A stretch of 64,000 bases of DNA from Rosistilla oblonga. Its GTDB lineage: Bacteria > Planctomycetota > Planctomycetia > Pirellulales > Pirellulaceae. The first letter of the stretch is position 1; each line of letters starts with the position of its first letter. Of this stretch, positions 1-64,000 are shown piece by piece. The stretch is from NCBI RefSeq assembly GCF_007751715.1, contig NZ_CP036292.1:5525339-5589338 (forward strand), in the 5' to 3' direction. The notes under the pieces are model-generated. The model was not told the DNA's origin. It did not search any database and was given only the letters and a program-made list of their open reading frames with translations. A program made the translations under genes and the position numbers.

Positions 1-978
1 CCCAACGCCGGTCTGACAGCGGCAACTCTGGTCGCGGCGATCGACATGCCGGTCGCATGGATCTTGAAAAAGATCTCCTCGGCAAAAGAGAAGTCGGCGG
101 TCGCGGCGATCTTCAATGAATACAAAACGACCGGCACCGTGCGAGTCAATTTGCCGCCGGAGGTGCGCAGCGTGCGAACCGAGATGGCGATGACCGTCAA
201 TCGGAACACGCCGATCAATCCTCCCGTGTCGACCACGCCAGCACCGCGCCCGGTCACAAACACCACAACTGCGGCGCCGGCTTGGGCACCAACGTCAATT
301 CAATCGCCGGCCCCCGCGTCGATCGCGACACCACAAGAAACGCAATCACAGCCCGACACACCAACACCGGCAAACGAACCGGCAACGCCATCTTGGTTGC
401 CAGCGGCGGCGAGTGTCAGCGAACCGGTCGCACTAGAGCCTGTCGATTCATTTGAGCCAGCTGCAACGGCAGACCAGCAACCGGCGGTCGAATCGGTTCC
501 GTTTACGAGCAACCGTGTCGCCGATTCGCGATATACAGAAAGGGAGCCAAGCGTTTCTGAGCAGAGCGATTTGGTCGACGCTCCATCGATCGGCCCCAAG
601 ACGGCTCAGCGATTTACCAAGATCGGGATCGATACGATCGGTCAATTCCTCGCGGCGCAGCCCGAAGTGCTGGCGGTCAAGCTGGAGACGCGTTGGATCA
701 ACGCCGATCTGCTGTCCGACTGGCAGGCACAGGCCCGACTGGTCTGCGGCGTCGCGTCGCTGTGCGGATACAAATCGCAATTGCTGGTCGCCGTCGATTG
801 CCGATCGGTCGAACAACTGGCAGCTCAAGACGCAACGGCACTAACGAGCCGAATCGCCGACTACTGCGACACCAAAGCGGGAGAGCGGATTTTGCGAAGC
901 AGCTCGCGTCCCGATGCCGAAGACGTCGCCCAGTGGATCGCCGACGCACAGCGCGGCGCAGCGAGTCGGGCAGCGTAA
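1..978 (+). CDS. DUF4332 domain protein, 5' end cut by window
   Basis: The reading frame is open to the first base of the window, so the gene starts upstream; the Met codon at 46 is probably internal. The visible protein has a short N-terminal segment, then about 110 residues rich in Pro, Ala and Thr that look like a disordered linker (nt 200-540). A C-terminal helical domain follows (nt 580-945), containing APSIGPKTAQRFTKIGI, which is the helix-hairpin-helix-like signature of DUF4332. That family resembles HhH nucleic-acid-binding folds, but its role is unknown. The gene ends 37 bp before the convergent sigma-54 activator gene. The family call is fairly secure; the function is not. Confidence 0.7.
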   Translation, partial: PNAGLTAATLVAAIDMPVAWILKKISSAKEKSAVAAIFNEYKTTGTVRVNLPPEVRSVRTEMAMTVNRNTPINPPVSTTPAPRPVTNTTTAAPAWAPTSIQSPAPASIATPQETQSQPDTPTPANEPATPSWLPAAASVSEPVALEPVDSFEPAATADQQPAVESVPFTSNRVADSRYTEREPSVSEQSDLVDAPSIGPKTAQRFTKIGIDTIGQFLAAQPEVLAVKLETRWINADLLSDWQAQARLVCGVASLCGYKSQLLVAVDCRSVEQLAAQDATALTSRIADYCDTKAGERILRSSSRPDAEDVAQWIADAQRGAASRAA

Positions 979-1015
979 ACGAAACCGATCAGATCGATCC
1001 GGCGTTTGCCGAGTG

Positions 1016-2836
1016 TTACTTTTCGATATCGAAGTCGGCGATCTTGCGATAGGCTGTCGCGCGGCTGATCCCCAACCGCTTCGCCGCTTCGGGAATGTTG
1101 CCGCCGCAGCGGTCCAACGCTTCACGGATCAGCTTCTCTTCCCAGACATCCAACCGCAGCGTATCGGTCACCTCGACACCGGCGTCGCGCAAACCGAGGT
1201 CATCCGCTTCGATCGTGTTGCCATCGAACATCACGATCGCGCTGTCGATCACGTTTCTCAGCTGCCGCACATTGCCCGGCCAAGCATACGAAAGCATCCG
1301 CTTCCTGGCCGCTTCGGAGAACTGGATGGATGGACGAGCATGCTGCCGGGAAAAGTGTTCCAGGAAGTGATCCATCAACAGTTCGATATCTTTGCCACGA
1401 TCTCGCAGTGGCGGAACGTGCAATTCGAATACGCTCAGGCGGTAATAAAGATCTTCGCGGAAGCGTTTCTCGCGGACAAATTCGGCGAGATCGCGATTGG
1501 TCGCGGCGATGATCCGCACATCGACGCGGATTTCATCGACACCGCCGACCGGTAGGAAGGGATGTCCTTCCATGATCCGCAACAGCTTGGCTTGGCCTTC
1601 GAGTGTCAGTTCGCCGATCTCGTCTAGGAACAGCGTTCCGGTGTGGGCCTGTTGAAACCAACCGATGTGATCGCGATCGGCTCCGGTGAACGAGCCCTTC
1701 TTGTGACCAAACAACTGACTCTCGATCAGATCGCGGGGGATCGCCGCGCAGTTGACACTCAACAGCGGTCGTTCCCGCCGCCCGCTGTGGAAGTGGACAT
1801 CGCGAGCGACCAGCTCTTTTCCGGCACCGCTCTCGCCACGGATCAGCACGCAACCATTTGCTCTGCCGACACGTTCGATCTTCGATTTCAAACGCATCAT
1901 CGGTGGACTCTCACCGATCAGGTCGTTTGTCTCCGCATTCCTCGAGAACAATCGGTCGCGTTCGACTTGCAACGCCGCCGTTCGTCGGGCGCTCGCCAAC
2001 GCGACGCCCAACAACTGCCCCGAGTTCAGAGCCAATTCGAAGTGTCGTTCGGTGAAGCGATGGTCGTTGCGATAAAGATGCAGCACGCCAGCCACGTCTT
2101 CGCCATGCTGCAACGGGACACAGATCGCATCGGTCCACTGGGTCTTCTGTCCCGGCGAGGTCGATTCCTCTTTGAACCAAAACGCTTCGCCATCGTTGGT
2201 GACGCGGCGGGTCAGGTCGGCGCTCAGCTTGATCTTTTCAGCAGCTTCGGACGGGAAGACGTATTCGGGTTGCAGCTTGCCATCTTCGCCCAACCACATG
2301 AAACCGATCACATCGGCTTGCGTGCGATCCTTCAATAGTTCGGTGGCGATCTGGATGATCGATTCGGGATCGCCGCTGCCGATCAACTGTAGACTCAATT
2401 GATAAAGATCGACCAGGTAGCCGACGTCGGCGATTTTGCGGAGCGGATCCAACGGGCCAAAGTTACTGGACGACAGGCCACCGGAAATCGGCCGATCCAG
2501 CACGATCGTCTGCTCGCGGTTGTTGGCATCCCCCGATTCGCCGTTGCCATCGAAGAACTGCAGCTCCGACGTTCCAACCAGAATCGTGTTGCTGTCTTGC
2601 AGAGTGGCATGGTCGGTCTTTTGCCCATTAACCAACAGACCGTTGCGGCTGTTGGTGTCGCGGACCTGCCAGTGCGAATCCTCGTGAAACAGCACCGCGT
2701 GATACCGCGAACTGACCGGATCGGTTAACATGATTTCGCAATTGGCATCGCGTCCGACGTGCAATGTATGCAGCGGATCGAGTCGAAATCGGCGTCCGGT
2801 ATCGGGACCAGAACAAACTTTGAGATACGCCACCAT
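1016..2836 (-). CDS. Sigma-54-dependent activator with FHA and GAF domains
   Basis: A 606-residue enhancer-binding protein. Domains in order: FHA (about 1-95, with HVGRDANCEI and SSRYH, a phosphothreonine-binding fold), GAF (about 150-290), AAA+ sigma-54 interaction domain (about 305-535) and a C-terminal Fis-type HTH (about 565-606). The AAA+ part has Walker A GESGAGKE (Lys340), Walker B FLDEIGEL and the sigma-54 contact loop at 381-386, which reads GSFTGA rather than GAFTGA. An FHA domain in place of a response-regulator receiver suggests that Ser/Thr phosphorylation, not a histidine kinase, provides the input signal. Start ATG at 2836. The gene is divergent from cysC and has no obvious operon partner. 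Its targets cannot be read from this window. Confidence 0.93.
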   Translation of the reverse strand: MVAYLKVCSGPDTGRRFRLDPLHTLHVGRDANCEIMLTDPVSSRYHAVLFHEDSHWQVRDTNSRNGLLVNGQKTDHATLQDSNTILVGTSELQFFDGNGESGDANNREQTIVLDRPISGGLSSSNFGPLDPLRKIADVGYLVDLYQLSLQLIGSGDPESIIQIATELLKDRTQADVIGFMWLGEDGKLQPEYVFPSEAAEKIKLSADLTRRVTNDGEAFWFKEESTSPGQKTQWTDAICVPLQHGEDVAGVLHLYRNDHRFTERHFELALNSGQLLGVALASARRTAALQVERDRLFSRNAETNDLIGESPPMMRLKSKIERVGRANGCVLIRGESGAGKELVARDVHFHSGRRERPLLSVNCAAIPRDLIESQLFGHKKGSFTGADRDHIGWFQQAHTGTLFLDEIGELTLEGQAKLLRIMEGHPFLPVGGVDEIRVDVRIIAATNRDLAEFVREKRFREDLYYRLSVFELHVPPLRDRGKDIELLMDHFLEHFSRQHARPSIQFSEAARKRMLSYAWPGNVRQLRNVIDSAIVMFDGNTIEADDLGLRDAGVEVTDTLRLDVWEEKLIREALDRCGGNIPEAAKRLGISRATAYRKIADFDIEK

Positions 2837-3010
2837 AGAAATCGCGAATGGGTTCTGAACGGGGAAAACTGTCGTTAATTGTACCGCGATTGCCCGACGA
2901 CGGGGACGCCATGTTTAAACTCATCCAAATACAAACCCCGCGGTGGGGTGCGTTATCTGCCCGAACGCCCCAACAAATCAGCATCCGCCAACAAGGCTTT
3001 GGTATCCTTC

Positions 3011-3697
3011 ATGAATGAATCGTCCTCCAATCAACGTCCCGAAGTCGTCTGGCACGACCAATCGGTCAGCCGTGAAGATCGCGAACGCCAGCTGGCACAG
3101 CGTGGTTGTGTCGTCTGGTTTACGGGGTTGAGTGGTTGCGGCAAAAGCACGATCGCCAACGCCGTCGACCGCAAGTTAAGCGAACTGGGAGCGGTCACGA
3201 CGCTGTTGGATGGCGATAACATCCGACATCATCTGTGCGCAGGACCGGATCGCTTGACCGCGGAACATGGCCCCGAGTTTGCCGAACGCTTCGGGCTGGG
3301 GTTTGGAGCGATCGATCGCGAAGAAAACATTCGCCGAATCGGCGCCGTTGCCGAGCTGTTCGCATCGACGGGAATCATCACGCTGACCGCGTTTGTCAGT
3401 CCCTACGCACGCGACCGGCAAAGGGTTCGTCAGCTGATCGAATCAGTCGGCCGCGGCGGCGACTTTGTCGAGGTCTTCGTCGATACGCCGCTGGAAACGT
3501 GTGAGCAACGCGACCCCAAGGGACTCTATAAAAAGGCCCGCGCCGGTGAGATCCAGAACTTCACCGGAATCAGCGATCCCTACGAAGCTCCTCCCTCGCC
3601 CGAAATCCATCTGCACACCGCCGACAAGTCTCCCGAAGCATTGGCCGACGAGATCGTGAACTATCTGAAGCAGAACGGGATGTTGATCCGTACCTAG
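3011..3697 (+). CDS. cysC: Adenylylsulfate (APS) kinase
   Basis: CysC phosphorylates adenosine 5'-phosphosulfate to PAPS with ATP, in sulfate activation. The protein is 228 residues if it starts at the ATG at 3011, which leaves about 30 residues before the usual kinase core. The frame is open further upstream, but that extension has no conserved features. Visible motifs are the P-loop GLSGCGKST (39-47), [11 protein letters not shown] for APS binding, and the FVSPYARDR and [13 protein letters not shown] segments typical of the family. No cysD or cysN lies next to it, so it may serve sulfotransferases. Its stop codon lies within the left end of a palindromic repeat element. Confidence 0.93.
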
Positions 3698-3823
3698 TGC
3701 TTCATCCACATTTGACTTTAGGGTGGTGGACGAGGTCACGAGTCCAATCGCGCCAAAGATTAGGGGACTCGTAACCTCGTCCACTACCATCAGGCCTAAA
3801 ATCAAAGTTTGACAAACCACTAG
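3694..3823. repeat. Palindromic REP/MITE-like element, copy 1 (CTAG-ended type)
   Basis: A 130-bp near-palindrome between cysC and the amidohydrolase gene. The inner arms are 23 bp each (3723-3745 and 3765-3787) and differ at two positions. Their core, GGACGAGG..ACGAGTCC, is shared with the elements at 5273 and 21100. The outer arms begin CTAGTG and contain TTTGA(C/T)TTTAGG in inverted orientation, and both ends are CTAG. The left CTAG contains the TAG stop of cysC and the right CTAG runs into the AGGAG ribosome-binding site of the next gene. No coding capacity. Confidence 0.85.
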
Positions 3824-3834
3824 GAGAGCAAACG

Positions 3835-4683
3835 ATGAAAATTGACAGCCACCACCATCTGTGGAACTACGATCCCGCACAATACGGTTGGATCAGCGAG
3901 CAGATGTCGGTCCTGCGACGCGATTTCACGCCCGCCGATTTGCAGACCGAGCTGACCGGGGCGGGGATCGATGCAGCCGTCGCCGTTCAAGCGCAGCAGA
4001 CGGTTGCCGAAACGCAGTGGCTGATCGAACAAGCCGAACAGAATCGCTCGATCGTGGGAGTTGTCGGCTGGTTGCCGCTGGCCGACGACGGGGTCGATAG
4101 CGAACTGGATCGCTTGCATCAGCACGAGGTGCTCAAAGGAATCCGCCACGTCGTCCAAGACGAACCGCAGGACGATTTTATCCTCGGCGATGCCTTCAAC
4201 CGTGGCGTGGCAAAGCTGCAGGGATTTGGGCTGGTCTACGACATCCTGATCTATGGCAAGCACCTGGGACCGACGATCGAGTTTGTCGACCGGCACCCGA
4301 GCCAGCCGTTTGTGCTGGACCATATCGCCAAGCCGACGATTCGCGGCGAGCAGTTCGATAAAGACTGGGCGACGCAGCTGCGCGAACTGGGGCGACGCCG
4401 GAACGTCGTCTGCAAGTTCTCCGGCGTCGCGACCGAAGTCCGCGACGAGGGAGCGGCGATCGAGACGATTCGCCCGTACTGGGATGCCGCGTTGGAAGCG
4501 TTTGGCCCCAATCGGCTGATGTTTGGCAGCGATTGGCCCGTCTGTCTGCTGAAACTCTCCTATCGCCAATGGGTCGAAATGGTCGCCGAATTAGCTAGCG
4601 GACTGACCGCCGCGGAGCAGAAGCAATTCTGGGGGCTGACCGCGGCCACAACGTATGGGTTGAGCTTTCCCAGCCGCCGATAG
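3835..4683 (+). CDS. Amidohydrolase-family metal-dependent hydrolase (sugar-lactonase-like)
   Basis: A 282-residue TIM-barrel protein of the Amidohydro_2 family. The N-terminal metal site is DSHHHLW (residues 4-10). Further marks are LDHIAKP (His on a central strand), CKFSGV and the C-terminal GSDWPV motif, whose Asp is the usual catalytic base or metal ligand. This layout is shared by L-fucono-1,5-lactonase, L-rhamnono-lactonase and related 2-pyrone-4,6-dicarboxylate lactonases. A sugar lactonase is the best guess, but the substrate is not shown. Start ATG at 3835, preceded by AGGAG at 3822-3826, part of which comes from the adjoining repeat element. Confidence 0.85.
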   Translation: MKIDSHHHLWNYDPAQYGWISEQMSVLRRDFTPADLQTELTGAGIDAAVAVQAQQTVAETQWLIEQAEQNRSIVGVVGWLPLADDGVDSELDRLHQHEVLKGIRHVVQDEPQDDFILGDAFNRGVAKLQGFGLVYDILIYGKHLGPTIEFVDRHPSQPFVLDHIAKPTIRGEQFDKDWATQLRELGRRRNVVCKFSGVATEVRDEGAAIETIRPYWDAALEAFGPNRLMFGSDWPVCLLKLSYRQWVEMVAELASGLTAAEQKQFWGLTAATTYGLSFPSRR

Positions 4684-4846
4684 CATAAGCTGCGTAAACC
4701 AGGCGAGATATTCATCGGAGGAGTTCTCCGTCTTGGTTCGGTTTTGACGATTCTTTCAATGTCATCGCTAACGCGGGTCGATCCCTGAGAGCAAGGAATA
4801 CGGTTTGCTGAATAACCGTCTGCGTTTGATCAGGGAAGGATTCGCG

Positions 4847-5272
4847 ATGAAACAGCTATTGGTCGTTGCCGGTTTGTTATGCTTGTTGTCGAGTACCGGC
4901 GGATGCGCGAAAGCGTGGACTCGAGGTGGCTGCAGTTCCGCCTCCTGCCAATGTGGACAAGGACAATGCAACAATGACGGATGCCAAAGTTGCCAGGGCC
5001 AGGGACAATGCTCCAGTGGCCAATGTGGCAATGGAGCCCGCGGAATGGGATCTTGCTGCCGCGGCGGAGTCAGCACCGGCTGCCGTCCGGCACCTCTCTC
5101 TTGGCAGCAGGGTGGAACCGACTACGGTCACAACCTGACTTACCCCAATGTGAAGAATGGCCAGATGCAGCAGAATCCGGGACCTCCGGCTGCTTCGACT
5201 GCTTACCCGTACTACACGACTCGCGGCCCGCGTGACTTCCTGAACGCCAATCCGCCGTCGATCGGGTACTAG
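4847..5272 (+). CDS. Cysteine-rich putative lipoprotein
   Basis: A 141-residue protein starting at ATG 4847, preceded by AAGGA. It has a type II signal peptide: MKQLL, a hydrophobic stretch, then LSSTGGC as lipobox. The mature N-terminal half is low-complexity Gly/Gln/Ser with about 12 cysteines, arranged as CxC, Cx3-4C and CC between about residues 20 and 80. The C-terminal half is Pro/Tyr/Asn-rich and ends NANPPSIGY. I do not recognise a family. The cysteines could bind metal or form disulfides in the periplasm or at the cell surface. The stop codon lies directly before the second palindromic element. Confidence 0.7.
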   Translation: MKQLLVVAGLLCLLSSTGGCAKAWTRGGCSSASCQCGQGQCNNDGCQSCQGQGQCSSGQCGNGARGMGSCCRGGVSTGCRPAPLSWQQGGTDYGHNLTYPNVKNGQMQQNPGPPAASTAYPYYTTRGPRDFLNANPPSIGY

Positions 5273-5428
5273 TTAAACGCAATACCGTTCAATGAAGCGT
5301 AGTGGACGAGGTTACGAGTCCTTTTGCATCAGCCCAAATCGCTGGGACTCGTAACCTCGTCCACTACATCCCGCCGCTAATTCTTTCGACGGTCCGAGGC
5401 TCCTTCGTAGAACGGTATTGTAATTAAA
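5273..5428. repeat. Palindromic MITE-like element, copy 2 (CAATACCGTTC-ended type)
   Basis: The core 5280-5420 is bounded by perfect 11-bp terminal inverted repeats, CAATACCGTTC and GAACGGTATTG, with a TTAA-containing extension outside each end (5273 and 5428). The inner arms 5299-5321 and 5345-5367 are a perfect 23-bp inverted repeat. The right half carries an extra block (CCGCCGCTAATTCTT..GACGGTCCGAGGCTCCTTCG) that is also in copy 3. The element lies between the Cys-rich lipoprotein gene and cysE. No ORF or transposase. It fits a non-autonomous element mobilised in trans. Confidence 0.85.
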
Positions 5429-5620
5429 CGCTCGGCCCTCACGCCGATCGCATGGAACAAAAGGGAGCCGTTTACTCAAACCTCTCCCTATGTTCCCTAA
5501 AAAGCCCGAACCCCGATACAATAAGGGTTCCGCTGTCATTGCCGCGAAACGCATCTCGCCGCAGGGCGGATGCCCCGAACGCGGATTTCGCAGTCCGCTG
5601 ATCTGAACAGGAAGATCTCG

Positions 5621-6589
5621 ATGGCTTCTGACTTTCGCCTCAAAGAACAACTGCCCGAACTGACCGATCAGATCGTCGCGACTTACACCGCCGACGACAA
5701 AATCAATCATCTGGGACACTGCCCGCTGCCCAGCTATGACGCGGTCCTCTCGATCGTCGAAGACATCAAAGAGATCATCTATCCGGGCTACCGTCGCCGC
5801 ACCGGGCTACACCGCGGCAACATCGGGTATCACGTCGGCAGCCTTGTCGACCGCTTGCACGACACGATGACAACTCAGATCGGTCGCGCACTACAGCACG
5901 AAGATCGCGTACGGCACAACCACGGCGATTGCGAATCGCAAGTCGATTACGAAGCCAAGGGACAAGCGATGGCAGTGGAGATGCTGAAACGCATCCCCGA
6001 CCTGCGAAGGATTCTCGCCACCGATGCCCAAGCCGCCTTCGATGGCGATCCGGCTTGCCAAACGACCGACGAGATCATCTTCTGCTATCCTGGCCTCGAA
6101 GCGGTGTCGGTCTTTCGCATTGCGAACCAGTTGCTGCAATTGGGCGTTCCATTCATCCCACGGATGATGACCGAACAGGCTCACATGAACACCGGTATCG
6201 ACATCCATCCGGGTGCAACGATCGGCGATCACTTTTTCATCGACCACGGCACCGGCGTGGTGATTGGTGAGACCTGCAACATCGGCAATCATGTGAAGCT
6301 GTACCAGGGCGTAACGCTGGGTGCCTTGAGCTTCCCAACCGACAGCGATGGCCATCTGATTCGCGGCCAGAAACGGCACCCAACCATCGAGGATCGCGTT
6401 GTCGTTTATGCCAACGCGACGATCTTAGGTGGCAAGACGGTGATCGGTCACGATACCGTGATCGGTTCGAGCGTCTGGGTGACCAGCAGCGTTGCTCCTC
6501 GCAGCACGGTCGTGCTCGAAAAACCGAAGCTTCGGGTGCGAGCCGAGATGCCCGACGACATGGCTCCCGAACTGAACTACCAAATTTAG
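5621..6589 (+). CDS. cysE: Serine O-acetyltransferase
   Basis: CysE transfers acetyl from acetyl-CoA to L-serine, giving O-acetylserine for cysteine synthesis. The protein has 322 residues. It starts at ATG 5621, preceded by AGGAAG; an in-frame ATG at 5570 has no such site. The first about 190 residues form an alpha-helical N-terminal domain longer than in E. coli CysE. The C-terminal half is a left-handed beta-helix of hexapeptide repeats beginning [20 protein letters not shown], which holds the Asp and His expected at the active site, followed by [11 protein letters not shown] and YQGVTLG. A Gly-rich flexible CoA loop and basic tail follow. No cysK is adjacent. Confidence 0.93.
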
Positions 6590-6667
6590 TCGTCCCGCTC
6601 GGAATCGAGACTTCGCGCCGACAACGGCTCGAAGCCGGCTGCCGCGACGCCGCGTGAGCTCACAGAT

Positions 6668-7204
6668 TCAGTCGGCGAGAACATCGCTGCTGAAGCCATC
6701 GAGCGATATCGGTTGCTGACCGATCCGGCCCAGTTCATCTTGGGAGCGACGGCTGCCCATGCTCGGCCATCCAGTGACTTCGGTCAGCTCGGGCATCAGT
6801 TCCAGCATTTGCTCGCGGAGCATCGTGACCAGCCGCTGCGTCCGCTCGTCGCCGCCGTGCTCGCACAGTGTCAGAATCGTCTTCATCATCCGGACCAACT
6901 TGGCCCGATGAGCGATCGATTGACTGAGCCGCATATCGGGCTCGACCAGTAGCTCAGCTAGCGGCACCTCCAACGCGTCGCGCCAACACATCAGCACCGA
7001 CATCGGCACATCGGTCGATGGCTTTTCCTGTTCGCGGAGATCGCGCATCGGAACTCCGCTGCGTCGCGAGACCGTCCGAATCGTGACGTTCTGCTGCTCC
7101 CGAACCTTTCGAATCCGGTGGAACGGCCCCTTCGGACGACTCGGCGTTGAACTCGATCCCGAGCCACAATAGCCATCGTCGTCGCTCCACGGAGCGCTAC
7201 CCAT
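6668..7204 (-). CDS. Putative HTH (XRE-like) DNA-binding protein
   Basis: A 178-residue protein. After a Ser/Gly/Pro-rich N-terminus, residues about 28-65 (RIRKVREQQNVTIRTVSRRS, then GVPMRDLREQE) resemble the first helices of a Cro/XRE helix-turn-helix. The segment DVPMSVLMCWRDALEVPLAELL follows, as in small planctomycete regulators. The C-terminal part is helical (RMMKTILTLCEHG, RLVTMLREQM) and may dimerise. No other domain is recognisable. The gene converges with cysE and stands alone; the 213 bp upstream holds no gene. The reading frame is secure, the DNA-binding role is inferred. Confidence 0.6.
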   Translation of the reverse strand: MGSAPWSDDDGYCGSGSSSTPSRPKGPFHRIRKVREQQNVTIRTVSRRSGVPMRDLREQEKPSTDVPMSVLMCWRDALEVPLAELLVEPDMRLSQSIAHRAKLVRMMKTILTLCEHGGDERTQRLVTMLREQMLELMPELTEVTGWPSMGSRRSQDELGRIGQQPISLDGFSSDVLAD

Positions 7205-7417
7205 GTTGATATGCCCGAGAGGGAGAATAGTAATCGCTCAACACCACGGGCAGATACCGACCATGCCACGTGCTGGCTAAAAGACGTTAGCCAGTCTTTG
7301 GATGATCGCTGAGGGGAAAGAGTTCCCCCCCGGCAGCAATTTTTTGCCAAGCCCAAGCATTCGCTTAGGCAGCATTCACGATTTGCTATCGCAGCGGCGG
7401 GCAGGATTGCCGCTTTG

Positions 7418-10400
7418 CTAAGCTTGCGGAGCGTGAGCCGGCTGAAGCAACTTGCCGCCGACAGCGACGTATTGCTTGGCCACTTCTTCGACCGTGTCGT
7501 GGATCTGTTGCTCGGTATGCTCCGACGTGATGAAGAATCGCAGCCGCGCCGCAGCTTCTTCGACCGCAGGATAGAGGATCGGTTGCACATTGATCCCCGC
7601 TTCGAACAACGCGTGCGACAGCTTGAGTGCCAACAGCGAATTGCCGGTGATCACGGGGACGACTGGCGTGCCACAGCTTTGACCGGTGTTCAATCCATGA
7701 GCCTGAGCCTCGCGGACGAACTGGTTGCTGCGTTCCTTCAGCCTTGCAACACGCTGCGGTTCGGCTTTCAGCACTCGCAGCGAAGCCAGCGCCGCCGCTG
7801 TCGATGCCGGTGGCAGACCGACGCTGTAGACAAAACCGGGAGCTGTGTACTGCAGGTATTCGACCAATTCAGCACAGCCGGCGATGTAGCCGCCGCAGCT
7901 GCCAAACGATTTGCTGAGCGTTCCCATCCAGATGTCGACCGATTTTGGATCGACACCAAAATGTTCAGCCATCCCGCGACCGGTCGCTCCCATCGTACCG
8001 ATGCTGTGCGCTTCATCGACCATCAGCAGGCACTTATGTCGCTGTTTGATTTCGACAAACTTGGGCAGGTCGGGGAAGTCGCCGTCCATGCTGTAAACGC
8101 CCTCGATGACCACCAACACGCGGCGATATTGCCCGCGGACCTCGGTCAGTGCTCGATCGAGCGCTTCGAAATCGTTGTGCTCAAACGGACGCCGGCGGGC
8201 TCCCGACAGGAGCGCTCCCTGGATGATACTGTTGTGCGACAGAGCGTCGTGCAAAATCAGATCGCCCGGCCCGACCAGGTGTCCGATCGTCGTCTCGTTA
8301 GTGCTATGACCGCCGACAAAAACGACCGAAGCTTCGACGCCAACCCAGTCGGCAATTTCGCGTTCCAGTTCGCCGTGGATCGTCTTGTTTCCCGAAACCA
8401 GTCGGCTGGCGCTGACGCTGGTTCCGAACCGCTCCACCGCCTCAGTCGATGCCCGCGTGACCTCAGGATCGCCCGACATGCCCAGATAGTTGTAACTGGC
8501 GAAGCTGATCAGATCGCGGCCGTCGATTCGCGTCGTATCGCGAGTCAGCCCTTCGTGGACGGTGAAGTATGGGTTGGGCAACCCGGTGATCATCAACGTC
8601 TGCTCGGTCTGCTTCAACCGCTTGTATTCGGGGAACAGAGCAAACGTGTAGTCTTCGGGTTTGACCTCCCGCAACGGAAGATCGGCTTGTTCCGAAGCCG
8701 CCGCGAGGATGTCGATCGGATTGCAATCCAGGTGCTCGCGAATCGCAAGCGCCACCTCGGCAATCGTCTCCATTTCCTGGAGCGCTTCGTCGGGGAAACG
8801 CCCGCCAAAAATCTTCTCCAGCGAATGCGCAATCTCGAGCCGTTCGAGGCTATCGAGTCCCAGATCGATCGCGATGTTGGTATCCTCGGACAGCTCGCCC
8901 GCTCGCTCTCGCGCGATCGCTTTGACTTCGCGAATCACAACCGAGACGATCTCTGGCGAAACCTGTTCGCTAGCCAATCGTGGACGCTTCGGCTGAGCGT
9001 GGCTCGTGCTACCTTGCAGCGGTTCGTGCGATTCCCATCGCGACCAACTGCCGACGATCTTCAGTTCGTTCGCCCGGATCATGTCGAGACATGCGTGTCG
9101 CTGGATCTTGCCGCTACTGGTCTTGGGAACCGAACCGGCGCGGACCATATAGATCGCGTCCGGCGGCAACTCGTGTTCGGCCGTAACCGCTTTGCGAATG
9201 CGATCGATCTCGGCGTTCCAATCGTGGTTTCGGATCCGCACGGTTTCGGCAACGATCATCAACTGCTCGCGCCCCATGAAGTCCATCGCCATCGCCGCAA
9301 CCGCACCGCTCTGCACGACATCCGATGCCTGCTCGCAGGTCAATTCGATATCTTGCGGGTAGCGATTGACGCCTCGCACGATGATCATGTCTTTCAGCCG
9401 GCCGGTGACATACAGTTGGCCTTCGTGCATGAAACCGAGATCGCCCGTTCGCAGGAAGGGCCCCTGCCCATCGGCGGTCGAGGCACCGAAGACGGCCCGC
9501 GTCTTAGCGTCGTCGTTCCAATAACCTTTGCCCACACTGGGGCTCTGCACCCAGACCTCGCCAATTTTCGCCGGTTCCAGAAGTTGGAAGGAATCGGGAT
9601 CGACGATCTCGACGCGTTCCCCAGGGATCACTTCGCCACATCCGACCAACGCTCGCGCGTCGTCATCGTCGGCAGTGACCTGCTTGACTTGTAAGTTGTT
9701 CAATCCATCGGCGGAGAAATGGCTGACGACCGGCTGCCCCTTTGGACCACCGGTGACGATCAACGTCGTTTCGGCCATTCCATAACAGGGTAGAAACGCA
9801 TCGCGGCGGAAGCCAGCGCTGGCAAACTTCTCTGCAAACGCATCGATCGTGGTCGGACGGACCGGTTCGGCACCGTTGAAGGCGACTTCCCAACCCGACA
9901 GATCCAAGGTGGCAATCTCTTCGGGCGTCACTTTTTCAACGCACAACTGATAGGCAAAGTTGGGGCCGCCCGAGATGGAGACCTTGTATTTGCTGATCAT
10001 CTGCAACCAGCGAACTGGTTTTTGCAGGAACGCCATCGGGCTCATCAAGACGTTCGGGCGACCGTAGAACAGCGGCTTCAGCACGCCTCCGACCAAGCCC
10101 ATGTCGTGATAGGTCGGCAGCCACGATGCACCCGATCCGGCGCGGGTTGGGGTGAAGGCGTGAACGATGTATTCGCAGTTGGCGATCAGATTGCCATGCG
10201 TCAGCATCACACCCTTGGGATCACCGGTCGACCCCGACGTGTATTGCAGCATCGCGATGTCGTTCGCCGCGATCGTCGGCATCTTCCAAGCATCGATGGC
10301 GGCATTGGAAGGGTCGTCGCTGGCAATCATCTCGATCGCCGAAAGGTCGGCGGCTTGATCTTTGTTGCTGTAGATCTGTTCGATCACCGAAGCGATCGAT

Positions 10401-10771
10401 AGCGCAAACCCGGCTCCAGAATCTTTGGAGATCGAATGGATTCGCGTCGCCTTGCGGTTGCGACGCGGCGGATAGGCGGGAACCGCGGTCGCACCGGCTG
10501 CGTGGCAGGCGAAAAACCCGACGACAAACTCCAGCCCCGGAGGATACAGCAGCAGCACGCGGCCGCCCGTCGCACCTCGCTGTTGCAGGTGACCGGCCAG
10601 CGCGCGGACCCGCTCCCACAACTGGGCATAGGTCAACATCGCATCGTCATCTTCACCGTCGGTATAATAGAAGGCCGGCGCATCGGGTTGCTGCTCGGTC
10701 CAATAGCGAAGGATCTCGACAAAATTTGAACGGGGCGGATCGTAGGGGGCGAAAAAGCTTTCCAGATTCAC
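7418..10771 (-). CDS. Fatty acyl-AMP ligase / acyl carrier / alpha-oxoamine synthase fusion
   Basis: A 1117-residue, three-module protein with a GTG start at 10771. Module 1 (about 1-580) is an AMP-binding ligase with YTSGSTGDPKGVM and WLPTYHDMGL, the hallmark of fatty acyl-AMP ligases that load acyl carrier proteins rather than CoA. Module 2 (about 605-685) is an acyl carrier domain with GLDSLERLE; Ser641 is the expected phosphopantetheine site. Module 3 (about 720-1105) is a PLP-dependent alpha-oxoamine synthase (AONS/SPT/KBL family) with SASRLVSG, DEAHSIG and TLSKSFG (Lys954). Together they could activate a fatty acid, hold it on the carrier and condense it with an amino acid to a 1-amino-2-ketone-type lipid, analogous to long-chain-base synthesis. 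No ketoreductase is adjacent. Confidence 0.9.
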   Translation of the reverse strand: MNLESFFAPYDPPRSNFVEILRYWTEQQPDAPAFYYTDGEDDDAMLTYAQLWERVRALAGHLQQRGATGGRVLLLYPPGLEFVVGFFACHAAGATAVPAYPPRRNRKATRIHSISKDSGAGFALSIASVIEQIYSNKDQAADLSAIEMIASDDPSNAAIDAWKMPTIAANDIAMLQYTSGSTGDPKGVMLTHGNLIANCEYIVHAFTPTRAGSGASWLPTYHDMGLVGGVLKPLFYGRPNVLMSPMAFLQKPVRWLQMISKYKVSISGGPNFAYQLCVEKVTPEEIATLDLSGWEVAFNGAEPVRPTTIDAFAEKFASAGFRRDAFLPCYGMAETTLIVTGGPKGQPVVSHFSADGLNNLQVKQVTADDDDARALVGCGEVIPGERVEIVDPDSFQLLEPAKIGEVWVQSPSVGKGYWNDDAKTRAVFGASTADGQGPFLRTGDLGFMHEGQLYVTGRLKDMIIVRGVNRYPQDIELTCEQASDVVQSGAVAAMAMDFMGREQLMIVAETVRIRNHDWNAEIDRIRKAVTAEHELPPDAIYMVRAGSVPKTSSGKIQRHACLDMIRANELKIVGSWSRWESHEPLQGSTSHAQPKRPRLASEQVSPEIVSVVIREVKAIARERAGELSEDTNIAIDLGLDSLERLEIAHSLEKIFGGRFPDEALQEMETIAEVALAIREHLDCNPIDILAAASEQADLPLREVKPEDYTFALFPEYKRLKQTEQTLMITGLPNPYFTVHEGLTRDTTRIDGRDLISFASYNYLGMSGDPEVTRASTEAVERFGTSVSASRLVSGNKTIHGELEREIADWVGVEASVVFVGGHSTNETTIGHLVGPGDLILHDALSHNSIIQGALLSGARRRPFEHNDFEALDRALTEVRGQYRRVLVVIEGVYSMDGDFPDLPKFVEIKQRHKCLLMVDEAHSIGTMGATGRGMAEHFGVDPKSVDIWMGTLSKSFGSCGGYIAGCAELVEYLQYTAPGFVYSVGLPPASTAAALASLRVLKAEPQRVARLKERSNQFVREAQAHGLNTGQSCGTPVVPVITGNSLLALKLSHALFEAGINVQPILYPAVEEAAARLRFFITSEHTEQQIHDTVEEVAKQYVAVGGKLLQPAHAPQA

Positions 10772-11174
10772 AGTGCAGGATTCCGTTACGCTTTGATGTT
10801 CATTGGGAGCAGCCGCGTGCCGACCTCGAGGTCAACAAATTAACGTCTCAGACGCGTGGGGCTGTGCTGCGTAAAAAGGGGTCGTGTTTTGGGATAATGA
10901 CAATTATGTCTCGCAATCCAAAACCACGGGAGGGCAGTGAATTCAATTCAACTCACGTGACAGCACGTTTGGGGGTATCAACGCACCGCAGTTGCCGTAT
11001 AGGAGATTCGCTTGGTCGGGAAAACTCGACCGCTACGGACCATCTAAAGATACACCATTTATCGGCAGCGAGGAGCAGTTTCTGCGGGCTGCAGCCTGTT
11101 TACCCCCGCTGCAATGCGAAACCTAGGCCTGATAAATCGCCTCGACAGCCCACTTCATCGTCACGATAGCCGGC
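10772..11174. other. Intergenic region upstream of the ligase fusion gene
   Basis: About 400 bp between two minus-strand genes: rarA ends at 11175 and the fusion gene begins at 10771. No convincing gene is present; a plus-strand frame through it has no ribosome-binding site and no recognisable sequence. The region must hold the promoter of the fusion gene, but I could not pick a convincing -35/-10 pair. Confidence 0.5.
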
Positions 11175-12491
11175 TTACTTTGCCTGTTTCAGCTTTTCGC
11201 GAATCTTCACCAACCGCTCAGCCAATTCCTGCTCAAATCCTCGCCCCGAGGGCTCATAAAATTCGCGGTCGATCCCCAAATAGTCCATCGCGGCAACACC
11301 ATCAGCATGATTATGGGCGTACAAATAGCCCTCGCCATGCCCCAAATCTTTTGCTCCCTGGTAGTGCTTGTCCCGCAGCGCCACCGGGACGGGAACCAAG
11401 TCTCCCTGCCGGACCTCGGTTCGAGCGTTGCCGATCGCCGTGGTTGCCGAGTTACTCTTGGGAGCCAACGCGAGATAGATCACGGTTTGGCTGAGCGTTA
11501 GTTGACACTCGGGCAGCCCGATAAATTCGCAAGCCTGCATCGCAGCGACCGCCAGCGGCAGCGCCTGCGGATCGGCATTGCCGACGTCTTCGCTTGCCAA
11601 GATGACCAACCGACGACATAAAAAGCGAACGTCTTCGCCCCCTTCGAGCATCCGAGCCAACCAATACAGCGACGCATCGGGATCGCTGCCGCGGAGACTT
11701 TTGATCAGCGCGCTCGCCATATCGTAATGCTCGTCTCCGGTGCCATCGTACCGAATCGATTTCTGTTGCAGCGATTCGCTCGCCAACTTCAGATCGAATC
11801 GGACCGGCCGATCGGAACTGCTCAGCACCCCGATCTCCAAAGCCCCCAGCGCTTTCCGAGCGTCCCCTTCGACCATCGTGGCGATATATTGCAACGCCTC
11901 GTCGTCCGCCTCGATCGGAATATCCCCTAGGCCGCGCTGTGGCGTTCGGATCGCCCGCTGCAGCAGATCGACGATCTCCGCGTTGCTTAGCGGTTCGAAC
12001 TGGAAGACTTGCGAACGGCTGATCAACGCCGCGTTGATCGCAAAATAGGGATTGCTGGTCGTCGCCCCAACAAGCGTCACAATCCCCGCTTCGACGTCGG
12101 GCAACAGCGCGTCCTGCTGCGATTTGTTGAAGCGATGGATCTCATCGATAAACAGAATCGGCCGCGGCGCACCTGCCGATACGTCGTCGCGAGCCTGCGC
12201 CAAGACCTCGCGGAGCTCTTTCACTCCCGACAGTACAGCGCTTAACGAATGGAAGCGACCACCGGTTTCGTGAGCCAACAGTTCGGCAAGCGTCGTCTTC
12301 CCCGTACCCGGCGGGCCAAAGAACAAGATCGAACCGAGCTGCCGCGCGTCGATCATCCGACGTAGCAACTTACCCTCTCCAAGCAACTGCTCCTGGCCGG
12401 CGAATTCGGTCAGCTGACGCGGACGCATCCGCGCCGCAAGCGGTTTGTTGGCTTCCAAATGGTCCGCTTCGGCTTCATCAAACAGCGACAT
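11175..12491 (-). CDS. rarA: Replication-associated recombination protein A (RarA/MgsA AAA+ ATPase)
   Basis: A 438-residue clamp-loader-like ATPase acting at stalled replication forks. The N-terminus (MSLFDEAE, RMRPRQLTEFAGQEQLL) is typical. Walker A is GPPGTGKTT (59-67), Walker B is ILFIDEIHRFNKSQQDALLP, sensor 1 lies in LVGATTSNPYF, and the arginine-finger segment is ALISRSQVF. The C-terminal part has the family's tetramerisation region (ALPLAVAAMQACEFIGLPE) and the LVPVPVALRDKHYQGAKDLGHGEGY segment. Length is as usual for the family. The gene lies 3' of fusA on the same strand but is separated from it by 830 bp holding the tandem repeat array. Confidence 0.95.
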   Translation of the reverse strand: MSLFDEAEADHLEANKPLAARMRPRQLTEFAGQEQLLGEGKLLRRMIDARQLGSILFFGPPGTGKTTLAELLAHETGGRFHSLSAVLSGVKELREVLAQARDDVSAGAPRPILFIDEIHRFNKSQQDALLPDVEAGIVTLVGATTSNPYFAINAALISRSQVFQFEPLSNAEIVDLLQRAIRTPQRGLGDIPIEADDEALQYIATMVEGDARKALGALEIGVLSSSDRPVRFDLKLASESLQQKSIRYDGTGDEHYDMASALIKSLRGSDPDASLYWLARMLEGGEDVRFLCRRLVILASEDVGNADPQALPLAVAAMQACEFIGLPECQLTLSQTVIYLALAPKSNSATTAIGNARTEVRQGDLVPVPVALRDKHYQGAKDLGHGEGYLYAHNHADGVAAMDYLGIDREFYEPSGRGFEQELAERLVKIREKLKQAK

Positions 12492-12692
12492 CAGATCGTT
12501 TCATAGAGGGTTCGAGGAACGCGAACTCACCGCCGCCGGGGAACACGCTGGCCAGCAAGCAACTTGCACAGCAAACGCGCCGTGCCTGGGCGACGGATCG
12601 CACCCTCAAGTATCTCAGATGTCGGCGGGCAAAGTAACTGCACCCGACCGCGCAAATCGCGTTTACGTAGCGCCACATCCAAATCGATCCGA

Positions 12693-13312
12693 CGCGCGGC
12701 CCGATGGGCACGCGGCTAAACGAAGCAACAGCTGCAGCCCACTCGTTTAACCGCGTGGGCAACGCCCCGCGCGTCTCGAGCACAAGTCAAACCAACCCGC
12801 CCGCCAGGCGTCACAGCGTCGCATCCACACAACAAACAACGCGCGGCCCGGTGGGCACGCGGCTAAACGAAGCAACAGCAGCAGCCCACCCGTTTAACCG
12901 CGCGGGCAACGCCTCGCGCGTCTCGAGCACAAATCAAACCAACCCGCCCGCCAGTCGTCGCAGCGTCGCATCCACACAACAAACAACGCGCGGCCCGATG
13001 GGCACGCGGTTATACGAAGCAACAGCTGCAGCACACTCGTTTAACCGCGTGGGCAACGCCCCGCGCGTCTCGAGCACGAGTCAAACCAAGCCGCAGGCCA
13101 GTCATCGCAGCGTCGCATCCACACAACAAACAACGCGCGGCCCGATGGGCACGCGGCTAAACGAAGCGCCAGCTGCAGCCCACTCGTTTAACCGCGTGGG
13201 CAACGCCCCGCGCGTCTCGAGCACGAGTCAAACCAAGCCGCAGGCCAGTCATCGCAGCGTCGCATCCACACAACAAACAACGCGCGGCCCGGTGGGCACG
13301 CGGTTAAACGAC
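12693..13312. repeat. Tandem array of 147-bp units, 4 full copies plus a partial fifth
   Basis: Units begin at 12693, 12840, 12987 and 13134 with the same CGCGCGGCCC; a truncated fifth starts at 13281 and stops at about 13312, ten bases before the fusA stop. The period is exactly 147 bp. Each unit holds an imperfect inverted repeat, GGGCACGCGGCTAAACGA against TCGTTTAACCGCGTGGGC, around a loop with CAGCTGCAG, so each can fold into a long hairpin. Units 3 and 4 share variants (AAGCCGCAGGCC) not present in 1 and 2, which indicates stepwise duplication. The array fills most of the gap between fusA and rarA. Confidence 0.95.
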
Positions 13313-13321
13313 GATTGGAAA

Positions 13322-15412
<2,091 letters not shown>

Positions 15413-15459
15413 GACGTGATCTGATCGGGGTTACTGGGGAGCGAGGAATGGTTCACACG

Positions 15460-15494
15460 AAAAAAGCCGCAGACCAACGAAGGCGTGCGGCTTT
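15460..15494 (-). terminator. Intrinsic terminator between rpsG and fusA
   Basis: On the minus strand there is a 9-bp stem, AAAGCCGCA paired with TGCGGCTTT (15486-15494 and 15463-15471), with a 14-nt loop. It is followed by an unbroken run of six T (15465-15460). It lies 26 bp past the rpsG stop and 48 bp before the fusA start, so rpsL-rpsG transcripts should end, at least partly, before fusA. Confidence 0.8.
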
Positions 15495-15519
15495 GTCGAA
15501 TAGGTTTGCTGTAGCGAGA

Positions 15520-15990
15520 CTACCAAGCAAAGTGAGCGAACGCCTTATTAGCGTCAGCCATACGGTGCGTGTTTTCACGCTTGGTGTAGGCGGTGCCTTC
15601 TTTGTTGTACGCTGCCAAGAATTCGTCGGCCAACTTCATGTGAGTCGGACGTCCCTTCTTGTCGCGAATCGCGCCCAAGATCCAACGGAACGCCAACGCT
15701 TGCTGACGCGAGCGGTTGACTTGCATTGGGACCTGATACGACGCACCACCAACCCGCTTGCTACGGACTTCGATGTGCGGCTTGACGTTTTCGATCGCCT
15801 GTTCGAAAACCTCGAAAGGCTCCAGGTCCGCCTTGCGTCGCTTGATCTCTTCGAGCGAGTTGTAGAACACGTTCAGAGCGACAGTCTTTTTGCCGTCATG
15901 CATCAGATTGTTGACGAACTTGCTGACAAGCACCGAGTTGAACCGGGGGTCAGGCTTTAACTGCGAACGGCTGGCGGTAATACGTCCCAT
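15520..15990 (-). CDS. rpsG: 30S ribosomal protein S7
   Basis: S7 is a primary 16S rRNA-binding protein that nucleates the small-subunit head. The protein has 156 residues, the usual bacterial length, if it starts at the ATG at 15990 (MGRITASR); an upstream in-frame extension is not conserved. Family marks are [30 protein letters not shown]-like sequence ([19 protein letters not shown]) and [20 protein letters not shown]. It follows rpsL by 102 bp on the same strand, the classical rpsL-rpsG order of the str operon. No strong Shine-Dalgarno sequence is visible. Confidence 0.97.
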
Positions 15991-16092
15991 GGAGGTCTCT
16001 AAACTGGATTCGGTGAACTGCGGTATAAAAATTAGGCACAAACGATTCGCTGCCCGAGCGAATCGCCGGGCAATCGCATCGTCTTCGCAAAA

Positions 16093-16461
16093 CTAGCTCT
16101 TCTTCGCACCATAACGGCTGCGAGCTTGCTTTCGTCCGTCAACACCCAAAGTATCGCGTGCACCGCGAACAACTTGGTAGCGAACACCCGGAAGATCGCG
16201 TACACGACCGCCGCGAACCAGCACGATCGAGTGCTCTTGCAGGTTGTGGCCTTCGCCGGGGATGTAAACAGTGACTTCTTTGCCATTGCTCAAGCGAACA
16301 CGGGTGATCTTACGAAGAGCCGAGTTTGGCTTCTTAGGCGTCATCGTACGCACTTGCAAGCAAACGCCCTGGCGTTGTGGACATTTTTCCAAAACGGGAG
16401 CCTTGCTGACTTTCTTCGCCAGCTTGCGACGCTTTCGTACTAATTGGTTGATCGTTGGCAT
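16093..16461 (-). CDS. rpsL: 30S ribosomal protein S12
   Basis: S12 sits at the decoding centre and sets translational accuracy. The protein is 122 residues and complete. The conserved [11 protein letters not shown] (Lys43, Lys44) and [11 protein letters not shown] motifs are present. In the loop normally RGGRVKDLPGVRY, the residue at position 88 (codon CGC) is Arg instead of Lys. Replacement of Lys88 by Arg is a known streptomycin-resistance change in other bacteria, whereas Lys43, the other main site, is unchanged. First gene of the str cluster; its promoter should lie in the divergent gap 16462-16987. Confidence 0.98.
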
Positions 16462-16987
16462 TCGTTATATTTCCGCGAGCCGAGCGCAATAGCAATGAGT
16501 TAAATGGTGAATTTTGATCGCTTAGTATCCATCTTCGGGTCGGTTCGTCAAGGGCTTTCAGTGGCAAAAACATTGCCGAAGTCGACGAATCGAAATTTTT
16601 CGATCCCCCGCCCCCAAACGATCTCCGCCGCGCCAAACCGCAGAAAAGGAACTTTTCCGGTTAGCCCAGCCGATGCCCGCGCCGCGACCAGAAGCCTAAA
16701 AACGCTGCGAAGTCGCGTCCTAGTGGACTGCCGACGACGGCGATCTCGCAATTTCCGGCGAATAAACTAACGGTCCGATCGTGCGTGTTGCGCCACGCAT
16801 TTCTGCAAATCGCCAGTCGCTGGCCGAAAGCAACGTTTTTCCGTTTTATCGAAGCCAGCATGTGCGTTAGGCTTAAACTATATCGTCGGTTGATCGCGAT
16901 CCCCTTAATGATAAGGCGATGATCGCGAGATTAGAGGCTTTCGCGCTGATTTGCGACTGGCTGCGGTTTTGCCACAGGAGATTTTTG
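16462..16987. other. Divergent intergenic region upstream of rpsL
   Basis: About 525 bp between rpsL (leftward) and the HEAT-repeat gene (rightward). It must carry promoters for both. No gene, hairpin-plus-T-run or repeat is evident. The bases just before 16988 include CAGGAG, the ribosome-binding site of the rightward gene. Confidence 0.5.
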
Positions 16988-18187
16988 ATGAATCGATGGA
17001 CCATCCTATTAATGGTTGCCACGCTGGCGAACGCCTGCGACGCCGATGTCGTCTACCTTCGTGGCGGCGGCAGCCTCTCGGGATCCGTTAAATCGCTCGA
17101 AATGGGCAAGCAGAAGGTGATCGTCGTCGATACCGGCAACGGAATCCAAATCTCGCTGACGCAAGGCGAAGTCGCACGCGTCGACCGCGAGAACGATCTG
17201 ATCGCACAATATCAGGCGCATCGTGCCACCGCCGGCGAAGACGCCGACGCCCACTGGGAACTCGCGCGATGGTGCAAAGCCAATTCATTGCTGCCGCAGT
17301 ACGACCGGCAGGTTCGGCACGTGATCCGGCTGAACCCGCAGCACCCAACCGCTCGAGCCTCGCTCGGCTACACGTCGGTCAACGGCAAGTGGGTTCTGCA
17401 CGACGAATTGCAACGCGCCCACGGTTTGGTCCGCCACCTGGGGAAATGGAAAGTTCCCGCCGACGTGGAGATGACGGAGGCTGAAGCCGAACTGGAGATC
17501 CAACAGAAACAGTGGATCCAAACGGTCAAGCGTCTCCGCGGTCGCGTGCTTAAAGGTGGCAAGGCGGCGGACGAATCGCTGGTCGAACTCACTGCGATCG
17601 AAGACCCGCTGGCCTCCGGTGCGATCGGCAAACTGTTGGTCCAACGCGAAGACCCCGATTCGCTGCGGATGCTGTGGGTCAAACTGCTCTCGAAATGGGA
17701 GACCGCCGAAGCTGCCGACGCCCTGATCATGGCCAGTCTGTTCGATCCCGAACCGATGATTCGCGAAGCCTGCTTGGATCGGCTGGAGCAATTCGCCAAG
17801 ACGCGTGCGGTCAACACTTACATCGCGATGCTCCGCGACAACGACAACAAAAAGGTCCGCATCGCCGCCAATGCCTTGATGGCGATGAAAGATCCGCGAT
17901 CGATCCTACCGCTGACCGACGCCTTAGTGACGACGCATAAGTCGAAAACCGGCGGCGGGCCGAGCATGAGTTCCAGCTTCGACCGCAATGGTGGCGGTGG
18001 AGGCGGTTTTTCGTTTGGCGGCGGGAAAGAGAAGATTATCGAACAGAAGGTTCGCAACCCGCCGGTGCTGTCGGCGCTGATGACGCTCGCCCCCGACGCC
18101 GATTACCAATACGACGCAGAGCGTTGGCGCCAGCACTTCTCGCGGCAGATGGCCGAGGTCTCCTACGACCTCCGCCGCGATCTCTGA
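16988..18187 (+). CDS. Secreted HEAT-repeat protein
   Basis: A 399-residue protein from ATG 16988, with AGGAG seven bases upstream. It has a signal peptide (MNRWTILLMVATLANACDADV), then a beta-rich region VVYLRGGGSLSGSVKSL-like segment (about 20-65) common at the start of planctomycete exported repeat proteins. A TPR/HEAT-like helical region follows: HWELARWCKANSLLPQYDRQ, then LMASLFDPEPMIREACLDRL and NKKVRIAANALMAMKDPRSI, which are clear HEAT units. Near the C-terminus a glycine-rich insert (GGGGGGFSFGGGK) precedes a conserved helical tail. It is probably a periplasmic protein-binding scaffold; its partner is unknown. Confidence 0.75.
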   Translation: MNRWTILLMVATLANACDADVVYLRGGGSLSGSVKSLEMGKQKVIVVDTGNGIQISLTQGEVARVDRENDLIAQYQAHRATAGEDADAHWELARWCKANSLLPQYDRQVRHVIRLNPQHPTARASLGYTSVNGKWVLHDELQRAHGLVRHLGKWKVPADVEMTEAEAELEIQQKQWIQTVKRLRGRVLKGGKAADESLVELTAIEDPLASGAIGKLLVQREDPDSLRMLWVKLLSKWETAEAADALIMASLFDPEPMIREACLDRLEQFAKTRAVNTYIAMLRDNDNKKVRIAANALMAMKDPRSILPLTDALVTTHKSKTGGGPSMSSSFDRNGGGGGGFSFGGGKEKIIEQKVRNPPVLSALMTLAPDADYQYDAERWRQHFSRQMAEVSYDLRRDL

Positions 18188-18224
18188 TTACCGATCCTGA
18201 TCTCTGCACTCGGTAGCACCGCGA

Positions 18225-19118
18225 CTAGGGAGTCTCTTGTTTCCAGTCGCGCCACAGCCAACGGAGCGATTCGGGCAGGATCGCGCCGCCATGTTTGCCG
18301 TTGTGTCCGCCGCTGCCGTATTCAAATTTGTAGTCATAGTTTTTGTAGGCCAGCGATTTCGCCAACTCCTGATTCGCCAACGGCCAGTTCCCGTGATCGT
18401 TATCGAGATCGCCCGAACCGTCTTGCAGGAAGACGCGAATCGGTTTGACGGGCGTCTTGCGAATCAACGCTTCACAGTTGTGACCGCCGCGAATGTTGAC
18501 AAAGCTGCCGACGTGGCTCAGCACCTTGCCAAACGCATCGGGCCGCTCCCACGCCGCGGTGAAGGCGCAGATCCCGCCGGAGCTGATCCCGCCGATCGCT
18601 CGCAGTTTTGGGTTGTCGGTGATTTTGTATTGCTTGCCCACTTCCGGCAGGATCTCTTCCAACAGCAGCCGCGAATAATCGGCCGACAGCGTGTCGTATT
18701 CAAAGCTGCGATTCGAAGGAGTTGGTTTCCAACCACGCTTCTCGGGCAGCTCCTTCTTCGTCCCCGGATCGATCATCACAGCGATCGTGATCGGCATCGA
18801 TCCGTCGTGAATCAAGTTGTCGAAAACCGTCGGCACTCGGAAATCGCCCTTCAATGATTCGTAGGCGTGACCGTCCTGAAAGACCATCAACGCCGCTGGC
18901 TGGCTGCCGTCGTATTGCGCTGGAACGTAAACGCTGTAGCGACGCTTCGTCCCTTCAAAAACCTTGCTCTTATCCCAGACGTGTTGAGTTACCTTGCCTT
19001 GGGGCACGCCCTCGCGAGGCTTCGAATCGGGGCCGTGCTTGTATTGCGAATCGTCGCCGCGGGCGGTCCCCACGATGCAAAGGCTGAACAACAGGAGAGC
19101 AAAGCTGCGGTACTTCAT
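18225..19118 (-). CDS. Secreted esterase, enterochelin-esterase-like alpha/beta hydrolase
   Basis: A 297-residue protein. The start ATG at 19118 gives a clean signal peptide (MKYRSFALLLFSLCIVGTARG); the frame extends 15 codons further upstream without support. It is an Esterase_D/Fes-type alpha/beta hydrolase. Features are YSVYVPAQYDG, MVFQDGHAY (oxyanion-hole strand), the nucleophile elbow GGISSGG (Ser179), DGSGDLDND and the C-terminal GGHNGKHGG with the catalytic His. Homologues hydrolyse ester-linked siderophores or carbohydrate esters; nothing nearby decides the substrate. It converges with the HEAT-repeat gene with 37 bp between them. Confidence 0.85.
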   Translation of the reverse strand: MKYRSFALLLFSLCIVGTARGDDSQYKHGPDSKPREGVPQGKVTQHVWDKSKVFEGTKRRYSVYVPAQYDGSQPAALMVFQDGHAYESLKGDFRVPTVFDNLIHDGSMPITIAVMIDPGTKKELPEKRGWKPTPSNRSFEYDTLSADYSRLLLEEILPEVGKQYKITDNPKLRAIGGISSGGICAFTAAWERPDAFGKVLSHVGSFVNIRGGHNCEALIRKTPVKPIRVFLQDGSGDLDNDHGNWPLANQELAKSLAYKNYDYKFEYGSGGHNGKHGGAILPESLRWLWRDWKQETP

Positions 19119-19211
19119 GATGGTGAAACCTGTAGAAGGGAGATCGGGAATGGGCCGACGCAAATCGGCCCCGCGAATCGAAACGTCCGCTGGGCGGATG
19201 GCAAATTATAG

Positions 19212-19832
19212 CTACTCCGATGCCAACATTTGCTCGACAAATGGGCGAACATCTTTGGCATAAGTGAACCCAGCGTCGTCCCCCGCGTCGACAAACCGCT
19301 TCGTCAGCGTCCCATCGGCAGCGTAGATAAAGACCGCCGGGATCGAATCGAGTTCCAGCGTTTCGTAGATATCGCTGTCAGCCGTCGTCGACAGGAAATT
19401 TGTCGTCGTCGCCTTCTGCGATTTCAAAAACGCAGCGACCGCGTCGCTATAGGTTTCCGGCGGCTTCGATTTGATCCCGATGTAATCGATGCAGACCGAG
19501 ATGCAGCGAATCTTCTCGCCGTGTGCATCGTGCAGTTCGACCAAACCGTGGAACTCCTGCATGCAGGGCGCACAGGCGGTGCTCCAGATGTCGACCACGA
19601 CCGGCTTGCCCGCCGCAGCGATCTCTTTCTCGATCGCCGGCCAATCGGCAAGCGTCAATTCGACGGCAGCTTCGCCAGCCGCAGCCGCTTCATCGCCGGC
19701 GGCCTGCGACGCCTGGTCCTGCGAAGTCGCCGCGGAATCGGTCCCATCCGACTTTCCCGCGATCTTCGAATCGCATCCCGACAGGATCAAGAGACTACAG
19801 CTAACAGCACACAACAGCATTCGCAAATTCAT
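19212..19832 (-). CDS. Thioredoxin-like (TlpA family) lipoprotein
   Basis: A 206-residue protein from ATG 19832, with a lipobox signal peptide ending LLILSGC. After an Ala/Glu-rich linker, the thioredoxin fold starts near residue 65. The active site is STACAPCMQEF with Cys87 and Cys90. The cis-Pro segment is DSIPAVFIY, and GTLTKRFVDAG closes the fold. The CAPC centre with an acidic surround resembles TlpA/ResA disulfide reductases that act in the periplasm. It is divergent from the ArsR regulator of the persulfide locus and shares its 270-bp upstream region, so a functional link is possible but not shown. Confidence 0.85.
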   Translation of the reverse strand: MNLRMLLCAVSCSLLILSGCDSKIAGKSDGTDSAATSQDQASQAAGDEAAAAGEAAVELTLADWPAIEKEIAAAGKPVVVDIWSTACAPCMQEFHGLVELHDAHGEKIRCISVCIDYIGIKSKPPETYSDAVAAFLKSQKATTTNFLSTTADSDIYETLELDSIPAVFIYAADGTLTKRFVDAGDDAGFTYAKDVRPFVEQMLASE

Positions 19833-20046
19833 CGATCGATAGTTCCTGAAGGAGGGGCAAAACGGAAGGCGTGAACTCTGCAGGTGGCGTCCATCACCAC
19901 CCGCTAGAGGTTCATCGATTGTCATCCTTTCCGCATCCGGCTGCAACAACGCAGAGCGGCAAGCCAACCGGCCTTACCATCCTCTCGAGGCTTGCCCGGC
20001 GGCTCAAGCCCCGCGACTGCAAACGAATAATCACCAGAATGATTCA

Positions 20047-20076
20047 TTGACATGTCGCAACATTACGATATATATT
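20047..20076 (+). promoter_or_regulatory. Sigma-70-type promoter of the ArsR gene
   Basis: A perfect TTGACA at 20047-20052 is followed after 18 bp by TATATT at 20071-20076, 24 bp before the ArsR start codon. The -10 region overlaps an AT-rich stretch (CGATATATATTAG) that could hold an operator for autoregulation, but no clean palindrome of ArsR type is visible. Confidence 0.65.
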
Positions 20077-20100
20077 AGTAGTAGCCACCGGGGAGATGAA

Positions 20101-20418
<318 letters not shown>

Positions 20419-20528
20419 CCAACGGAAGAAACGAGAATCGATACGCGTCTCTTATTTAGCTAAAAACATCGTCAACTTGCGACATCACGAACAATAGCCC
20501 AACTGTCCACCTCTCGGGAGATCTTGAA

Positions 20529-21077
20529 ATGAAATCGATCGAAGTCACTCAACTGTCCGAACTGCAAAAGAACGGCGACGTCGAATTGATCGACGTCCGG
20601 ATGCCCAGCGAATTCCGCAGCGTGCACGCGGCGGGAGCTCGCAACGTGCCACTGGATTCATTGGATCCAAGCTCCGTTTTCGCCGACCGCAACGGATCGA
20701 AAGACCAGCCGCTGTATGTGATCTGCCAAGGGGGCAATCGCTCGACGAAAGCCTGCCAGAAGTTCGTCGACGCCGGTTTCGAAAACATCGTCAATGTCGA
20801 AGGAGGGACCACGGCTTGGGACAAGGCGGGACTGCCCGTCGTCCGCGGCAAGCAGACGATGCCGTTGATGCAGCAGGTGCAACTGACCGCCGGTTCCCTG
20901 GTGCTTCTTGGGGCTGTGCTTGGCTACTTTGTGCATCCCTACTTCATCGGGCTTTCCGCCTTCGTCGGCGCAGGTTTGATGTTCGCCGGCGCGACAGGCA
21001 CCTGTGGCATGGCGTCGATGCTCGGCAAGATGCCTTGGAATCAGTGCGCCGGTGGTGGTGGATCGTGTTCGGTATGA
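20529..21077 (+). CDS. Membrane-bound rhodanese (YgaP-like)
   Basis: A 182-residue protein. Residues 1-108 form a single rhodanese domain (IDVRMPSEF, active loop ICQGGNRS with Cys66), which carries sulfane sulfur as a cysteine persulfide. Residues about 115-165 form two membrane segments of DUF2892 type (LTAGSLVLLGAVLGYFV, FVGAGLMFAGATG). The order matches E. coli YgaP, an inner-membrane sulfurtransferase also controlled by an ArsR protein. A Gly/Cys tail ends the protein. It lies 110 bp after the ArsR gene and probably shares its transcript. Start ATG 20529 after CGGGAGAT. Confidence 0.9.
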   Translation: MKSIEVTQLSELQKNGDVELIDVRMPSEFRSVHAAGARNVPLDSLDPSSVFADRNGSKDQPLYVICQGGNRSTKACQKFVDAGFENIVNVEGGTTAWDKAGLPVVRGKQTMPLMQQVQLTAGSLVLLGAVLGYFVHPYFIGLSAFVGAGLMFAGATGTCGMASMLGKMPWNQCAGGGGSCSV

Positions 21078-21099
21078 TCACCGGCGCCCTGCGAGTGGC

Positions 21100-21259
21100 T
21101 TAAATGCAATACCGTTCAAGAAAGCGTAGTGGACGAGGCTACGAGTCCATTTGCATGCATCAGACCAAATCGCTGGGACTCGTAACCGCGTCCACTACAT
21201 CCCGCCGCTAATTCTTGCGACGGTCCGAGGCTCCTTCGTTGAACGGTATTGGGTTTAAA
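21100..21259. repeat. Palindromic MITE-like element, copy 3 (CAATACCGTTC-ended type)
   Basis: The core 21107-21251 is bounded by the same perfect terminal repeats as copy 2 (CAATACCGTTC / GAACGGTATTG), and TTAAA lies two bases outside each end. The inner arms 21126-21148 and 21176-21198 differ at two positions. Apart from a few substitutions and a four-base length difference in the loop (extra GCAT), it matches the 5273 copy throughout. It splits the YgaP-like gene from the CoA-disulfide reductase gene and so interrupts the presumed sulfur operon. Confidence 0.85.
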
Positions 21260-21338
21260 TGGACAGGCATCTGCTTTGGGCAGGTGCTTGAGGGCAGAGC
21301 ATCGAATCGTTAAGGCTGTCGAAGCATTGGAGAAGTTG

Positions 21339-22991
21339 ATGAAGATCGTGATCATTGGTGGTGTCGCCGGTGGCGCATCGGCTGCGGCCCGCGCCCGCCG
21401 ACTGGATGAAAACGCAGAGATCGTCGTGCTGGAGCGCGGGGAGCATCCGTCGTTTGCAAACTGCGGCCTTCCCTATTACGTCGGCGGCAAGATTCAGTCG
21501 CGCGACAAACTGTTGGTCGCTCCGGTGAAGATGCTCCGCGATCGGCTGCGTCTGGACGTCCGCACTCGCAGCGAAGCGATCCGCATCGATCGCGAGGCGC
21601 ACCAAGTTCAGGTTCGCAATCTCGACACCGGGCAGGAAACCAGCGAGTCGTACGACAAACTGATCATCGCCACGGGAGCTTCACCGTTCCGGCCGCCGAT
21701 CCCAGGCGTCGATGGTTCGCGAGTCCTCGAATTGCGCGACTTGAAAGATGCCGATCGGATGCACGCGATGGCGACGTCGGGATCGAAGCGAGCGGTGATC
21801 CTCGGCGCGGGATTTATTGGCATCGAGATCGCAGAGAATTTGGTCCGTCGCGGGATCGCCGTCACGATCCTCGAACTGGCCGATCAAATCCTGCCTCCTT
21901 GGGATCGCGAGATGATCGGGCCGATCGACGCCCACATGCGGCAGCAAGGTGTCGACATCCGGCTGGGCCTTTCGGTGGAGAGCTTTGAAGAGACGCCAAC
22001 CGGCCTGCGAGTGCAACTGACCTCGGGCGAAACCTTGGACGCCGACTTCGCCGCCGTTTGCATCGGCGTTCGTCCCGAGAGCAAACTGGCTGCCGAAGCG
22101 GGCATCGTCTGCGGAGCTCGCGGTGGAATCCAAACGTCAGCCCACATGCAGACCAACGATCCGGACATCTACGCCGTGGGAGACGTTGTCGAAGTCGAGT
22201 GCTTCGTTTCCAAGACGCCGGTGCAGATTCCGCTTGCCGGCCCGGCAAACCGGCAGGGTCGGATCGCTGCGGATCACATCTTCGGTCGTGATTCGAAGTA
22301 CCGCGGAACGCAAGGGACAGCGATCGTCGGGGTCTTTGAAAAGACAGCGGCGATGACGGGACTGAGCGAAAAAGTTCTGCAGCGGATCGGGACGCCCTAC
22401 GAAAAGGTCTACATTCACCCCGCCGATCACGCGGGCTATTATCCCGGTGCCGAAGGGATGACGTTAAAACTGATCTTCGATCCCAGCACGGGTAAGGTCT
22501 TAGGAGCTCAAGCCGTTGGCAGCAGCGGCGTCGACAAACGGATCGATATCGTCGCGATGGCGATTCAAGCCGGGATGACGGTCGACGATCTGGAAGAGGT
22601 CGAACTCTGTTACGCGCCGCAGTACGGACACGCCAAAGATCCGATCAACATGGCCGGCTTTGTCGCCGCCGGAGTCGTCCGTGGCGACCAACCGATCGTC
22701 CACGCCGACGCGTCGCTCGCCGAATCGCAGGCGAGTCACTTCCTGCTGGATGTTCGCAGCGAAGCCGAGTTTGCGTCGGGCCACATTCCGGCGGCGACCA
22801 ATGTCCCGCTGGAATCGCTGCGCGAGCGAATCGCCGAACTGCCGCGCGAACGCCGGATCATCGCTTATTGCAAAGTTGGCCAACGAGGCTACTTGGCGAC
22901 GCGGATCTTGATGCAACATGGATTCGACGTCGCCAACTTAAGCGGCGGGTATACTTCATGGTTGGCCGCGAATCCATCGCCAACGACCTGA
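21339..22991 (+). CDS. CoA-disulfide / persulfide reductase fused to rhodanese
   Basis: A 550-residue flavoprotein from ATG 21339 (GGAG upstream); the frame is open further upstream but only into the repeat element. Residues 1-445 form a pyridine-nucleotide-disulfide reductase: FAD site IIGGVAGGASAAARARR, active-site SFANCGLPYY (Cys42), NAD site VILGAGFIGIEIAE, IYAVGDVVEV and the dimerisation domain with YAPQYGHAKDPINMAG. Residues about 460-550 form a rhodanese domain with active loop YCKVGQRG (Cys511). The arrangement is that of CoADR-RHD and NADH-dependent persulfide reductases, which reduce CoA-persulfide or polysulfide and release sulfide. It is the central enzyme of the sulfur locus. Confidence 0.93.
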   Translation: MKIVIIGGVAGGASAAARARRLDENAEIVVLERGEHPSFANCGLPYYVGGKIQSRDKLLVAPVKMLRDRLRLDVRTRSEAIRIDREAHQVQVRNLDTGQETSESYDKLIIATGASPFRPPIPGVDGSRVLELRDLKDADRMHAMATSGSKRAVILGAGFIGIEIAENLVRRGIAVTILELADQILPPWDREMIGPIDAHMRQQGVDIRLGLSVESFEETPTGLRVQLTSGETLDADFAAVCIGVRPESKLAAEAGIVCGARGGIQTSAHMQTNDPDIYAVGDVVEVECFVSKTPVQIPLAGPANRQGRIAADHIFGRDSKYRGTQGTAIVGVFEKTAAMTGLSEKVLQRIGTPYEKVYIHPADHAGYYPGAEGMTLKLIFDPSTGKVLGAQAVGSSGVDKRIDIVAMAIQAGMTVDDLEEVELCYAPQYGHAKDPINMAGFVAAGVVRGDQPIVHADASLAESQASHFLLDVRSEAEFASGHIPAATNVPLESLRERIAELPRERRIIAYCKVGQRGYLATRILMQHGFDVANLSGGYTSWLAANPSPTT

Positions 22992-23047
22992 CCGTACACG
23001 CGATCGTGACATTTAATTTCGCACCCCCATCACGCCGTAAGATTCTC

Positions 23048-23584
23048 ATGTATCGAAACTTCATGCCTCTTCTAATCGCCTCGCTGATGTTACTTGCGTT
23101 CGTCGCGCAACCGGCACCAGCTCAACTGGGCAGCCTGTTTGGGTTCGGCCCCAAGGTCCCGACGATCAGCACCGCCGACCTGAACAAACAATTGACGACA
23201 CAACGCGACGCGGAAGCTCAGGCGAAAGCTGCCGGAACGGAGGCCCCGGTTGCTGATTTCGTATTGGTCGATGTCCGCACCGATGCCGAAGTGAAGGTCT
23301 CAGTGCTCCCTGGCGCGATCACCAAGGCCCAATACGAAAAGAACCAGCAACAATATCAAGGCCGAACCGTGATCGCCTACTGCACCGTCGGCGGCCGCAG
23401 CGGAAAATACGCGGCACAGCTGGCGAAGGATGGCGTCGACGTGAAGAACTACAAGGGTAGCATCCTGAAGTGGGTCGACGCCAAGCTGCCGCTGGTCACG
23501 TTGGAAGGTCTACCGACCAACCGCGTCCACACCTACAGCGACCGATACAGTGTCCCCGCGGAATACGAACAGGTGACCAAGTGA
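23048..23584 (+). CDS. Exported rhodanese-domain protein
   Basis: A 178-residue protein from ATG 23048. The signal peptide (MYRNFMPLLIASLMLLAFVAQPAPAQ) points to the periplasm. One rhodanese domain covers about 40-165, with VLVDVRTDAEVKVSVLPGAI and the active loop YCTVGGRSG with Cys112. It could take up or pass on sulfane sulfur outside the cytoplasm, complementing the membrane and cytoplasmic rhodaneses upstream. It starts 56 bp after the reductase gene. Its stop codon overlaps the next start as GTGA, so the two proteins are probably made together. Upstream in-frame start codons overlap the reductase gene and are not credible. Confidence 0.88.
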   Translation: MYRNFMPLLIASLMLLAFVAQPAPAQLGSLFGFGPKVPTISTADLNKQLTTQRDAEAQAKAAGTEAPVADFVLVDVRTDAEVKVSVLPGAITKAQYEKNQQQYQGRTVIAYCTVGGRSGKYAAQLAKDGVDVKNYKGSILKWVDAKLPLVTLEGLPTNRVHTYSDRYSVPAEYEQVTK

Positions 23585-24732
23585 GCCCGAAGGTCGACGA
23601 AGCGTCAACTAAGAACATCGTGCTGCTGGGGATGGGGCATACGAATGCCGATATCGCCCATCGCTGGCAGGAGGATCCGATCCCGGGCTGCCGTTTGACC
23701 TGCATCAGCAAATTCCCGACGGCGACCTATTCGGGCATGCTGCCGGGAACGCTGGGCCAGCAATTCCGCGACGATGAGATGCGGATCGATCTTGCCAGCC
23801 TGGCCGATCGCGCCGGGGCCGACTTTATCCTGGCCGACACCAGCGGGCTCGATCTCAATGCCGGCCAGATCCACTTTCACGATCACCCGTCGATTCCTTT
23901 CGACCTGCTCTCGATCGGCGTCGGTTCGATGCCGGCCGGCTGGGCTGAATATTCCGATTCGCCCCTGATGGTCCCGATCAAACCGATGCAGACGTTCCTG
24001 CAGCGTCTCGACGCGCGACTGCAGACCGCCTCGCGATCCGCCGGCGGGCCGATGCGCGTTGCCATCGTGGGCGGCGGCGTCGCCAGCGTCGAGATCGCGT
24101 GCTGTCTGCAGGCGCGGGCTGGCAAGAGCGACAACAACCGCCCTTTGGCGATCGAGATCTTCACCAGCAGCGAACATGTCGCTGATGGGATGACGACGCG
24201 CAGCATCGACCGCATCGAGCGACTGTTGGAACGACGCGGGATCAACGTTCAACGGTCACGTCGCGTCGTCGAGGTCGGCGAGACCGATCTGGCGACCGAC
24301 GACGGCCAACGCCACGTTGCCGATTGCGTGATCTGGGCGACCGGCGCTGCTGCCCCGCCGGTTTTGCAGCAGCTCGGCTTGCAGACCGACGACCGCGGCT
24401 TCATCGCCACCGCGGCGACCCTCCAGTCGTTAACCGATCCGCGAATCTTTGCCGTCGGCGACGCGGGGACGATCGTCGCTTCACCGTCTCCCAAAGCGGG
24501 AGTTTATGCGGTTCGGCAGTGCCCCGTGTTATGGGACAACTTAAATGCGTCGATCGCTGGTCAACCGCTGGATGAATTCGATCCACAATCCGATTTCCTG
24601 AAGATCCTCAATACCGGTGACGGCAAGGCGCTGTTGGAGTTCGGTCGCTGGACAGCCCACAGCCGTTGGTGTTGGTGGTTGAAGACATGGATCGATCGGC
24701 GGTTCGTGCAAAAATTCCAACGCCCCGATTAA
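23581..24732 (+). CDS. FAD/NAD(P)-dependent oxidoreductase resembling the SelD N-terminal module
   Basis: A 383-residue protein starting at GTG 23581, four bases into the overlap with the rhodanese stop. It is a two-dinucleotide-fold flavoprotein of the NDH-2/SQR superfamily: LLGMGHTNADIAHRW, TATYSGMLPGTLGQQF, VAIVGGGVASVEIA, VIWATGAAAP and IFAVGDAGTI. The YSGMLPG motif and the ending LLEFGRWTAHSRWCWWLKTWIDRRF fit the family found either alone or fused N-terminally to selenophosphate synthetase. No SelD domain is present here. Electron donor and acceptor are unknown. In this setting sulfide or persulfide oxidation, or quinone reduction, is possible. Confidence 0.85.
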   Translation: MSPKVDEASTKNIVLLGMGHTNADIAHRWQEDPIPGCRLTCISKFPTATYSGMLPGTLGQQFRDDEMRIDLASLADRAGADFILADTSGLDLNAGQIHFHDHPSIPFDLLSIGVGSMPAGWAEYSDSPLMVPIKPMQTFLQRLDARLQTASRSAGGPMRVAIVGGGVASVEIACCLQARAGKSDNNRPLAIEIFTSSEHVADGMTTRSIDRIERLLERRGINVQRSRRVVEVGETDLATDDGQRHVADCVIWATGAAAPPVLQQLGLQTDDRGFIATAATLQSLTDPRIFAVGDAGTIVASPSPKAGVYAVRQCPVLWDNLNASIAGQPLDEFDPQSDFLKILNTGDGKALLEFGRWTAHSRWCWWLKTWIDRRFVQKFQRPD

Positions 24733-24903
24733 CGATTACGCGTGTTGGTTAGGAATCGCTTGGCGGCGTGGCCCTTTCAACTTCATGCGCGACGAATTCA
24801 CAAGCTGCGAAGCCTTGGGTCCGCCCCGGCGATCGCATATGCTAAACCTATTGGCAATCCACAGACTTTTTCCCTTAATCTATCGCAACGAAGGTTACCC
24901 AAA

Positions 24904-25392
24904 ATGACTCGAGTCGAAACGTTGAAGAATCTGCAGACAGCTCTTTCGATGGAACTGACGGCGACGCATCAGTACCAATTACACGCGGGCGTCCTGGACG
25001 ACTGGGGCATGGATCGATTGGCGACGAAGATGCGTCAAGAGATGCAAGAAGAGATCGGGCATTCGGACGAATACCTGGCCCGAATCCTGTTCTTAAACGG
25101 GGAACCCGAACTGGCGCTGCAGAAGACACCCGTCGTTGCCCATTCGCTCAAAGAGATGTTTGAATTGGACCTGGCCGATGAGCGTGAGGCGATCGGTTTT
25201 TATTCGGCTGCGGCCCAGAAAGCTGCCGAAGAAGGAGACCTCGGATCGCGGATGCTGTTCGAACGGATCGCGATCGATGAAGAGGGGCACATCGGCTGGC
25301 TGGAACTGCAACTGAGCCTGCTGGACCGAATGGGCGAACCGGCTTACATCGCGAAGCACATGTCGGTCGAAGGCGAAGACGAAAACCACTGA
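24904..25392 (+). CDS. Bacterioferritin-like ferroxidase lacking the heme methionine
   Basis: A 162-residue four-helix ferritin-like protein from ATG 24904. The di-iron ligands expected from bacterioferritin are all present one position earlier: Glu17, Glu50, His53, Glu93, Glu126 and His129. The residue matching the heme-ligating Met52 is Ile51 (EEIGHSDEYLARILFLNGEP), so heme binding in the usual way is unlikely. It may store iron, or act as a Dps-like or DUF2202-like diiron oxidase. It lies 171 bp after the flavin oxidoreductase on the same strand; membership of the sulfur operon is uncertain. Confidence 0.85.
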   Translation: MTRVETLKNLQTALSMELTATHQYQLHAGVLDDWGMDRLATKMRQEMQEEIGHSDEYLARILFLNGEPELALQKTPVVAHSLKEMFELDLADEREAIGFYSAAAQKAAEEGDLGSRMLFERIAIDEEGHIGWLELQLSLLDRMGEPAYIAKHMSVEGEDENH

Positions 25393-25432
25393 TCCCGCAC
25401 GCCGCGTCGGCGGCAAGCGATGCAAATTGCCA

Positions 25433-25702
25433 TCAGTGCTTGATTTGAAACGGGGCCAATTGCCCCGTGGCAGATTGCCAAGCGACCGACTTGTCGCGGA
25501 TGTTTCCCGACATCGATTGATCGATTCGGCGAAGCAGTTCCTTTAAGTCGCCAATGCTTCCTTCGGCGACCATCTGCACTCGGCGGTCGGGCAAGTTTTG
25601 CACCCAACCGGTCACGGCCAGCCCATCGGCTTGCTCGCAGGCGTTGTAGCGAAAGCCAACGCCTTGGACGTGACCGCGGTAAAAGACTTCGATACGTTCC
25701 AT
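25433..25702 (-). CDS. acyP: Acylphosphatase
   Basis: An 89-residue cytoplasmic enzyme that hydrolyses carboxyl-phosphate bonds. The N-terminal signature VFYRGHVQGVGFRYNAC contains the phosphate-binding loop and catalytic Arg18, and GWVQNLPDRRVQMVAEG contains the catalytic Asn36. Length is typical. It is followed on the other strand by the bacterioferritin-like gene (41 bp convergent gap) and preceded on its own strand by the phosphatase gene, 31 bp away, so the two may be cotranscribed. Confidence 0.95.
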   Translation of the reverse strand: MERIEVFYRGHVQGVGFRYNACEQADGLAVTGWVQNLPDRRVQMVAEGSIGDLKELLRRIDQSMSGNIRDKSVAWQSATGQLAPFQIKH

Positions 25703-25733
25703 CGTGGGACTCGATCCGGAGACCGGCTAGGCT

Positions 25734-27437
25734 CTACGTTTTGTTGCGTCCTAAGATCACGATACACATATCGTCGAACTGGGGCGCATTGCCAGCAAAA
25801 TCGGAGATCTCCGACAGAATCCGCTCGCCGATCACCTCGGGCTTTCCGCCAGCAAGGACCGCCGCGCGGACGCGTTCCATCCCAAATTCCTCGTCGTTGA
25901 TGTCCATCGCTTCGTTGATCCCGTCGGTATACATCACCGCCAGGTCGCCCGGTTGGATGGGAATCGTGATACGTTCGTATTCGAACCCGTCCATCACAGC
26001 AATTGGAACCCCCGACTCCTCTTCCCCCGGCTCGCTCAACTTGCCATCGGGAGACAACACGATCGGCGGCATGTGCCCCGCGTTAACGATCGTCATCGTG
26101 TGCGATTTCGGATCCAACACGACCAACAGGAACGTGACGAACTGCTCGACCGGCAGCGAGCACATTCGCTCGTTCAGTTTATCGATGGCTTTCGCGGGAT
26201 CGGGTTCGCTAGCCAAACAGAACCGCGTTTCGGCTGACAGCTTGGCCATGTACATCGCCGCAGCGACGCCGTGGCCAACGACATCGGCAACGATGATCCC
26301 AACGCGTCCCTCGCCGAGGTCGACGTAATCGAAGTAGTCGCCGCCGATGTGATGCGCGGCGCGATAGAAGCTGTGAAATTCGTAGCCCTCGACATCGGGC
26401 GGCGACATCGGCAGGAAGGCGTGCTGGACATCGTTGGCCAACCGCAGATCCTGTTCTACAGCCTGCTGTTGGAGCGCGTTTTCATGCATCTTGGCATTAT
26501 GGATCGCCACGCCGGCTTGGGTTGCGACCGACGAGAGCAGATCGATATCGATCGCGTTGAATCGATTCTTCTGATCCATCGTGTCGATCTGCAACGCGCC
26601 AAAGGCCTTGCCATTGCTGTCGATCAACGGAGCGCAGATCATCGATCGGATGCGGAAGTCGGCGATCGATTCGCTCATCTCAAAGCGTTCGTCGCTGGCG
26701 GCGTCCAAGGAGATCATCGGCGTCCCCTCGTTCATCACCTGGCGGATGATCGTGCGACTGATCCGCACGGTTCCCTCTTCTCCCTTGCTGCGATTTTGGG
26801 CCCACCGGGGCACCAATTTGCCATCGGGTGTTTCCAACACGATGAAGCCGCGGTCGGCTTGCGGGAAGATCCGGAACAAACTCTCCAGCGTTGCCGGCAG
26901 AACCTCGTCCAACACCAATTGCCCGCCCAAGGATCGCGAGATGTCGAGCAACGCGCGCAGCTTGGCATCGGTCCCTGCATCGAGCCGGACGACGCCGCTG
27001 CTGTCCTTCTGGACTTCGACCTGGCCGCTGGAAGATTCGAGATCAGCGTCGGCCCCGTCGTCGTCGACAAGGACCACGCCAAAACCGCTGCCGCTGGAAT
27101 CGTTCAACAGGCCGGTCGACGATTCGGGCCCCATGAAGCCGGGCTGTTCGCCAGTATGAAAACTGAACTCCACCTCGCAGATCCGGATCTGATCTCCCTC
27201 GCGGAGCGTATGCAGGCCGCTGATCAGTTGTCCATTAACGAACGTCCCGTTGCGGCTCTTGAGATCCTCCAGCTGGATCAAATCGTCCGACCGCACGATC
27301 TTCGCGTGATGACGGCTGACCGCCCCGACTTCGACAACCACTTTGCATTCGGGATGGCGACCGATGATGATTTCGCCTGGCGGAATCTCGTGTCGTGCCC
27401 CTTTGGAGGGCCCCGAAATTGTACTTAAGAACGCCAT
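25734..27437 (-). CDS. FHA-GAF-SpoIIE type protein serine phosphatase
   Basis: A 567-residue signalling protein. The N-terminal FHA domain (about 1-95) has IIGRHPECKVVVE, SRHHAKI and LKSRNGTFVNG, intact phosphothreonine-binding residues. A GAF domain spans about 165-310. A C-terminal PPM/SpoIIE phosphatase spans about 340-565, with the metal-binding motifs GGDYFDYVD, ADVVGHGVAAAMYMAK and MYTDGINEAM. Such proteins dephosphorylate Ser/Thr targets, often anti-sigma-factor antagonists. Start ATG 27437. Together with the FHA-bearing sigma-54 activator at 1016 and the kinase at 40003 it shows that Ser/Thr phosphorylation is used widely here. No direct partner is adjacent. Confidence 0.93.
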   Translation of the reverse strand: MAFLSTISGPSKGARHEIPPGEIIIGRHPECKVVVEVGAVSRHHAKIVRSDDLIQLEDLKSRNGTFVNGQLISGLHTLREGDQIRICEVEFSFHTGEQPGFMGPESSTGLLNDSSGSGFGVVLVDDDGADADLESSSGQVEVQKDSSGVVRLDAGTDAKLRALLDISRSLGGQLVLDEVLPATLESLFRIFPQADRGFIVLETPDGKLVPRWAQNRSKGEEGTVRISRTIIRQVMNEGTPMISLDAASDERFEMSESIADFRIRSMICAPLIDSNGKAFGALQIDTMDQKNRFNAIDIDLLSSVATQAGVAIHNAKMHENALQQQAVEQDLRLANDVQHAFLPMSPPDVEGYEFHSFYRAAHHIGGDYFDYVDLGEGRVGIIVADVVGHGVAAAMYMAKLSAETRFCLASEPDPAKAIDKLNERMCSLPVEQFVTFLLVVLDPKSHTMTIVNAGHMPPIVLSPDGKLSEPGEEESGVPIAVMDGFEYERITIPIQPGDLAVMYTDGINEAMDINDEEFGMERVRAAVLAGGKPEVIGERILSEISDFAGNAPQFDDMCIVILGRNKT

Positions 27438-27533
27438 GAATGCTCCGACGCTGATATGCGAACTAAAACGACAGCATTTTAGTCGTTGGCGTTACGCGAC
27501 GCACCAGGGGAAAGAAGAATCGGCCGCCGCGGC

Positions 27534-28352
27534 TCAAGATTCTGCAGGCGTGCGGACCAGAGCGTTCAAAGCTTGGAACGAATGCTCCAACATCTGGTCG
27601 TAATCGAGATGCTCGATCGACTCGCCGATCAACTCAAGTTCGAAGCTGCCGTCGTAGCCGGCGTCTTCAAAGCATTCGACGATCGCAGCCAAATCCTGCT
27701 TGCCTTGGCCCAACAGCAGACGATCCTGTTCGCCCATCGGGACGTGAGCGGCATCGCCCAGTTGAACCAACCGCACCAAAGGCGCGACGTCGGGCAACCA
27801 TTGGAACAAGTTGGGGTCGTGCCCCAGATGATACGAATCGAAGACCAATCCCAAACCGGGCCAGCTGATCTCGCCGATCGCATCGATCGTGTTTTGGATG
27901 TTGTTCAGGAAACAGCCCTGGGTTCCGGCACCGAGATGCATCGGTTCGAGAGCCACGTCCAAGTGCAACGCCGCGGCCGCTTCGCAGACTTCCGTCAGTG
28001 CTTGACGCAGCAGACGTCGCGAGTGTGATCCGGTGTGGTTGTTGCGATCGCCCGAGACGACGATCAAACATTCGGCACCCAATTGAGCCGCGAGATCGAC
28101 GGCATCCAACGCGTCGTGGATGCTGTCGTTGAAACTTCGCCCGTCGCCGCCGGTGAAGCCGCCGGCCCAACCGACCGAAGAGACGCGGAGCCCGTTTTCT
28201 TGAATCAGCTCGGCCCCTTTTTCGGTGCCGTATTCAGCCAACTTGGCCCGCCAGATGCCGATCGAATCGAAGCCGTGCTTCGCATATGCGAAGACATCTT
28301 CTTCAAACGACCAACGGTAGGTCGACAACTCATTGACGGAAAGTTTAGGCAT
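27534..28352 (-). CDS. Sugar phosphate isomerase/epimerase family protein
   Basis: A 272-residue AP-endonuclease-2-type TIM barrel, cytoplasmic. The start ATG at 28352 (MPKLSVNELSTYRWSFEED) matches the usual beginning; an extra 42 codons upstream look non-coding. Conserved metal-ligand strands are VALEPMH (Glu), LVFDSYHLGHDP (Asp, His), RLVQLGDA (Asp-region strand) and FELELIGE (Glu), as in xylose-isomerase-like epimerases and hydroxypyruvate isomerases. Substrate not determinable. It stands alone on the minus strand, 96 bp upstream of the phosphatase gene's start. Confidence 0.85.
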   Translation of the reverse strand: MPKLSVNELSTYRWSFEEDVFAYAKHGFDSIGIWRAKLAEYGTEKGAELIQENGLRVSSVGWAGGFTGGDGRSFNDSIHDALDAVDLAAQLGAECLIVVSGDRNNHTGSHSRRLLRQALTEVCEAAAALHLDVALEPMHLGAGTQGCFLNNIQNTIDAIGEISWPGLGLVFDSYHLGHDPNLFQWLPDVAPLVRLVQLGDAAHVPMGEQDRLLLGQGKQDLAAIVECFEDAGYDGSFELELIGESIEHLDYDQMLEHSFQALNALVRTPAES

Positions 28353-28634
28353 AATTTCGTCGTGTCGCTGAGGCGGCGTATGTGTTGTGAAGTTCCGAAG
28401 ATCTTTACATTCGTGCGGCGGACAGTATGCCGGGGAATGAATATCTTGTAAAGAAACATCTGGCATTGAATCGGACAACGACGAAAAATAACGACTTCGT
28501 TGATTCGATGATATTGCAATTTGCAGGACGCCTTGAAATTGCTATCGCTCGAAAAACTTCGAGTTTGTTTTCCCGACGTCGGGGACGCGTTTGCAAGCTC
28601 TAAACCAACCTCGGAACCGAAAGTCAGATCGCCG

Positions 28635-28976
28635 ATGAGACTCTTCGCAGGCACACAATTCGACATCCCGCCGACATGCGATCGCTGCGGCGCACTCGAA
28701 CAAGATTGCAAGTGCCCACCGTTGCCGCCGCCCAAACTCGATCCGCAAAAACAGACAGCGCGGCTGATGACCGAAAAGCGAAAACGCGGCAAAGTGGTCA
28801 CGTTGATCAAAGGTCTGCCCGCCGAAGGAAACGATCTTCCCGCGCTGCTAACAAAACTGAAGTCGCGGTGCGGCGCTGGCGGCACGATCAAAGAGGACCA
28901 GCTGGAAATCCAAGGCGATCACCTGGAGACCGCCCGCAGTGTGCTGAGCGAAATTGGCTTCCGCACCAAAGGCTAA
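28635..28976 (+). CDS. Bacterial eIF1/SUI1-like protein (YciH family)
   Basis: A 113-residue protein from ATG 28635. The C-terminal half is a SUI1 fold: GKVVTLIKGLPAEGNDLPAL, then KSRCGAGGTIKEDQLEIQG, matching YciH and eukaryotic eIF1, which affect start-codon selection and initiation fidelity. The N-terminal part has four cysteines in a CxxC...CxC pattern (15, 18, 25, 27), which could form a small zinc site; E. coli YciH lacks this. Monocistronic. Ribosome-binding site not evident. Confidence 0.9.
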   Translation: MRLFAGTQFDIPPTCDRCGALEQDCKCPPLPPPKLDPQKQTARLMTEKRKRGKVVTLIKGLPAEGNDLPALLTKLKSRCGAGGTIKEDQLEIQGDHLETARSVLSEIGFRTKG

Positions 28977-29505
28977 ACCAGCGAAGAATCCGCAAGGCGA
29001 TCGAGCGACGGAAACCTTGTGCTAAGCGACACTCATCAACTTCGGTACGGGCAGCGTTCCAACCCTCCTCGCCAGCGCAGTAGACCAACAGGAAACATTG
29101 CCCCGCGACAGCGATTCCGAAACAGCCAACCGATCCACGCGGCTGATGACGTGGCAATGGAGACTTTGACAGTCGCATTCCGTGTCGCCACATCGTGCGG
29201 TTATGCGCAGTGACGGGAGGTAAACACTCCCCCGTTGTCCGAACCTGAGTTTGCGACGGCCGGATTTGCTTGAGAGCAGTAGCGTCTGCTGCATTGCTAT
29301 CAATTCCGATCGGACGTCGCGGAGCGGAACGGCTGCAACTGAACCGGCTCGATCGCTTGGGAATCGGCCAAATCGATTGGCGAACAAATGCCGACATTGC
29401 CGGTTTCGCTGAATTCTTTGGTTTTGCAAGTCCGATTAATGACTGTTAAGCCGTGCGGCGGAGGTGCTGGACGCGGCTGCAATCCATTAATCTTCGGGAC
29501 TTGAA
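28977..29505. other. Intergenic region upstream of flgL
   Basis: About 530 bp with frames in several directions but none with recognisable protein sequence or a supported start. It should hold the flgL promoter. I looked for sigma-54 (GG-N10-GC) and sigma-28 patterns near 29450-29500; the best GG...GC pair has the wrong spacing. Confidence 0.45.
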
Positions 29506-31458
29506 ATGAGTTTGCTGCCGGTTTCCACGCCACGAACAGCCGATGGGCTGACGCAGCAACGCTTGATTCGTCAGCTGAATACCGACAGCTTGGCGCTGGA
29601 AGACCTGTACACGCAGCTGAGCACCGGGCAGCGCGTCAATACGCTCAGCGACGATCCCGCCGCGGCGATCACGGCGATCTCTTTACAAGCATCGCAGGAA
29701 TATTCGGCAACGATGCTGCGCAACGCGCAATCGGCCGAGGGATATCTGAACGTCACCGATACGGTTTCAGCGACGATCGACAACGCCCTGATCGAAGCTC
29801 AAGGGACGATCATCGCCGGTGCTCAGGAACCGCTTGGGGAAGAGGAGCGGGATGCGTATGCGGAGAGTCTGGCGCTAACCATCGATCGCTTGATCACCGC
29901 GGCAAATCAGAACTACCGCGGTCACTACGTCTTGGGTGGAGCGATCGACCAATCGCCCCCGCTGGCTCGCGAGGAAGACTTTGTCGTCTGGTCGGGAACT
30001 ACCGCTTTGCAATCGACGCAAATCAGCAAGGATTGGCTGCTCGATACCGGTATCAACGCGCAAGAGTCGCTGGGAGTCGGGGCGACGATCGCATCGAGCA
30101 ACGATCTTAATGCAGCGATCACGCGCGACACGCCACTGAGTACGCTGTATGGCGGTGGAGGTGTTACGCCGAGTGTGATCCGAGCCAGCGGCGGCGATGG
30201 CTGGACCGATATCGATCTCCGCGCGGCGAAGACGATTGGCGATCTACAAGACGCGCTCAACAACGTCGCCTTGGAGGGACGTCAGCTGGACGTAACGGTG
30301 ACGTCGACGGGAATCTCGATCGACTATGCCGATGGGCTTGGCGGCACGCTTTCGATCGATGACGTCGGCGAAGGCAAGACGGCAGACCGACTGGGAATCC
30401 GGAATCCACTTGGCTTCAGCGGCCTACCGCTGGTTTCTCACAACCTGAATCCCGCGATAACCAAGTCGGTAAATCTGGCGGATACAAATGGTGGAGCGGG
30501 GATCGACGTTTCCGCCGGATTTAAGATCAGCCAAGGGAATCGCGAGTTCACCGTCGACCTCAGCCAAGCGGAGACGGTGGAAGACGTGGTTGTGGCGATC
30601 AATCTTTCGGGAGCCGACGTGAAGGCGTCGATCGATTCGAAGTCGGGGCAGATTGAAATCGCGGGCCTTGCCGACGGGGTCGATTATTCGATCGGTGAAA
30701 ACGGCGGTAATGCAGCGGAACTGTTGGGGCTGCGAACCTCTAGCGCCGCGACGAAACTCAGCGAACTCAATCGCGGTCTGGGTTATCAAACCACCGGCGG
30801 CACCGACCTCACGATCCAGCGAACCGACGGCAGCATGCTGGAGATCGACGTCGATGGAGCGGAGACGATCGGCGATGTGGTCGATCGAATCAACAACCAT
30901 GTCGACAACATTGGCCCCAACGCGGTGACCGCCAGTTTGCGAACCGACGGCAATGGGATTCAGTTGCAGAGTATCGCAGGCACTTCGACGTTGACGATTG
31001 GTCAGCCCTCGGGCAGCAGCGTCGGAGAGGCGTTGGGATTGATCGCCGCGGGAGATTCGCAAACCGAAGCGGTCGACGAAGCGGGTAACGCCGTGATCCG
31101 TGGCGACGACTACAAGCCGGTCGAGACCGGCAGTACGTTGGACACGTTGCTGCGGTTGCAGGTGGCGATTCGAGCTGGTGACATTCCGGAAATCACACGC
31201 CTTGCGCCGCAGATGGATCAACATCTTCAGCAATCGGTTCAGATGCGAGCCGATGTGGGTTCGCGGGTGCAGAACTTGAACAACGTCCGCCAGCAGACCG
31301 AAGAACTGTCGATCGAACTGTCTGCCCAGCTATCGAATCAGATCGACGCCGACTTTGCCTCGGTGATCAGCGAAATGACGGCGCGGCAACAGGCGATGCA
31401 AGCCAGTTTGCAAGTGATCGCGCAGATATCGCAGTTAACCGTATTGAACTTCCTTTAA
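29506..31458 (+). CDS. flgL: Flagellar hook-filament junction protein FlgL (flagellin-like)
   Basis: A 650-residue protein with flagellin-type termini. The N-terminal helix has LYTQLSTGQRVNTLSDDPAAAITAISLQ, matching the flagellin/FlgL signature. The C-terminal helix ends FASVISEMTARQQAMQASLQ, then VIAQISQLTVLNFL. The long middle part carries repeated FliC/FlgK-type insertion domains (DLRAAKTIGDLQDALN, VDLSQAETVEDVVVAIN and DVDGAETIGDVVDRIN, three related motifs), which make it longer than the usual FlgL of about 300-400 residues. Such domains form the exposed lobes of the filament or junction. FliW, an assembly regulator, follows 191 bp downstream. No other flagellar genes are adjacent. Confidence 0.88.
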   Translation: MSLLPVSTPRTADGLTQQRLIRQLNTDSLALEDLYTQLSTGQRVNTLSDDPAAAITAISLQASQEYSATMLRNAQSAEGYLNVTDTVSATIDNALIEAQGTIIAGAQEPLGEEERDAYAESLALTIDRLITAANQNYRGHYVLGGAIDQSPPLAREEDFVVWSGTTALQSTQISKDWLLDTGINAQESLGVGATIASSNDLNAAITRDTPLSTLYGGGGVTPSVIRASGGDGWTDIDLRAAKTIGDLQDALNNVALEGRQLDVTVTSTGISIDYADGLGGTLSIDDVGEGKTADRLGIRNPLGFSGLPLVSHNLNPAITKSVNLADTNGGAGIDVSAGFKISQGNREFTVDLSQAETVEDVVVAINLSGADVKASIDSKSGQIEIAGLADGVDYSIGENGGNAAELLGLRTSSAATKLSELNRGLGYQTTGGTDLTIQRTDGSMLEIDVDGAETIGDVVDRINNHVDNIGPNAVTASLRTDGNGIQLQSIAGTSTLTIGQPSGSSVGEALGLIAAGDSQTEAVDEAGNAVIRGDDYKPVETGSTLDTLLRLQVAIRAGDIPEITRLAPQMDQHLQQSVQMRADVGSRVQNLNNVRQQTEELSIELSAQLSNQIDADFASVISEMTARQQAMQASLQVIAQISQLTVLNFL

Positions 31459-31649
31459 CAGAATTTCCAATGTTGGCGGCGGAAATTGCCGAAAACTAGA
31501 AACGGCGACCCTTGGGATTCAGCCGAAAACGAGACTGCGAACTTGCTCTTCGGAGCACGGAAGTGTTAGCCGCGCAGCGTTTACGGTTCAGGCAATTTTG
31601 CGAGTCGCTTCCCGCACACCACAAACCTCACGTTTTGGGAATCGCAGTC

Positions 31650-32087
31650 ATGCGTATCAACACCAGCCGCTTCGGAACGCTCGACCTGGCAGAAAACGAA
31701 CTGTTCAACTTCCCTCAAGGATTGATCGGTCTCGAATCGCTAAAGGTATGGTGCTTGGTTCCCGATCCGACCAGCCCCGCCGTCGCTTGGCTGCAATCGG
31801 TATCGCGAGCGACTCAAGCCGTGGCGGTGATCAGCCCACGAGCGTTTGTCGAAAACTATCGAGCCTGCGTCTCGTCGCGCGATCTGGGAACGCTGCAGAT
31901 TCGCCCCCAAGATCGAACCTACATCGTGACAACTGTCGCCGGTCACGTCGGTCGCCTGACCACCAACTTGCAAGCTCCGATCGTGATCAACCTCGATCGC
32001 CAACTCGGTTGCCAAGTCGTCGCGACCGACGATCAACCGCTCCGATTTGCACTGCACATCGCGTTTGAACACCGCGCCGCGGCGTAA
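31650..32087 (+). CDS. fliW: Flagellar assembly factor FliW
   Basis: A 145-residue protein from ATG 31650 (MRINTSRFGTLDL); an in-frame extension upstream is not conserved. Family marks are FPQGLIGLESLKVWCLVPD, VAVISPRAFVENYRA and TNLQAPIVINLDRQLGCQVV. FliW binds flagellin and antagonises CsrA, linking flagellin translation to export. A csrA gene usually lies next to fliW, but I found none in the 600 bp downstream. Confidence 0.93.
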   Translation: MRINTSRFGTLDLAENELFNFPQGLIGLESLKVWCLVPDPTSPAVAWLQSVSRATQAVAVISPRAFVENYRACVSSRDLGTLQIRPQDRTYIVTTVAGHVGRLTTNLQAPIVINLDRQLGCQVVATDDQPLRFALHIAFEHRAAA

Positions 32088-32692
32088 CGCGTCTATTAAG
32101 GATACGGATGCGATCCGCCGAGGTCGCACTCTGACGGCGACAGCAAGGCATCGATCTGCTGTCGCCTTGCGTTCCAACGCTCCGCGGGCTCTCCAGCAAG
32201 TCTCGCACTCCTGGCATCGGACCGATCCGGTCCCTCTACCGTGCCACGAGGAAAGCATTCCCCACCAGGCAAACAACAGCCAGCGACGGAATGGGCTGCT
32301 GCGGAATGGATGCTTCTATCGGCTGTCGACACTCGATCGAACCAGAATCCCGAGAACCCTCCGCCAGCCTCTTCGGTGGCGCGAGCTGCATTGCCAATCC
32401 GCAAAGCAGCTCTCTTCTAATACTTCACTTGGTTGAGCTCTCACCGAGGACCGCATCAACGGCCGTCGGGTGCAGCAAGCACCTGCGGAATGTGCATCGC
32501 GAGTCGATTCTCCCGCCAGGCTAGCCCAAAATTCGTGCCAGCAGGACAGCTTCCCACCGCCCGCATCGACATCGCAGAAAATGGCAGCAGCCCCAAGCAA
32601 GGGATAAGAATGTTGCAATATGACCGGCATTCTGTGATAATTGAAGCCCCACCCGCACGACGCCCCCCACCGCTCCGATCGAGGCTGTCAAA
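32088..32692. other. Intergenic region after fliW
   Basis: About 600 bp without a credible gene. I searched all frames for a CsrA-like start (MLVLxRKxGE) and for small conserved ORFs and saw none. No repeats or clear terminator. The bases before 32693 include GAGGCTG, a possible ribosome-binding site for the next gene. Confidence 0.45.
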
Positions 32693-35692
32693 TTGTTTCG
32701 AATCCTTCCCTTGCTCTGCCTCAGCCTATTCGCAGTCATCGATCTGCAGTTCGCGGTTGCCCAGCCGGAGATCTCGGCGCAAGAGCGAAGGTTTTTCGAG
32801 ACCAAGATCCGGCCGGTTTTGGTCGAGCATTGTTACGGTTGCCACAGCGTCGAAGCCGACGAAATTGGCGGTAAGCTGCTGCTCGATAGCCAGGCAGCGA
32901 TGATGAAAGGGGGAGAGTCGGGACCAGCCTTGCTGCCCAGCGATCCCGAGAACAGCCTGATCATTCAAGCCTTGCGATACGACGAGGGCGCATCGGCGAT
33001 GCCTCCCGATGCTCCGTTGCCCGAGACGGTCGTCGGCGATTTTGTCCGTTGGGTTTCCCGTGGCGCAGCCGATCCGCGGATCGAAGCGACGACACATCCC
33101 ACCGATGATGAACTCGATCGCGAATCGCTGTGGTCGTTTCAACCACGCCGTTCACCTCTGCCGCCGCAGATTGCCGACGCCTCGTGGGCTCTCGATCCAT
33201 TGGACCATTTTGTCGGTGCGCGGCTGGAATCCGAAGGGCTGCATCCGACGACAGATGCTCCACCCGAAACTCTCGTTCGGCGTCTGTATGTCGACTTGAT
33301 TGGACTACCACCAACCAACGATCAAGCTGCTGCCTTTATCGCCGATTGCGAGCATGATCGCAGCGGTGCAATTCGTCGCTTGGTCGATCGCCTGCTCTCC
33401 TCGCCACAGTTCGGGATTCGCTGGGGACGCCATTGGTTGGACGTCGCGCGTTATGGAGAATCCAACGGCAACGATGGACTGGGACGCAACGCGAGCATGC
33501 CCAATGCGTGGCGTTACCGCGACTATGTCATCGACGCGATGAACCGCGACACGCCCTACGACCGCTTCTTAACCGAACAGATCGCCGGTGACCTGTTGCC
33601 CGCCGAGACGGCTGACCAGCGGAATCGGAATCTCATCGCGACCGGATTCCTCGCTATCGGTTCGAAGCCAGCCGTCGCGATGAACAAAAATTTCGCGATG
33701 GACATCGTCGACGATCAGATCAACGCGGTCTGCACGGCGACGATTGGATTGAGTGTCGCATGTGCGCGTTGCCACGATCACAAACACGATCCGATCCCCA
33801 CCCGCGATTACTACGCCTTGGCGGGAATCTTCTCCAGCACCGAAACGCTCTACGGCTTAGCGGGGAATGAACCGCTGACCGCTCCGCCAACACCGCTCCA
33901 TCCGCTCCGTGACCAATGGATGACGGAGAGCGAGGATCGGGATGCCCGCAGCACTTCGCCGATTTTCCCCGCCAGCTATCCGCAAGCGATCGAGAGCCTC
34001 GATCCGTTGATCTACAGCTCTTTGGAATCGGTTCCGGAGAAATTGAAAGCCGAAGATGTCGGAGGTTTTTCACCGAAGAACTTTGCCGCACTCAAGGGGA
34101 GTCGCTTGATTGGGAAACTGCCCACCGCGGACGTCTCCTACAGCGTCGCGTTTTGGTTCAAAAACGAATCACCCAACGGAAGTCGCCCGATCACGGCGTA
34201 TCTGTTTTCCCGTGGCATGCTGAACGACAAAAACAACCCTGGCGATCATCTAGGAATTGGCGGTACCCACAAGAAGTCGCGGATGGGCAAGTTGTTCGTT
34301 TTCAATGGGAACGCTGGGAAGAAAAGTGTTGCCGGATCGACGGTGATTCAGCCGCAGACGTGGAACCATATTGCGATGGTCCGCCGAGACGCGGAGGTCC
34401 AAGTCTTCCTCAACGGACGATTGGAAATCGAAGCAACGATTCCAGCCACGTTTGGTGATTCGCTCGATTTCTGCTTCGCCGCTCGCAGCGAAAAGTTTGC
34501 TCCACTGAACGGCAACATGGCGCATCTCGCTCTGTTTCAAAGAGCTCTCTCAACTAAAGAAGCGAACGATTTATACCTCGCGGCGGACCAGCCCGAACCG
34601 CCACGAACCTTGGGTTGGGCGATGGGCGTGCGCGAACGCAAACCGGAAAAAATCGTCGACAGCAAAGTCCATATCGATGGGCAGACGGGCAAATATGGCC
34701 CGCAGGTCCCTCGAGGCACTCTGACCGCTTATCGCCAATTCGTCGACGCGGATGATCCGACCATTGGACTCAGTGCCAACATCGCAGAGGAATTGCAGAT
34801 CGCTCCGGAGCGCAGCGGACGATTGGAGCTGGCGCGATGGCTGACCGATCCCTCCCATCCCCAAACCGCTCGCGTGATGGTGAATCGGATCTGGCTGCAT
34901 TTGATGGGGCGCGGGATTGTGTCGACGCCCGACGATTTCGGTGTTTATGGCGGCCGACCATCGCACCCCGAATTACTCGACCACCTGGCGAACCGATTCG
35001 TCGATTCCGGTTGGTCGATCAAGCAACTGATCCGAGCAATCGTTCTCAGCCGGACCTACCAATTGCACAGCGCCTGCGAACCATCGCTGGCCGCCGCGGA
35101 TCCCGAGAACCTTCTGTACGGGCGACACCTGTCGCGGCGGCTCGATGCCGAATCGATCCGAGACAGCATGTTATTGGCTAGCGGAGAACTCGATTTTGCT
35201 CAAGGACAAGGTTCCGCGATCGAGGAGACGGTTGCGTTGATCAATTGGCCGCTGGGCGCATCATCGAACCTCCATCGCCCCAGCAATCATCGCAGCGTCT
35301 ATCTGTGCATGTTGCGACACGCGCCCCCCGCAGAACTGTCCGCCTTCGATCTGCCCGACGGGATTGGCGTGATGGGCCAGCGGAACGTGACGACGTTACC
35401 GACACAGTCGTTGTTCTTCATGAACAGCCCGTTTGTCGTGGCTCAGTCCGAACGACTTGCCGAACGATTGATGGCCAGTGGAGGAGACGACGACTCCAAA
35501 GTTCGGCTGCTATTCCAGACCACCCTCCAACGCCCACCTTCCCCACTTGAATTGAAACAAGCGGTGGCGTTGGTGCTGCAAACCGAGACCTCGTTCCCAT
35601 CGGAAATCGATTTGCCGCACCGACAGCAGAAGGCGTGGGCCAGCCTCTGCCAAGCCTTGTTCACCTCCAACGAGTTTCGCTATGTCGACTAA
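32693..35692 (+). CDS. Planctomycete cytochrome c (PSCyt1)/DUF1549/DUF1553 protein with LamG-like insert
   Basis: A 999-residue exported protein beginning at TTG 32693, the only start that keeps the signal peptide ([23 protein letters not shown]). A PSCyt1 domain follows, with one heme c site CYGCH (47-51) and an axial-Met candidate in AMPPD. Next come DUF1549 (about 155-370, [30 protein letters not shown]), a concanavalin/LamG-like lectin fold (about 430-640) and DUF1553 (about 690-985, [17 protein letters not shown]). These proteins are abundant in planctomycetes and linked with polysaccharide, often sulfated glycan, degradation. It overlaps the DUF1501 gene by 11 bp. Confidence 0.92.
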
Positions 35693-37052
35693 CAACAACT
35701 CCGTTGCCATCGCTACGCGGCGGCAGATGCTGCAAACCACATCCTTCGGCTTTGGGTTTCTGGCGTTGCAATCGCTGTGCCAGCAAGCCGTCGCTGCAGC
35801 TCCGGCAGCATCCGCCACAGCTGGCATCACCACTAGCGTCCCGCGGGCGCGTCGCGTGATCTTTTTGTGCATGAGCGGCGGGCCGGCGCAGATGGACACG
35901 TTCGACTACAAACCGCAAACGGGAAAGAAGAAACACGCCGGGTCGGTCTTCGATTTTAGCCAGCATGGCGAAAATGGAATCTGGGTCTCGGAGCTGTTGC
36001 CCGAAACGGCCCGGCATATCGATCGGATGTGTATCATCAACGGGATGCATGCCGATACGGGAAACCACGCCCAATCGTTTCTCCAACTGCACACCGGCGA
36101 ACGACTCCGCAAACGTCCCAGCATGGGATCTTGGATCTCTTACGGGTTGGGGACCGAAAACGAAAACCTGCCAGGCTTTATCAGCCTCAACGCATCGAAG
36201 CCCTCGGTCTATTCCAGCAGCTTCCTGCCGACAGAGTTCGAAGGGACGCCGATCGGCACCAATGGCGAGGACATGTCCCAAGCGACGATCCGCGATATCG
36301 CCAGCCAGCACCTGCCCCACTCGGCCCGGCGGCAGCAGATCGATTTTGTCCAAGCGATGAACCGTCAGCATGCCACCGGGCGCGTCGATCAGTCCAATCT
36401 GAACGGCGTGATCGAATCGATGGAACTCGCTTTCCGGATGCAAAGTAGCGCTCCCGATCTGTTGGACCTTTCCAACGAAACCGAAGCGACGCTACAGCGT
36501 TACCGCGTTGGCAAAAAGTTGTCCGTCGGCACCTGTCGTCCCACCGACTTCGGGCGGCAGTGTCTGCTGGCCCGACGCTTTGCCGAAGCGGGAGTGCGAT
36601 TCATCGAGGTGAATCATGGCGGCTGGGATCAACATAAGAATCATCGTCGCGACCTGAAAGCCAATTGTGAAACCATCGACGCGCCGATCGCTGCGTTGTT
36701 GGAAGATCTCGCCGCGCGAGGAATGTTGGAAGACACGCTGTTGGTTTGGGGAGGCGAATTTGGCCGGCCGGGTCTGGTTCCCGACAACGGTAAAGACGAA
36801 ACCGGTCACAATCATCGTGGGTTCACATTTTGGTTGGCCGGCGGTGGCGTCAAGGCTGGATACGTTCACGGCCGAACCGACGACACCGGTTCCCGAGCCG
36901 TAGAAGGCAAGGTTCACTTCCGCGACCTACACGCAACGGTCCTGCACGCATTGGGGCTCGATGCCAATCAAATGACCTACCAACACGCCGGCCGCGCCCA
37001 CCGACTGACCGGCCCCGAAGGTGGCCAAGTCATCCACGATCTGTTTGCTTGA
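35682..37052 (+). CDS. DUF1501 domain protein, Tat-exported
   Basis: A 456-residue protein whose start overlaps the previous gene by 11 bp, so the pair is translationally coupled. The N-terminus has a twin-arginine signal ([19 protein letters not shown]...). DUF1501 belongs to the alkaline-phosphatase/sulfatase-like superfamily. Visible are [56 protein letters not shown] and the C-terminal [18 protein letters not shown]. The PSCyt1/DUF1553-DUF1501 pair is the standard planctomycete arrangement. The enzyme activity of the family is not established. Confidence 0.93.
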
Positions 37053-37182
37053 AACGCGATGGCGTTCTAAACGCCAAACTTCCGGAGTTTGCCCCAGTCG
37101 AGCGCCCGGTCCGTCGAAGCATGGCCACAAGGGGCGGGCCCACTTTTATCGATCGACAACGGTATCATAATCCCTCCGCGTC

Positions 37183-39999
37183 TCACGGCGACCGATCGAG
37201 GGTCCTTTGCAACGCCGAATTCAGCCCGGGATCGTCGAGCTTCGCAAGGGCTGCTTGCAGAACGCTGTGTGTGGTGGAAGGCTGAAATACGGAGTGGGTC
37301 ATATCTTTGTCCGTGGGAGCGCCCAAGGCGTAACGACCGATGAGCCGTCCATTCTCACGAAAGGTGAAACCACAGGGTGCAGGACGCGTCGGGCAGAGGA
37401 CATCGAACAACTCCGGTCCGTTCATGTTGCTGCCATAGATTGAGCTACCAACACTCCGTACCGTTTGCGATTGCCAATCGATCGGCGACGCAAAGTTCGC
37501 GATCGGATGGCGCGAGCGATCGACCGTGAAACAGCCCGACAAGACTGGCTGGAAGATCTGTGGCCGATAGTCGACGGGAGCCAATTGAACAGCGACCAAG
37601 CCGCGAGCACCGCGAATGTGATAGATCGCAGAGCCGGTCTCATAGGCATCCAACGGCTCGGTCACCGACTTCGGGTAATCCGTCGATTCCAACGTGATCT
37701 CTCGCGTTTGACCGTCACCCAATGTGAGCGTCGCGCTGACCGCCGGCTTCGCCTTATTGTCCACCTGCCCGATCAATTTCACAGGACCGATCTGCAGGAC
37801 ATCCAGCGGCACCTGCTTCGACTTCCCCGATTCATCTCGCACCCTTGCCACACATGCATATCCTTTTTCGATGTACCCAGCAATGCTATCCGGTCCAAGC
37901 AGTAACGCCTGATCTTCGTGGACGGCAACAACCGCAGTCGTCAGCGGATAGATTCCACCATGTTGGCTGCCGATGTTGTCTTTGCCTGGATTGATGTAGC
38001 AGTCGATCCGCACCAACGAAGCCGGATCAACTCCTGTACTGTTCGGCGTGAGCCAAGTTTTCGCTAGCTCGACGAAGTCCGCAAGCCGCTTCTGTGTGAG
38101 CAAGCCCGTTCGCGCACCAATCAACTGGCGGTCCTTCATCAACACAAAATGTGTCGCGGCGGGCGCAGTAACCTTCCGCCACTTCCGCTGCGGTAGTTCG
38201 ACAAACACCACCGATGCGGCTTCGGTCACCGATTTCGCGACGGGCAACATTTGAACGCTGATGTCGGAATCGTTGCTGAACATCACCAGCGCCGTGCCGA
38301 CCTCGGGCAACTGTTCCAGGAAATCGTTCCAGTCTGGGAGTTTCTCCTCGGCAACAATCTGCGTTTTCTGTTCAGCCAGATGCCGTTTCGTTTCCCATTT
38401 GTCCGACAGCGTCGAAGTTTTGTCGGGCTGCACGCGACTGCATTCCAACAGCGTGACACGTTTGCCGGGGACAAACGTTTGAGGCCGAAAGTCTTTGTCG
38501 GCGATGGCAGAGCCGGAGTTCGCCATGCAGATTCTCAGGCTGGATTCGTCGACCTGTAGGAGACCGTGTTGCGTCTCTGCATCCCCGTTGGGGTCGACAA
38601 CAAGTTCCACCTGCCAAACGGGACTTGCATCGTTTTTTATGCGAATTTGAATCGGACTGCCTACCTCCTCCGATCTCGAGACGCAACGCAATATTTGTCC
38701 ATCGATCACCAGCTCAAGTTGAGGTTCGGTATCCGCCTGGTCTTCCCCGGCAATGTTATGAACATCGACGTGCCACCGTCCTTGAAGCATCCGCAGCGCC
38801 TGCTGATTACTTTCCGCAGGCGGGACCGAAGCATACGGCATCGATGGCAATCCGTTGCCGTTTGCCTGCGGGCTTGAAGGCAGGACGCTTGGACTGTTGC
38901 TGGGTGCGATGGGGGATGGTTGCGAAGGTTGGAGCGTTGTTGCACCAGCGAACTCCATCAGCTCCGCGTCGGATCCAATTTGCGAGATCTTCCACCGCCC
39001 ATCCTCTAAGTGCAATTCAACTGATTCCGTTTTGCAAACCGTTTGAACGATGGGCGAAGATTTCTGAGTTGCTGTCGCACGAACTCCGTCGATCACAAGC
39101 TTCCATTCGGAGGCAACCGTTTGCTGGTTGTCATTTTCGTTGGCATCCATTGCACTCACGGCATCGAGTATTGCGGCACAGAACACTCTGGGATCGGCCA
39201 GCATCCCACTCGATTGGCGCAACACCTGAGCATACTCACCGGGTGCGAATTGAGGTGGTTTCACGGGCGTTCCATCCGGCCCGATCGCCCCCAATTGAAA
39301 AAGGACCGGATGCAACATACTGGCCAGCTTTCCCATTGCGGCAACCGATTCGGATGATGGATTGGAACGCATGAAGCCGTTGCAACTTTCAACGATCGAT
39401 TTGATCTGTTGCGTCTCCTCGGGCGACTGCCCCGTGGCTTCCATTAATCCCAGCATGTTGCCCATTATTGTCACCGACTGCAGCAGCATTCCGGCCAGCA
39501 ATTCCGCCCCCTCGTCAGAGAACAGCCCGACGTAGGCTTCGTAATCCTTCTCTTTCAAACAACGCTCCATTGCCTCCAGAACAGTCTGGGGAGTTCGAAA
39601 TTGCTCGGGAACGTCCAGTAACATCTTGACGCGGTGCGCGATGATATCTTCTGAATTCGATTGCCGCATTTTGATCTGAGCGCGGCTTGCAGCAATCTTC
39701 GCCTCAGCTTCGGCCAGTTGCGCTTTGTGCAGTTTCTGTTGCAGATCAAACGATTCCTGAACCGCGTCGATCAATTGCTGCGTGAGTGCTTCGAATTCCG
39801 CAAGCTGTGTATCATCGGCCTGTCGTGCCACCACCAACTGTCCGGCAATTTGATTTGCCAGCGCGTTGGAGGCAGCAACTTGCGTTTGCAAAGCACCGAT
39901 GGATCCAGGCTGCTTCGAGTCCTGAGGCGAATCCGATTGGGCAAAGCAAACTGTTGCACCGATCAATATCAGCAGAGAGGTTAATGTGATGTTTCGCAT
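37183..39999 (-). CDS. Large secreted protein sharing a domain with the adjacent kinase
   Basis: A 938-residue protein with signal peptide MRNITLTSLLILIGATVCFAQ. A coiled-coil region covers about 40-112. Residues about 136-350 form a domain (TPQTVLEAMERCLKEKD, LFSDEGAELL, SSGMLADPRVF, LEDGRWKISQI) that aligns with the periplasmic part of the kinase encoded just upstream. Residues about 400-520 (MLQGRWHVDVHNIAGED...) resemble the lipocalin-like TIGR03067 domain of planctomycetes. The C-terminal 400 residues are not recognised. It begins 3 bp after the kinase stop, so it is the last gene of the sigma factor-kinase operon. It probably senses or modifies something outside the cytoplasm; the function is unknown. 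Confidence 0.75.
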   Translation of the reverse strand: MRNITLTSLLILIGATVCFAQSDSPQDSKQPGSIGALQTQVAASNALANQIAGQLVVARQADDTQLAEFEALTQQLIDAVQESFDLQQKLHKAQLAEAEAKIAASRAQIKMRQSNSEDIIAHRVKMLLDVPEQFRTPQTVLEAMERCLKEKDYEAYVGLFSDEGAELLAGMLLQSVTIMGNMLGLMEATGQSPEETQQIKSIVESCNGFMRSNPSSESVAAMGKLASMLHPVLFQLGAIGPDGTPVKPPQFAPGEYAQVLRQSSGMLADPRVFCAAILDAVSAMDANENDNQQTVASEWKLVIDGVRATATQKSSPIVQTVCKTESVELHLEDGRWKISQIGSDAELMEFAGATTLQPSQPSPIAPSNSPSVLPSSPQANGNGLPSMPYASVPPAESNQQALRMLQGRWHVDVHNIAGEDQADTEPQLELVIDGQILRCVSRSEEVGSPIQIRIKNDASPVWQVELVVDPNGDAETQHGLLQVDESSLRICMANSGSAIADKDFRPQTFVPGKRVTLLECSRVQPDKTSTLSDKWETKRHLAEQKTQIVAEEKLPDWNDFLEQLPEVGTALVMFSNDSDISVQMLPVAKSVTEAASVVFVELPQRKWRKVTAPAATHFVLMKDRQLIGARTGLLTQKRLADFVELAKTWLTPNSTGVDPASLVRIDCYINPGKDNIGSQHGGIYPLTTAVVAVHEDQALLLGPDSIAGYIEKGYACVARVRDESGKSKQVPLDVLQIGPVKLIGQVDNKAKPAVSATLTLGDGQTREITLESTDYPKSVTEPLDAYETGSAIYHIRGARGLVAVQLAPVDYRPQIFQPVLSGCFTVDRSRHPIANFASPIDWQSQTVRSVGSSIYGSNMNGPELFDVLCPTRPAPCGFTFRENGRLIGRYALGAPTDKDMTHSVFQPSTTHSVLQAALAKLDDPGLNSALQRTLDRSP

Positions 40000-40002
40000 G
40001 TT

Positions 40003-42513
40003 CTACTCGTCCGTTTGATGGCTGAAGGTCGGTTCCATCGACTCGATGCGATCGGAGAGATCGTTCACTTGCATGAGAATCGCACTGGGCGCAAGTTCAA
40101 CTGGAAATTCCCAGTCGACTTTGGCATCGATGATCGGCGAAGGTTGAATCGAAAAGTCATCGCCAGCGACATTTCCAGATTCATCCGGCGACTCGCCAGC
40201 TTCTGCGGCGTTGCCCCATGGTTCGTGCAGCAACCATGTATCGCCGAATCGCTTGAGTCCCATGCGGGTATTGTCTTCGATGTTCACCGACCATACGGAA
40301 TCGCCTTCGTATTCGATGCGATACCGTCGTTTTTTCGGCGGCGTCTTGCTTTGCTCGTCTTCGTTTGTCTCCGACCACCGTGCAAAGTCTTTCACAAATT
40401 GACGTGGGTTCTTTAGCATCGTGGGAGACGTCGCGATCAGTGTCACTTGGTCGTTGGTCAACGCATCACGCTTCACGGGATCATTGTCGCTGTAGTATGA
40501 CGCAGCAGCTTGTGACAACGCTGCCGATGCGATCGCAGGCGGATTGTCAATCGTTGCGGCTTGCAACATCGTCAGTAATTCATCCATCGATTGTTGCTGC
40601 TTAGGGTCTCGCATGAGTAGCTTTCCCTCCGGTTCGCCCGGAAAAATATCACCTTGCAACATCATGGCTGTCATCAGATAGGAGGCGGCTAATCCATTGA
40701 TCACTTCGTCGGAATAGCAGTCGATGCAGCCCATCGAATCGCCGCGCAACTGACAGTCCGCAAAGTGTTGCATCAGGATTTCGGGCGTAGCGAACTTTGG
40801 ACGTTCCGGCGCGATTGAACCGCCGGCCCCGGCTTCACTCTCTCTCGCTTCGTCAGCTCGAGACACATCGTTCGCCGCAGACGGGAAGAACTGCTGTGAT
40901 ACGCCATCCGTCGCGCGATCACGTTGGGCTGAAGCACTGCTTACCGAATCGTAGTCATCAAAAATGACGCCACGTAGGTTTTCGGATCTCTCGGTTCGGT
41001 GGATCATGACAGTTTCCGCCACGCCACGTTTCAGAGATACCGATTCCCTATCAATCTGAATCATCGGGAAGTCGCCATCCAATTGAACCACGTACTCGCC
41101 CGCCGCGATGCGAGTCGAAGTACCCGACCGGGAAACCGTCAACGAATCGACGATCTTGTCGCCTCGCATGACCCGAATGGGCACGTCGTCCGCATTCGAT
41201 TCGATCGTCAGCGTCCCCTTGTTCATTTCCAGCACGATGAGCACGCCGGCAACGACCAGCGAAAATGCGGCGAATCCGATGAAGGCCAGTTTGCTCAGCG
41301 GAGTTCTGCCCTTGCCGCAGTTATGCGTTGACGGGCGCCGTCGTGAAAACTGCGCTACAATTTCTGGAAGCGGCGTTGTTGTAGGATGCTGGACATGTGC
41401 AAGACAGTCTTCGAGCAATCCTGCGACTTCCGCGGCGGAATCGAATCGATCTTCGCGCGACTTCGAAAGCAGCTTTAACACAAACTGATCCAACCACTCG
41501 GGAATGTTGGAATTGAGTTCGCGAATGGGGCGAGCTGTATCGTCGGTAATCCGGCGGAGGACCGCGTAGCTGGTTTCTGCGCGAAACGGCGGATGCCCGG
41601 TGCAGAGTGCGTAGAGCACACAGCCGAGACTGAACAAGTCGCTGCGACCATCGATCGCTTCGCCTCGCACTTGTTCGGGAGACATATAGTGCGGCGTGCC
41701 AGGATGAAAACCGCTGCGTGTCAAACAGGCATCGTCCTCGGCGCGGGCCAAACCAAAATCGGTCAACAGCGCTCGATCAACCCCTTCGTCGAGCAGGATG
41801 TTCGATGGTTTTACATCGCGATGAATCAAACCTTGAGCATGCGCGGCGGCGAGCCCCTTGGCGGTCTGCATGCCGATGCGAAGAACTTCGCAAACGTCCA
41901 GCGGGCCGTCGCGATCGAGTCGTTGTTGCAGCGAACCGCCCGCGATGTACTTCATCACGAGAAATGGCGGCTGTTGGGGAGTATCACCCGATTCAACATT
42001 ATGAATTGCAACGACATGTTCATCCACGACCGCTGCCGCCGCACGCGATTCGCGAGCGAAGCGTTTCCTCGCCGATCCATTTTCCGCCAGATAAGGAGCC
42101 AGTAACTTGACCGCCACGGGGCGATTCAATTCGGTATCGTAAGCTTTGAAGACAACGCCCATCCCGCCGCTGCCAATCAAGCGTTCCACGTCGTAGCGGC
42201 CAATACGACCCAGCATTTCGGGATGCGATGGAGGCGAAAGGAGCGTCTTGAGCATCGATTCGTTCCAGGCGATCGGGCTGCGATCCCAAGGCATTCCAAC
42301 TTGGACCATGTCGGCGCAATCATCGCTGTCCGCGAGAACCTCGCGAACCTCCTGCCACAATCCCGCTCCGGCTGCTGTCTGTTCCAGACGCGTCTGACAG
42401 GCCGGACAGGTTTCGACGTGTTGTAGCGCCGCCAGATATTCTCGACTGGATTCATGGCCTTTGATCAGGCACTCCAACCCAGCATCGCTGCACTGGTTTT
42501 CACTCAGCACCAT
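40003..42513 (-). CDS. Transmembrane Ser/Thr protein kinase with N-terminal zinc-finger motif
   Basis: An 836-residue, membrane-anchored Hanks-type kinase. The N-terminus has HVETCPAC (His32, Cys36, Cys39), the H-x3-C-x2-C pattern of zinc anti-sigma domains. The kinase domain (about 105-370) is complete: GSGGMG loop, Lys136, HRDVKPSN (Asp233), DFG (Asp252), GTPHYMSPEQ. One membrane helix (about 408-430) leads to a PEGA-like segment and a periplasmic domain from Thr576 (TPEILMQHFADC...) that recurs in the next gene product. The start overlaps the ECF sigma gene by 10 bp. Kinase-ECF pairs are known in planctomycetes; the kinase may restrain or activate the sigma factor. Confidence 0.93.
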   Translation of the reverse strand: MVLSENQCSDAGLECLIKGHESSREYLAALQHVETCPACQTRLEQTAAGAGLWQEVREVLADSDDCADMVQVGMPWDRSPIAWNESMLKTLLSPPSHPEMLGRIGRYDVERLIGSGGMGVVFKAYDTELNRPVAVKLLAPYLAENGSARKRFARESRAAAAVVDEHVVAIHNVESGDTPQQPPFLVMKYIAGGSLQQRLDRDGPLDVCEVLRIGMQTAKGLAAAHAQGLIHRDVKPSNILLDEGVDRALLTDFGLARAEDDACLTRSGFHPGTPHYMSPEQVRGEAIDGRSDLFSLGCVLYALCTGHPPFRAETSYAVLRRITDDTARPIRELNSNIPEWLDQFVLKLLSKSREDRFDSAAEVAGLLEDCLAHVQHPTTTPLPEIVAQFSRRRPSTHNCGKGRTPLSKLAFIGFAAFSLVVAGVLIVLEMNKGTLTIESNADDVPIRVMRGDKIVDSLTVSRSGTSTRIAAGEYVVQLDGDFPMIQIDRESVSLKRGVAETVMIHRTERSENLRGVIFDDYDSVSSASAQRDRATDGVSQQFFPSAANDVSRADEARESEAGAGGSIAPERPKFATPEILMQHFADCQLRGDSMGCIDCYSDEVINGLAASYLMTAMMLQGDIFPGEPEGKLLMRDPKQQQSMDELLTMLQAATIDNPPAIASAALSQAAASYYSDNDPVKRDALTNDQVTLIATSPTMLKNPRQFVKDFARWSETNEDEQSKTPPKKRRYRIEYEGDSVWSVNIEDNTRMGLKRFGDTWLLHEPWGNAAEAGESPDESGNVAGDDFSIQPSPIIDAKVDWEFPVELAPSAILMQVNDLSDRIESMEPTFSHQTDE

Positions 42514-43112
42514 TGCGTCACCTCGTGTTGCTTAACGACTTCTTTCAGTCGACTCATCACTCGCGATCGGCCGACATAGATGGTGCCAACGCTGACTTCC
42601 AGTCGCCTCGCCGTCTCTGCGACCGACATGCCTTCAACCTGAGTCATCCAAAACGCTGACCACGTCGTTTCCGCCACCTGACACTTGACTTGTGCGGCGG
42701 CCCAACGAAAGACCTCTCGGCGATACTCCTGATCAAACTGGCTTGAGACTTCCGATGCCGGTGCCGGAACCTCGGCCAACATCGCGGCTGCGTCTTCGTC
42801 ACCGGTCGCCAATGTCCGTGTCCCCCGACGCGTTAAATAATTTACGGCTGCATTGCGAGCGATCGTCAGCAGCCAGGCACGAAATCCGCCGCGATCGCTT
42901 CGATCGAGCCACTGGGAGACCGACCGCGCGATCGCAGAGAAGACCTCCTGCACCAAGTCATCCGCGTCGGCCGGTTGCATTCCCTGGGCGAAGGCTAATC
43001 GCCGGATCAGCGGAGTGTAGATAGCAACCACTTCATCCCAAGCCGCCACGTCCGCCGCGTCGGGCAGACGCAGGATCAAGCTTGCGCGCGTTTCGGGTGG
43101 ACTCGAATGCAT
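42504..43112 (-). CDS. ECF-type RNA polymerase sigma factor (kinase-associated)
   Basis: A 202-residue sigma-70-family factor with regions 2 and 4 only. Region 2 has DADDLVQEVFSAIARSVSQW and GGFRAWLLTIARNAAVNYL. Region 4 has VEGMSVAETARRLEVSVGTIYVGRSRVMSRLKEVV, a helix-turn-helix for the -35 element. No separate anti-sigma gene is present; the kinase gene starts inside its last codons (10-bp overlap). It is probably activated, or released, through phosphorylation or the kinase's zinc-finger region. First gene of the three-gene operon. Its promoter should lie in the 505-bp gap upstream. Confidence 0.95.
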   Translation of the reverse strand: MHSSPPETRASLILRLPDAADVAAWDEVVAIYTPLIRRLAFAQGMQPADADDLVQEVFSAIARSVSQWLDRSDRGGFRAWLLTIARNAAVNYLTRRGTRTLATGDEDAAAMLAEVPAPASEVSSQFDQEYRREVFRWAAAQVKCQVAETTWSAFWMTQVEGMSVAETARRLEVSVGTIYVGRSRVMSRLKEVVKQHEVTQWC

Positions 43113-43617
43113 GCAAAGTGACTCGCGAACTTTGGACTTTGTGCCAACTATTTAAAGCTGTTGTGGACCTCTCAACAGGTAGACACTGCCGATCGAAGAA
43201 TCTTGCACGTTCGGCGTAAATTATCGCAACACGCGGTGTTGCGATGCGGCAAGTCTCTGTCTCAAACGGGCCTGTCACAGGAAATCGTAACACATCGCAT
43301 GCAGATGGGATTCACGCTGCCCACCTCTCGCGGAAACGCCGCGTTAACCACAACGAAGTCTGAAATCGCGTCCCGCTTCGATCTCACATCGACTTCGTTT
43401 GGCGGGCATCGACGTTTTTGGGTAAACTGCTTGCCAACCGAGAGAGACGGAAGCGTTTACGGCGGAGATACAATTTCTGTGTTGCGCAATCGTGTAACGA
43501 CGCGAACATGGTGAGTTGCTTGGGGTGCTGTTGCCAGCAACGTCTGCGTGTGGCTGCCAAGTTTGTTTGCGTCGCCTTCGGTGTTTGGTAGAGCATCTTT
43601 AAAGAGGACATCAAATC
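43113..43617. other. Divergent intergenic region, ECF operon / metallophosphoesterase
   Basis: About 500 bp between the leftward ECF operon and the rightward phosphoesterase gene. It should hold both promoters. No gene is convincing. Near 43200-43275 the sequence GCGTAAATTATCGCAACACGCGGTGTTGCGA contains a 10-bp inverted repeat (TCGCAACACG / CGGTGTTGCGA), a possible operator or hairpin. Confidence 0.45.
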
Positions 43618-44610
43618 ATGAAGCGTCGGACCTTCTTCGGACTCGGTACTGCGGCGGCGGGGCTACCGCTAATCAACGCAAGCGAAACGCGCGCTGCACA
43701 GCCCGTGGGCAAAAGCACTCGAGGCTCGTTCTCGGTCGACGGCAACTTGGTTCGTTTCTACTCAGCCGACATCCGCAAGCCGCTCCGCGTCCTTGTCGCT
43801 GCCGACACGCATCTGTTTCTAGACGACGAGCGTGGGAAACCGTTCCACGAATTCAGCGGCCGGATGGCTGGGGCTTACAACACAACGCGGCATTTCAAAA
43901 CCGGTGAAGCAACCAACCCACAAAACAGCTTCACTCAGATTATCGAACGGGCACAGGAACGGAACGTCGATCTACTGGCATTGGTAGGCGACATCTTCAG
44001 TTTCCCATCCGAAGCTGCCATCGAATGGGTTGCAGATCAACTCGCCGCGTCAAAGCTCCGCTACTGTTACGTCGCCGGAAATCACGACTGGCACTACGAA
44101 GGCATGCCGGGATCAATCGATGAACTGCGTGCGACATGGATTGAGAGGCGATTGAAACCGCTCTATCAAGGAAACAATCCGTTGATGTCGGCTTACGATA
44201 TCGGCGACGTCCGTTTTCTGGCGATCGACAATTCGACTTACGAGATTCTTCCGGAGCAGTTGGATTTCTTCCGCGCGCAGGCCGAAACAGGCAAACCATT
44301 GGTTCTAACGGTTCACATTCCGATGTTTGCCCCCGGTCGCCCGGTCGGATTTGGCTGTGGACATCCCGACTGGGGAGCGAACTCCGATCGAAATCACAAA
44401 ATCGAACGGCGGCCTCAATGGCCAACGACGGGCCACACCCAAGCGACACTCGATTTCCACCGAGACGTCTTCGCGACACCCAATCTACTGGGGATCTTCG
44501 CGGGTCACACCCATCGCAGCTCCGTGGATGTCATCAACGGCATCCCGCAATTTGTCACCGATGACAATGCAAGTGGAGCTTTTATGGACGTCGAACTATT
44601 GCCTGCGTAA
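43618..44610 (+). CDS. Tat-exported metallophosphoesterase
   Basis: A 330-residue calcineurin-like phosphoesterase. The N-terminus MKRRTFFGLGTAAAG is a twin-arginine signal. The metal-site motifs occur in order: VAADTHLF (Asp, His), LVGDIF (Asp), VAGNHDWH (Asn, His), LTVHIPMF (His) and FAGHTHRSSVD (two His). An Asp in the first motif followed by Thr-His rather than xHxD is a small variation. The substrate could be a phosphodiester or phosphomonoester in the periplasm. Start ATG 43618 is preceded by AAAGAGGA, a good ribosome-binding site. Monocistronic. Confidence 0.88.
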   Translation: MKRRTFFGLGTAAAGLPLINASETRAAQPVGKSTRGSFSVDGNLVRFYSADIRKPLRVLVAADTHLFLDDERGKPFHEFSGRMAGAYNTTRHFKTGEATNPQNSFTQIIERAQERNVDLLALVGDIFSFPSEAAIEWVADQLAASKLRYCYVAGNHDWHYEGMPGSIDELRATWIERRLKPLYQGNNPLMSAYDIGDVRFLAIDNSTYEILPEQLDFFRAQAETGKPLVLTVHIPMFAPGRPVGFGCGHPDWGANSDRNHKIERRPQWPTTGHTQATLDFHRDVFATPNLLGIFAGHTHRSSVDVINGIPQFVTDDNASGAFMDVELLPA

Positions 44611-44860
44611 GCCGCGTCGGTCGGCAGTTAGAGAGTGCAGGCAAACGGGCAGAATGAAACCGCTGGCGACGCACTCAGCCAGTCGCAAGCAGCGAACCGA
44701 AGATCGAGTGTTTCAACGTTTACGCAAGCTTTTGCTGGGGCTTCCGCCAACCGCCCTATACCGCTTTGGTATGCTGGCTGCGGAACGAGATCGCCCCCCG
44801 AAGGCGCTGAGATATCAGCCGCCTATTCACCTCTTGGTGTTTACCCACACGAGCGTGGAA

Positions 44861-45385
44861 CTAGCCTGCCATCCGACCGATGCGATTTCCCTTGGGAACC
44901 GACATCTCTTGTTGGCTAGGTTGGTACCGGTACTGCATGACGTATGCGTCTTCGCAGGTATCGTCGTAGAAATCGCGAAGCACTGAAACCGCTTTGAAGC
45001 CACTGTTGCGAAAGAACAGTTGAGCATCGAGATTGGTTTCGCGAACTTCCAACATGATCCGATTGCGACGATCGTGCGACAGCTTGCCAACCAACTTACC
45101 GATCATCGCTTGGCCAACGCCACGATGACGGACCTCCGGATTGACGGCAAAGTTGAGGATGTGCAAACGGTTCTTGTGCAGTTCGTAAATCATGAAGCCG
45201 ACGACCTGGTCGTCTTCTTCCGCAACCATGCCGATGCAGTTCCGCTGACGCAGGCAGCGGATAAACTCATCTTCCGACCATGGGAATTCGAAGCTTGCCG
45301 CTTCGATGTCGAGCACCGACGGCATATCGCGACGAATCATCCAACGAATATGTACCGTGGTGGCTGAACTTTGAGAATGTTCCAT
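44861..45385 (-). CDS. rimI: GNAT N-acetyltransferase, RimI-like
   Basis: A 174-residue GNAT protein. RimI acetylates the N-terminal alanine of ribosomal protein S18. Features are IRRDMPSVLDIEAASFEFPWSEDEF, typical of RimI, the acetyl-CoA loop VRHRGVGQAMIGKL and the EVRETNLDAQLFFRNSGFK segment, followed by YDDTCEDAYVM. Length is slightly above the usual 150, with extra residues at both ends. No tsaB or tsaD neighbour. The 250 bp between its stop and the phosphoesterase gene hold nothing recognisable. Confidence 0.85.
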   Translation of the reverse strand: MEHSQSSATTVHIRWMIRRDMPSVLDIEAASFEFPWSEDEFIRCLRQRNCIGMVAEEDDQVVGFMIYELHKNRLHILNFAVNPEVRHRGVGQAMIGKLVGKLSHDRRNRIMLEVRETNLDAQLFFRNSGFKAVSVLRDFYDDTCEDAYVMQYRYQPSQQEMSVPKGNRIGRMAG

Positions 45386-45673
45386 TACCGACTCCTTCCT
45401 CGGGCGGAGGCTGTGACGCCTTAGTATACATCAACGTAAGACGCGAATCCTTCGACGTCTCAAGTCCCATTCGTTGACGGGGGGAGATTATCAGAAGGAG
45501 CCCAGAACGCCAAGAGAAATCAGGTCAGTTTTTACCCCTAGTTTTCAATACAATTTGTTCGTTTTTACTCGCATCTACAGCGATATTGCTGTTGCGTTGA
45601 AAGCCGCTTTCGGCATCACTCGCCGATCGGCACAAACGTTTCGCCCGCGGTTGCGTCACCGCGACCACCGACC

Positions 45674-46204
45674 CTATCGCTCCGCTTCGACTGGCGGATC
45701 CACAGGTGCTGTTTCGGCGATCTCCTCCGGAACGCTTCCCCCGCCGCGCTCGAGACTCGACAGAATAAGTCCGGCGACTAAGAGGATTGCACCGAGCACG
45801 CGGATGCCACTCGCCGACCGCTGGTGAAAGCCAGCCAAGCCGTAGTGATCCAACAGCAACGATGCAATCGCTTGGCCGGTCACGATCAACGCGATCCATT
45901 GCAACGCCCCGATCCGCGGTGCAAAGATCATCGACATCGTTACTAGGAACGCACCGATCGATCCTCCCAACCAAGCCCACCACGGGAGCGATGCGACCGA
46001 ATCGGTGAAGCGAGGCGGAAAGCGACCGCTGAAGATCGCAATTACCACCAGCACCAACAGGCCGGTTCCGAAAGAGACGATGGCCGCATGCAACGGATGC
46101 CCCATCTTCCGCGACAGCGTTGAATTGACGCCCGGCTGTGCCGCCAAGCCCGCACCGCCGATCAGCGCCGTACATACGATCAACAAATACATCCAACGCG
46201 ACAA
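45674..46204 (-). CDS. DMT-superfamily inner-membrane protein (YdcZ/DUF606)
   Basis: A 176-residue membrane protein with about five hydrophobic helices (YLLIVCTALIGGAGLAAQ, AIVSFGTGLLVLVVIAIF, WLGGSIGAFLVTMSMIFA, ALIVTGQAIASLLL, VLGAILLVAGLILSSL). This is the single five-helix repeat of the YdcZ/DUF606 family, which works as pairs or dimers in the drug/metabolite transporter superfamily. Features are QPGVNSTLSRKMG near the N-terminus and the P/R pair in APRIGAL. The start is TTG at 46204, with GGAG upstream, or ATG four codons in (46192). A charged, Pro-rich tail follows the last helix. Substrate unknown. Confidence 0.85.
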   Translation of the reverse strand: MSRWMYLLIVCTALIGGAGLAAQPGVNSTLSRKMGHPLHAAIVSFGTGLLVLVVIAIFSGRFPPRFTDSVASLPWWAWLGGSIGAFLVTMSMIFAPRIGALQWIALIVTGQAIASLLLDHYGLAGFHQRSASGIRVLGAILLVAGLILSSLERGGGSVPEEIAETAPVDPPVEAER

Positions 46205-46447
46205 CGAAGACTCCGAGTTTTAGTAGGCTTAGCCAGCCCCGCCGTCAGCACACTCCGCCGCCCTCGCGTGGCCGCCTTATCATCGACCAGCCGCCGCGGC
46301 GGGTCAACGTGCCAGCAAACCCCGATCTGACAGCAAAACCAATCTGGCTTGACCTTGTCGACGCGACGGGGGTAATGTGCCGCTGGTAACTAGCATTTTG
46401 TCTCGCCATCTCGGCAGCGTTTGAATTCCTGGGTAAGGATGCCCGCC

Positions 46448-48205
46448 ATGATTAATACCTGCATCGCCCGTATCGCACGACTTGGGCAATCCGCGTTTTG
46501 GGGATTGCTGATCGTCGCATGTTGTGGCTGTCTGAGCCCCTGGTTGGGAAGCAAGGACGACCAAAGCGAAAACGAAGTGGCGGCAGTTGAAGAGCTTTTC
46601 CAAAGCGAAGACCGCCCCAAATTGGTTCGCGACGCAACGGTGTCGATGGGCATGCATCCGGTGAAATTGGAAGCGATTGCGATCGTTAATGGTTTAGCCG
46701 GCACCGGCGGAATCCCCGAGCCTTCGCCGCAACGCGATGCGATCCTGTCGGAATTGAAGACCCGCAACGTCAACGATCCCAACCAGTTCCTCGATTCCAA
46801 CCAATCGGCGATGGTTTCGGTCGAAGCCTTTTTGCCCGCGGGCGTCCAGAAAGACGACCCGATCGATCTGTACGTTCGGATCAGCACCCGATCGACCGCC
46901 ACAAGTATTCGTGGCGGTTGGTTGATGCCCGCTCGTTTGCAAGAGGTTCGCCTGTTGAACAATCAATTGCGCAGCAGCGACATGTTGGCGATGGGGACCG
47001 GCCCAATTCTGATCCGCAGCGCCTACGAAGCGGGTGACGAAACGGCGTTGATTCGCGAAGGCGTGATCCCATCGGGCGGCCGCAGCACCAAATCGCGCAG
47101 CATCGGATTGATCATCCGCCCCGCGTTCCAGCACGCCTTCATCTCCGCACAGATCGCTAACGATATCAATCGCCGGTTCTTCTTTTTCGATGGCACCAGC
47201 CGCCGCGGCATCGCCAACGCCAAAGAAGACGATTTCATCGAACTCTCAATTCACCCAACCTACCGCCGCAACATCCCGCGTTTGATGTCGGTCGTCCAAT
47301 CGATCGCTATCAAAGACACGATGGATGCCCGGCATGAGCGGATCAAAGATCTGACGGCGCGTTTGACCGAACCATCGACAGCGGCCGCCGCCGCGTTGCA
47401 ACTCGAAGCGATCGGCGATGATGGAGCGGTACCACTGAAGGTCGCCGCCACCGTTGCCGATCCCGAAATCCGGTTTTATGCCGCCGAAGCACTCGCCTAC
47501 TTAGACCAAGTCGATGCGATCGACCCGTTGGTCGAACTGGTTAAAACCGAGCCGGCGTTCCGGTACCGCGCCCTGTTGGCGTTGAGCATCCTGGAACATC
47601 GATTGGCCGCCGAAGGACTCCGCGAACTGATGGACGAATCGAGTGTCGAGACGCGTTACGGCGCGTTTCGCAACTTGCGTGAACGTCCCGATCGCGAACT
47701 GCTGGTGCCGGGAACCGAGATGGCCGAAGGCTACTCCTTTTTCCACGTCGCTTCGAAAGCCGAACCACTTGTCGTCGTCAGCACACTCCGCTTTGCCGAA
47801 ATCGTCGTCTTTGGCGGCCCGGTGCCGATCCGACCGCCAAAATATCTGATGGCTGGTTCGGGAATCATGGTTCGCGGCGACGATCAGGGCAAGCTGCGGA
47901 TCAGCCGATTCCAACCTGGCAAACCCGATACCCGCAGTGTTTCGCAGGCGACCGTCGGCGGTTTGATCAAGGGAATCGCCGACGTCGGCGGCAACTACAG
48001 CGACGTCGTCGAAGTGCTGCGACTCGCCAAAGAACAGGGAGACCTAGAGGCTCGTTTCGCCATCGATCCGCTCCCCAAAACCCTCCGCACCTACCACCGC
48101 GAGACGGAGTCGGAGAGCGAAGACGGCAACTTCGAAGAACTGGGCCCCAGCGACATCGATCCCCCTGTCGGAAGTGGCAAAAAGGAATCGTGGTGGAAGT
48201 TTTAG
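46448..48205 (+). CDS. FlgI-like (P-ring) domain lipoprotein with HEAT repeats
   Basis: A 585-residue protein. ATG 46448 lies nine bases after AAGGA. A lipobox-type signal peptide ends LLIVACCGC. Residues about 60-300 resemble the flagellar P-ring protein FlgI: IVNGLAGTGG, MVSVEAFLPAGVQKDDPIDL, STATSIRGGWLMPARL and the closing IELSIHPTYRRNIPRLMSVV. From about 305 to 420 are HEAT-like helical units (AAAAALQLEAIGDDGAVPLK, DPEIRFYAAEALAYLDQVD). A beta-rich C-terminal domain follows. Flagellar FlgI has no HEAT repeats and is not a lipoprotein, so this is a paralogue with a different, probably envelope, role. Confidence 0.75.
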   Translation: MINTCIARIARLGQSAFWGLLIVACCGCLSPWLGSKDDQSENEVAAVEELFQSEDRPKLVRDATVSMGMHPVKLEAIAIVNGLAGTGGIPEPSPQRDAILSELKTRNVNDPNQFLDSNQSAMVSVEAFLPAGVQKDDPIDLYVRISTRSTATSIRGGWLMPARLQEVRLLNNQLRSSDMLAMGTGPILIRSAYEAGDETALIREGVIPSGGRSTKSRSIGLIIRPAFQHAFISAQIANDINRRFFFFDGTSRRGIANAKEDDFIELSIHPTYRRNIPRLMSVVQSIAIKDTMDARHERIKDLTARLTEPSTAAAAALQLEAIGDDGAVPLKVAATVADPEIRFYAAEALAYLDQVDAIDPLVELVKTEPAFRYRALLALSILEHRLAAEGLRELMDESSVETRYGAFRNLRERPDRELLVPGTEMAEGYSFFHVASKAEPLVVVSTLRFAEIVVFGGPVPIRPPKYLMAGSGIMVRGDDQGKLRISRFQPGKPDTRSVSQATVGGLIKGIADVGGNYSDVVEVLRLAKEQGDLEARFAIDPLPKTLRTYHRETESESEDGNFEELGPSDIDPPVGSGKKESWWKF

Positions 48206-48349
48206 TGCGTCGCGGAGCTGAAAAACGCTACAAATCGCCCGAAAAATGGCCATTTGAGGCCGACAGACTCCACCCCGCGCTAACATAATAACTATGAACT
48301 GAGAGGTGCCTTACCCCTTTCCGCCCGACGCGCCAACGATACCCCCCGC

Positions 48350-51300
48350 ATGCTCAAAGCCCTTGAACTGGCAGGCTTCAAAAGCTTTGCCGACCGAACC
48401 CGATTCGACTTCCCCGACGGCATTACTGTCGTCGTGGGTCCGAACGGTTCTGGCAAGTCGAACATCGTCGACGGCATCAAATGGGTGCTCGGGTCGCAAT
48501 CGGCCAAAAGCCTACGCGGCAAGGACATGTCCGATGTGATCTTCAAAGGATCGCAAAGTCGCAAAGCTGCCGCGTCGGCCGAAGCGACAATCGTCTTCGA
48601 CAACGCCGCCGGCACGCTGCCAGTCGACGCTCCCGAAGTTCACGTCACCCGCCGCGTCTTCCGCAGCGGCGAGGGAGAGTATCTGATCAACGGCGAACCG
48701 TGCCGCTTAAAGGATGTCAAAAATCTGGTCCGCGGTACCGGGATCGGAATCGATGCCTACAGTCTGATCGAACAGGGCAAAGTCGATCGGATGCTCAACG
48801 CCAGCGCTAAGGATCGTCGCGCGATCTTTGAAGAGGCGGCCGGTATCAGCCGCTTCAAAGCGAAAAAAGTCGAAGCCGCACGGCGGTTGGCTCGCGTCGA
48901 TCAGAACTTGGTTCGATTGGGCGACATCGTCGACGAGGTCGCCGCGCGACTCAAAAGCATCAAGAGCCAAGCGACCAAAGCGGAACGCTATCGGATTCAA
49001 AGCACCCGGCTAAAAGAACTGCGGATGCAGGTCGCGTGGACCGATTGGCAAGAGTTCTCCAATTGTCTGGAGCAGACCGATTCGGAGCTGGCCGAAGCCG
49101 AGGCGACGCGTGAAGCGGTGCAAGCCGAACTGGCCGGCGTGAGCGAATCGCGTCAGCAGTTGGAGATGAGCCTGCAAGCCGTGGCGATGAAGGCTCAATC
49201 GGTCGAATCCAGCCGCACCGAAGCGTCGCGGCGGATCGCATCGCTTGTCGGTCGCCGCGATGCCGACACCACAGCTCGCCAAGACATCGAACAATCATCC
49301 GCTTCGCAGCGCCGGCGACTGCAGGTCCTGCAAGCCCAAGCGGGAACGGCGACGGCCGAACTGCGGCGTTTGGAATCGCGGCTCGCCGATGCGGTTGAAA
49401 TGGGAGCCAAGGCGAAGGCGATCGCGGAGGCGGCTGAGGCGGAGAACACACGAGTCGGTCAGCATGTCGACCACGTCCGCCGCAGCAGCTTGGAAGCCGA
49501 GCAACAGCATCTCAACGCGCTCCGCGAAGCGAGCGAACTCGATGGCCAGATGCAGCGGCTGAATCAACAGATCTCCGAAGCTCAACGCAGCGAAAAGGTC
49601 CTCGAGCAACGGATCTCCGCTCAACAAGCCGTCGTTAAACGGTTGACCGATGATGCGGAGCGATGCCAAAAAGTCGTGGCCGATCTCGATACGCAGATCG
49701 AAGCGTATGCGGTCCAGATCGATACGATGGAAAACGAATTGGCCGACCGCCGCCGCGTCCTCAATCGCCGCCGCGAAGAGATCGCGGCGTTGCAGAGCCG
49801 TTTGCACGGGGTCAGCGAACGGCTGAACGTTCTGGAGGATTTGCAGCAGCGCCACGAAGGTGTCGAAAACGGTGTCCGCGATGTCTTGGACGCCGCCGCC
49901 CGCGACGACTCCGGACCGCTTGCCAGTTGCCACGGGATCGTCGCCGATCTGTTCGAAGCCGATGTCCATGTCGCTCCGCTGATCGATGTCGCTCTCGGTG
50001 GCAAGTCGCAGTTTCTAGTCGTCAGCGGCGATGAGATCCAGCGGGCTGTCGCTGCGGGAGCTGTCAAATTGAGCGGCCGCGTTGGTCTGATCCGAATGGA
50101 TGAACTGCCCAGCGTCCGTCCCGGTGAACGGATCCGCTTGGATGGCCTCGCGGGAATCATCGGCCGCGCCGATCGGATGGTCAAAGCGGGCGAGAAGATC
50201 GAACCGTTGGTCCGGCATCTTTTGTGCACGACCTGGTTGGTCGAATCGCTAGAGATCGCGTTGGGACTGAGCCGGTTGAGCGGAGCGGGTTTGCGGTTTG
50301 TGACCCGCAACTGCGAACTGCTGGAACGCGACGGCAGCGTCGTGATCGGCCCGGCTCGAGCGGCCGCCGGTTTGGTCAGCCGCCGCAGCGAACTCGCCTC
50401 GGCTCGCAAAGAACAACAAACCTACCGCTACCAGCTGGAAGAATCGGACAAGGAAGCGTCGCGGTTGGCTGCCAACGTCGAACAGCGCGACGCCGAATTG
50501 CACCAGATCATCACCAAGCACCGCGACGCGGTCACCCAGCGAGCCGCTTCGGGCGCGACGCTGACCGCGGCGACCGATGCCTTGGACGCGCAAGTCCATG
50601 CGTTGCGATCGTTGACCGAAGAAGCCGAATCGATCCACCGGACTCACAACGAAAGCCAGGTCGAACTGGTCGAGGTGCGGCAGGCTCTGGCCGGGTGTCG
50701 CCAGCGTGCAGAGCGATACGAGAACCAACAGGAAGAGTTCAAGCAGACTCTACAGTTGGCTCAGGACGAAGAACGCCAGGCCTCCGATGCGTTGATGAAA
50801 GCCAACGTCGAACTGGCTCGCAGCGAACAACGCAGCGAGGCTTTGGAGACCGCGATCGAACAGGTCCGTCGCGATCAAGGCGAACGGCGAGAAGCTGTCG
50901 ACGAAGTCCGTCAGCGGTTGAATACCGAACTGCAGCGTTTGCAAGATCTCGATCGCCGAATGCTCGACGCTTCCTCGGAACTGAACGAACTGTACCTTTC
51001 CGAACAGGCCGACGGCGACGCGTTGAAGGCGTTGGCGGCGGAGGTCAGCCGAGTGCGAGTCGACATTTCGGCGAAGCAAAAAGAGATCGACGCGGTTCAA
51101 AAGCGGGTCAACAAGGCTGCCGAACAGGTCCACGCGATCCAACGCCGACGCGACACCGCCGATGTCCAGCGGGCGAACCTCGCCCAACGGTTGCTGGACG
51201 ACTACGAGATCAATCTTGCCGAAGTGCCGATTCCCGAAGACTTCGAACCGCCCGAAGATCGCCAAGCGGTGGAAAAAGAGATTACCGATCTGCGGCAACA

Positions 51301-51970
51301 GGTGCAGAAATCGGGATCGGTCAACATGGAAGCGCTCGAAGAACTGGAAGAGTTGCAAGAGCGTTACGACATGCTGCACGGTCAGTATCAAGACTTGACC
51401 GCCGCCAAGGCGTCGCTAGAACGGATCGTTAACAAGATCAACGCCGATTCGCGGCGGCTGTTCCTCGACACGTTGGAAGCGATTCGGACCAACTTCCAAA
51501 CGCTCTACCGTCGCTCGTTTGGTGGCGGTAGCGCCGACCTGATCCTCGAAGAAGGTGCCGATCCGTTGGAAGCCGGTGTCGAGATCATCGCAACTCCGCC
51601 GGGTAAGCCGACGTTCAGCAACACGCTGCTGTCCGGTGGTGAAAAAGCGCTGACAGCCGTTGCGCTGCTGATGTCGATCTTCAAATATCGCCCCAGCCCG
51701 TTCTGCGTACTGGACGAAGTCGACGCACCGTTTGACGAAGCGAACATCGGCCGGTTTGTCAGCGTGTTGCAGGAGTTTCTCGAGCACAGCAAGTTTGTCG
51801 TCGTCACCCACTCCAAAAAAACGATGACCGCCGCCCACACGCTGTACGGCGTCACGATGCAGGAATCGGGCGTTTCGACACGCGTCTCGGTTCGCTTCGA
51901 AGATGTCAGCGAGGACGGGCACATCAGCGAAGAGGCGGTTAAGCGATCGAAAAACGACGAAGCTGCTTAA
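48350..51970 (+). CDS. smc: Chromosome segregation protein SMC
   Basis: A 1206-residue condensin ATPase, the usual length. The N-terminal Walker A is VVGPNGSGKSN (Lys36), with the adjoining FKSFADRT. Two long coiled-coil arms (about 170-500 and 670-1020) flank the hinge (about 505-665, GPLASCHGIVADLFEADV...). The C-terminal head has signature motif LLSGGEKALTAVALL (about 1093) and Walker B FCVLDEVDAPFDEANIGRF (about 1121). SMC forms a ring with ScpA and ScpB to organise and segregate the chromosome; neither is in this window. ATG 48350 has no strong ribosome-binding site. The BatA-like gene follows 111 bp later. Confidence 0.97.
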   Translation: MLKALELAGFKSFADRTRFDFPDGITVVVGPNGSGKSNIVDGIKWVLGSQSAKSLRGKDMSDVIFKGSQSRKAAASAEATIVFDNAAGTLPVDAPEVHVTRRVFRSGEGEYLINGEPCRLKDVKNLVRGTGIGIDAYSLIEQGKVDRMLNASAKDRRAIFEEAAGISRFKAKKVEAARRLARVDQNLVRLGDIVDEVAARLKSIKSQATKAERYRIQSTRLKELRMQVAWTDWQEFSNCLEQTDSELAEAEATREAVQAELAGVSESRQQLEMSLQAVAMKAQSVESSRTEASRRIASLVGRRDADTTARQDIEQSSASQRRRLQVLQAQAGTATAELRRLESRLADAVEMGAKAKAIAEAAEAENTRVGQHVDHVRRSSLEAEQQHLNALREASELDGQMQRLNQQISEAQRSEKVLEQRISAQQAVVKRLTDDAERCQKVVADLDTQIEAYAVQIDTMENELADRRRVLNRRREEIAALQSRLHGVSERLNVLEDLQQRHEGVENGVRDVLDAAARDDSGPLASCHGIVADLFEADVHVAPLIDVALGGKSQFLVVSGDEIQRAVAAGAVKLSGRVGLIRMDELPSVRPGERIRLDGLAGIIGRADRMVKAGEKIEPLVRHLLCTTWLVESLEIALGLSRLSGAGLRFVTRNCELLERDGSVVIGPARAAAGLVSRRSELASARKEQQTYRYQLEESDKEASRLAANVEQRDAELHQIITKHRDAVTQRAASGATLTAATDALDAQVHALRSLTEEAESIHRTHNESQVELVEVRQALAGCRQRAERYENQQEEFKQTLQLAQDEERQASDALMKANVELARSEQRSEALETAIEQVRRDQGERREAVDEVRQRLNTELQRLQDLDRRMLDASSELNELYLSEQADGDALKALAAEVSRVRVDISAKQKEIDAVQKRVNKAAEQVHAIQRRRDTADVQRANLAQRLLDDYEINLAEVPIPEDFEPPEDRQAVEKEITDLRQQVQKSGSVNMEALEELEELQERYDMLHGQYQDLTAAKASLERIVNKINADSRRLFLDTLEAIRTNFQTLYRRSFGGGSADLILEEGADPLEAGVEIIATPPGKPTFSNTLLSGGEKALTAVALLMSIFKYRPSPFCVLDEVDAPFDEANIGRFVSVLQEFLEHSKFVVVTHSKKTMTAAHTLYGVTMQESGVSTRVSVRFEDVSEDGHISEEAVKRSKNDEAA

Positions 51971-52081
51971 CCGAGTTCGCAATCATGGTCCAACCTCACC
52001 ACCCGATCCGCTAAGCTGGCACGGCATCGCAACCAACACGCCAGCAACACCGATTCACCAGTTCGGCCGAACATCGTCTTT

Positions 52082-54400
52082 ATGGGATTCCTCAACGTCA
52101 CGCTGTTGTTCGGACTCGCCGCAGCCGCGATTCCGATCGCCCTGCACCTGCTGGGACGACGCGAACCGCAGCGGCTGGAATTTCCCGCTCTCCGCTTTCT
52201 CACCCAGCGGATCGAAACCAATCGCCGCCGGATGCGGGTCCGCCATTGGTCGCTGCTGCTGCTTCGCGTGCTAGCTCTAGCCGGGCTCGCGTTGGCTCTC
52301 GCCCAACCGCACGTCCCCAGTGCTCGCGGCGGCACATGGCTTTCGGTCGGCATCATCGCCGTTTTGGGAATGGCCACCGCCGCGATGGCCGCTTGGGCAT
52401 TTGCTCAGCAGAAATCGTTGCGATTTGTGCTCCCGCTAGCGGTCGCCGGCGGCCTGTTATTACTCGGAGCGACCGTCTGGGGCACTGCGGTCGCGGCGAC
52501 TGAAAAGACTCCCATCGTCAACAGCCAGCGCCCCTCGGCGGTTGCGATCGTGGTCGACAATTCGGTGCGGATGACCTACCAAACCGATGACGGATCTCGG
52601 CTGGAAATCGCTCGCCAATGGGCCGGCTGGATCGTCGATCACTACACCGACACGAGCACCCTGGCGGTTCTCGACCGCAGCGTCAAACCAACGGTTGCTG
52701 CGATCGATCTCGCGGCGGCGCGGCGGTCGATCCGGCGGCTGGAACCGCTGCAAGTGGTACAGCCTTTGGAACAACAGATCGAAGCCGCCGCGGCGCTTGT
52801 CGCCAACAGCCCCTTCGAGCAGCGCGTCGTCTATGTGATCACCGACCGAACCGCCGCCAGCTGGAACCGATCGGCGACGCTCTCGCTGCCCGAAGGCGTC
52901 GACCTACAAGTGATCGATGTCGGTTCGGATGTCGTCCAAAATCGTACCCTCGGCGACGTGCAGGTCGCTTCGGAATCGGTAGCTCGCGGGATCCCGGTGC
53001 CGGTGCAAACCCAGGTCGCCAGCGTCGGTGATTTCCCGTCGGGCCAGGTCTCGGTCGAACTGCGGTTGTACGATCGCGATCCGACCCTCCCCGTCATGCG
53101 CGATGGAAAAACAGTTTTCCCCGAGGCGCAAGTGATCGATCGCCAGCGAGCCACGATCGCCGATCCGGCTCGCAGCGACATCACGCTGTCGCTGCCGCCG
53201 CTGGAACCGGGAGTCCATCATGCCGAGATCGCGCTCAGCGAAACCGATGCATTGCCGATCGACAACACGCGTTATCTGACGATCGCCGTGAATCAACCGC
53301 CGCGTGCCCTGCTGGTTTCCAACAATTCCAATGAGCGACGCGTCATCGAACAGGCGTTGGCGCTGCCGGGTGTCAGTGGCAGCGGCAGCGTCGACTACGA
53401 CGTCGATGGAATCCCGATGTCCGAATTGCAGCAGACGACACTTTCCGATTACCGCGTGATCGGCCTGTTGGATCCTCCGCGGCTGTCGACAGCTCAACAA
53501 GACCTGCTGACGGCGTGGACTCAGCAAGGTGGCAAGCTGTGGATCAGCTTGGGCCCCGCTTGGGAAGAGCAGGAAGAACAAACCGATGACGATCCGTTGA
53601 TCGGTCGCGTGGTCCGGCAGTGGCGAGTCCCCGAACCGGGACACTGGATCGATACGCAGCGGAGCGGCCATCCGGCGCTGCGACCGTTTGCCGCCGTCGC
53701 GGGCAACGTTCCCTGGCAACTGTACCCGATCTATCGCTACTGGCAGATCGATCGCCAAGAGAGTGACGTCGTGATCGCTCGATACACCGATACTCAGCAC
53801 CCCGCGATGATCGATCGAGCCATCGGGGCGGGGCGGTTGTTGATGTTCACGACTCCGCTGCCCGGAATCGACGGCCCGGGGCGGCGTTGGAACGAACTGT
53901 TCAGCACCAGCGAAGAGTATTGGCCGGCGTTTCTGTTGGTTCGTGGCGCGTTTGACTATTTGGCCGATCGCGACCCGGGAACGCTCAACGTTCGCGTCGG
54001 CCAGCCCGTCGGACTGAAGACAGCCGATGGAGCGCCGCATCGGTATCAGTTGTTCGCTGGTTCCGCAGCCCCCGTCGTCGTCGAATCCAGTGGCAGCCAA
54101 GTTGCCCCCGGTCCGGCCGCCGTCGCCGGAAACTATTGGTTGCGCAGCAGCGGCGAGACGCTCGGCTACAGCGTCAATCTGGCTCCCGCCGAAACCGACC
54201 TGCAGCGGATCTCGACCGACGACCTGACCGCGATCCTCGGCGCCGACCGCTACAAATTGGTCACCGAGCGGGAACAGATCGATTGGTCGGCGACAACGGG
54301 ATCCAACGCCCAACCCTTCTACGCCCAGATGATGTTGTTGGTCTGCGGCGTGTTTGTCTTGGAGCAGATTCTGGCCAACCGCTTCTACGCGGCCAAATAG
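52082..54400 (+). CDS. BatA/vWA-like membrane protein
   Basis: A 772-residue membrane protein. The N-terminus (MGFLNVTLLFGLAAAAIPIALHLLGRREPQ, two helices to about 77) is the BatA-type double-membrane-segment domain TIGR02226. Two more helices lie at about 88-140. A vWA-like domain follows (about 150-260), whose metal site DNSVRM departs from the DxSxS consensus, so metal binding is doubtful. A glutamine-amidotransferase-like region (about 400-620) and a final helix (LVCGVFVLEQIL) close it. Planctomycetes usually encode such proteins near MoxR and DUF58 genes, but neither is here. Probably an envelope protein of unknown function. Confidence 0.8.
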   Translation: MGFLNVTLLFGLAAAAIPIALHLLGRREPQRLEFPALRFLTQRIETNRRRMRVRHWSLLLLRVLALAGLALALAQPHVPSARGGTWLSVGIIAVLGMATAAMAAWAFAQQKSLRFVLPLAVAGGLLLLGATVWGTAVAATEKTPIVNSQRPSAVAIVVDNSVRMTYQTDDGSRLEIARQWAGWIVDHYTDTSTLAVLDRSVKPTVAAIDLAAARRSIRRLEPLQVVQPLEQQIEAAAALVANSPFEQRVVYVITDRTAASWNRSATLSLPEGVDLQVIDVGSDVVQNRTLGDVQVASESVARGIPVPVQTQVASVGDFPSGQVSVELRLYDRDPTLPVMRDGKTVFPEAQVIDRQRATIADPARSDITLSLPPLEPGVHHAEIALSETDALPIDNTRYLTIAVNQPPRALLVSNNSNERRVIEQALALPGVSGSGSVDYDVDGIPMSELQQTTLSDYRVIGLLDPPRLSTAQQDLLTAWTQQGGKLWISLGPAWEEQEEQTDDDPLIGRVVRQWRVPEPGHWIDTQRSGHPALRPFAAVAGNVPWQLYPIYRYWQIDRQESDVVIARYTDTQHPAMIDRAIGAGRLLMFTTPLPGIDGPGRRWNELFSTSEEYWPAFLLVRGAFDYLADRDPGTLNVRVGQPVGLKTADGAPHRYQLFAGSAAPVVVESSGSQVAPGPAAVAGNYWLRSSGETLGYSVNLAPAETDLQRISTDDLTAILGADRYKLVTEREQIDWSATTGSNAQPFYAQMMLLVCGVFVLEQILANRFYAAK

Positions 54401-54514
54401 CTAGAAAAACCGGACCTCTACACCACACCGGGGGGTTCTGCCAACTTTTTGCTTGGTCGATGCGAGGTTCGTGTTTAGCATGAATCGAATCCATCCGTTC
54501 TGGCAGGGGCAGCA

Positions 54515-57169
54515 ATGAGACATCCACAACAACACAAGTTCAAACGCCGTCGTCGTCTGTTGGCTGAATCGCTCGAATCGCGAGCCCTGCTGGCGACATT
54601 GGGTTTGGGAGTGGAATTCTATGAACCGGGTAACCCTACGCCGGTTAGTTCGTTACAGGCTGGCGAAGTCTACGAAGCCAGAGTGGTCGTCGACGTCCCC
54701 GATTCGACCTCCGGCGTGATTTCATTGCCACTCAACTACTCATGGGATCCGGCTGTTTTAGAACTGGATGAACCTGCGTTCCAGCCGAACTCCGATGGTG
54801 ACCTACCAAACTACCCATTGGTCAATGGCGATGTTCCCAACAACTTGGTCACGTCCAACTTCACCTTGCAACGGGCCATTGAAGGCTACAACGCGGGGGC
54901 TTTCAAATTTGACGCCAACGATCCGGCAAACTTCGATTCGTTCTACAATATTTCTGGAATTCGCGGTGGCGCGTTACCCAACGCAAACAATGGAGCGGCG
55001 ATTGCAGCGGGAACCGCGACCGATCCCTTTACCACGGAGCTTAAATTTCGCGTCAAGTCGGATCTGAACGCCTTCGCTTCGACAACCTTCACGATCGCGC
55101 TGGATGGATCGATGGCGTTCGAAAATGGCGAGGCGCTAGATGCGGTGACAGGGATTTCGGGGGCCGTCGGTCTCGATCTTCCTTCCGCCACCCAAAATCA
55201 AATCGTTCAGGCGACGCTTCCGATTGCGATCGGTGGCAACAAGCAAGAGATCGATGCGGACAATGCCAGCGGTCCTCCCGCGTCGCCGGTCACGATGTTG
55301 CTCGACTTTGGCAACGACGGCATCTTCGACGGCCCCAACGACCAAACGGTCACGACCGAGGCCGACGGCAGCTATCAGTTTGTGCTTCCCCCCGAAACCG
55401 CGGTCGGCACCTATTCGCTCCAAGAGGTGTTGCAAGACGGCAGGATCCAGTTGGCACCTGCCAACGGCGCGTTTAACTTTTCCGTCGATGCCGATGGAGT
55501 GATCACCCCCACCGATTCGACTGACCCTCCACTGCCACCGTTCGACTTTGTGAACCAAGTGGTCGCGATCGGTGGCACCAAGTTCCAAGATCGCAACGAC
55601 AGCGGAACGATCGGCGTCCGCGATGCCACCGATCCGCCGATGGCTGGCGTGACGATCACGCTGGACATCAATAACGACGGCCCCACGACGCCCGACCAAT
55701 CGGTGGTAACCGCCGCCGACGGCAGCTACCAATTTGTCGAGGTCCCGGCCGGAACGCACCGCGTTTACGAACCCAACGACACCGACCAAACCTTTCCCGC
55801 CGCTGGCAGCTATCTGGTCACGATCGATGATACAAGCGTTGCCGTCGTCCCCAGCGTCCCCTTAGACGAACTCGATTTTGGCAATCGGGAACCTGTTGCC
55901 CCACCGCTCGTGTCGATCACAGGCATCAAACGGATCGACACCAATCAGAACGGCGCGATCGATCCCGGAGTCGACACGCCGCAAGCGGGAGTGACGTTCC
56001 ATTTGGACATCGGCAACGACGGCTCGACAGCTAACGACACGCTCGACGATGCGGTTACCAATGCCGCCGGGGAATATCAGTTCGATGACGTGCCGGTCGG
56101 AACACATGCGCTCCGTGAAGTTGTACCTGTGGGATTCGAACAGGTTCTGCCGGTCACACCGCACGTCGTCACGGTCAATGCGGACGGCAGCGTCACGTCG
56201 CCAACGGGCCTCGATTTCTTGAACGCTGAACTCGAAGGACTCTCTAGCATCGCCGGATACGTCTACACCGATAACGACCGCGACGGGCTGCTGGATGCCA
56301 ACGAGATCGGTCTGCCGGGCGTCACGGTTCGTCTGATCAGCAACACTCCCGGCGTGCCGACGGTGACGACGGTGACAGGTCCCGATGGATGGTACAACTT
56401 CGAAAACGTGCCATCGGGCACCTACAGTATCGAAGAGATCCAACCGGATCGTTTCGGAGACGCTTCGATTTCGCTGGGCCAGGTTCTGCCGGGGACCGCC
56501 GCCGTAGGTACGACATCGGGATTCAATCGCTTCGACGGCGTGACGGTTGGCAACGGCCAAAACGCCATCAACTTCAACTTCGGCGAAACGCTCAGCATCA
56601 TCTCCAAACGGATGCTGTTGGCGCGATCGAGCGTGCGCGAGGAACTGTTCTCCAACCTGGGCGTCGATGCAACCACCGTTTCGGGAACCGCGGGAGACGA
56701 CGTCGTCAGGATCGAACAGACCAACACTCAGTGGCGGATCACGATCAACGGGCAAACGACATTTGTTCCGCTTGCGGAGATGTTGATCGTCGATGCGTTG
56801 GGCGGAAACGATCGCGTCGAAGTGATCGGCACCAGCAACGACGAAGAGGCACATGTCGAGCAAAACCAATTGGCGCTGGTCACCGATCCAAGCAACGGCG
56901 ATGGCCTGCTGGTCCTTGGCGCCGAAGAACTCACCGTCGACGGGCGACTTGGCGACGACTTGCTGGTCGTCGAGGGATCGACCGCCGCGGATCAACTGAC
57001 CGGCAGCGGCGACGAGGTCTCGCTCACCTACGGCACCGGCTCGACGACCGCTACCGGGCTGAGCTTCGATCGCGTGCGGGCGATCAATCCCGTGGGTTCG
57101 CCGACGAACCAATCGACAGCCGCCGCAACCGACTACGTGTTGCAACTGGTCGGCGACTGGAACGCCTAA
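54515..57169 (+). CDS. Secreted surface protein with SdrD-B domains and LEPR-like N-terminus
   Basis: An 884-residue extracellular protein. The N-terminus HKFKRRRRLLAESLESRALL fits the planctomycete LEPRxLL-type export signal, which lacks a classical hydrophobic core. A cohesin-like beta domain covers about 30-230. Four SdrD-B/Cna-B type beta domains follow, each with a D-x-[ND]-x-D/N-G calcium-like motif (for example DTNQNGAIDPG, DNDRDGLLDANE). The C-terminal part has beta-roll-like pieces (GTAGDDVVRIEQ, DALGGNDRVEV, VDGRLGDDLLVVEG), reminiscent of RTX repeats. A structural or adhesive role at the cell surface is likely. It precedes the DUF1559 block by 438 bp. Confidence 0.82.
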   Translation: MRHPQQHKFKRRRRLLAESLESRALLATLGLGVEFYEPGNPTPVSSLQAGEVYEARVVVDVPDSTSGVISLPLNYSWDPAVLELDEPAFQPNSDGDLPNYPLVNGDVPNNLVTSNFTLQRAIEGYNAGAFKFDANDPANFDSFYNISGIRGGALPNANNGAAIAAGTATDPFTTELKFRVKSDLNAFASTTFTIALDGSMAFENGEALDAVTGISGAVGLDLPSATQNQIVQATLPIAIGGNKQEIDADNASGPPASPVTMLLDFGNDGIFDGPNDQTVTTEADGSYQFVLPPETAVGTYSLQEVLQDGRIQLAPANGAFNFSVDADGVITPTDSTDPPLPPFDFVNQVVAIGGTKFQDRNDSGTIGVRDATDPPMAGVTITLDINNDGPTTPDQSVVTAADGSYQFVEVPAGTHRVYEPNDTDQTFPAAGSYLVTIDDTSVAVVPSVPLDELDFGNREPVAPPLVSITGIKRIDTNQNGAIDPGVDTPQAGVTFHLDIGNDGSTANDTLDDAVTNAAGEYQFDDVPVGTHALREVVPVGFEQVLPVTPHVVTVNADGSVTSPTGLDFLNAELEGLSSIAGYVYTDNDRDGLLDANEIGLPGVTVRLISNTPGVPTVTTVTGPDGWYNFENVPSGTYSIEEIQPDRFGDASISLGQVLPGTAAVGTTSGFNRFDGVTVGNGQNAINFNFGETLSIISKRMLLARSSVREELFSNLGVDATTVSGTAGDDVVRIEQTNTQWRITINGQTTFVPLAEMLIVDALGGNDRVEVIGTSNDEEAHVEQNQLALVTDPSNGDGLLVLGAEELTVDGRLGDDLLVVEGSTAADQLTGSGDEVSLTYGTGSTTATGLSFDRVRAINPVGSPTNQSTAAATDYVLQLVGDWNA

Positions 57170-57607
57170 CCGCCTCTTCTTTTATGACAGGCGATCCCCG
57201 CTGGCTCCCCTTCGATCTGCCTCGCCTCATATTTCCGCAGCGAGTGCCTACGCTGCAGGCACACCGCAAGCTTCCGAGGTCGATCTATGCCGGTGCTGAC
57301 GATGGCGCCGCTTTTCTTCGGATTTTAAGCCCCCGAAACTCGCCACTCTCACGGGGAACCAGACAGCCCTAAAACGCAACAAACACCGGCAGATCCTGCC
57401 ACAACGCAATCACCCCCTCATTACGGCCACCATCAACCGGCCCTCCAGACGCCACGCTTTGCTTTGCGATCTTTGCGATTTGGCATCCCCGTTGCTTTAG
57501 CTTCCCGTACTCCTCTTCTTGTCCGAGTTTTCTCTTGGGAGAGAGGACCCTTTTTCGTCACGGTTAGTGACTTGCATTTCTGCATCTCTTCAAAGGAATC
57601 GTTCGGT
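57170..57607. other. Intergenic region before the DUF1559 block
   Basis: About 440 bp with no gene. The DUF1559 frame stays open upstream to 57464, but the added residues are not conserved. AAAGGA near 57591-57596 serves as ribosome-binding site. No clear promoter or terminator was picked out. Confidence 0.45.
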
Positions 57608-58627
57608 ATGAATCTCTTGGTTCAAAAGAAGCGTGGACGCTCTGGCTTTACGTTGGTTGAATTGTTGGTCGTGATTGCGATCATCGGAATCTTGGTCGGC
57701 CTGTTGCTGCCAGCCGTTCAAGCCGCTCGCGAAGCCGCCCGGCGGATGTCATGTTCCAACAACATGAAACAGGTCGGTTTGGCGTTGCACAACTACCACG
57801 ACACGCACCGTGTCTTCCCCTATTCGGTGTCGGGCAGTGGTGCAGTGACTTCGGGATCCGCGATCCCAGCGGCCAACGGCGTTTTAAACCACCGCGGTTG
57901 GATGCTGTTGTTGCCATTCATCGAACTGCAGAACCTGCAAGACCAGATCGACATGAACCTGCCCACCGGTTCGTATGATCGTGGCGGTGTCGGCCTTGCA
58001 GGTCCAGCACCGGGTGCCGCAGGAAATGCAAACGACATCGTTGTCAGCACGGCGATCGACGCGTTCCTTTGCCCATCGGATCCGAATCCGACCAACTACT
58101 CGACTGCTACTAGCACCTCCTACTCGATCTCCGCCGGTAACACCGACCTGCTGGGAGCCTTCACAAATTACGACTTCAGCGTTCGTCGCACCTCGTCGAC
58201 CGTGGAGAAATGGAGCCGCGATTCGTTTGCGACCAAGCGGATGTTTGGTAACGACGAATCGTCGCGGATGCGTGACATCACCGATGGTACAAGCAACACC
58301 GCAGCGGTCTGCGAAACCTTGCGAGCCACGATCGATGGCGTCTCGCAAACCTGGGGGTACGTCAAATGGGTTGGCCACGGCGTCGATCTCGCCTACTCCC
58401 GCGGCATCAACGACAACGAATGCTGCGGTTGGGACTCGACTCCCTATGCACGTGCTTCGCGTCCGAGCCAGTTGGGCGAATGGTCGACTGTCGGCAGCAC
58501 ACATCCCGGCGGTGCTCAAGTCACCTTCGCCGATGGATCGGTCCACTTCCTCAGCGATACGACCAACCAAATCGTCTTGAACAACATCGCTTATGTCTCC
58601 GACGGAAACCCACTGGGTGAATATTGA
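57608..58627 (+). CDS. DUF1559 pseudopilin-like protein, copy 1
   Basis: A 339-residue protein from ATG 57608. The N-terminus holds a type IV prepilin signal: basic lead, then G/FTLVELLVVIAIIGILVGLL, cut before Phe by a prepilin peptidase. AVQAAREAARRMSCSNNMKQ follows, the diagnostic DUF1559 region. The C-terminal H-x9-DG motif is HPGGAQVTFADGSVHF. Such proteins are greatly expanded in planctomycetes and probably form pseudopilin-like envelope or secretion fibres. It is the first of three paralogues here and is followed by a small lipoprotein gene (122 bp gap), a unit repeated downstream. Confidence 0.95.
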   Translation: MNLLVQKKRGRSGFTLVELLVVIAIIGILVGLLLPAVQAAREAARRMSCSNNMKQVGLALHNYHDTHRVFPYSVSGSGAVTSGSAIPAANGVLNHRGWMLLLPFIELQNLQDQIDMNLPTGSYDRGGVGLAGPAPGAAGNANDIVVSTAIDAFLCPSDPNPTNYSTATSTSYSISAGNTDLLGAFTNYDFSVRRTSSTVEKWSRDSFATKRMFGNDESSRMRDITDGTSNTAAVCETLRATIDGVSQTWGYVKWVGHGVDLAYSRGINDNECCGWDSTPYARASRPSQLGEWSTVGSTHPGGAQVTFADGSVHFLSDTTNQIVLNNIAYVSDGNPLGEY

Positions 58628-58749
58628 TCGGTAACTCAACAGTCGGCGCTCGACCGCGCTGCATTACTATCCGGGATGGGGCGTTTCGCCCCGTCCCACT
58701 TTCGATCATCCCGCATTAAAACCTCTTTACATTTCGGAGTTCTGAAAAG

Positions 58750-59214
58750 ATGAAGTTTGGCCGTCTCCTTAGCGTCGTATTTGTTGCATCGATAGTCGCG
58801 ACGTTCACCATCGGTTGCGATGGCGGAACACCTCTGGCCGATGTCTATCCCGCCTCGGGACGTGTCTTAGTCGATGGCAAGCCGGTCGAAGGTATCTCGG
58901 TCGCCTTGTTGCCCGAAGCGGGCGTGGCCGGCCGTGGTGGATTTGGAGTCACGGACGCCTCGGGCGCATTCAGCCTGACTTCGGTCGAAGGCCAAGAGGG
59001 CGTCCGCGAGGGAAAATACAAGGTTATCTTTACCAAGCTCGCCCTGCCCGATGGCTCCCCGATTCCCGAAGGTGCCAGTGCAGCCGATGTGGGAGCTGAA
59101 AACATATTGCCGCCCGCCTACGGCAATCCCGATATGAGCACGATGTACACGACCATCACCGCTGGGACCAATCCAGAGATGGAATTCGAATTGGACTCAA
59201 AACGCAAACGCTAA
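58750..59214 (+). CDS. Small carboxypeptidase-regulatory-like lipoprotein, copy 1
   Basis: A 154-residue lipoprotein: signal peptide to FTIGC, then a single transthyretin-like beta-sandwich. Features are GRVLVDGKPVEGISVALLPE (start of the fold), VTDASGAFSLTSVEGQEGV and GKYKVIFTK. The tail EMEFELDSKRKR is shared with the second copy at 61008. Such domains often anchor or stabilise proteins in the periplasm. ATG 58750 is preceded by GGAG. Its position after DUF1559 copy 1 suggests a partner in the same envelope structure. Confidence 0.88.
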   Translation: MKFGRLLSVVFVASIVATFTIGCDGGTPLADVYPASGRVLVDGKPVEGISVALLPEAGVAGRGGFGVTDASGAFSLTSVEGQEGVREGKYKVIFTKLALPDGSPIPEGASAADVGAENILPPAYGNPDMSTMYTTITAGTNPEMEFELDSKRKR

Positions 59215-59241
59215 AGCGTTCTGAGATCCTTCAAATTTCCA

Positions 59242-59279
59242 AACAACCGGGACCGCCTGACACGGTTACCGGTTGTTTT
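59242..59279 (+). terminator. Intrinsic terminator after lipoprotein copy 1
   Basis: A 9-bp stem AACAACCGG / CCGGTTGTT (59242-59250 and 59269-59277) with an 18-nt loop ends in TTTT (59276-59279), 28 bp after the stop codon. Confidence 0.7.
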
Positions 59280-59889
59280 GCAAAGATGCTGCAAGCTTTG
59301 CCCCCCCTTTCTCTCGTCGTCGATCGACGACGCCCCATTTTCGCATCGGCCATCCTGGCGGCGAGTTTCTAAGTGACCGGCACTCCACCAAGCGACTCTT
59401 CCGTCCGCCGCAACCTGGAAATCCTGGTTGCGTGCACCCCGACCGCCTGCCAGAGCCCTCCCAGAATAATGTTAGGGACCGCGGCAGCCTCCTCTCCGCC
59501 TTAGCCTGGAAAACGCAGCTATCCAGCCAGCGGCCGGTTGCCAAATTCTTCGAGCCCATCAGCGCCGAGACTTCGCTAAGTCCAATCGTCATCGGACGTT
59601 AGGCTCTCTCCTCCGGCGCGCGTCGCGTTCTCTCACGCGACCGCATGCTCGGTTTCCGGGGAAGGTGAGCGCGTACTGCCTGCCCCCTCCCACGAGGCAT
59701 CGAATAGGCACCATAGGTTTCCCAAGATACCCAGACACACCTGCAGCGCACCGTCCCCCAACAAACTAGCGGAATTTTCTTTGACACAACCACCGTGATA
59801 GTGCTACAAACAACACCACTGAGCCAACGTCATGATGTCTGACAGGCGCCTGTCTAATTTCTTTTCCACTCTTATTGGAGTCCGCTGAC
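59280..59889. other. Intergenic region before DUF1559 copy 2
   Basis: About 610 bp without a convincing gene; two frames through it, one per strand, lack recognisable sequence or a supported start. The right end contains the promoter-like pair listed separately, and CTTGTCT-type runs but no repeat. TTGGAG at 59875-59880 is the ribosome-binding site for the next gene. Confidence 0.45.
59781..59810 (+). promoter_or_regulatory. Candidate sigma-70 promoter of DUF1559 copy 2
   Basis: TTGACA at 59781-59786 is followed after 18 bp by TACAAA at 59805-59810. The -35 is perfect and the -10 matches at four of six positions. It lies about 80 bp before the start codon at 59890, leaving a moderate leader. 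Confidence 0.5.
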
Positions 59890-60891
59890 ATGAACAAAGT
59901 AAGGACTGGTTTTACCCTCGTCGAACTGCTGGTGGTCATTGCGATCATCGGTATTCTTGTTGGATTGTTGCTACCAGCTGTCCAGGCTGCGCGGGAGGCG
60001 GCGCGGCGTATGTCGTGCTCCAACAACATGAAGCAGATTGGTTTAGCGCTGCACAACTATCACGACACCCATTCGGCTTTCCCGTATTCTGTATCGGCGA
60101 GTGGTTCGGTCGAATCGGGTTCGGCTACGCCAGCGACCGGTGGCGTGCTGAACCACCGCGGTTGGATGCTGTTGCTCCCCTTCATCGAATTGCAAAACCT
60201 GCAAGACCAGATCGATATGAACCTGCCGACCGGCGGTTATGATCGCGCTTCGAAGGGGTTGGCTGGGCCGGCTCCGGGAGCTGCTGGGAATCCCAACGAT
60301 GTAGCCGTCAGCACCGTTGTCGACGCCTTCCTATGCCCTTCGGATCCAAACCCGACGCAATATACGTCGACTTCCAGTGCCCATTATTCGATCGCCCCCG
60401 GCAGTACAAACTTGCTGGGAGCATACACCAATTACGATTTCAGCGTGCGTCGCGCTTCGAACTGGTCTAACAAATGGACTCGCGACACGTTTGAATCGCG
60501 TCGTATGTTCGGCTACGACGAATCGTCCAAGATGCGTGATTTGACCGATGGCACCAGCAACACCGCAGCGGTCTGTGAAACGCTGCGAGCCACCATCGAT
60601 GGCGTCTCGCAAACGTGGGGTTATTCAAAGTGGGTTGGCCATGGCGTCGACCTGGCTTGGTCCCGCGGGATCAACGACAACGAATGCTGCGGCTGGGACT
60701 CCCCCCCCTACCAACGCGACACGCGCCGCAGCAAACTCGGTGAATGGGCAACCGTCGGCAGCACGCATCCAGGCGGTGCGCAAGTCACCTTTGGCGACGG
60801 TTCGGTCCATTTCCTCAGCGAAACGACCGACCAAGTTGTCCTGAATCGCATCTCGTACGTATCCGACGGTCAACCGGTCGGAGATTTCTAA
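59890..60891 (+). CDS. DUF1559 pseudopilin-like protein, copy 2
   Basis: A 333-residue protein closely similar along its whole length to copies 1 and 3. The start ATG at 59890 (MNKVRTGFTLVELLVV) sits exactly nine bases after TTGGAG. The prepilin-like cleavage site, AREAARRMSCSNNMKQIGLALHNY region and H-x9-DG motif (HPGGAQVTFGDGSVHF) are intact. Its own candidate promoter and a downstream terminator suggest separate transcription from copy 1. Confidence 0.95.
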   Translation: MNKVRTGFTLVELLVVIAIIGILVGLLLPAVQAAREAARRMSCSNNMKQIGLALHNYHDTHSAFPYSVSASGSVESGSATPATGGVLNHRGWMLLLPFIELQNLQDQIDMNLPTGGYDRASKGLAGPAPGAAGNPNDVAVSTVVDAFLCPSDPNPTQYTSTSSAHYSIAPGSTNLLGAYTNYDFSVRRASNWSNKWTRDTFESRRMFGYDESSKMRDLTDGTSNTAAVCETLRATIDGVSQTWGYSKWVGHGVDLAWSRGINDNECCGWDSPPYQRDTRRSKLGEWATVGSTHPGGAQVTFGDGSVHFLSETTDQVVLNRISYVSDGQPVGDF

Positions 60892-60921
60892 TCGATTGCC
60901 GGATCCGTTCGACAAACAAAC

Positions 60922-60960
60922 AGCGGGATGAGCAGTAACTGCTCGTCCCGCTCCTTTTTT
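60922..60960 (+). terminator. Intrinsic terminator after DUF1559 copy 2
   Basis: A 14-bp stem AGCGGGATGAGCAG / CTGCTCGTCCCGCT with one G-T wobble and a 3-nt loop is followed by CC and a run of six T. Because the small lipoprotein gene starts 48 bp later, the terminator may set the ratio of the two products rather than end transcription completely. Confidence 0.85.
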
Positions 60961-61007
60961 ACTATCTCAATTGTTCTTGAATCTGTTGCTCCGTGGAGTT
61001 CTCTTCG

Positions 61008-61472
61008 ATGAAACTTGTCCGTAACTGTGGCGCAGTCGTCGCTACATTGTGTGTTGGAATGTTGGTTGTTGGCTGCGGTAGCACCGAGCAATTGCTCGAT
61101 GTCGTGCCAGCATCCGGGAAGGTGACGGTCGATGGCAAACCGGTCGAAGGCATTTCGGTATCTTTGCTGCCGCAAGATGGAGTTCCCGGGCGGGGAGGTT
61201 ACGGCGTCACCGATGCAACGGGCGCGTTTACTGTTACATCGGTAGAAGGCCAAGACGGTGTCGCGGAAGGGAAATACAAGGTTGTCTTCCAAAAGCTAAC
61301 TCAGCCAGATGGATCTCCGATTCCTCCGGGCTCCAATGCTGCCGATGTTGGCGCCGTGAATTCGTTGCCAGCCGCCTACAACGATCCCGATTTGTCGACG
61401 ATGTTCGCCATCATCAAAGCCGATGGCACTTCGGAGATGGAATTCGACCTGAATTCAAAACGCAAACGCTAA
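61008..61472 (+). CDS. Small carboxypeptidase-regulatory-like lipoprotein, copy 2
   Basis: A 154-residue paralogue of the lipoprotein at 58750 with the same length. ATG 61008 follows TGGAG. The lipobox is LVVGC. The core GKVTVDGKPVEGISVSLLPQ, VTDATGAFTVTSVEGQDGV and GKYKVVFQK is nearly identical to copy 1, and the tail again ends EMEF..NSKRKR. It follows DUF1559 copy 2 across an intrinsic terminator. A hairpin at 61505-61540 (GCTTCCTCGGCA / TGCCGGGGAAGC) lies after it but lacks a T run. Confidence 0.88.
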   Translation: MKLVRNCGAVVATLCVGMLVVGCGSTEQLLDVVPASGKVTVDGKPVEGISVSLLPQDGVPGRGGYGVTDATGAFTVTSVEGQDGVAEGKYKVVFQKLTQPDGSPIPPGSNAADVGAVNSLPAAYNDPDLSTMFAIIKADGTSEMEFDLNSKRKR

Positions 61473-61852
61473 CCAAGCGTTGAGCATACTCGATTGAAAC
61501 GAAAAGCTTCCTCGGCACGCTAACACCTGCCGGGGAAGCGCCCCCCAAAGCCCGCCCTCAATGGTCGATTGACCATTGCTCAGTCCCACCCCACCCCACA
61601 CCTCTTTCCCGACGTCGCAAACAGCGCAACACATACCAACGGTTTGCTGGTTTGTTTCAGATCGTTGGCGATGCGCAAAAGTCCGAATCCCCACCGCCCG
61701 TTCGCTTTCCCATTCCACCTTTTAAAGGATGCGGTATGCGCCGTGGCGACCGTAACACAGGCAGGATCTTGCATCCGGCTTGAAGCTTCCGCAGTCTCGT
61801 CGTCTGGCATTGGGCTAGACGCGTTTTTTGTTCTTATTTGGAGATGGATGTT
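61473..61852. other. Intergenic region before DUF1559 copy 3
   Basis: About 380 bp. It contains the imperfect hairpin 61505-61540 just after the lipoprotein gene and, at its right end, TTGGAG (61838-61843) placed nine bases before the GTG start of copy 3. No gene or other repeat is apparent. Confidence 0.5.
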
Positions 61853-62854
61853 GTGAAACGAATACGTACAGGTTTTACCCTCGTCGAACTGTTGGTGGTC
61901 ATTGCGATCATCGGAATCTTGGTTGGCCTGCTGCTGCCCGCAGTACAAGCCGCTCGCGAAGCGGCTCGCCGGATGTCGTGTTCCAATAACATGAAACAGA
62001 TCGGTTTGGCATTACATAATTACCACGACACTCACCAAGCGTTCCCCTATTCCGTCTCGGCGAGTGGTGCAATTGCAACCGGATCCGCGACGCCTGCGGC
62101 CGGCGGAGTGTTGAACCATCGCGGATGGATGTTGTTGCTACCTTTTATCGAACTGCAAAACCTGCAGGATCAAATCGATATGAACCTGCCGACCGGTGGG
62201 CACAACAGCAACGGGAAGGGCCTCGCCGGACCGGCTCCCGGCGCTGCGGGGAATGCTAACGATGTGGCTGTCAGCACGGTCATTGATGCCTTCTTGTGCC
62301 CTTCGGACCCTAATCCCAACCAATACACAAACACTGGCAGCACTCACTATTCGATTTCGGTTGGTACGACCTCGCTGCTAGGAGCATTTACCAATTACGA
62401 TTTCAATTCTGCGCGGACCTACTCCAGTGCCGAAAAATGGAGCCGCACCACCTTTGAAACTCGGCGGATGTTTGGCCACGACGAGTCCTCGAAGATGCGC
62501 GACGTGACCGACGGCACCAGCAACTCCGCTGCGGTCTGTGAAACCTTGCGTGCCACGATCGACGGCGAGTCGCAGACATGGGGCTTCACCAAGTGGGTCG
62601 GACACGGCGTCGACCTCGCTTATGGCCGCGGCATTAACGACAACGAGTGCTGTGGCTGGACCACGCCTCCGTACGCGCAAGTTCCTCGCAAGAGTCGGCT
62701 TGGTGCTTGGTCGACCGTTGGCAGCACGCACCCCGGCGGAGCGCAAGTCACTTTCGCCGATGGTTCGGTCCATTTCATCAGCGAAACGACCGACCAAATC
62801 GTACTGAATCGGATCTCCTACATTTCCGACGGCCAACCGATCGGCGACTACTAA
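61853..62854 (+). CDS. DUF1559 pseudopilin-like protein, copy 3
   Basis: A 333-residue protein. I place the start at GTG 61853 (MKRIRTGFTLVEL when read as Met), because TTGGAG lies exactly nine bases upstream, as in copy 2, and the length then matches copy 2 exactly. TTG 61838 and ATG 61844 are in frame but would overlap the ribosome-binding site. Prepilin-like segment, SCSNNMKQIGL and H-x9-DG motif (HPGGAQVTFADGSVHF) are intact. Unlike copies 1 and 2 it is not followed by a lipoprotein gene but by a terminator and a convergent gene. Confidence 0.93.
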   Translation: MKRIRTGFTLVELLVVIAIIGILVGLLLPAVQAAREAARRMSCSNNMKQIGLALHNYHDTHQAFPYSVSASGAIATGSATPAAGGVLNHRGWMLLLPFIELQNLQDQIDMNLPTGGHNSNGKGLAGPAPGAAGNANDVAVSTVIDAFLCPSDPNPNQYTNTGSTHYSISVGTTSLLGAFTNYDFNSARTYSSAEKWSRTTFETRRMFGHDESSKMRDVTDGTSNSAAVCETLRATIDGESQTWGFTKWVGHGVDLAYGRGINDNECCGWTTPPYAQVPRKSRLGAWSTVGSTHPGGAQVTFADGSVHFISETTDQIVLNRISYISDGQPIGDY

Positions 62855-62885
62855 TCGCCCTGCGAATCGAACGACCAAACGCAAA

Positions 62886-62924
62886 CAAACCGCAACCGGG
62901 TTTCCTGGTTGCGGTTTGTGTTTT
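62886..62924 (+). terminator. Intrinsic terminator after DUF1559 copy 3
   Basis: A perfect 12-bp stem CAAACCGCAACC / GGTTGCGGTTTG (62886-62897, 62907-62918) with a 9-nt loop, followed by TGTTTTT. It lies between two convergent genes and may also serve the leftward one, although the T run is only on the plus strand. Confidence 0.85.
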
Positions 62925-62931
62925 TGGCGGC

Positions 62932-64000
62932 TTAGACCTCGAAGGTCTTGCCGTCCTCTTCGTAGGTCACTCGATAGAGATCCTTGCGGCGGTCGTTCCA
63001 GTTTTGCACGCTCCCCGATTCGCGGTGCTTCCGCAGAATTTCTAGATCGACGTCATCCATGACAACGGTTTCGATGTTCGGATTGCATTCCGCACCCACC
63101 GAATCGCGAGAGAAGCCGACGTCGGCGGGAGTCAGAATCGCCGATTGGGCATAGTGAATGTCGGCGTTTTCGACAAACGGCAGGTTCCCCGTACATCCTG
63201 CGATCGCAACGTAGACATGGTTCTCCACACACCGCGCTTGGGCGCAGTGTCGGATCCGCAGATACCCTTCGACCGTGTCGGTGTTAAACGGCACGAAGAT
63301 GATCTGTGCACCTTTCGCCGCGGCGATCCGAACCAGTTCGGGGAATTCGATGTCGTAACAGATCAACATCGCGACGCGTCCCGAATCGGTATCGAAGACG
63401 TTGACATAATCACCGGGACTGACGCCCCACCACTTCCGTTCGCTGGGAGTGATGTGAATCTTATATTGCTTGTGGATCGTACCATCGCGACCAAAGCAGT
63501 AGGCGACGTTGTAGAGCTTTTCGTTTTCGACAACAAACTGCGATCCACCGATCACGTTCACATTATATTTGACGGCGCACTCGGTGAAAAACTCGAGGTA
63601 CTGCGGCGTGAACTCGGCCAACCGACGCGCGGCGAGTCCGGGGCGAGCCGATTCGACACACGACAGCAATTGCGTCGTGAACAACTCGGGAAACATGATG
63701 AAGTCGCACTTATAATCCGCGGCGACGTCGACGAAGAACTCGCTCTGCTGCGTGAACTCACCGAAGTTGTTAATACGTCGCAGTTCATATTGCACGACCG
63801 CCAGGCGAACCGGTTCAAAAGCCGCGTGATACCGACGTGTCCGAGAGGCTTGATATTCCAGGTTCCTCCATTCCAGAAAGGTCGCGTAGCCGCGCGATGC
63901 CTGATCGCTGGGGAAGTAATTGGGGATCAAGCCTTGCAGCGCGAAGCCGTTGGCAATTTGAGCGGTCAACACGGGATCGTGGATCGCTTTGGCAACCACT
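62932..64000 (-). CDS. GNAT-carbon-nitrogen hydrolase (nitrilase) fusion, 5' end cut by window
   Basis: The frame is open to the window edge; the GTG at 63999 is probably internal. The first about 50 visible residues ([21 protein letters not shown]...) look like the end of a GNAT acetyltransferase domain. From about residue 60 a nitrilase-superfamily hydrolase follows ([13 protein letters not shown]), with the catalytic triad Glu in MFPELFT, Lys in [10 protein letters not shown] and Cys in [11 protein letters not shown]. This two-domain form (about 510 residues when whole) is known from many bacteria; its amide substrate is not settled. The gene converges with DUF1559 copy 3. Confidence 0.88.

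Follow-up and report, generated by a model that had tools for sequence, protein, structure and literature searches.

Among HtrA-type periplasmic proteases, DegS is known as the partner of an anti-sigma factor, RseA. A separate sensor is also found in the CnrH-CnrY-CnrX system of Cupriavidus metallidurans, where the membrane-bound anti-sigma factor of an ECF sigma factor is controlled by a periplasmic protein (PMC7689651). This system includes no kinase, and its sensor CnrX binds metal and is anchored in the membrane. Class I anti-sigma factors (ZAS/ASDI) display an N-terminal H-x3-C-x2-C motif and a membrane helix and are encoded next to an ECF gene (PMC7406223). Among transmembrane Ser/Thr kinases, PpkA is activated by a periplasmic partner, RtkS or TagR, in the control of type VI secretion; its target is Fha and not a sigma factor, and the account of it in PMC6082577 mentions no anti-sigma finger in the sections concerned. 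ECF genes adjoin Hanks-type kinases in PknT-EcfP and PknS-EcfK (group ECF43), whose sigma factors lack the DAED motif (PMC8999054; PMC13147305). ECF-kinase gene pairs also occur in groups ECF59, 61, 62 and 217, which include planctomycete examples and are classed under phosphorylation, the entries on these groups in PMC8999054 mentioning no third gene, no tail and no anti-sigma finger for their kinases.

The operon considered here lies in a window of 64,000 nucleotides (the whole stretch analysed) from Rosistilla oblonga. It is composed of three ORFs, all on the minus strand like every feature listed below, in the order ECF sigma factor, kinase and secreted protein. The sigma factor (202 aa, 42504..43112) matched Sigma70_r2 (E 3.7e-13) and TIGR02937 (E 9.2e-19) and kept the acidic motif DADD in sigma2.2, in contrast to ECF43, from which the acidic DAED motif is lost; it also differs from that group in its finger-bearing kinase and in the secreted partner. 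The pattern used for this motif matched 35 of 48 kinase-linked ECFs, 18 of which read DADD or DAED. The second gene encodes a transmembrane Ser/Thr kinase of 836 aa with an anti-sigma-like N-terminus (40003..42513; Pkinase, E 2.9e-44), in which all Hanks-type traits were encountered, namely the glycine loop (GSGGMGVV), VAVK, HRDVKPSN (consensus HRDxKPxN), DFG and a membrane helix. The third encodes the secreted partner P0001 (938 aa, 37183..39999), which starts with an N-terminal hydrophobic stretch. The ECF and kinase genes overlap by 10 bp and the secreted gene follows after a gap of 3 bp. No RNA family was detected at E<=0.5 between positions 36900 and 43700. The 505 bp located 5' of the ECF gene showed no special conservation, since they were 97.0% identical to a same-genus relative while the ECF gene itself was equally similar (96.9%).

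The first 60 residues of the kinase (42334..42513) form a zf-HC2/ZAS-like finger region whose H-x3-C-x2-C motif reads HVETCPAC at residues 32-39. With this motif near its N-terminus and an adjoining ECF gene, the kinase resembles Class I anti-sigma factors, from which it differs by the kinase domain lying between finger and membrane helix. The finger was found in 46 of 47 full-length kinases with a hairpin partner (see below). The zf-HC2 profile matched the finger of the window under its cut-off (E 0.071) and reached E<=0.1 in 21 of 26 rows that had been pre-selected for the finger motif (best, 2.8e-8). A transmembrane helix was placed at residues 409-427 by hydropathy only (41233..41289); it belongs to a conserved transmembrane and juxtamembrane region (residues 405-504, 41002..41301) devoid of Pfam matches. 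The protein ends in a periplasmic tail composed of a tryptophan and an amphipathic helix (residues 801-827, 40033..40113), a putative docking element for the partner.

P0001 is a mosaic of modules. A helical hairpin (coiled coil; residues 34-128, 39616..39900), the feature common to the third genes, is followed by a domain designated TPE here, a homologue of which lies in the kinase (residues 131-345, 38965..39609, in P0001); the structure model of both (residues 24-350) reached a pLDDT of 92.5. Six proteins with the hairpin were scanned against Pfam and NCBIfam, and in none of them did a match to the hairpin reach a cut-off, the TPR matches of one lying elsewhere. Its best PDB sequence match, ribosomal L29 (E 0.0027), was taken as a convergent hairpin. 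As in the Cnr system, an extracytoplasmic third component, here by predicted export, is encoded together with the sigma factor and the anti-sigma-like protein; a relationship of the hairpin to CnrX was rejected, the hairpin/TPE model giving no Foldseek match at E<=0.001 and no CnrX among the 50 matches listed. An assignment of TPE to NTF2/SnoaL domains was left open, as matches were only weak (Foldseek E 0.93; 3bb9, E 0.2). Downstream lies a TIGR03067-like domain (residues 402-509, 38473..38796) with E 1.6e-6, though its 28.3 bits are under the curated cut-off of 40.15. Next, about residues 557-650 (38050..38331) make up a thioredoxin-like domain that lacks CxxC; it matched the thioredoxin fusion 3dxb (E 1.8e-5), and comparison by sequence gave thioredoxins no better than E 0.22. 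The last module (about residues 662-905, 37285..38016) displayed an HtrA/DegP-like trypsin fold; Foldseek matched it to 8f0a with E 2.0e-7 and a probability of 1.00, at TM-scores of 0.37 (query) and 0.49 (target). A fold of this type in a protein that may be partnered with an anti-sigma-like one recalls DegS/HtrA periplasmic proteases; in contrast to these, the module is fused to a hairpin and other modules, and neither GxSGG (0 of seven rows) nor an invariant histidine was present. One alignment column contained histidine in five of seven rows, so that it is chiefly the absent GxSGG that points to a loss of catalysis. At the level of sequence motifs, both the thioredoxin-like and the HtrA-like module are without recognisable catalytic signatures.

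The second TPE copy occupies residues 566-772 of the kinase (40198..40818). An earlier note, made from the letters of this stretch, had described genes that overlap or lie 3 bp apart, the H-x3-C-x2-C motif of the kinase and a domain shared by kinase and secreted protein, and all three were borne out. Its motifs were recovered in kinase and secreted protein as TPE (residue 576) and TPQ (residue 136), CYSDE and LFSDE, SPTMLKNPRQF and SSGMLADPRVF, and closing DTW and GRW, respectively. Full-length BLASTP of the two proteins was weak alone (E 0.013, 21% over 168 aa); the profile comparison proposed in that note (hhalign, nine kinase against seven secreted rows) gave E 4.6e-17 over 192 columns. The pairwise score was 10.6 standard deviations above shuffled sequences, none of 1000 shuffles scoring as high. 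When built solely from kinase copies, a profile retrieved the secreted copy of the window at E 2.2e-5 among 1153 ORFs, and one built solely from secreted copies retrieved its kinase copy at E 7e-8.

Gene neighbours were examined for 105 hairpin ORFs, in a first batch of 85 and a second of 20. With the upstream ORF chosen by a simple rule, 55 of the 85 directly followed a kinase, 24 another membrane protein and six were unassigned; an ECF gene was located upstream on the same strand in 73, and the finger motif was encountered in nine of the 24 non-kinase membrane proteins. Gaps between kinase and partner genes ranged from -257 to 238 bp (47 full-length pairs), and 77 of 83 third proteins were predicted to be exported, judged solely by an N-terminal hydrophobic stretch. 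The second batch (20 of 21 successive rows) comprised 14 loci following a kinase, two following transmembrane ends truncated by the contig, one following a membrane protein and an ECF gene, one with nothing upstream and two in another context. Hairpins without ECF gene or kinase were found at two loci (L189 and L190), and one genome of the same genus (G006) had no hairpin match. In three complete genomes, 33 kinase ORFs were retrieved, of which four without finger or ECF neighbour were left out; 11 of the remaining 29 had a hairpin partner (485-758 aa) and 18 had none (551-1576 aa), 16 of these 18 being long and having a built-in ectodomain. The thioredoxin/HtrA-like part of P0001 was also found fused in frame to a kinase of this family (L037). 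A scan of genome contigs with the C-terminal module returned four loci, one of them new (L109, Fuerstiella sp. MAG), in which an ECF gene and a kinase ORF are followed by the module in an overlapping frame, without hairpin match; this may be another fusion whose frame is interrupted, or an error of the assembly. The recurrent feature is the helical hairpin of the secreted protein and not TPE.

Proteins encoded upstream of hairpin ORFs tended to end in a periplasmic tail with a tryptophan and an amphipathic helix. Ahead of motif learning, L123 and L152 (truncated or wrong ORF), L159 and L142 (doubtful upstream gene) and near-duplicates were left out, which reduced the tails from 53 to 49 for kinases and from 22 to 21 for other proteins. 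At p<0.05, the motif learned on the 49 kinase tails was present in 14 of 21 tails of non-kinase proteins and in 13 of 17 from the second batch, compared with two of 23 partnerless kinases (Fisher p 9.9e-5 and 2.8e-5, respectively, for batches that are phylogenetically related and control kinases of a different build). The rule is imperfect, as seven of the 21 and four of the 17 failed while two partnerless kinases passed; in the three-genome census a significant tail was missing in three of 11 partnered kinases and present in three of 18 unpartnered ones.

The operon may be a split transmembrane receptor for its ECF sigma factor, with the sensor on a secreted partner that docks to the kinase tail, a reading to which we give an even chance. 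The finger region of the kinase would hold the sigma factor at the membrane, and the kinase would therefore be its own anti-sigma factor, the kinase domain sitting between finger and membrane helix. The secreted partner would act as sensor, its hairpin docking on the C-terminal tail helix while its TPE, TIGR03067-like, thioredoxin-like and HtrA-like modules read the periplasm, where the signal might be misfolded protein of the envelope or peptide ends that have become exposed. Once the partner changes, the kinase tails would pair or cluster differently; the kinase would then autophosphorylate and modify the finger or the sigma factor, which would be released.

Copies of TPE in both proteins of the window and of a same-genus relative (L031) could instead mean that this domain mediates the action of the secreted protein on the kinase, by homotypic pairing or by competition for one ligand. 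In the profile check, however, these were the only two loci with TPE on both sides: it was found in six of 85 sampled partner proteins and in two of their 55 kinases, both from the genus of the window, and no match was seen in 53 partnered kinases and 79 partners, while seven kinases without hairpin partner carried it. On this distribution, TPE pairing was rejected as the general basis of the partnership, and the explanation is quite improbable. TPE is a shuffled module, and its two copies in this genus are best explained by an exchange of modules between receptors of the one-piece and the split kind; an additional TPE-TPE contact is possible. The three-part switch proposed in the earlier note accordingly survives as a recurring unit of ECF sigma factor, kinase and secreted protein, in which the kinase bears a finger of anti-sigma type and no gene for a separate anti-sigma factor intervenes, but not as a switch working through the shared domain, and its competing or ligand-presenting partner found no support as a general scheme. 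The three-gene order recurs, though with another membrane protein in place of the kinase at the 24 loci mentioned. The note had held that related operons lacking the third gene would count against it, and such operons are common, no third gene being detected for 18 of the 29 ECF-kinase pairs of the census.

Alternatively, the kinase or anti-sigma factor might dimerise homotypically through its tail helix, and the hairpin protein might bind peptidoglycan, outer membrane or the like and be co-encoded for other reasons. This is rather unlikely: the tail is short, amphipathic and present in non-kinase membrane proteins too, and tail-hairpin co-variation was not specific (partial Mantel 0.26, against 0.20 for finger-hairpin and 0.26 for tail-finger controls) and was dropped as evidence of docking, but the motif is scarce among partnerless kinases and third proteins vary in modules yet keep the hairpin. 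Activation of the sigma factor by direct phosphorylation, as for PknT-EcfP and PknS-EcfK, with the finger merely a docking site, appears improbable as well; it agrees with the intact kinase motifs and with the phosphorylation-based regulation predicted for ECF groups adjoining such kinases in the relevant sections of PMC8999054, but the EcfP mechanism described there rests on the absence of the acidic motif, and the sigma factor of the window keeps DADD.

Taken as a split receptor, the operon may stand for a widespread, undescribed class of three-component sigma-factor signalling in planctomycetes, a proposal about as apt to fail as to hold, in which an ECF sigma factor is combined with a membrane anti-sigma factor bearing a W-helix docking tail and a secreted hairpin sensor. 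In many lineages a Ser/Thr kinase domain would have been inserted into the anti-sigma factor, separating its finger from the membrane helix; a single protein would then combine the roles of anti-sigma factor and receptor kinase. Sensor modules would move freely, residing in the kinase ectodomain in the one-piece form and on the secreted partner in the split form. Neither the hairpin nor the tail nor the three-gene class was described in the literature listings searched, which did not extend to the two ECF classification papers most likely to mention them. ECF groups beside Ser/Thr kinases other than ECF43 keep DAED or a similar acidic motif and may therefore work unlike EcfP, their mechanism being left open in the pertinent part of PMC8999054. 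The finger-bearing kinase and its secreted partner suggest an answer that is specific and can be tested: the kinase would itself be the anti-sigma factor, and the sensor may be a separate protein. The hairpin profile could serve to find and sort such systems, since it matches 104 of the 199 genomes in the family and 39 of the 246 in a sample of the phylum (own genome included in both).

Three nearly contiguous genes on the minus strand, encoding an ECF sigma factor, a Ser/Thr kinase and a secreted protein (P0001, 938 aa), were found as the earlier note had described them, and its proposal that the kinase and P0001 have a domain in common was confirmed. BLASTP of the full-length kinase against P0001 gave only a weak match (E 0.013). 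Profile-profile comparison of kinase and secreted copies aligned 192 columns (E 4.6e-17), each one-sided profile recognized the window copy of the opposite protein (E 2.2e-5 and 7e-8 among 1153 ORFs), and direct alignment of this TPE domain (kinase residues 566-772, P0001 residues 131-345) scored 10.6 sd above 1000 shuffles. In the AlphaFold model of P0001 residues 24-350 (pLDDT 92.5), TPE begins with helices and continues into a part with four strands; the model had no PDB match at E<=0.001.

Searching 199 genomes of the family with P0001 gave matches in 25, its own included, many of them short. Large relatives were encoded at six loci of related genomes (L031, from the same genus, and L032, L033, L034, L035 and L036), always preceded by a kinase belonging to the same family, which the contig end truncates in L034 and L035; at L037 the relative lay inside the kinase's own frame. 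Many weak matches were confined to a coiled-coil region (residues 30-150), which forms a helical hairpin in the AlphaFold model. Fourteen of the 18 loci around such matches (L089-L106) displayed ECF, kinase and coiled-coil protein in this order; the contig ended inside the kinase in L095, the coiled coil stood alone at the contig edge in L091 and L092, and L102 had no match. One genome of the window's genus (G006) displayed neither a hairpin nor a P0001 match, so the operon may vary in presence within the genus.

The hairpin is the defining feature of the partner protein. A hairpin profile (A4) built from 23 hairpins matched, at E<=0.001 and with at most 26 (family) or 21 (phylum) candidates scored per genome, 104 of the 199 genomes in the family and 39 of the 246 in the phylum sample, the own genome being in both counts. 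Further loci were taken around 40 family and 20 phylum matches, mostly from the top of the lists. In this first set 85 hairpin ORFs were located in 84 of 86 loci, none being found in L102 and L109. Their upstream neighbour was a kinase in 55 cases, another transmembrane protein in 24 and unassigned in six (four lying at a contig edge, the one in L146, and a questionable second ORF of L160); individual assignments may be wrong because ORFs were picked by a simple rule (distance, predicted transmembrane segment, finger motif, length). An ECF gene lay within 4.5 kb upstream on the same strand for 73 of the 85. A second batch comprised 20 of 21 successive lower rows of hairpin matches, 14 of which followed a kinase; L174 and L176 had a transmembrane end cut by the contig start, L184 a transmembrane protein with an ECF gene, and L185 nothing upstream.

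Some hairpins were encountered in differing contexts. Those of L189 and L190, the remaining two loci of the second batch, lay beside a membrane protein, with neither ECF nor kinase detected nearby. A single ORF of L160 (4610-5479) matched both ECF and hairpin profiles, which may reflect fusion, deletion or assembly error. The hairpin ORF of L208 (4028-5629, genome G178) overlapped, in a different frame, a kinase-like fragment of 83 aa that may be the remnant of a kinase gene.

TPE was encountered in only six of the 85 hairpin proteins and two of 55 of their kinases, and also in seven kinases devoid of hairpin partner (L070, L071, L072, L077, L078, L080 and L081), which came partly from a TPE similarity search. 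This distribution is read as shuffling of modules. Having TPE, periplasmic tail and partner, the window kinase is therefore a hybrid with a built-in ectodomain.

This tail, a short periplasmic stretch, ended partnered kinases and many of the transmembrane proteins preceding hairpin genes with the pattern W-[DEN]-x-x-[ILV]-D-x-x-[LI]-x-x-L-x-x-x-[IL]-x-x-L. Gibbs sampling on 49 kinase tails yielded a motif of 20 columns. Scored against shuffles, it reached p<0.05 in 14 of the 21 tails from non-kinase transmembrane proteins, none used in learning, and in 13 of 17 usable second-batch tails, against only two of 23 kinases without partner (Fisher 9.9e-5 and 2.8e-5, respectively, figures overstating independence because the sequences are related). 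Co-variation between tail and hairpin was not above its controls. By eye, two tandem W-helix or helix segments were seen in non-kinase tails of L126, L128, L130, L154, L156 and L158, and a subgroup of kinases (L032, L033, L035, L089, L095, L097, L117-L119, L131 and L132) had a second conserved motif, LWD, beyond the tail helix.

A census of three complete genomes gathered 33 kinase ORFs from better-scoring matches and their surroundings, 29 of which had the H-x3-C-x2-C finger and an ECF neighbour. Eleven of these had a hairpin partner (profile E<=0.1) and measured 485-758 aa (10 at most 553 aa); the 18 with none detected measured 551-1576 aa (16 at least 755 aa). The tail (p<0.05) was found in eight of 11 partnered versus three of 18 unpartnered kinases, although three of the eight overlapped motif learning (L089, L036 and L127, the latter possibly via a near-duplicate) and L172 and L188 were shared with the second batch. 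L205 was unpartnered with a tail; its next protein (613 aa, signal-like start) contained a short coiled stretch by eye, missed by the hairpin profile.

Large third proteins were otherwise variable. Four of seven scanned contained Secretin_N domains, while HEAT, SecDF_P1_head and DUF4214 appeared once each; the L105 protein contained TPR repeats. The model of P0001 residues 530-938, built from seven sequences only (pLDDT 81.4, five models ranging from 58 to 81), contains a thioredoxin-like domain and a fold like that of HtrA/DegP, for which the best match had E 2.0e-7 and a TM-score by query of 0.37. Sequence matches of this part to PDB were headed by thioredoxins (E 0.22 and above) and did not include HtrA. 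CxxC and GxSGG occurred in none of the seven aligned rows, nor was any His invariant (one column had His in five). L037 represents a one-piece version, in which a single frame of 2441 aa (6664-13989) encodes the kinase together with two TIGR03067-like domains and the thioredoxin/HtrA-like module, and no hairpin was matched. L109 (810-4004), also devoid of hairpin match, has an ECF gene, a 299-aa finger-kinase ORF and then the module in an overlapping frame; it may be an assembly error or else a one-piece kinase, with the C-terminal module sitting on it, whose frame has been interrupted. An HtrA-like sensor devoid of catalysis, if attached to a kinase that resembles an anti-sigma factor, would parallel the DegS-RseA pathway.

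Of 47 full-length partnered kinases, 46 had the finger (L097 lacks the His), as had nine of the 24 non-kinase transmembrane proteins preceding hairpin ORFs. The zf-HC2 model matched 21 of 26 aligned finger rows at E<=0.1 (window kinase 0.071), matches which depend on the motif for which the rows were picked. Among four non-kinase transmembrane proteins scanned with the NCBIfam anti-sigma model, L149 matched under the cut-off (E 6.9e-6) and L126, L130 and L154 did not match. ECF factors differed between the two kinds of locus, median identity to the window's sigma factor being 42% for 48 kinase-linked ones versus 31% for 24 others. The window's factor keeps DADD in sigma2.2, in contrast to EcfP-type factors (PMC8999054, section 3.4).

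The three-part logic is like that of CnrX-CnrY-CnrH (PMC7689651), and a transmembrane kinase with periplasmic partner is also found in PpkA with RtkS or TagR (PMC6082577). A ligand would act on the system, the tail would dock onto the hairpin, the finger would bind the sigma factor and the kinase would phosphorylate a target. Most economically, the partnered kinase is read as an anti-sigma factor with an inserted kinase domain.
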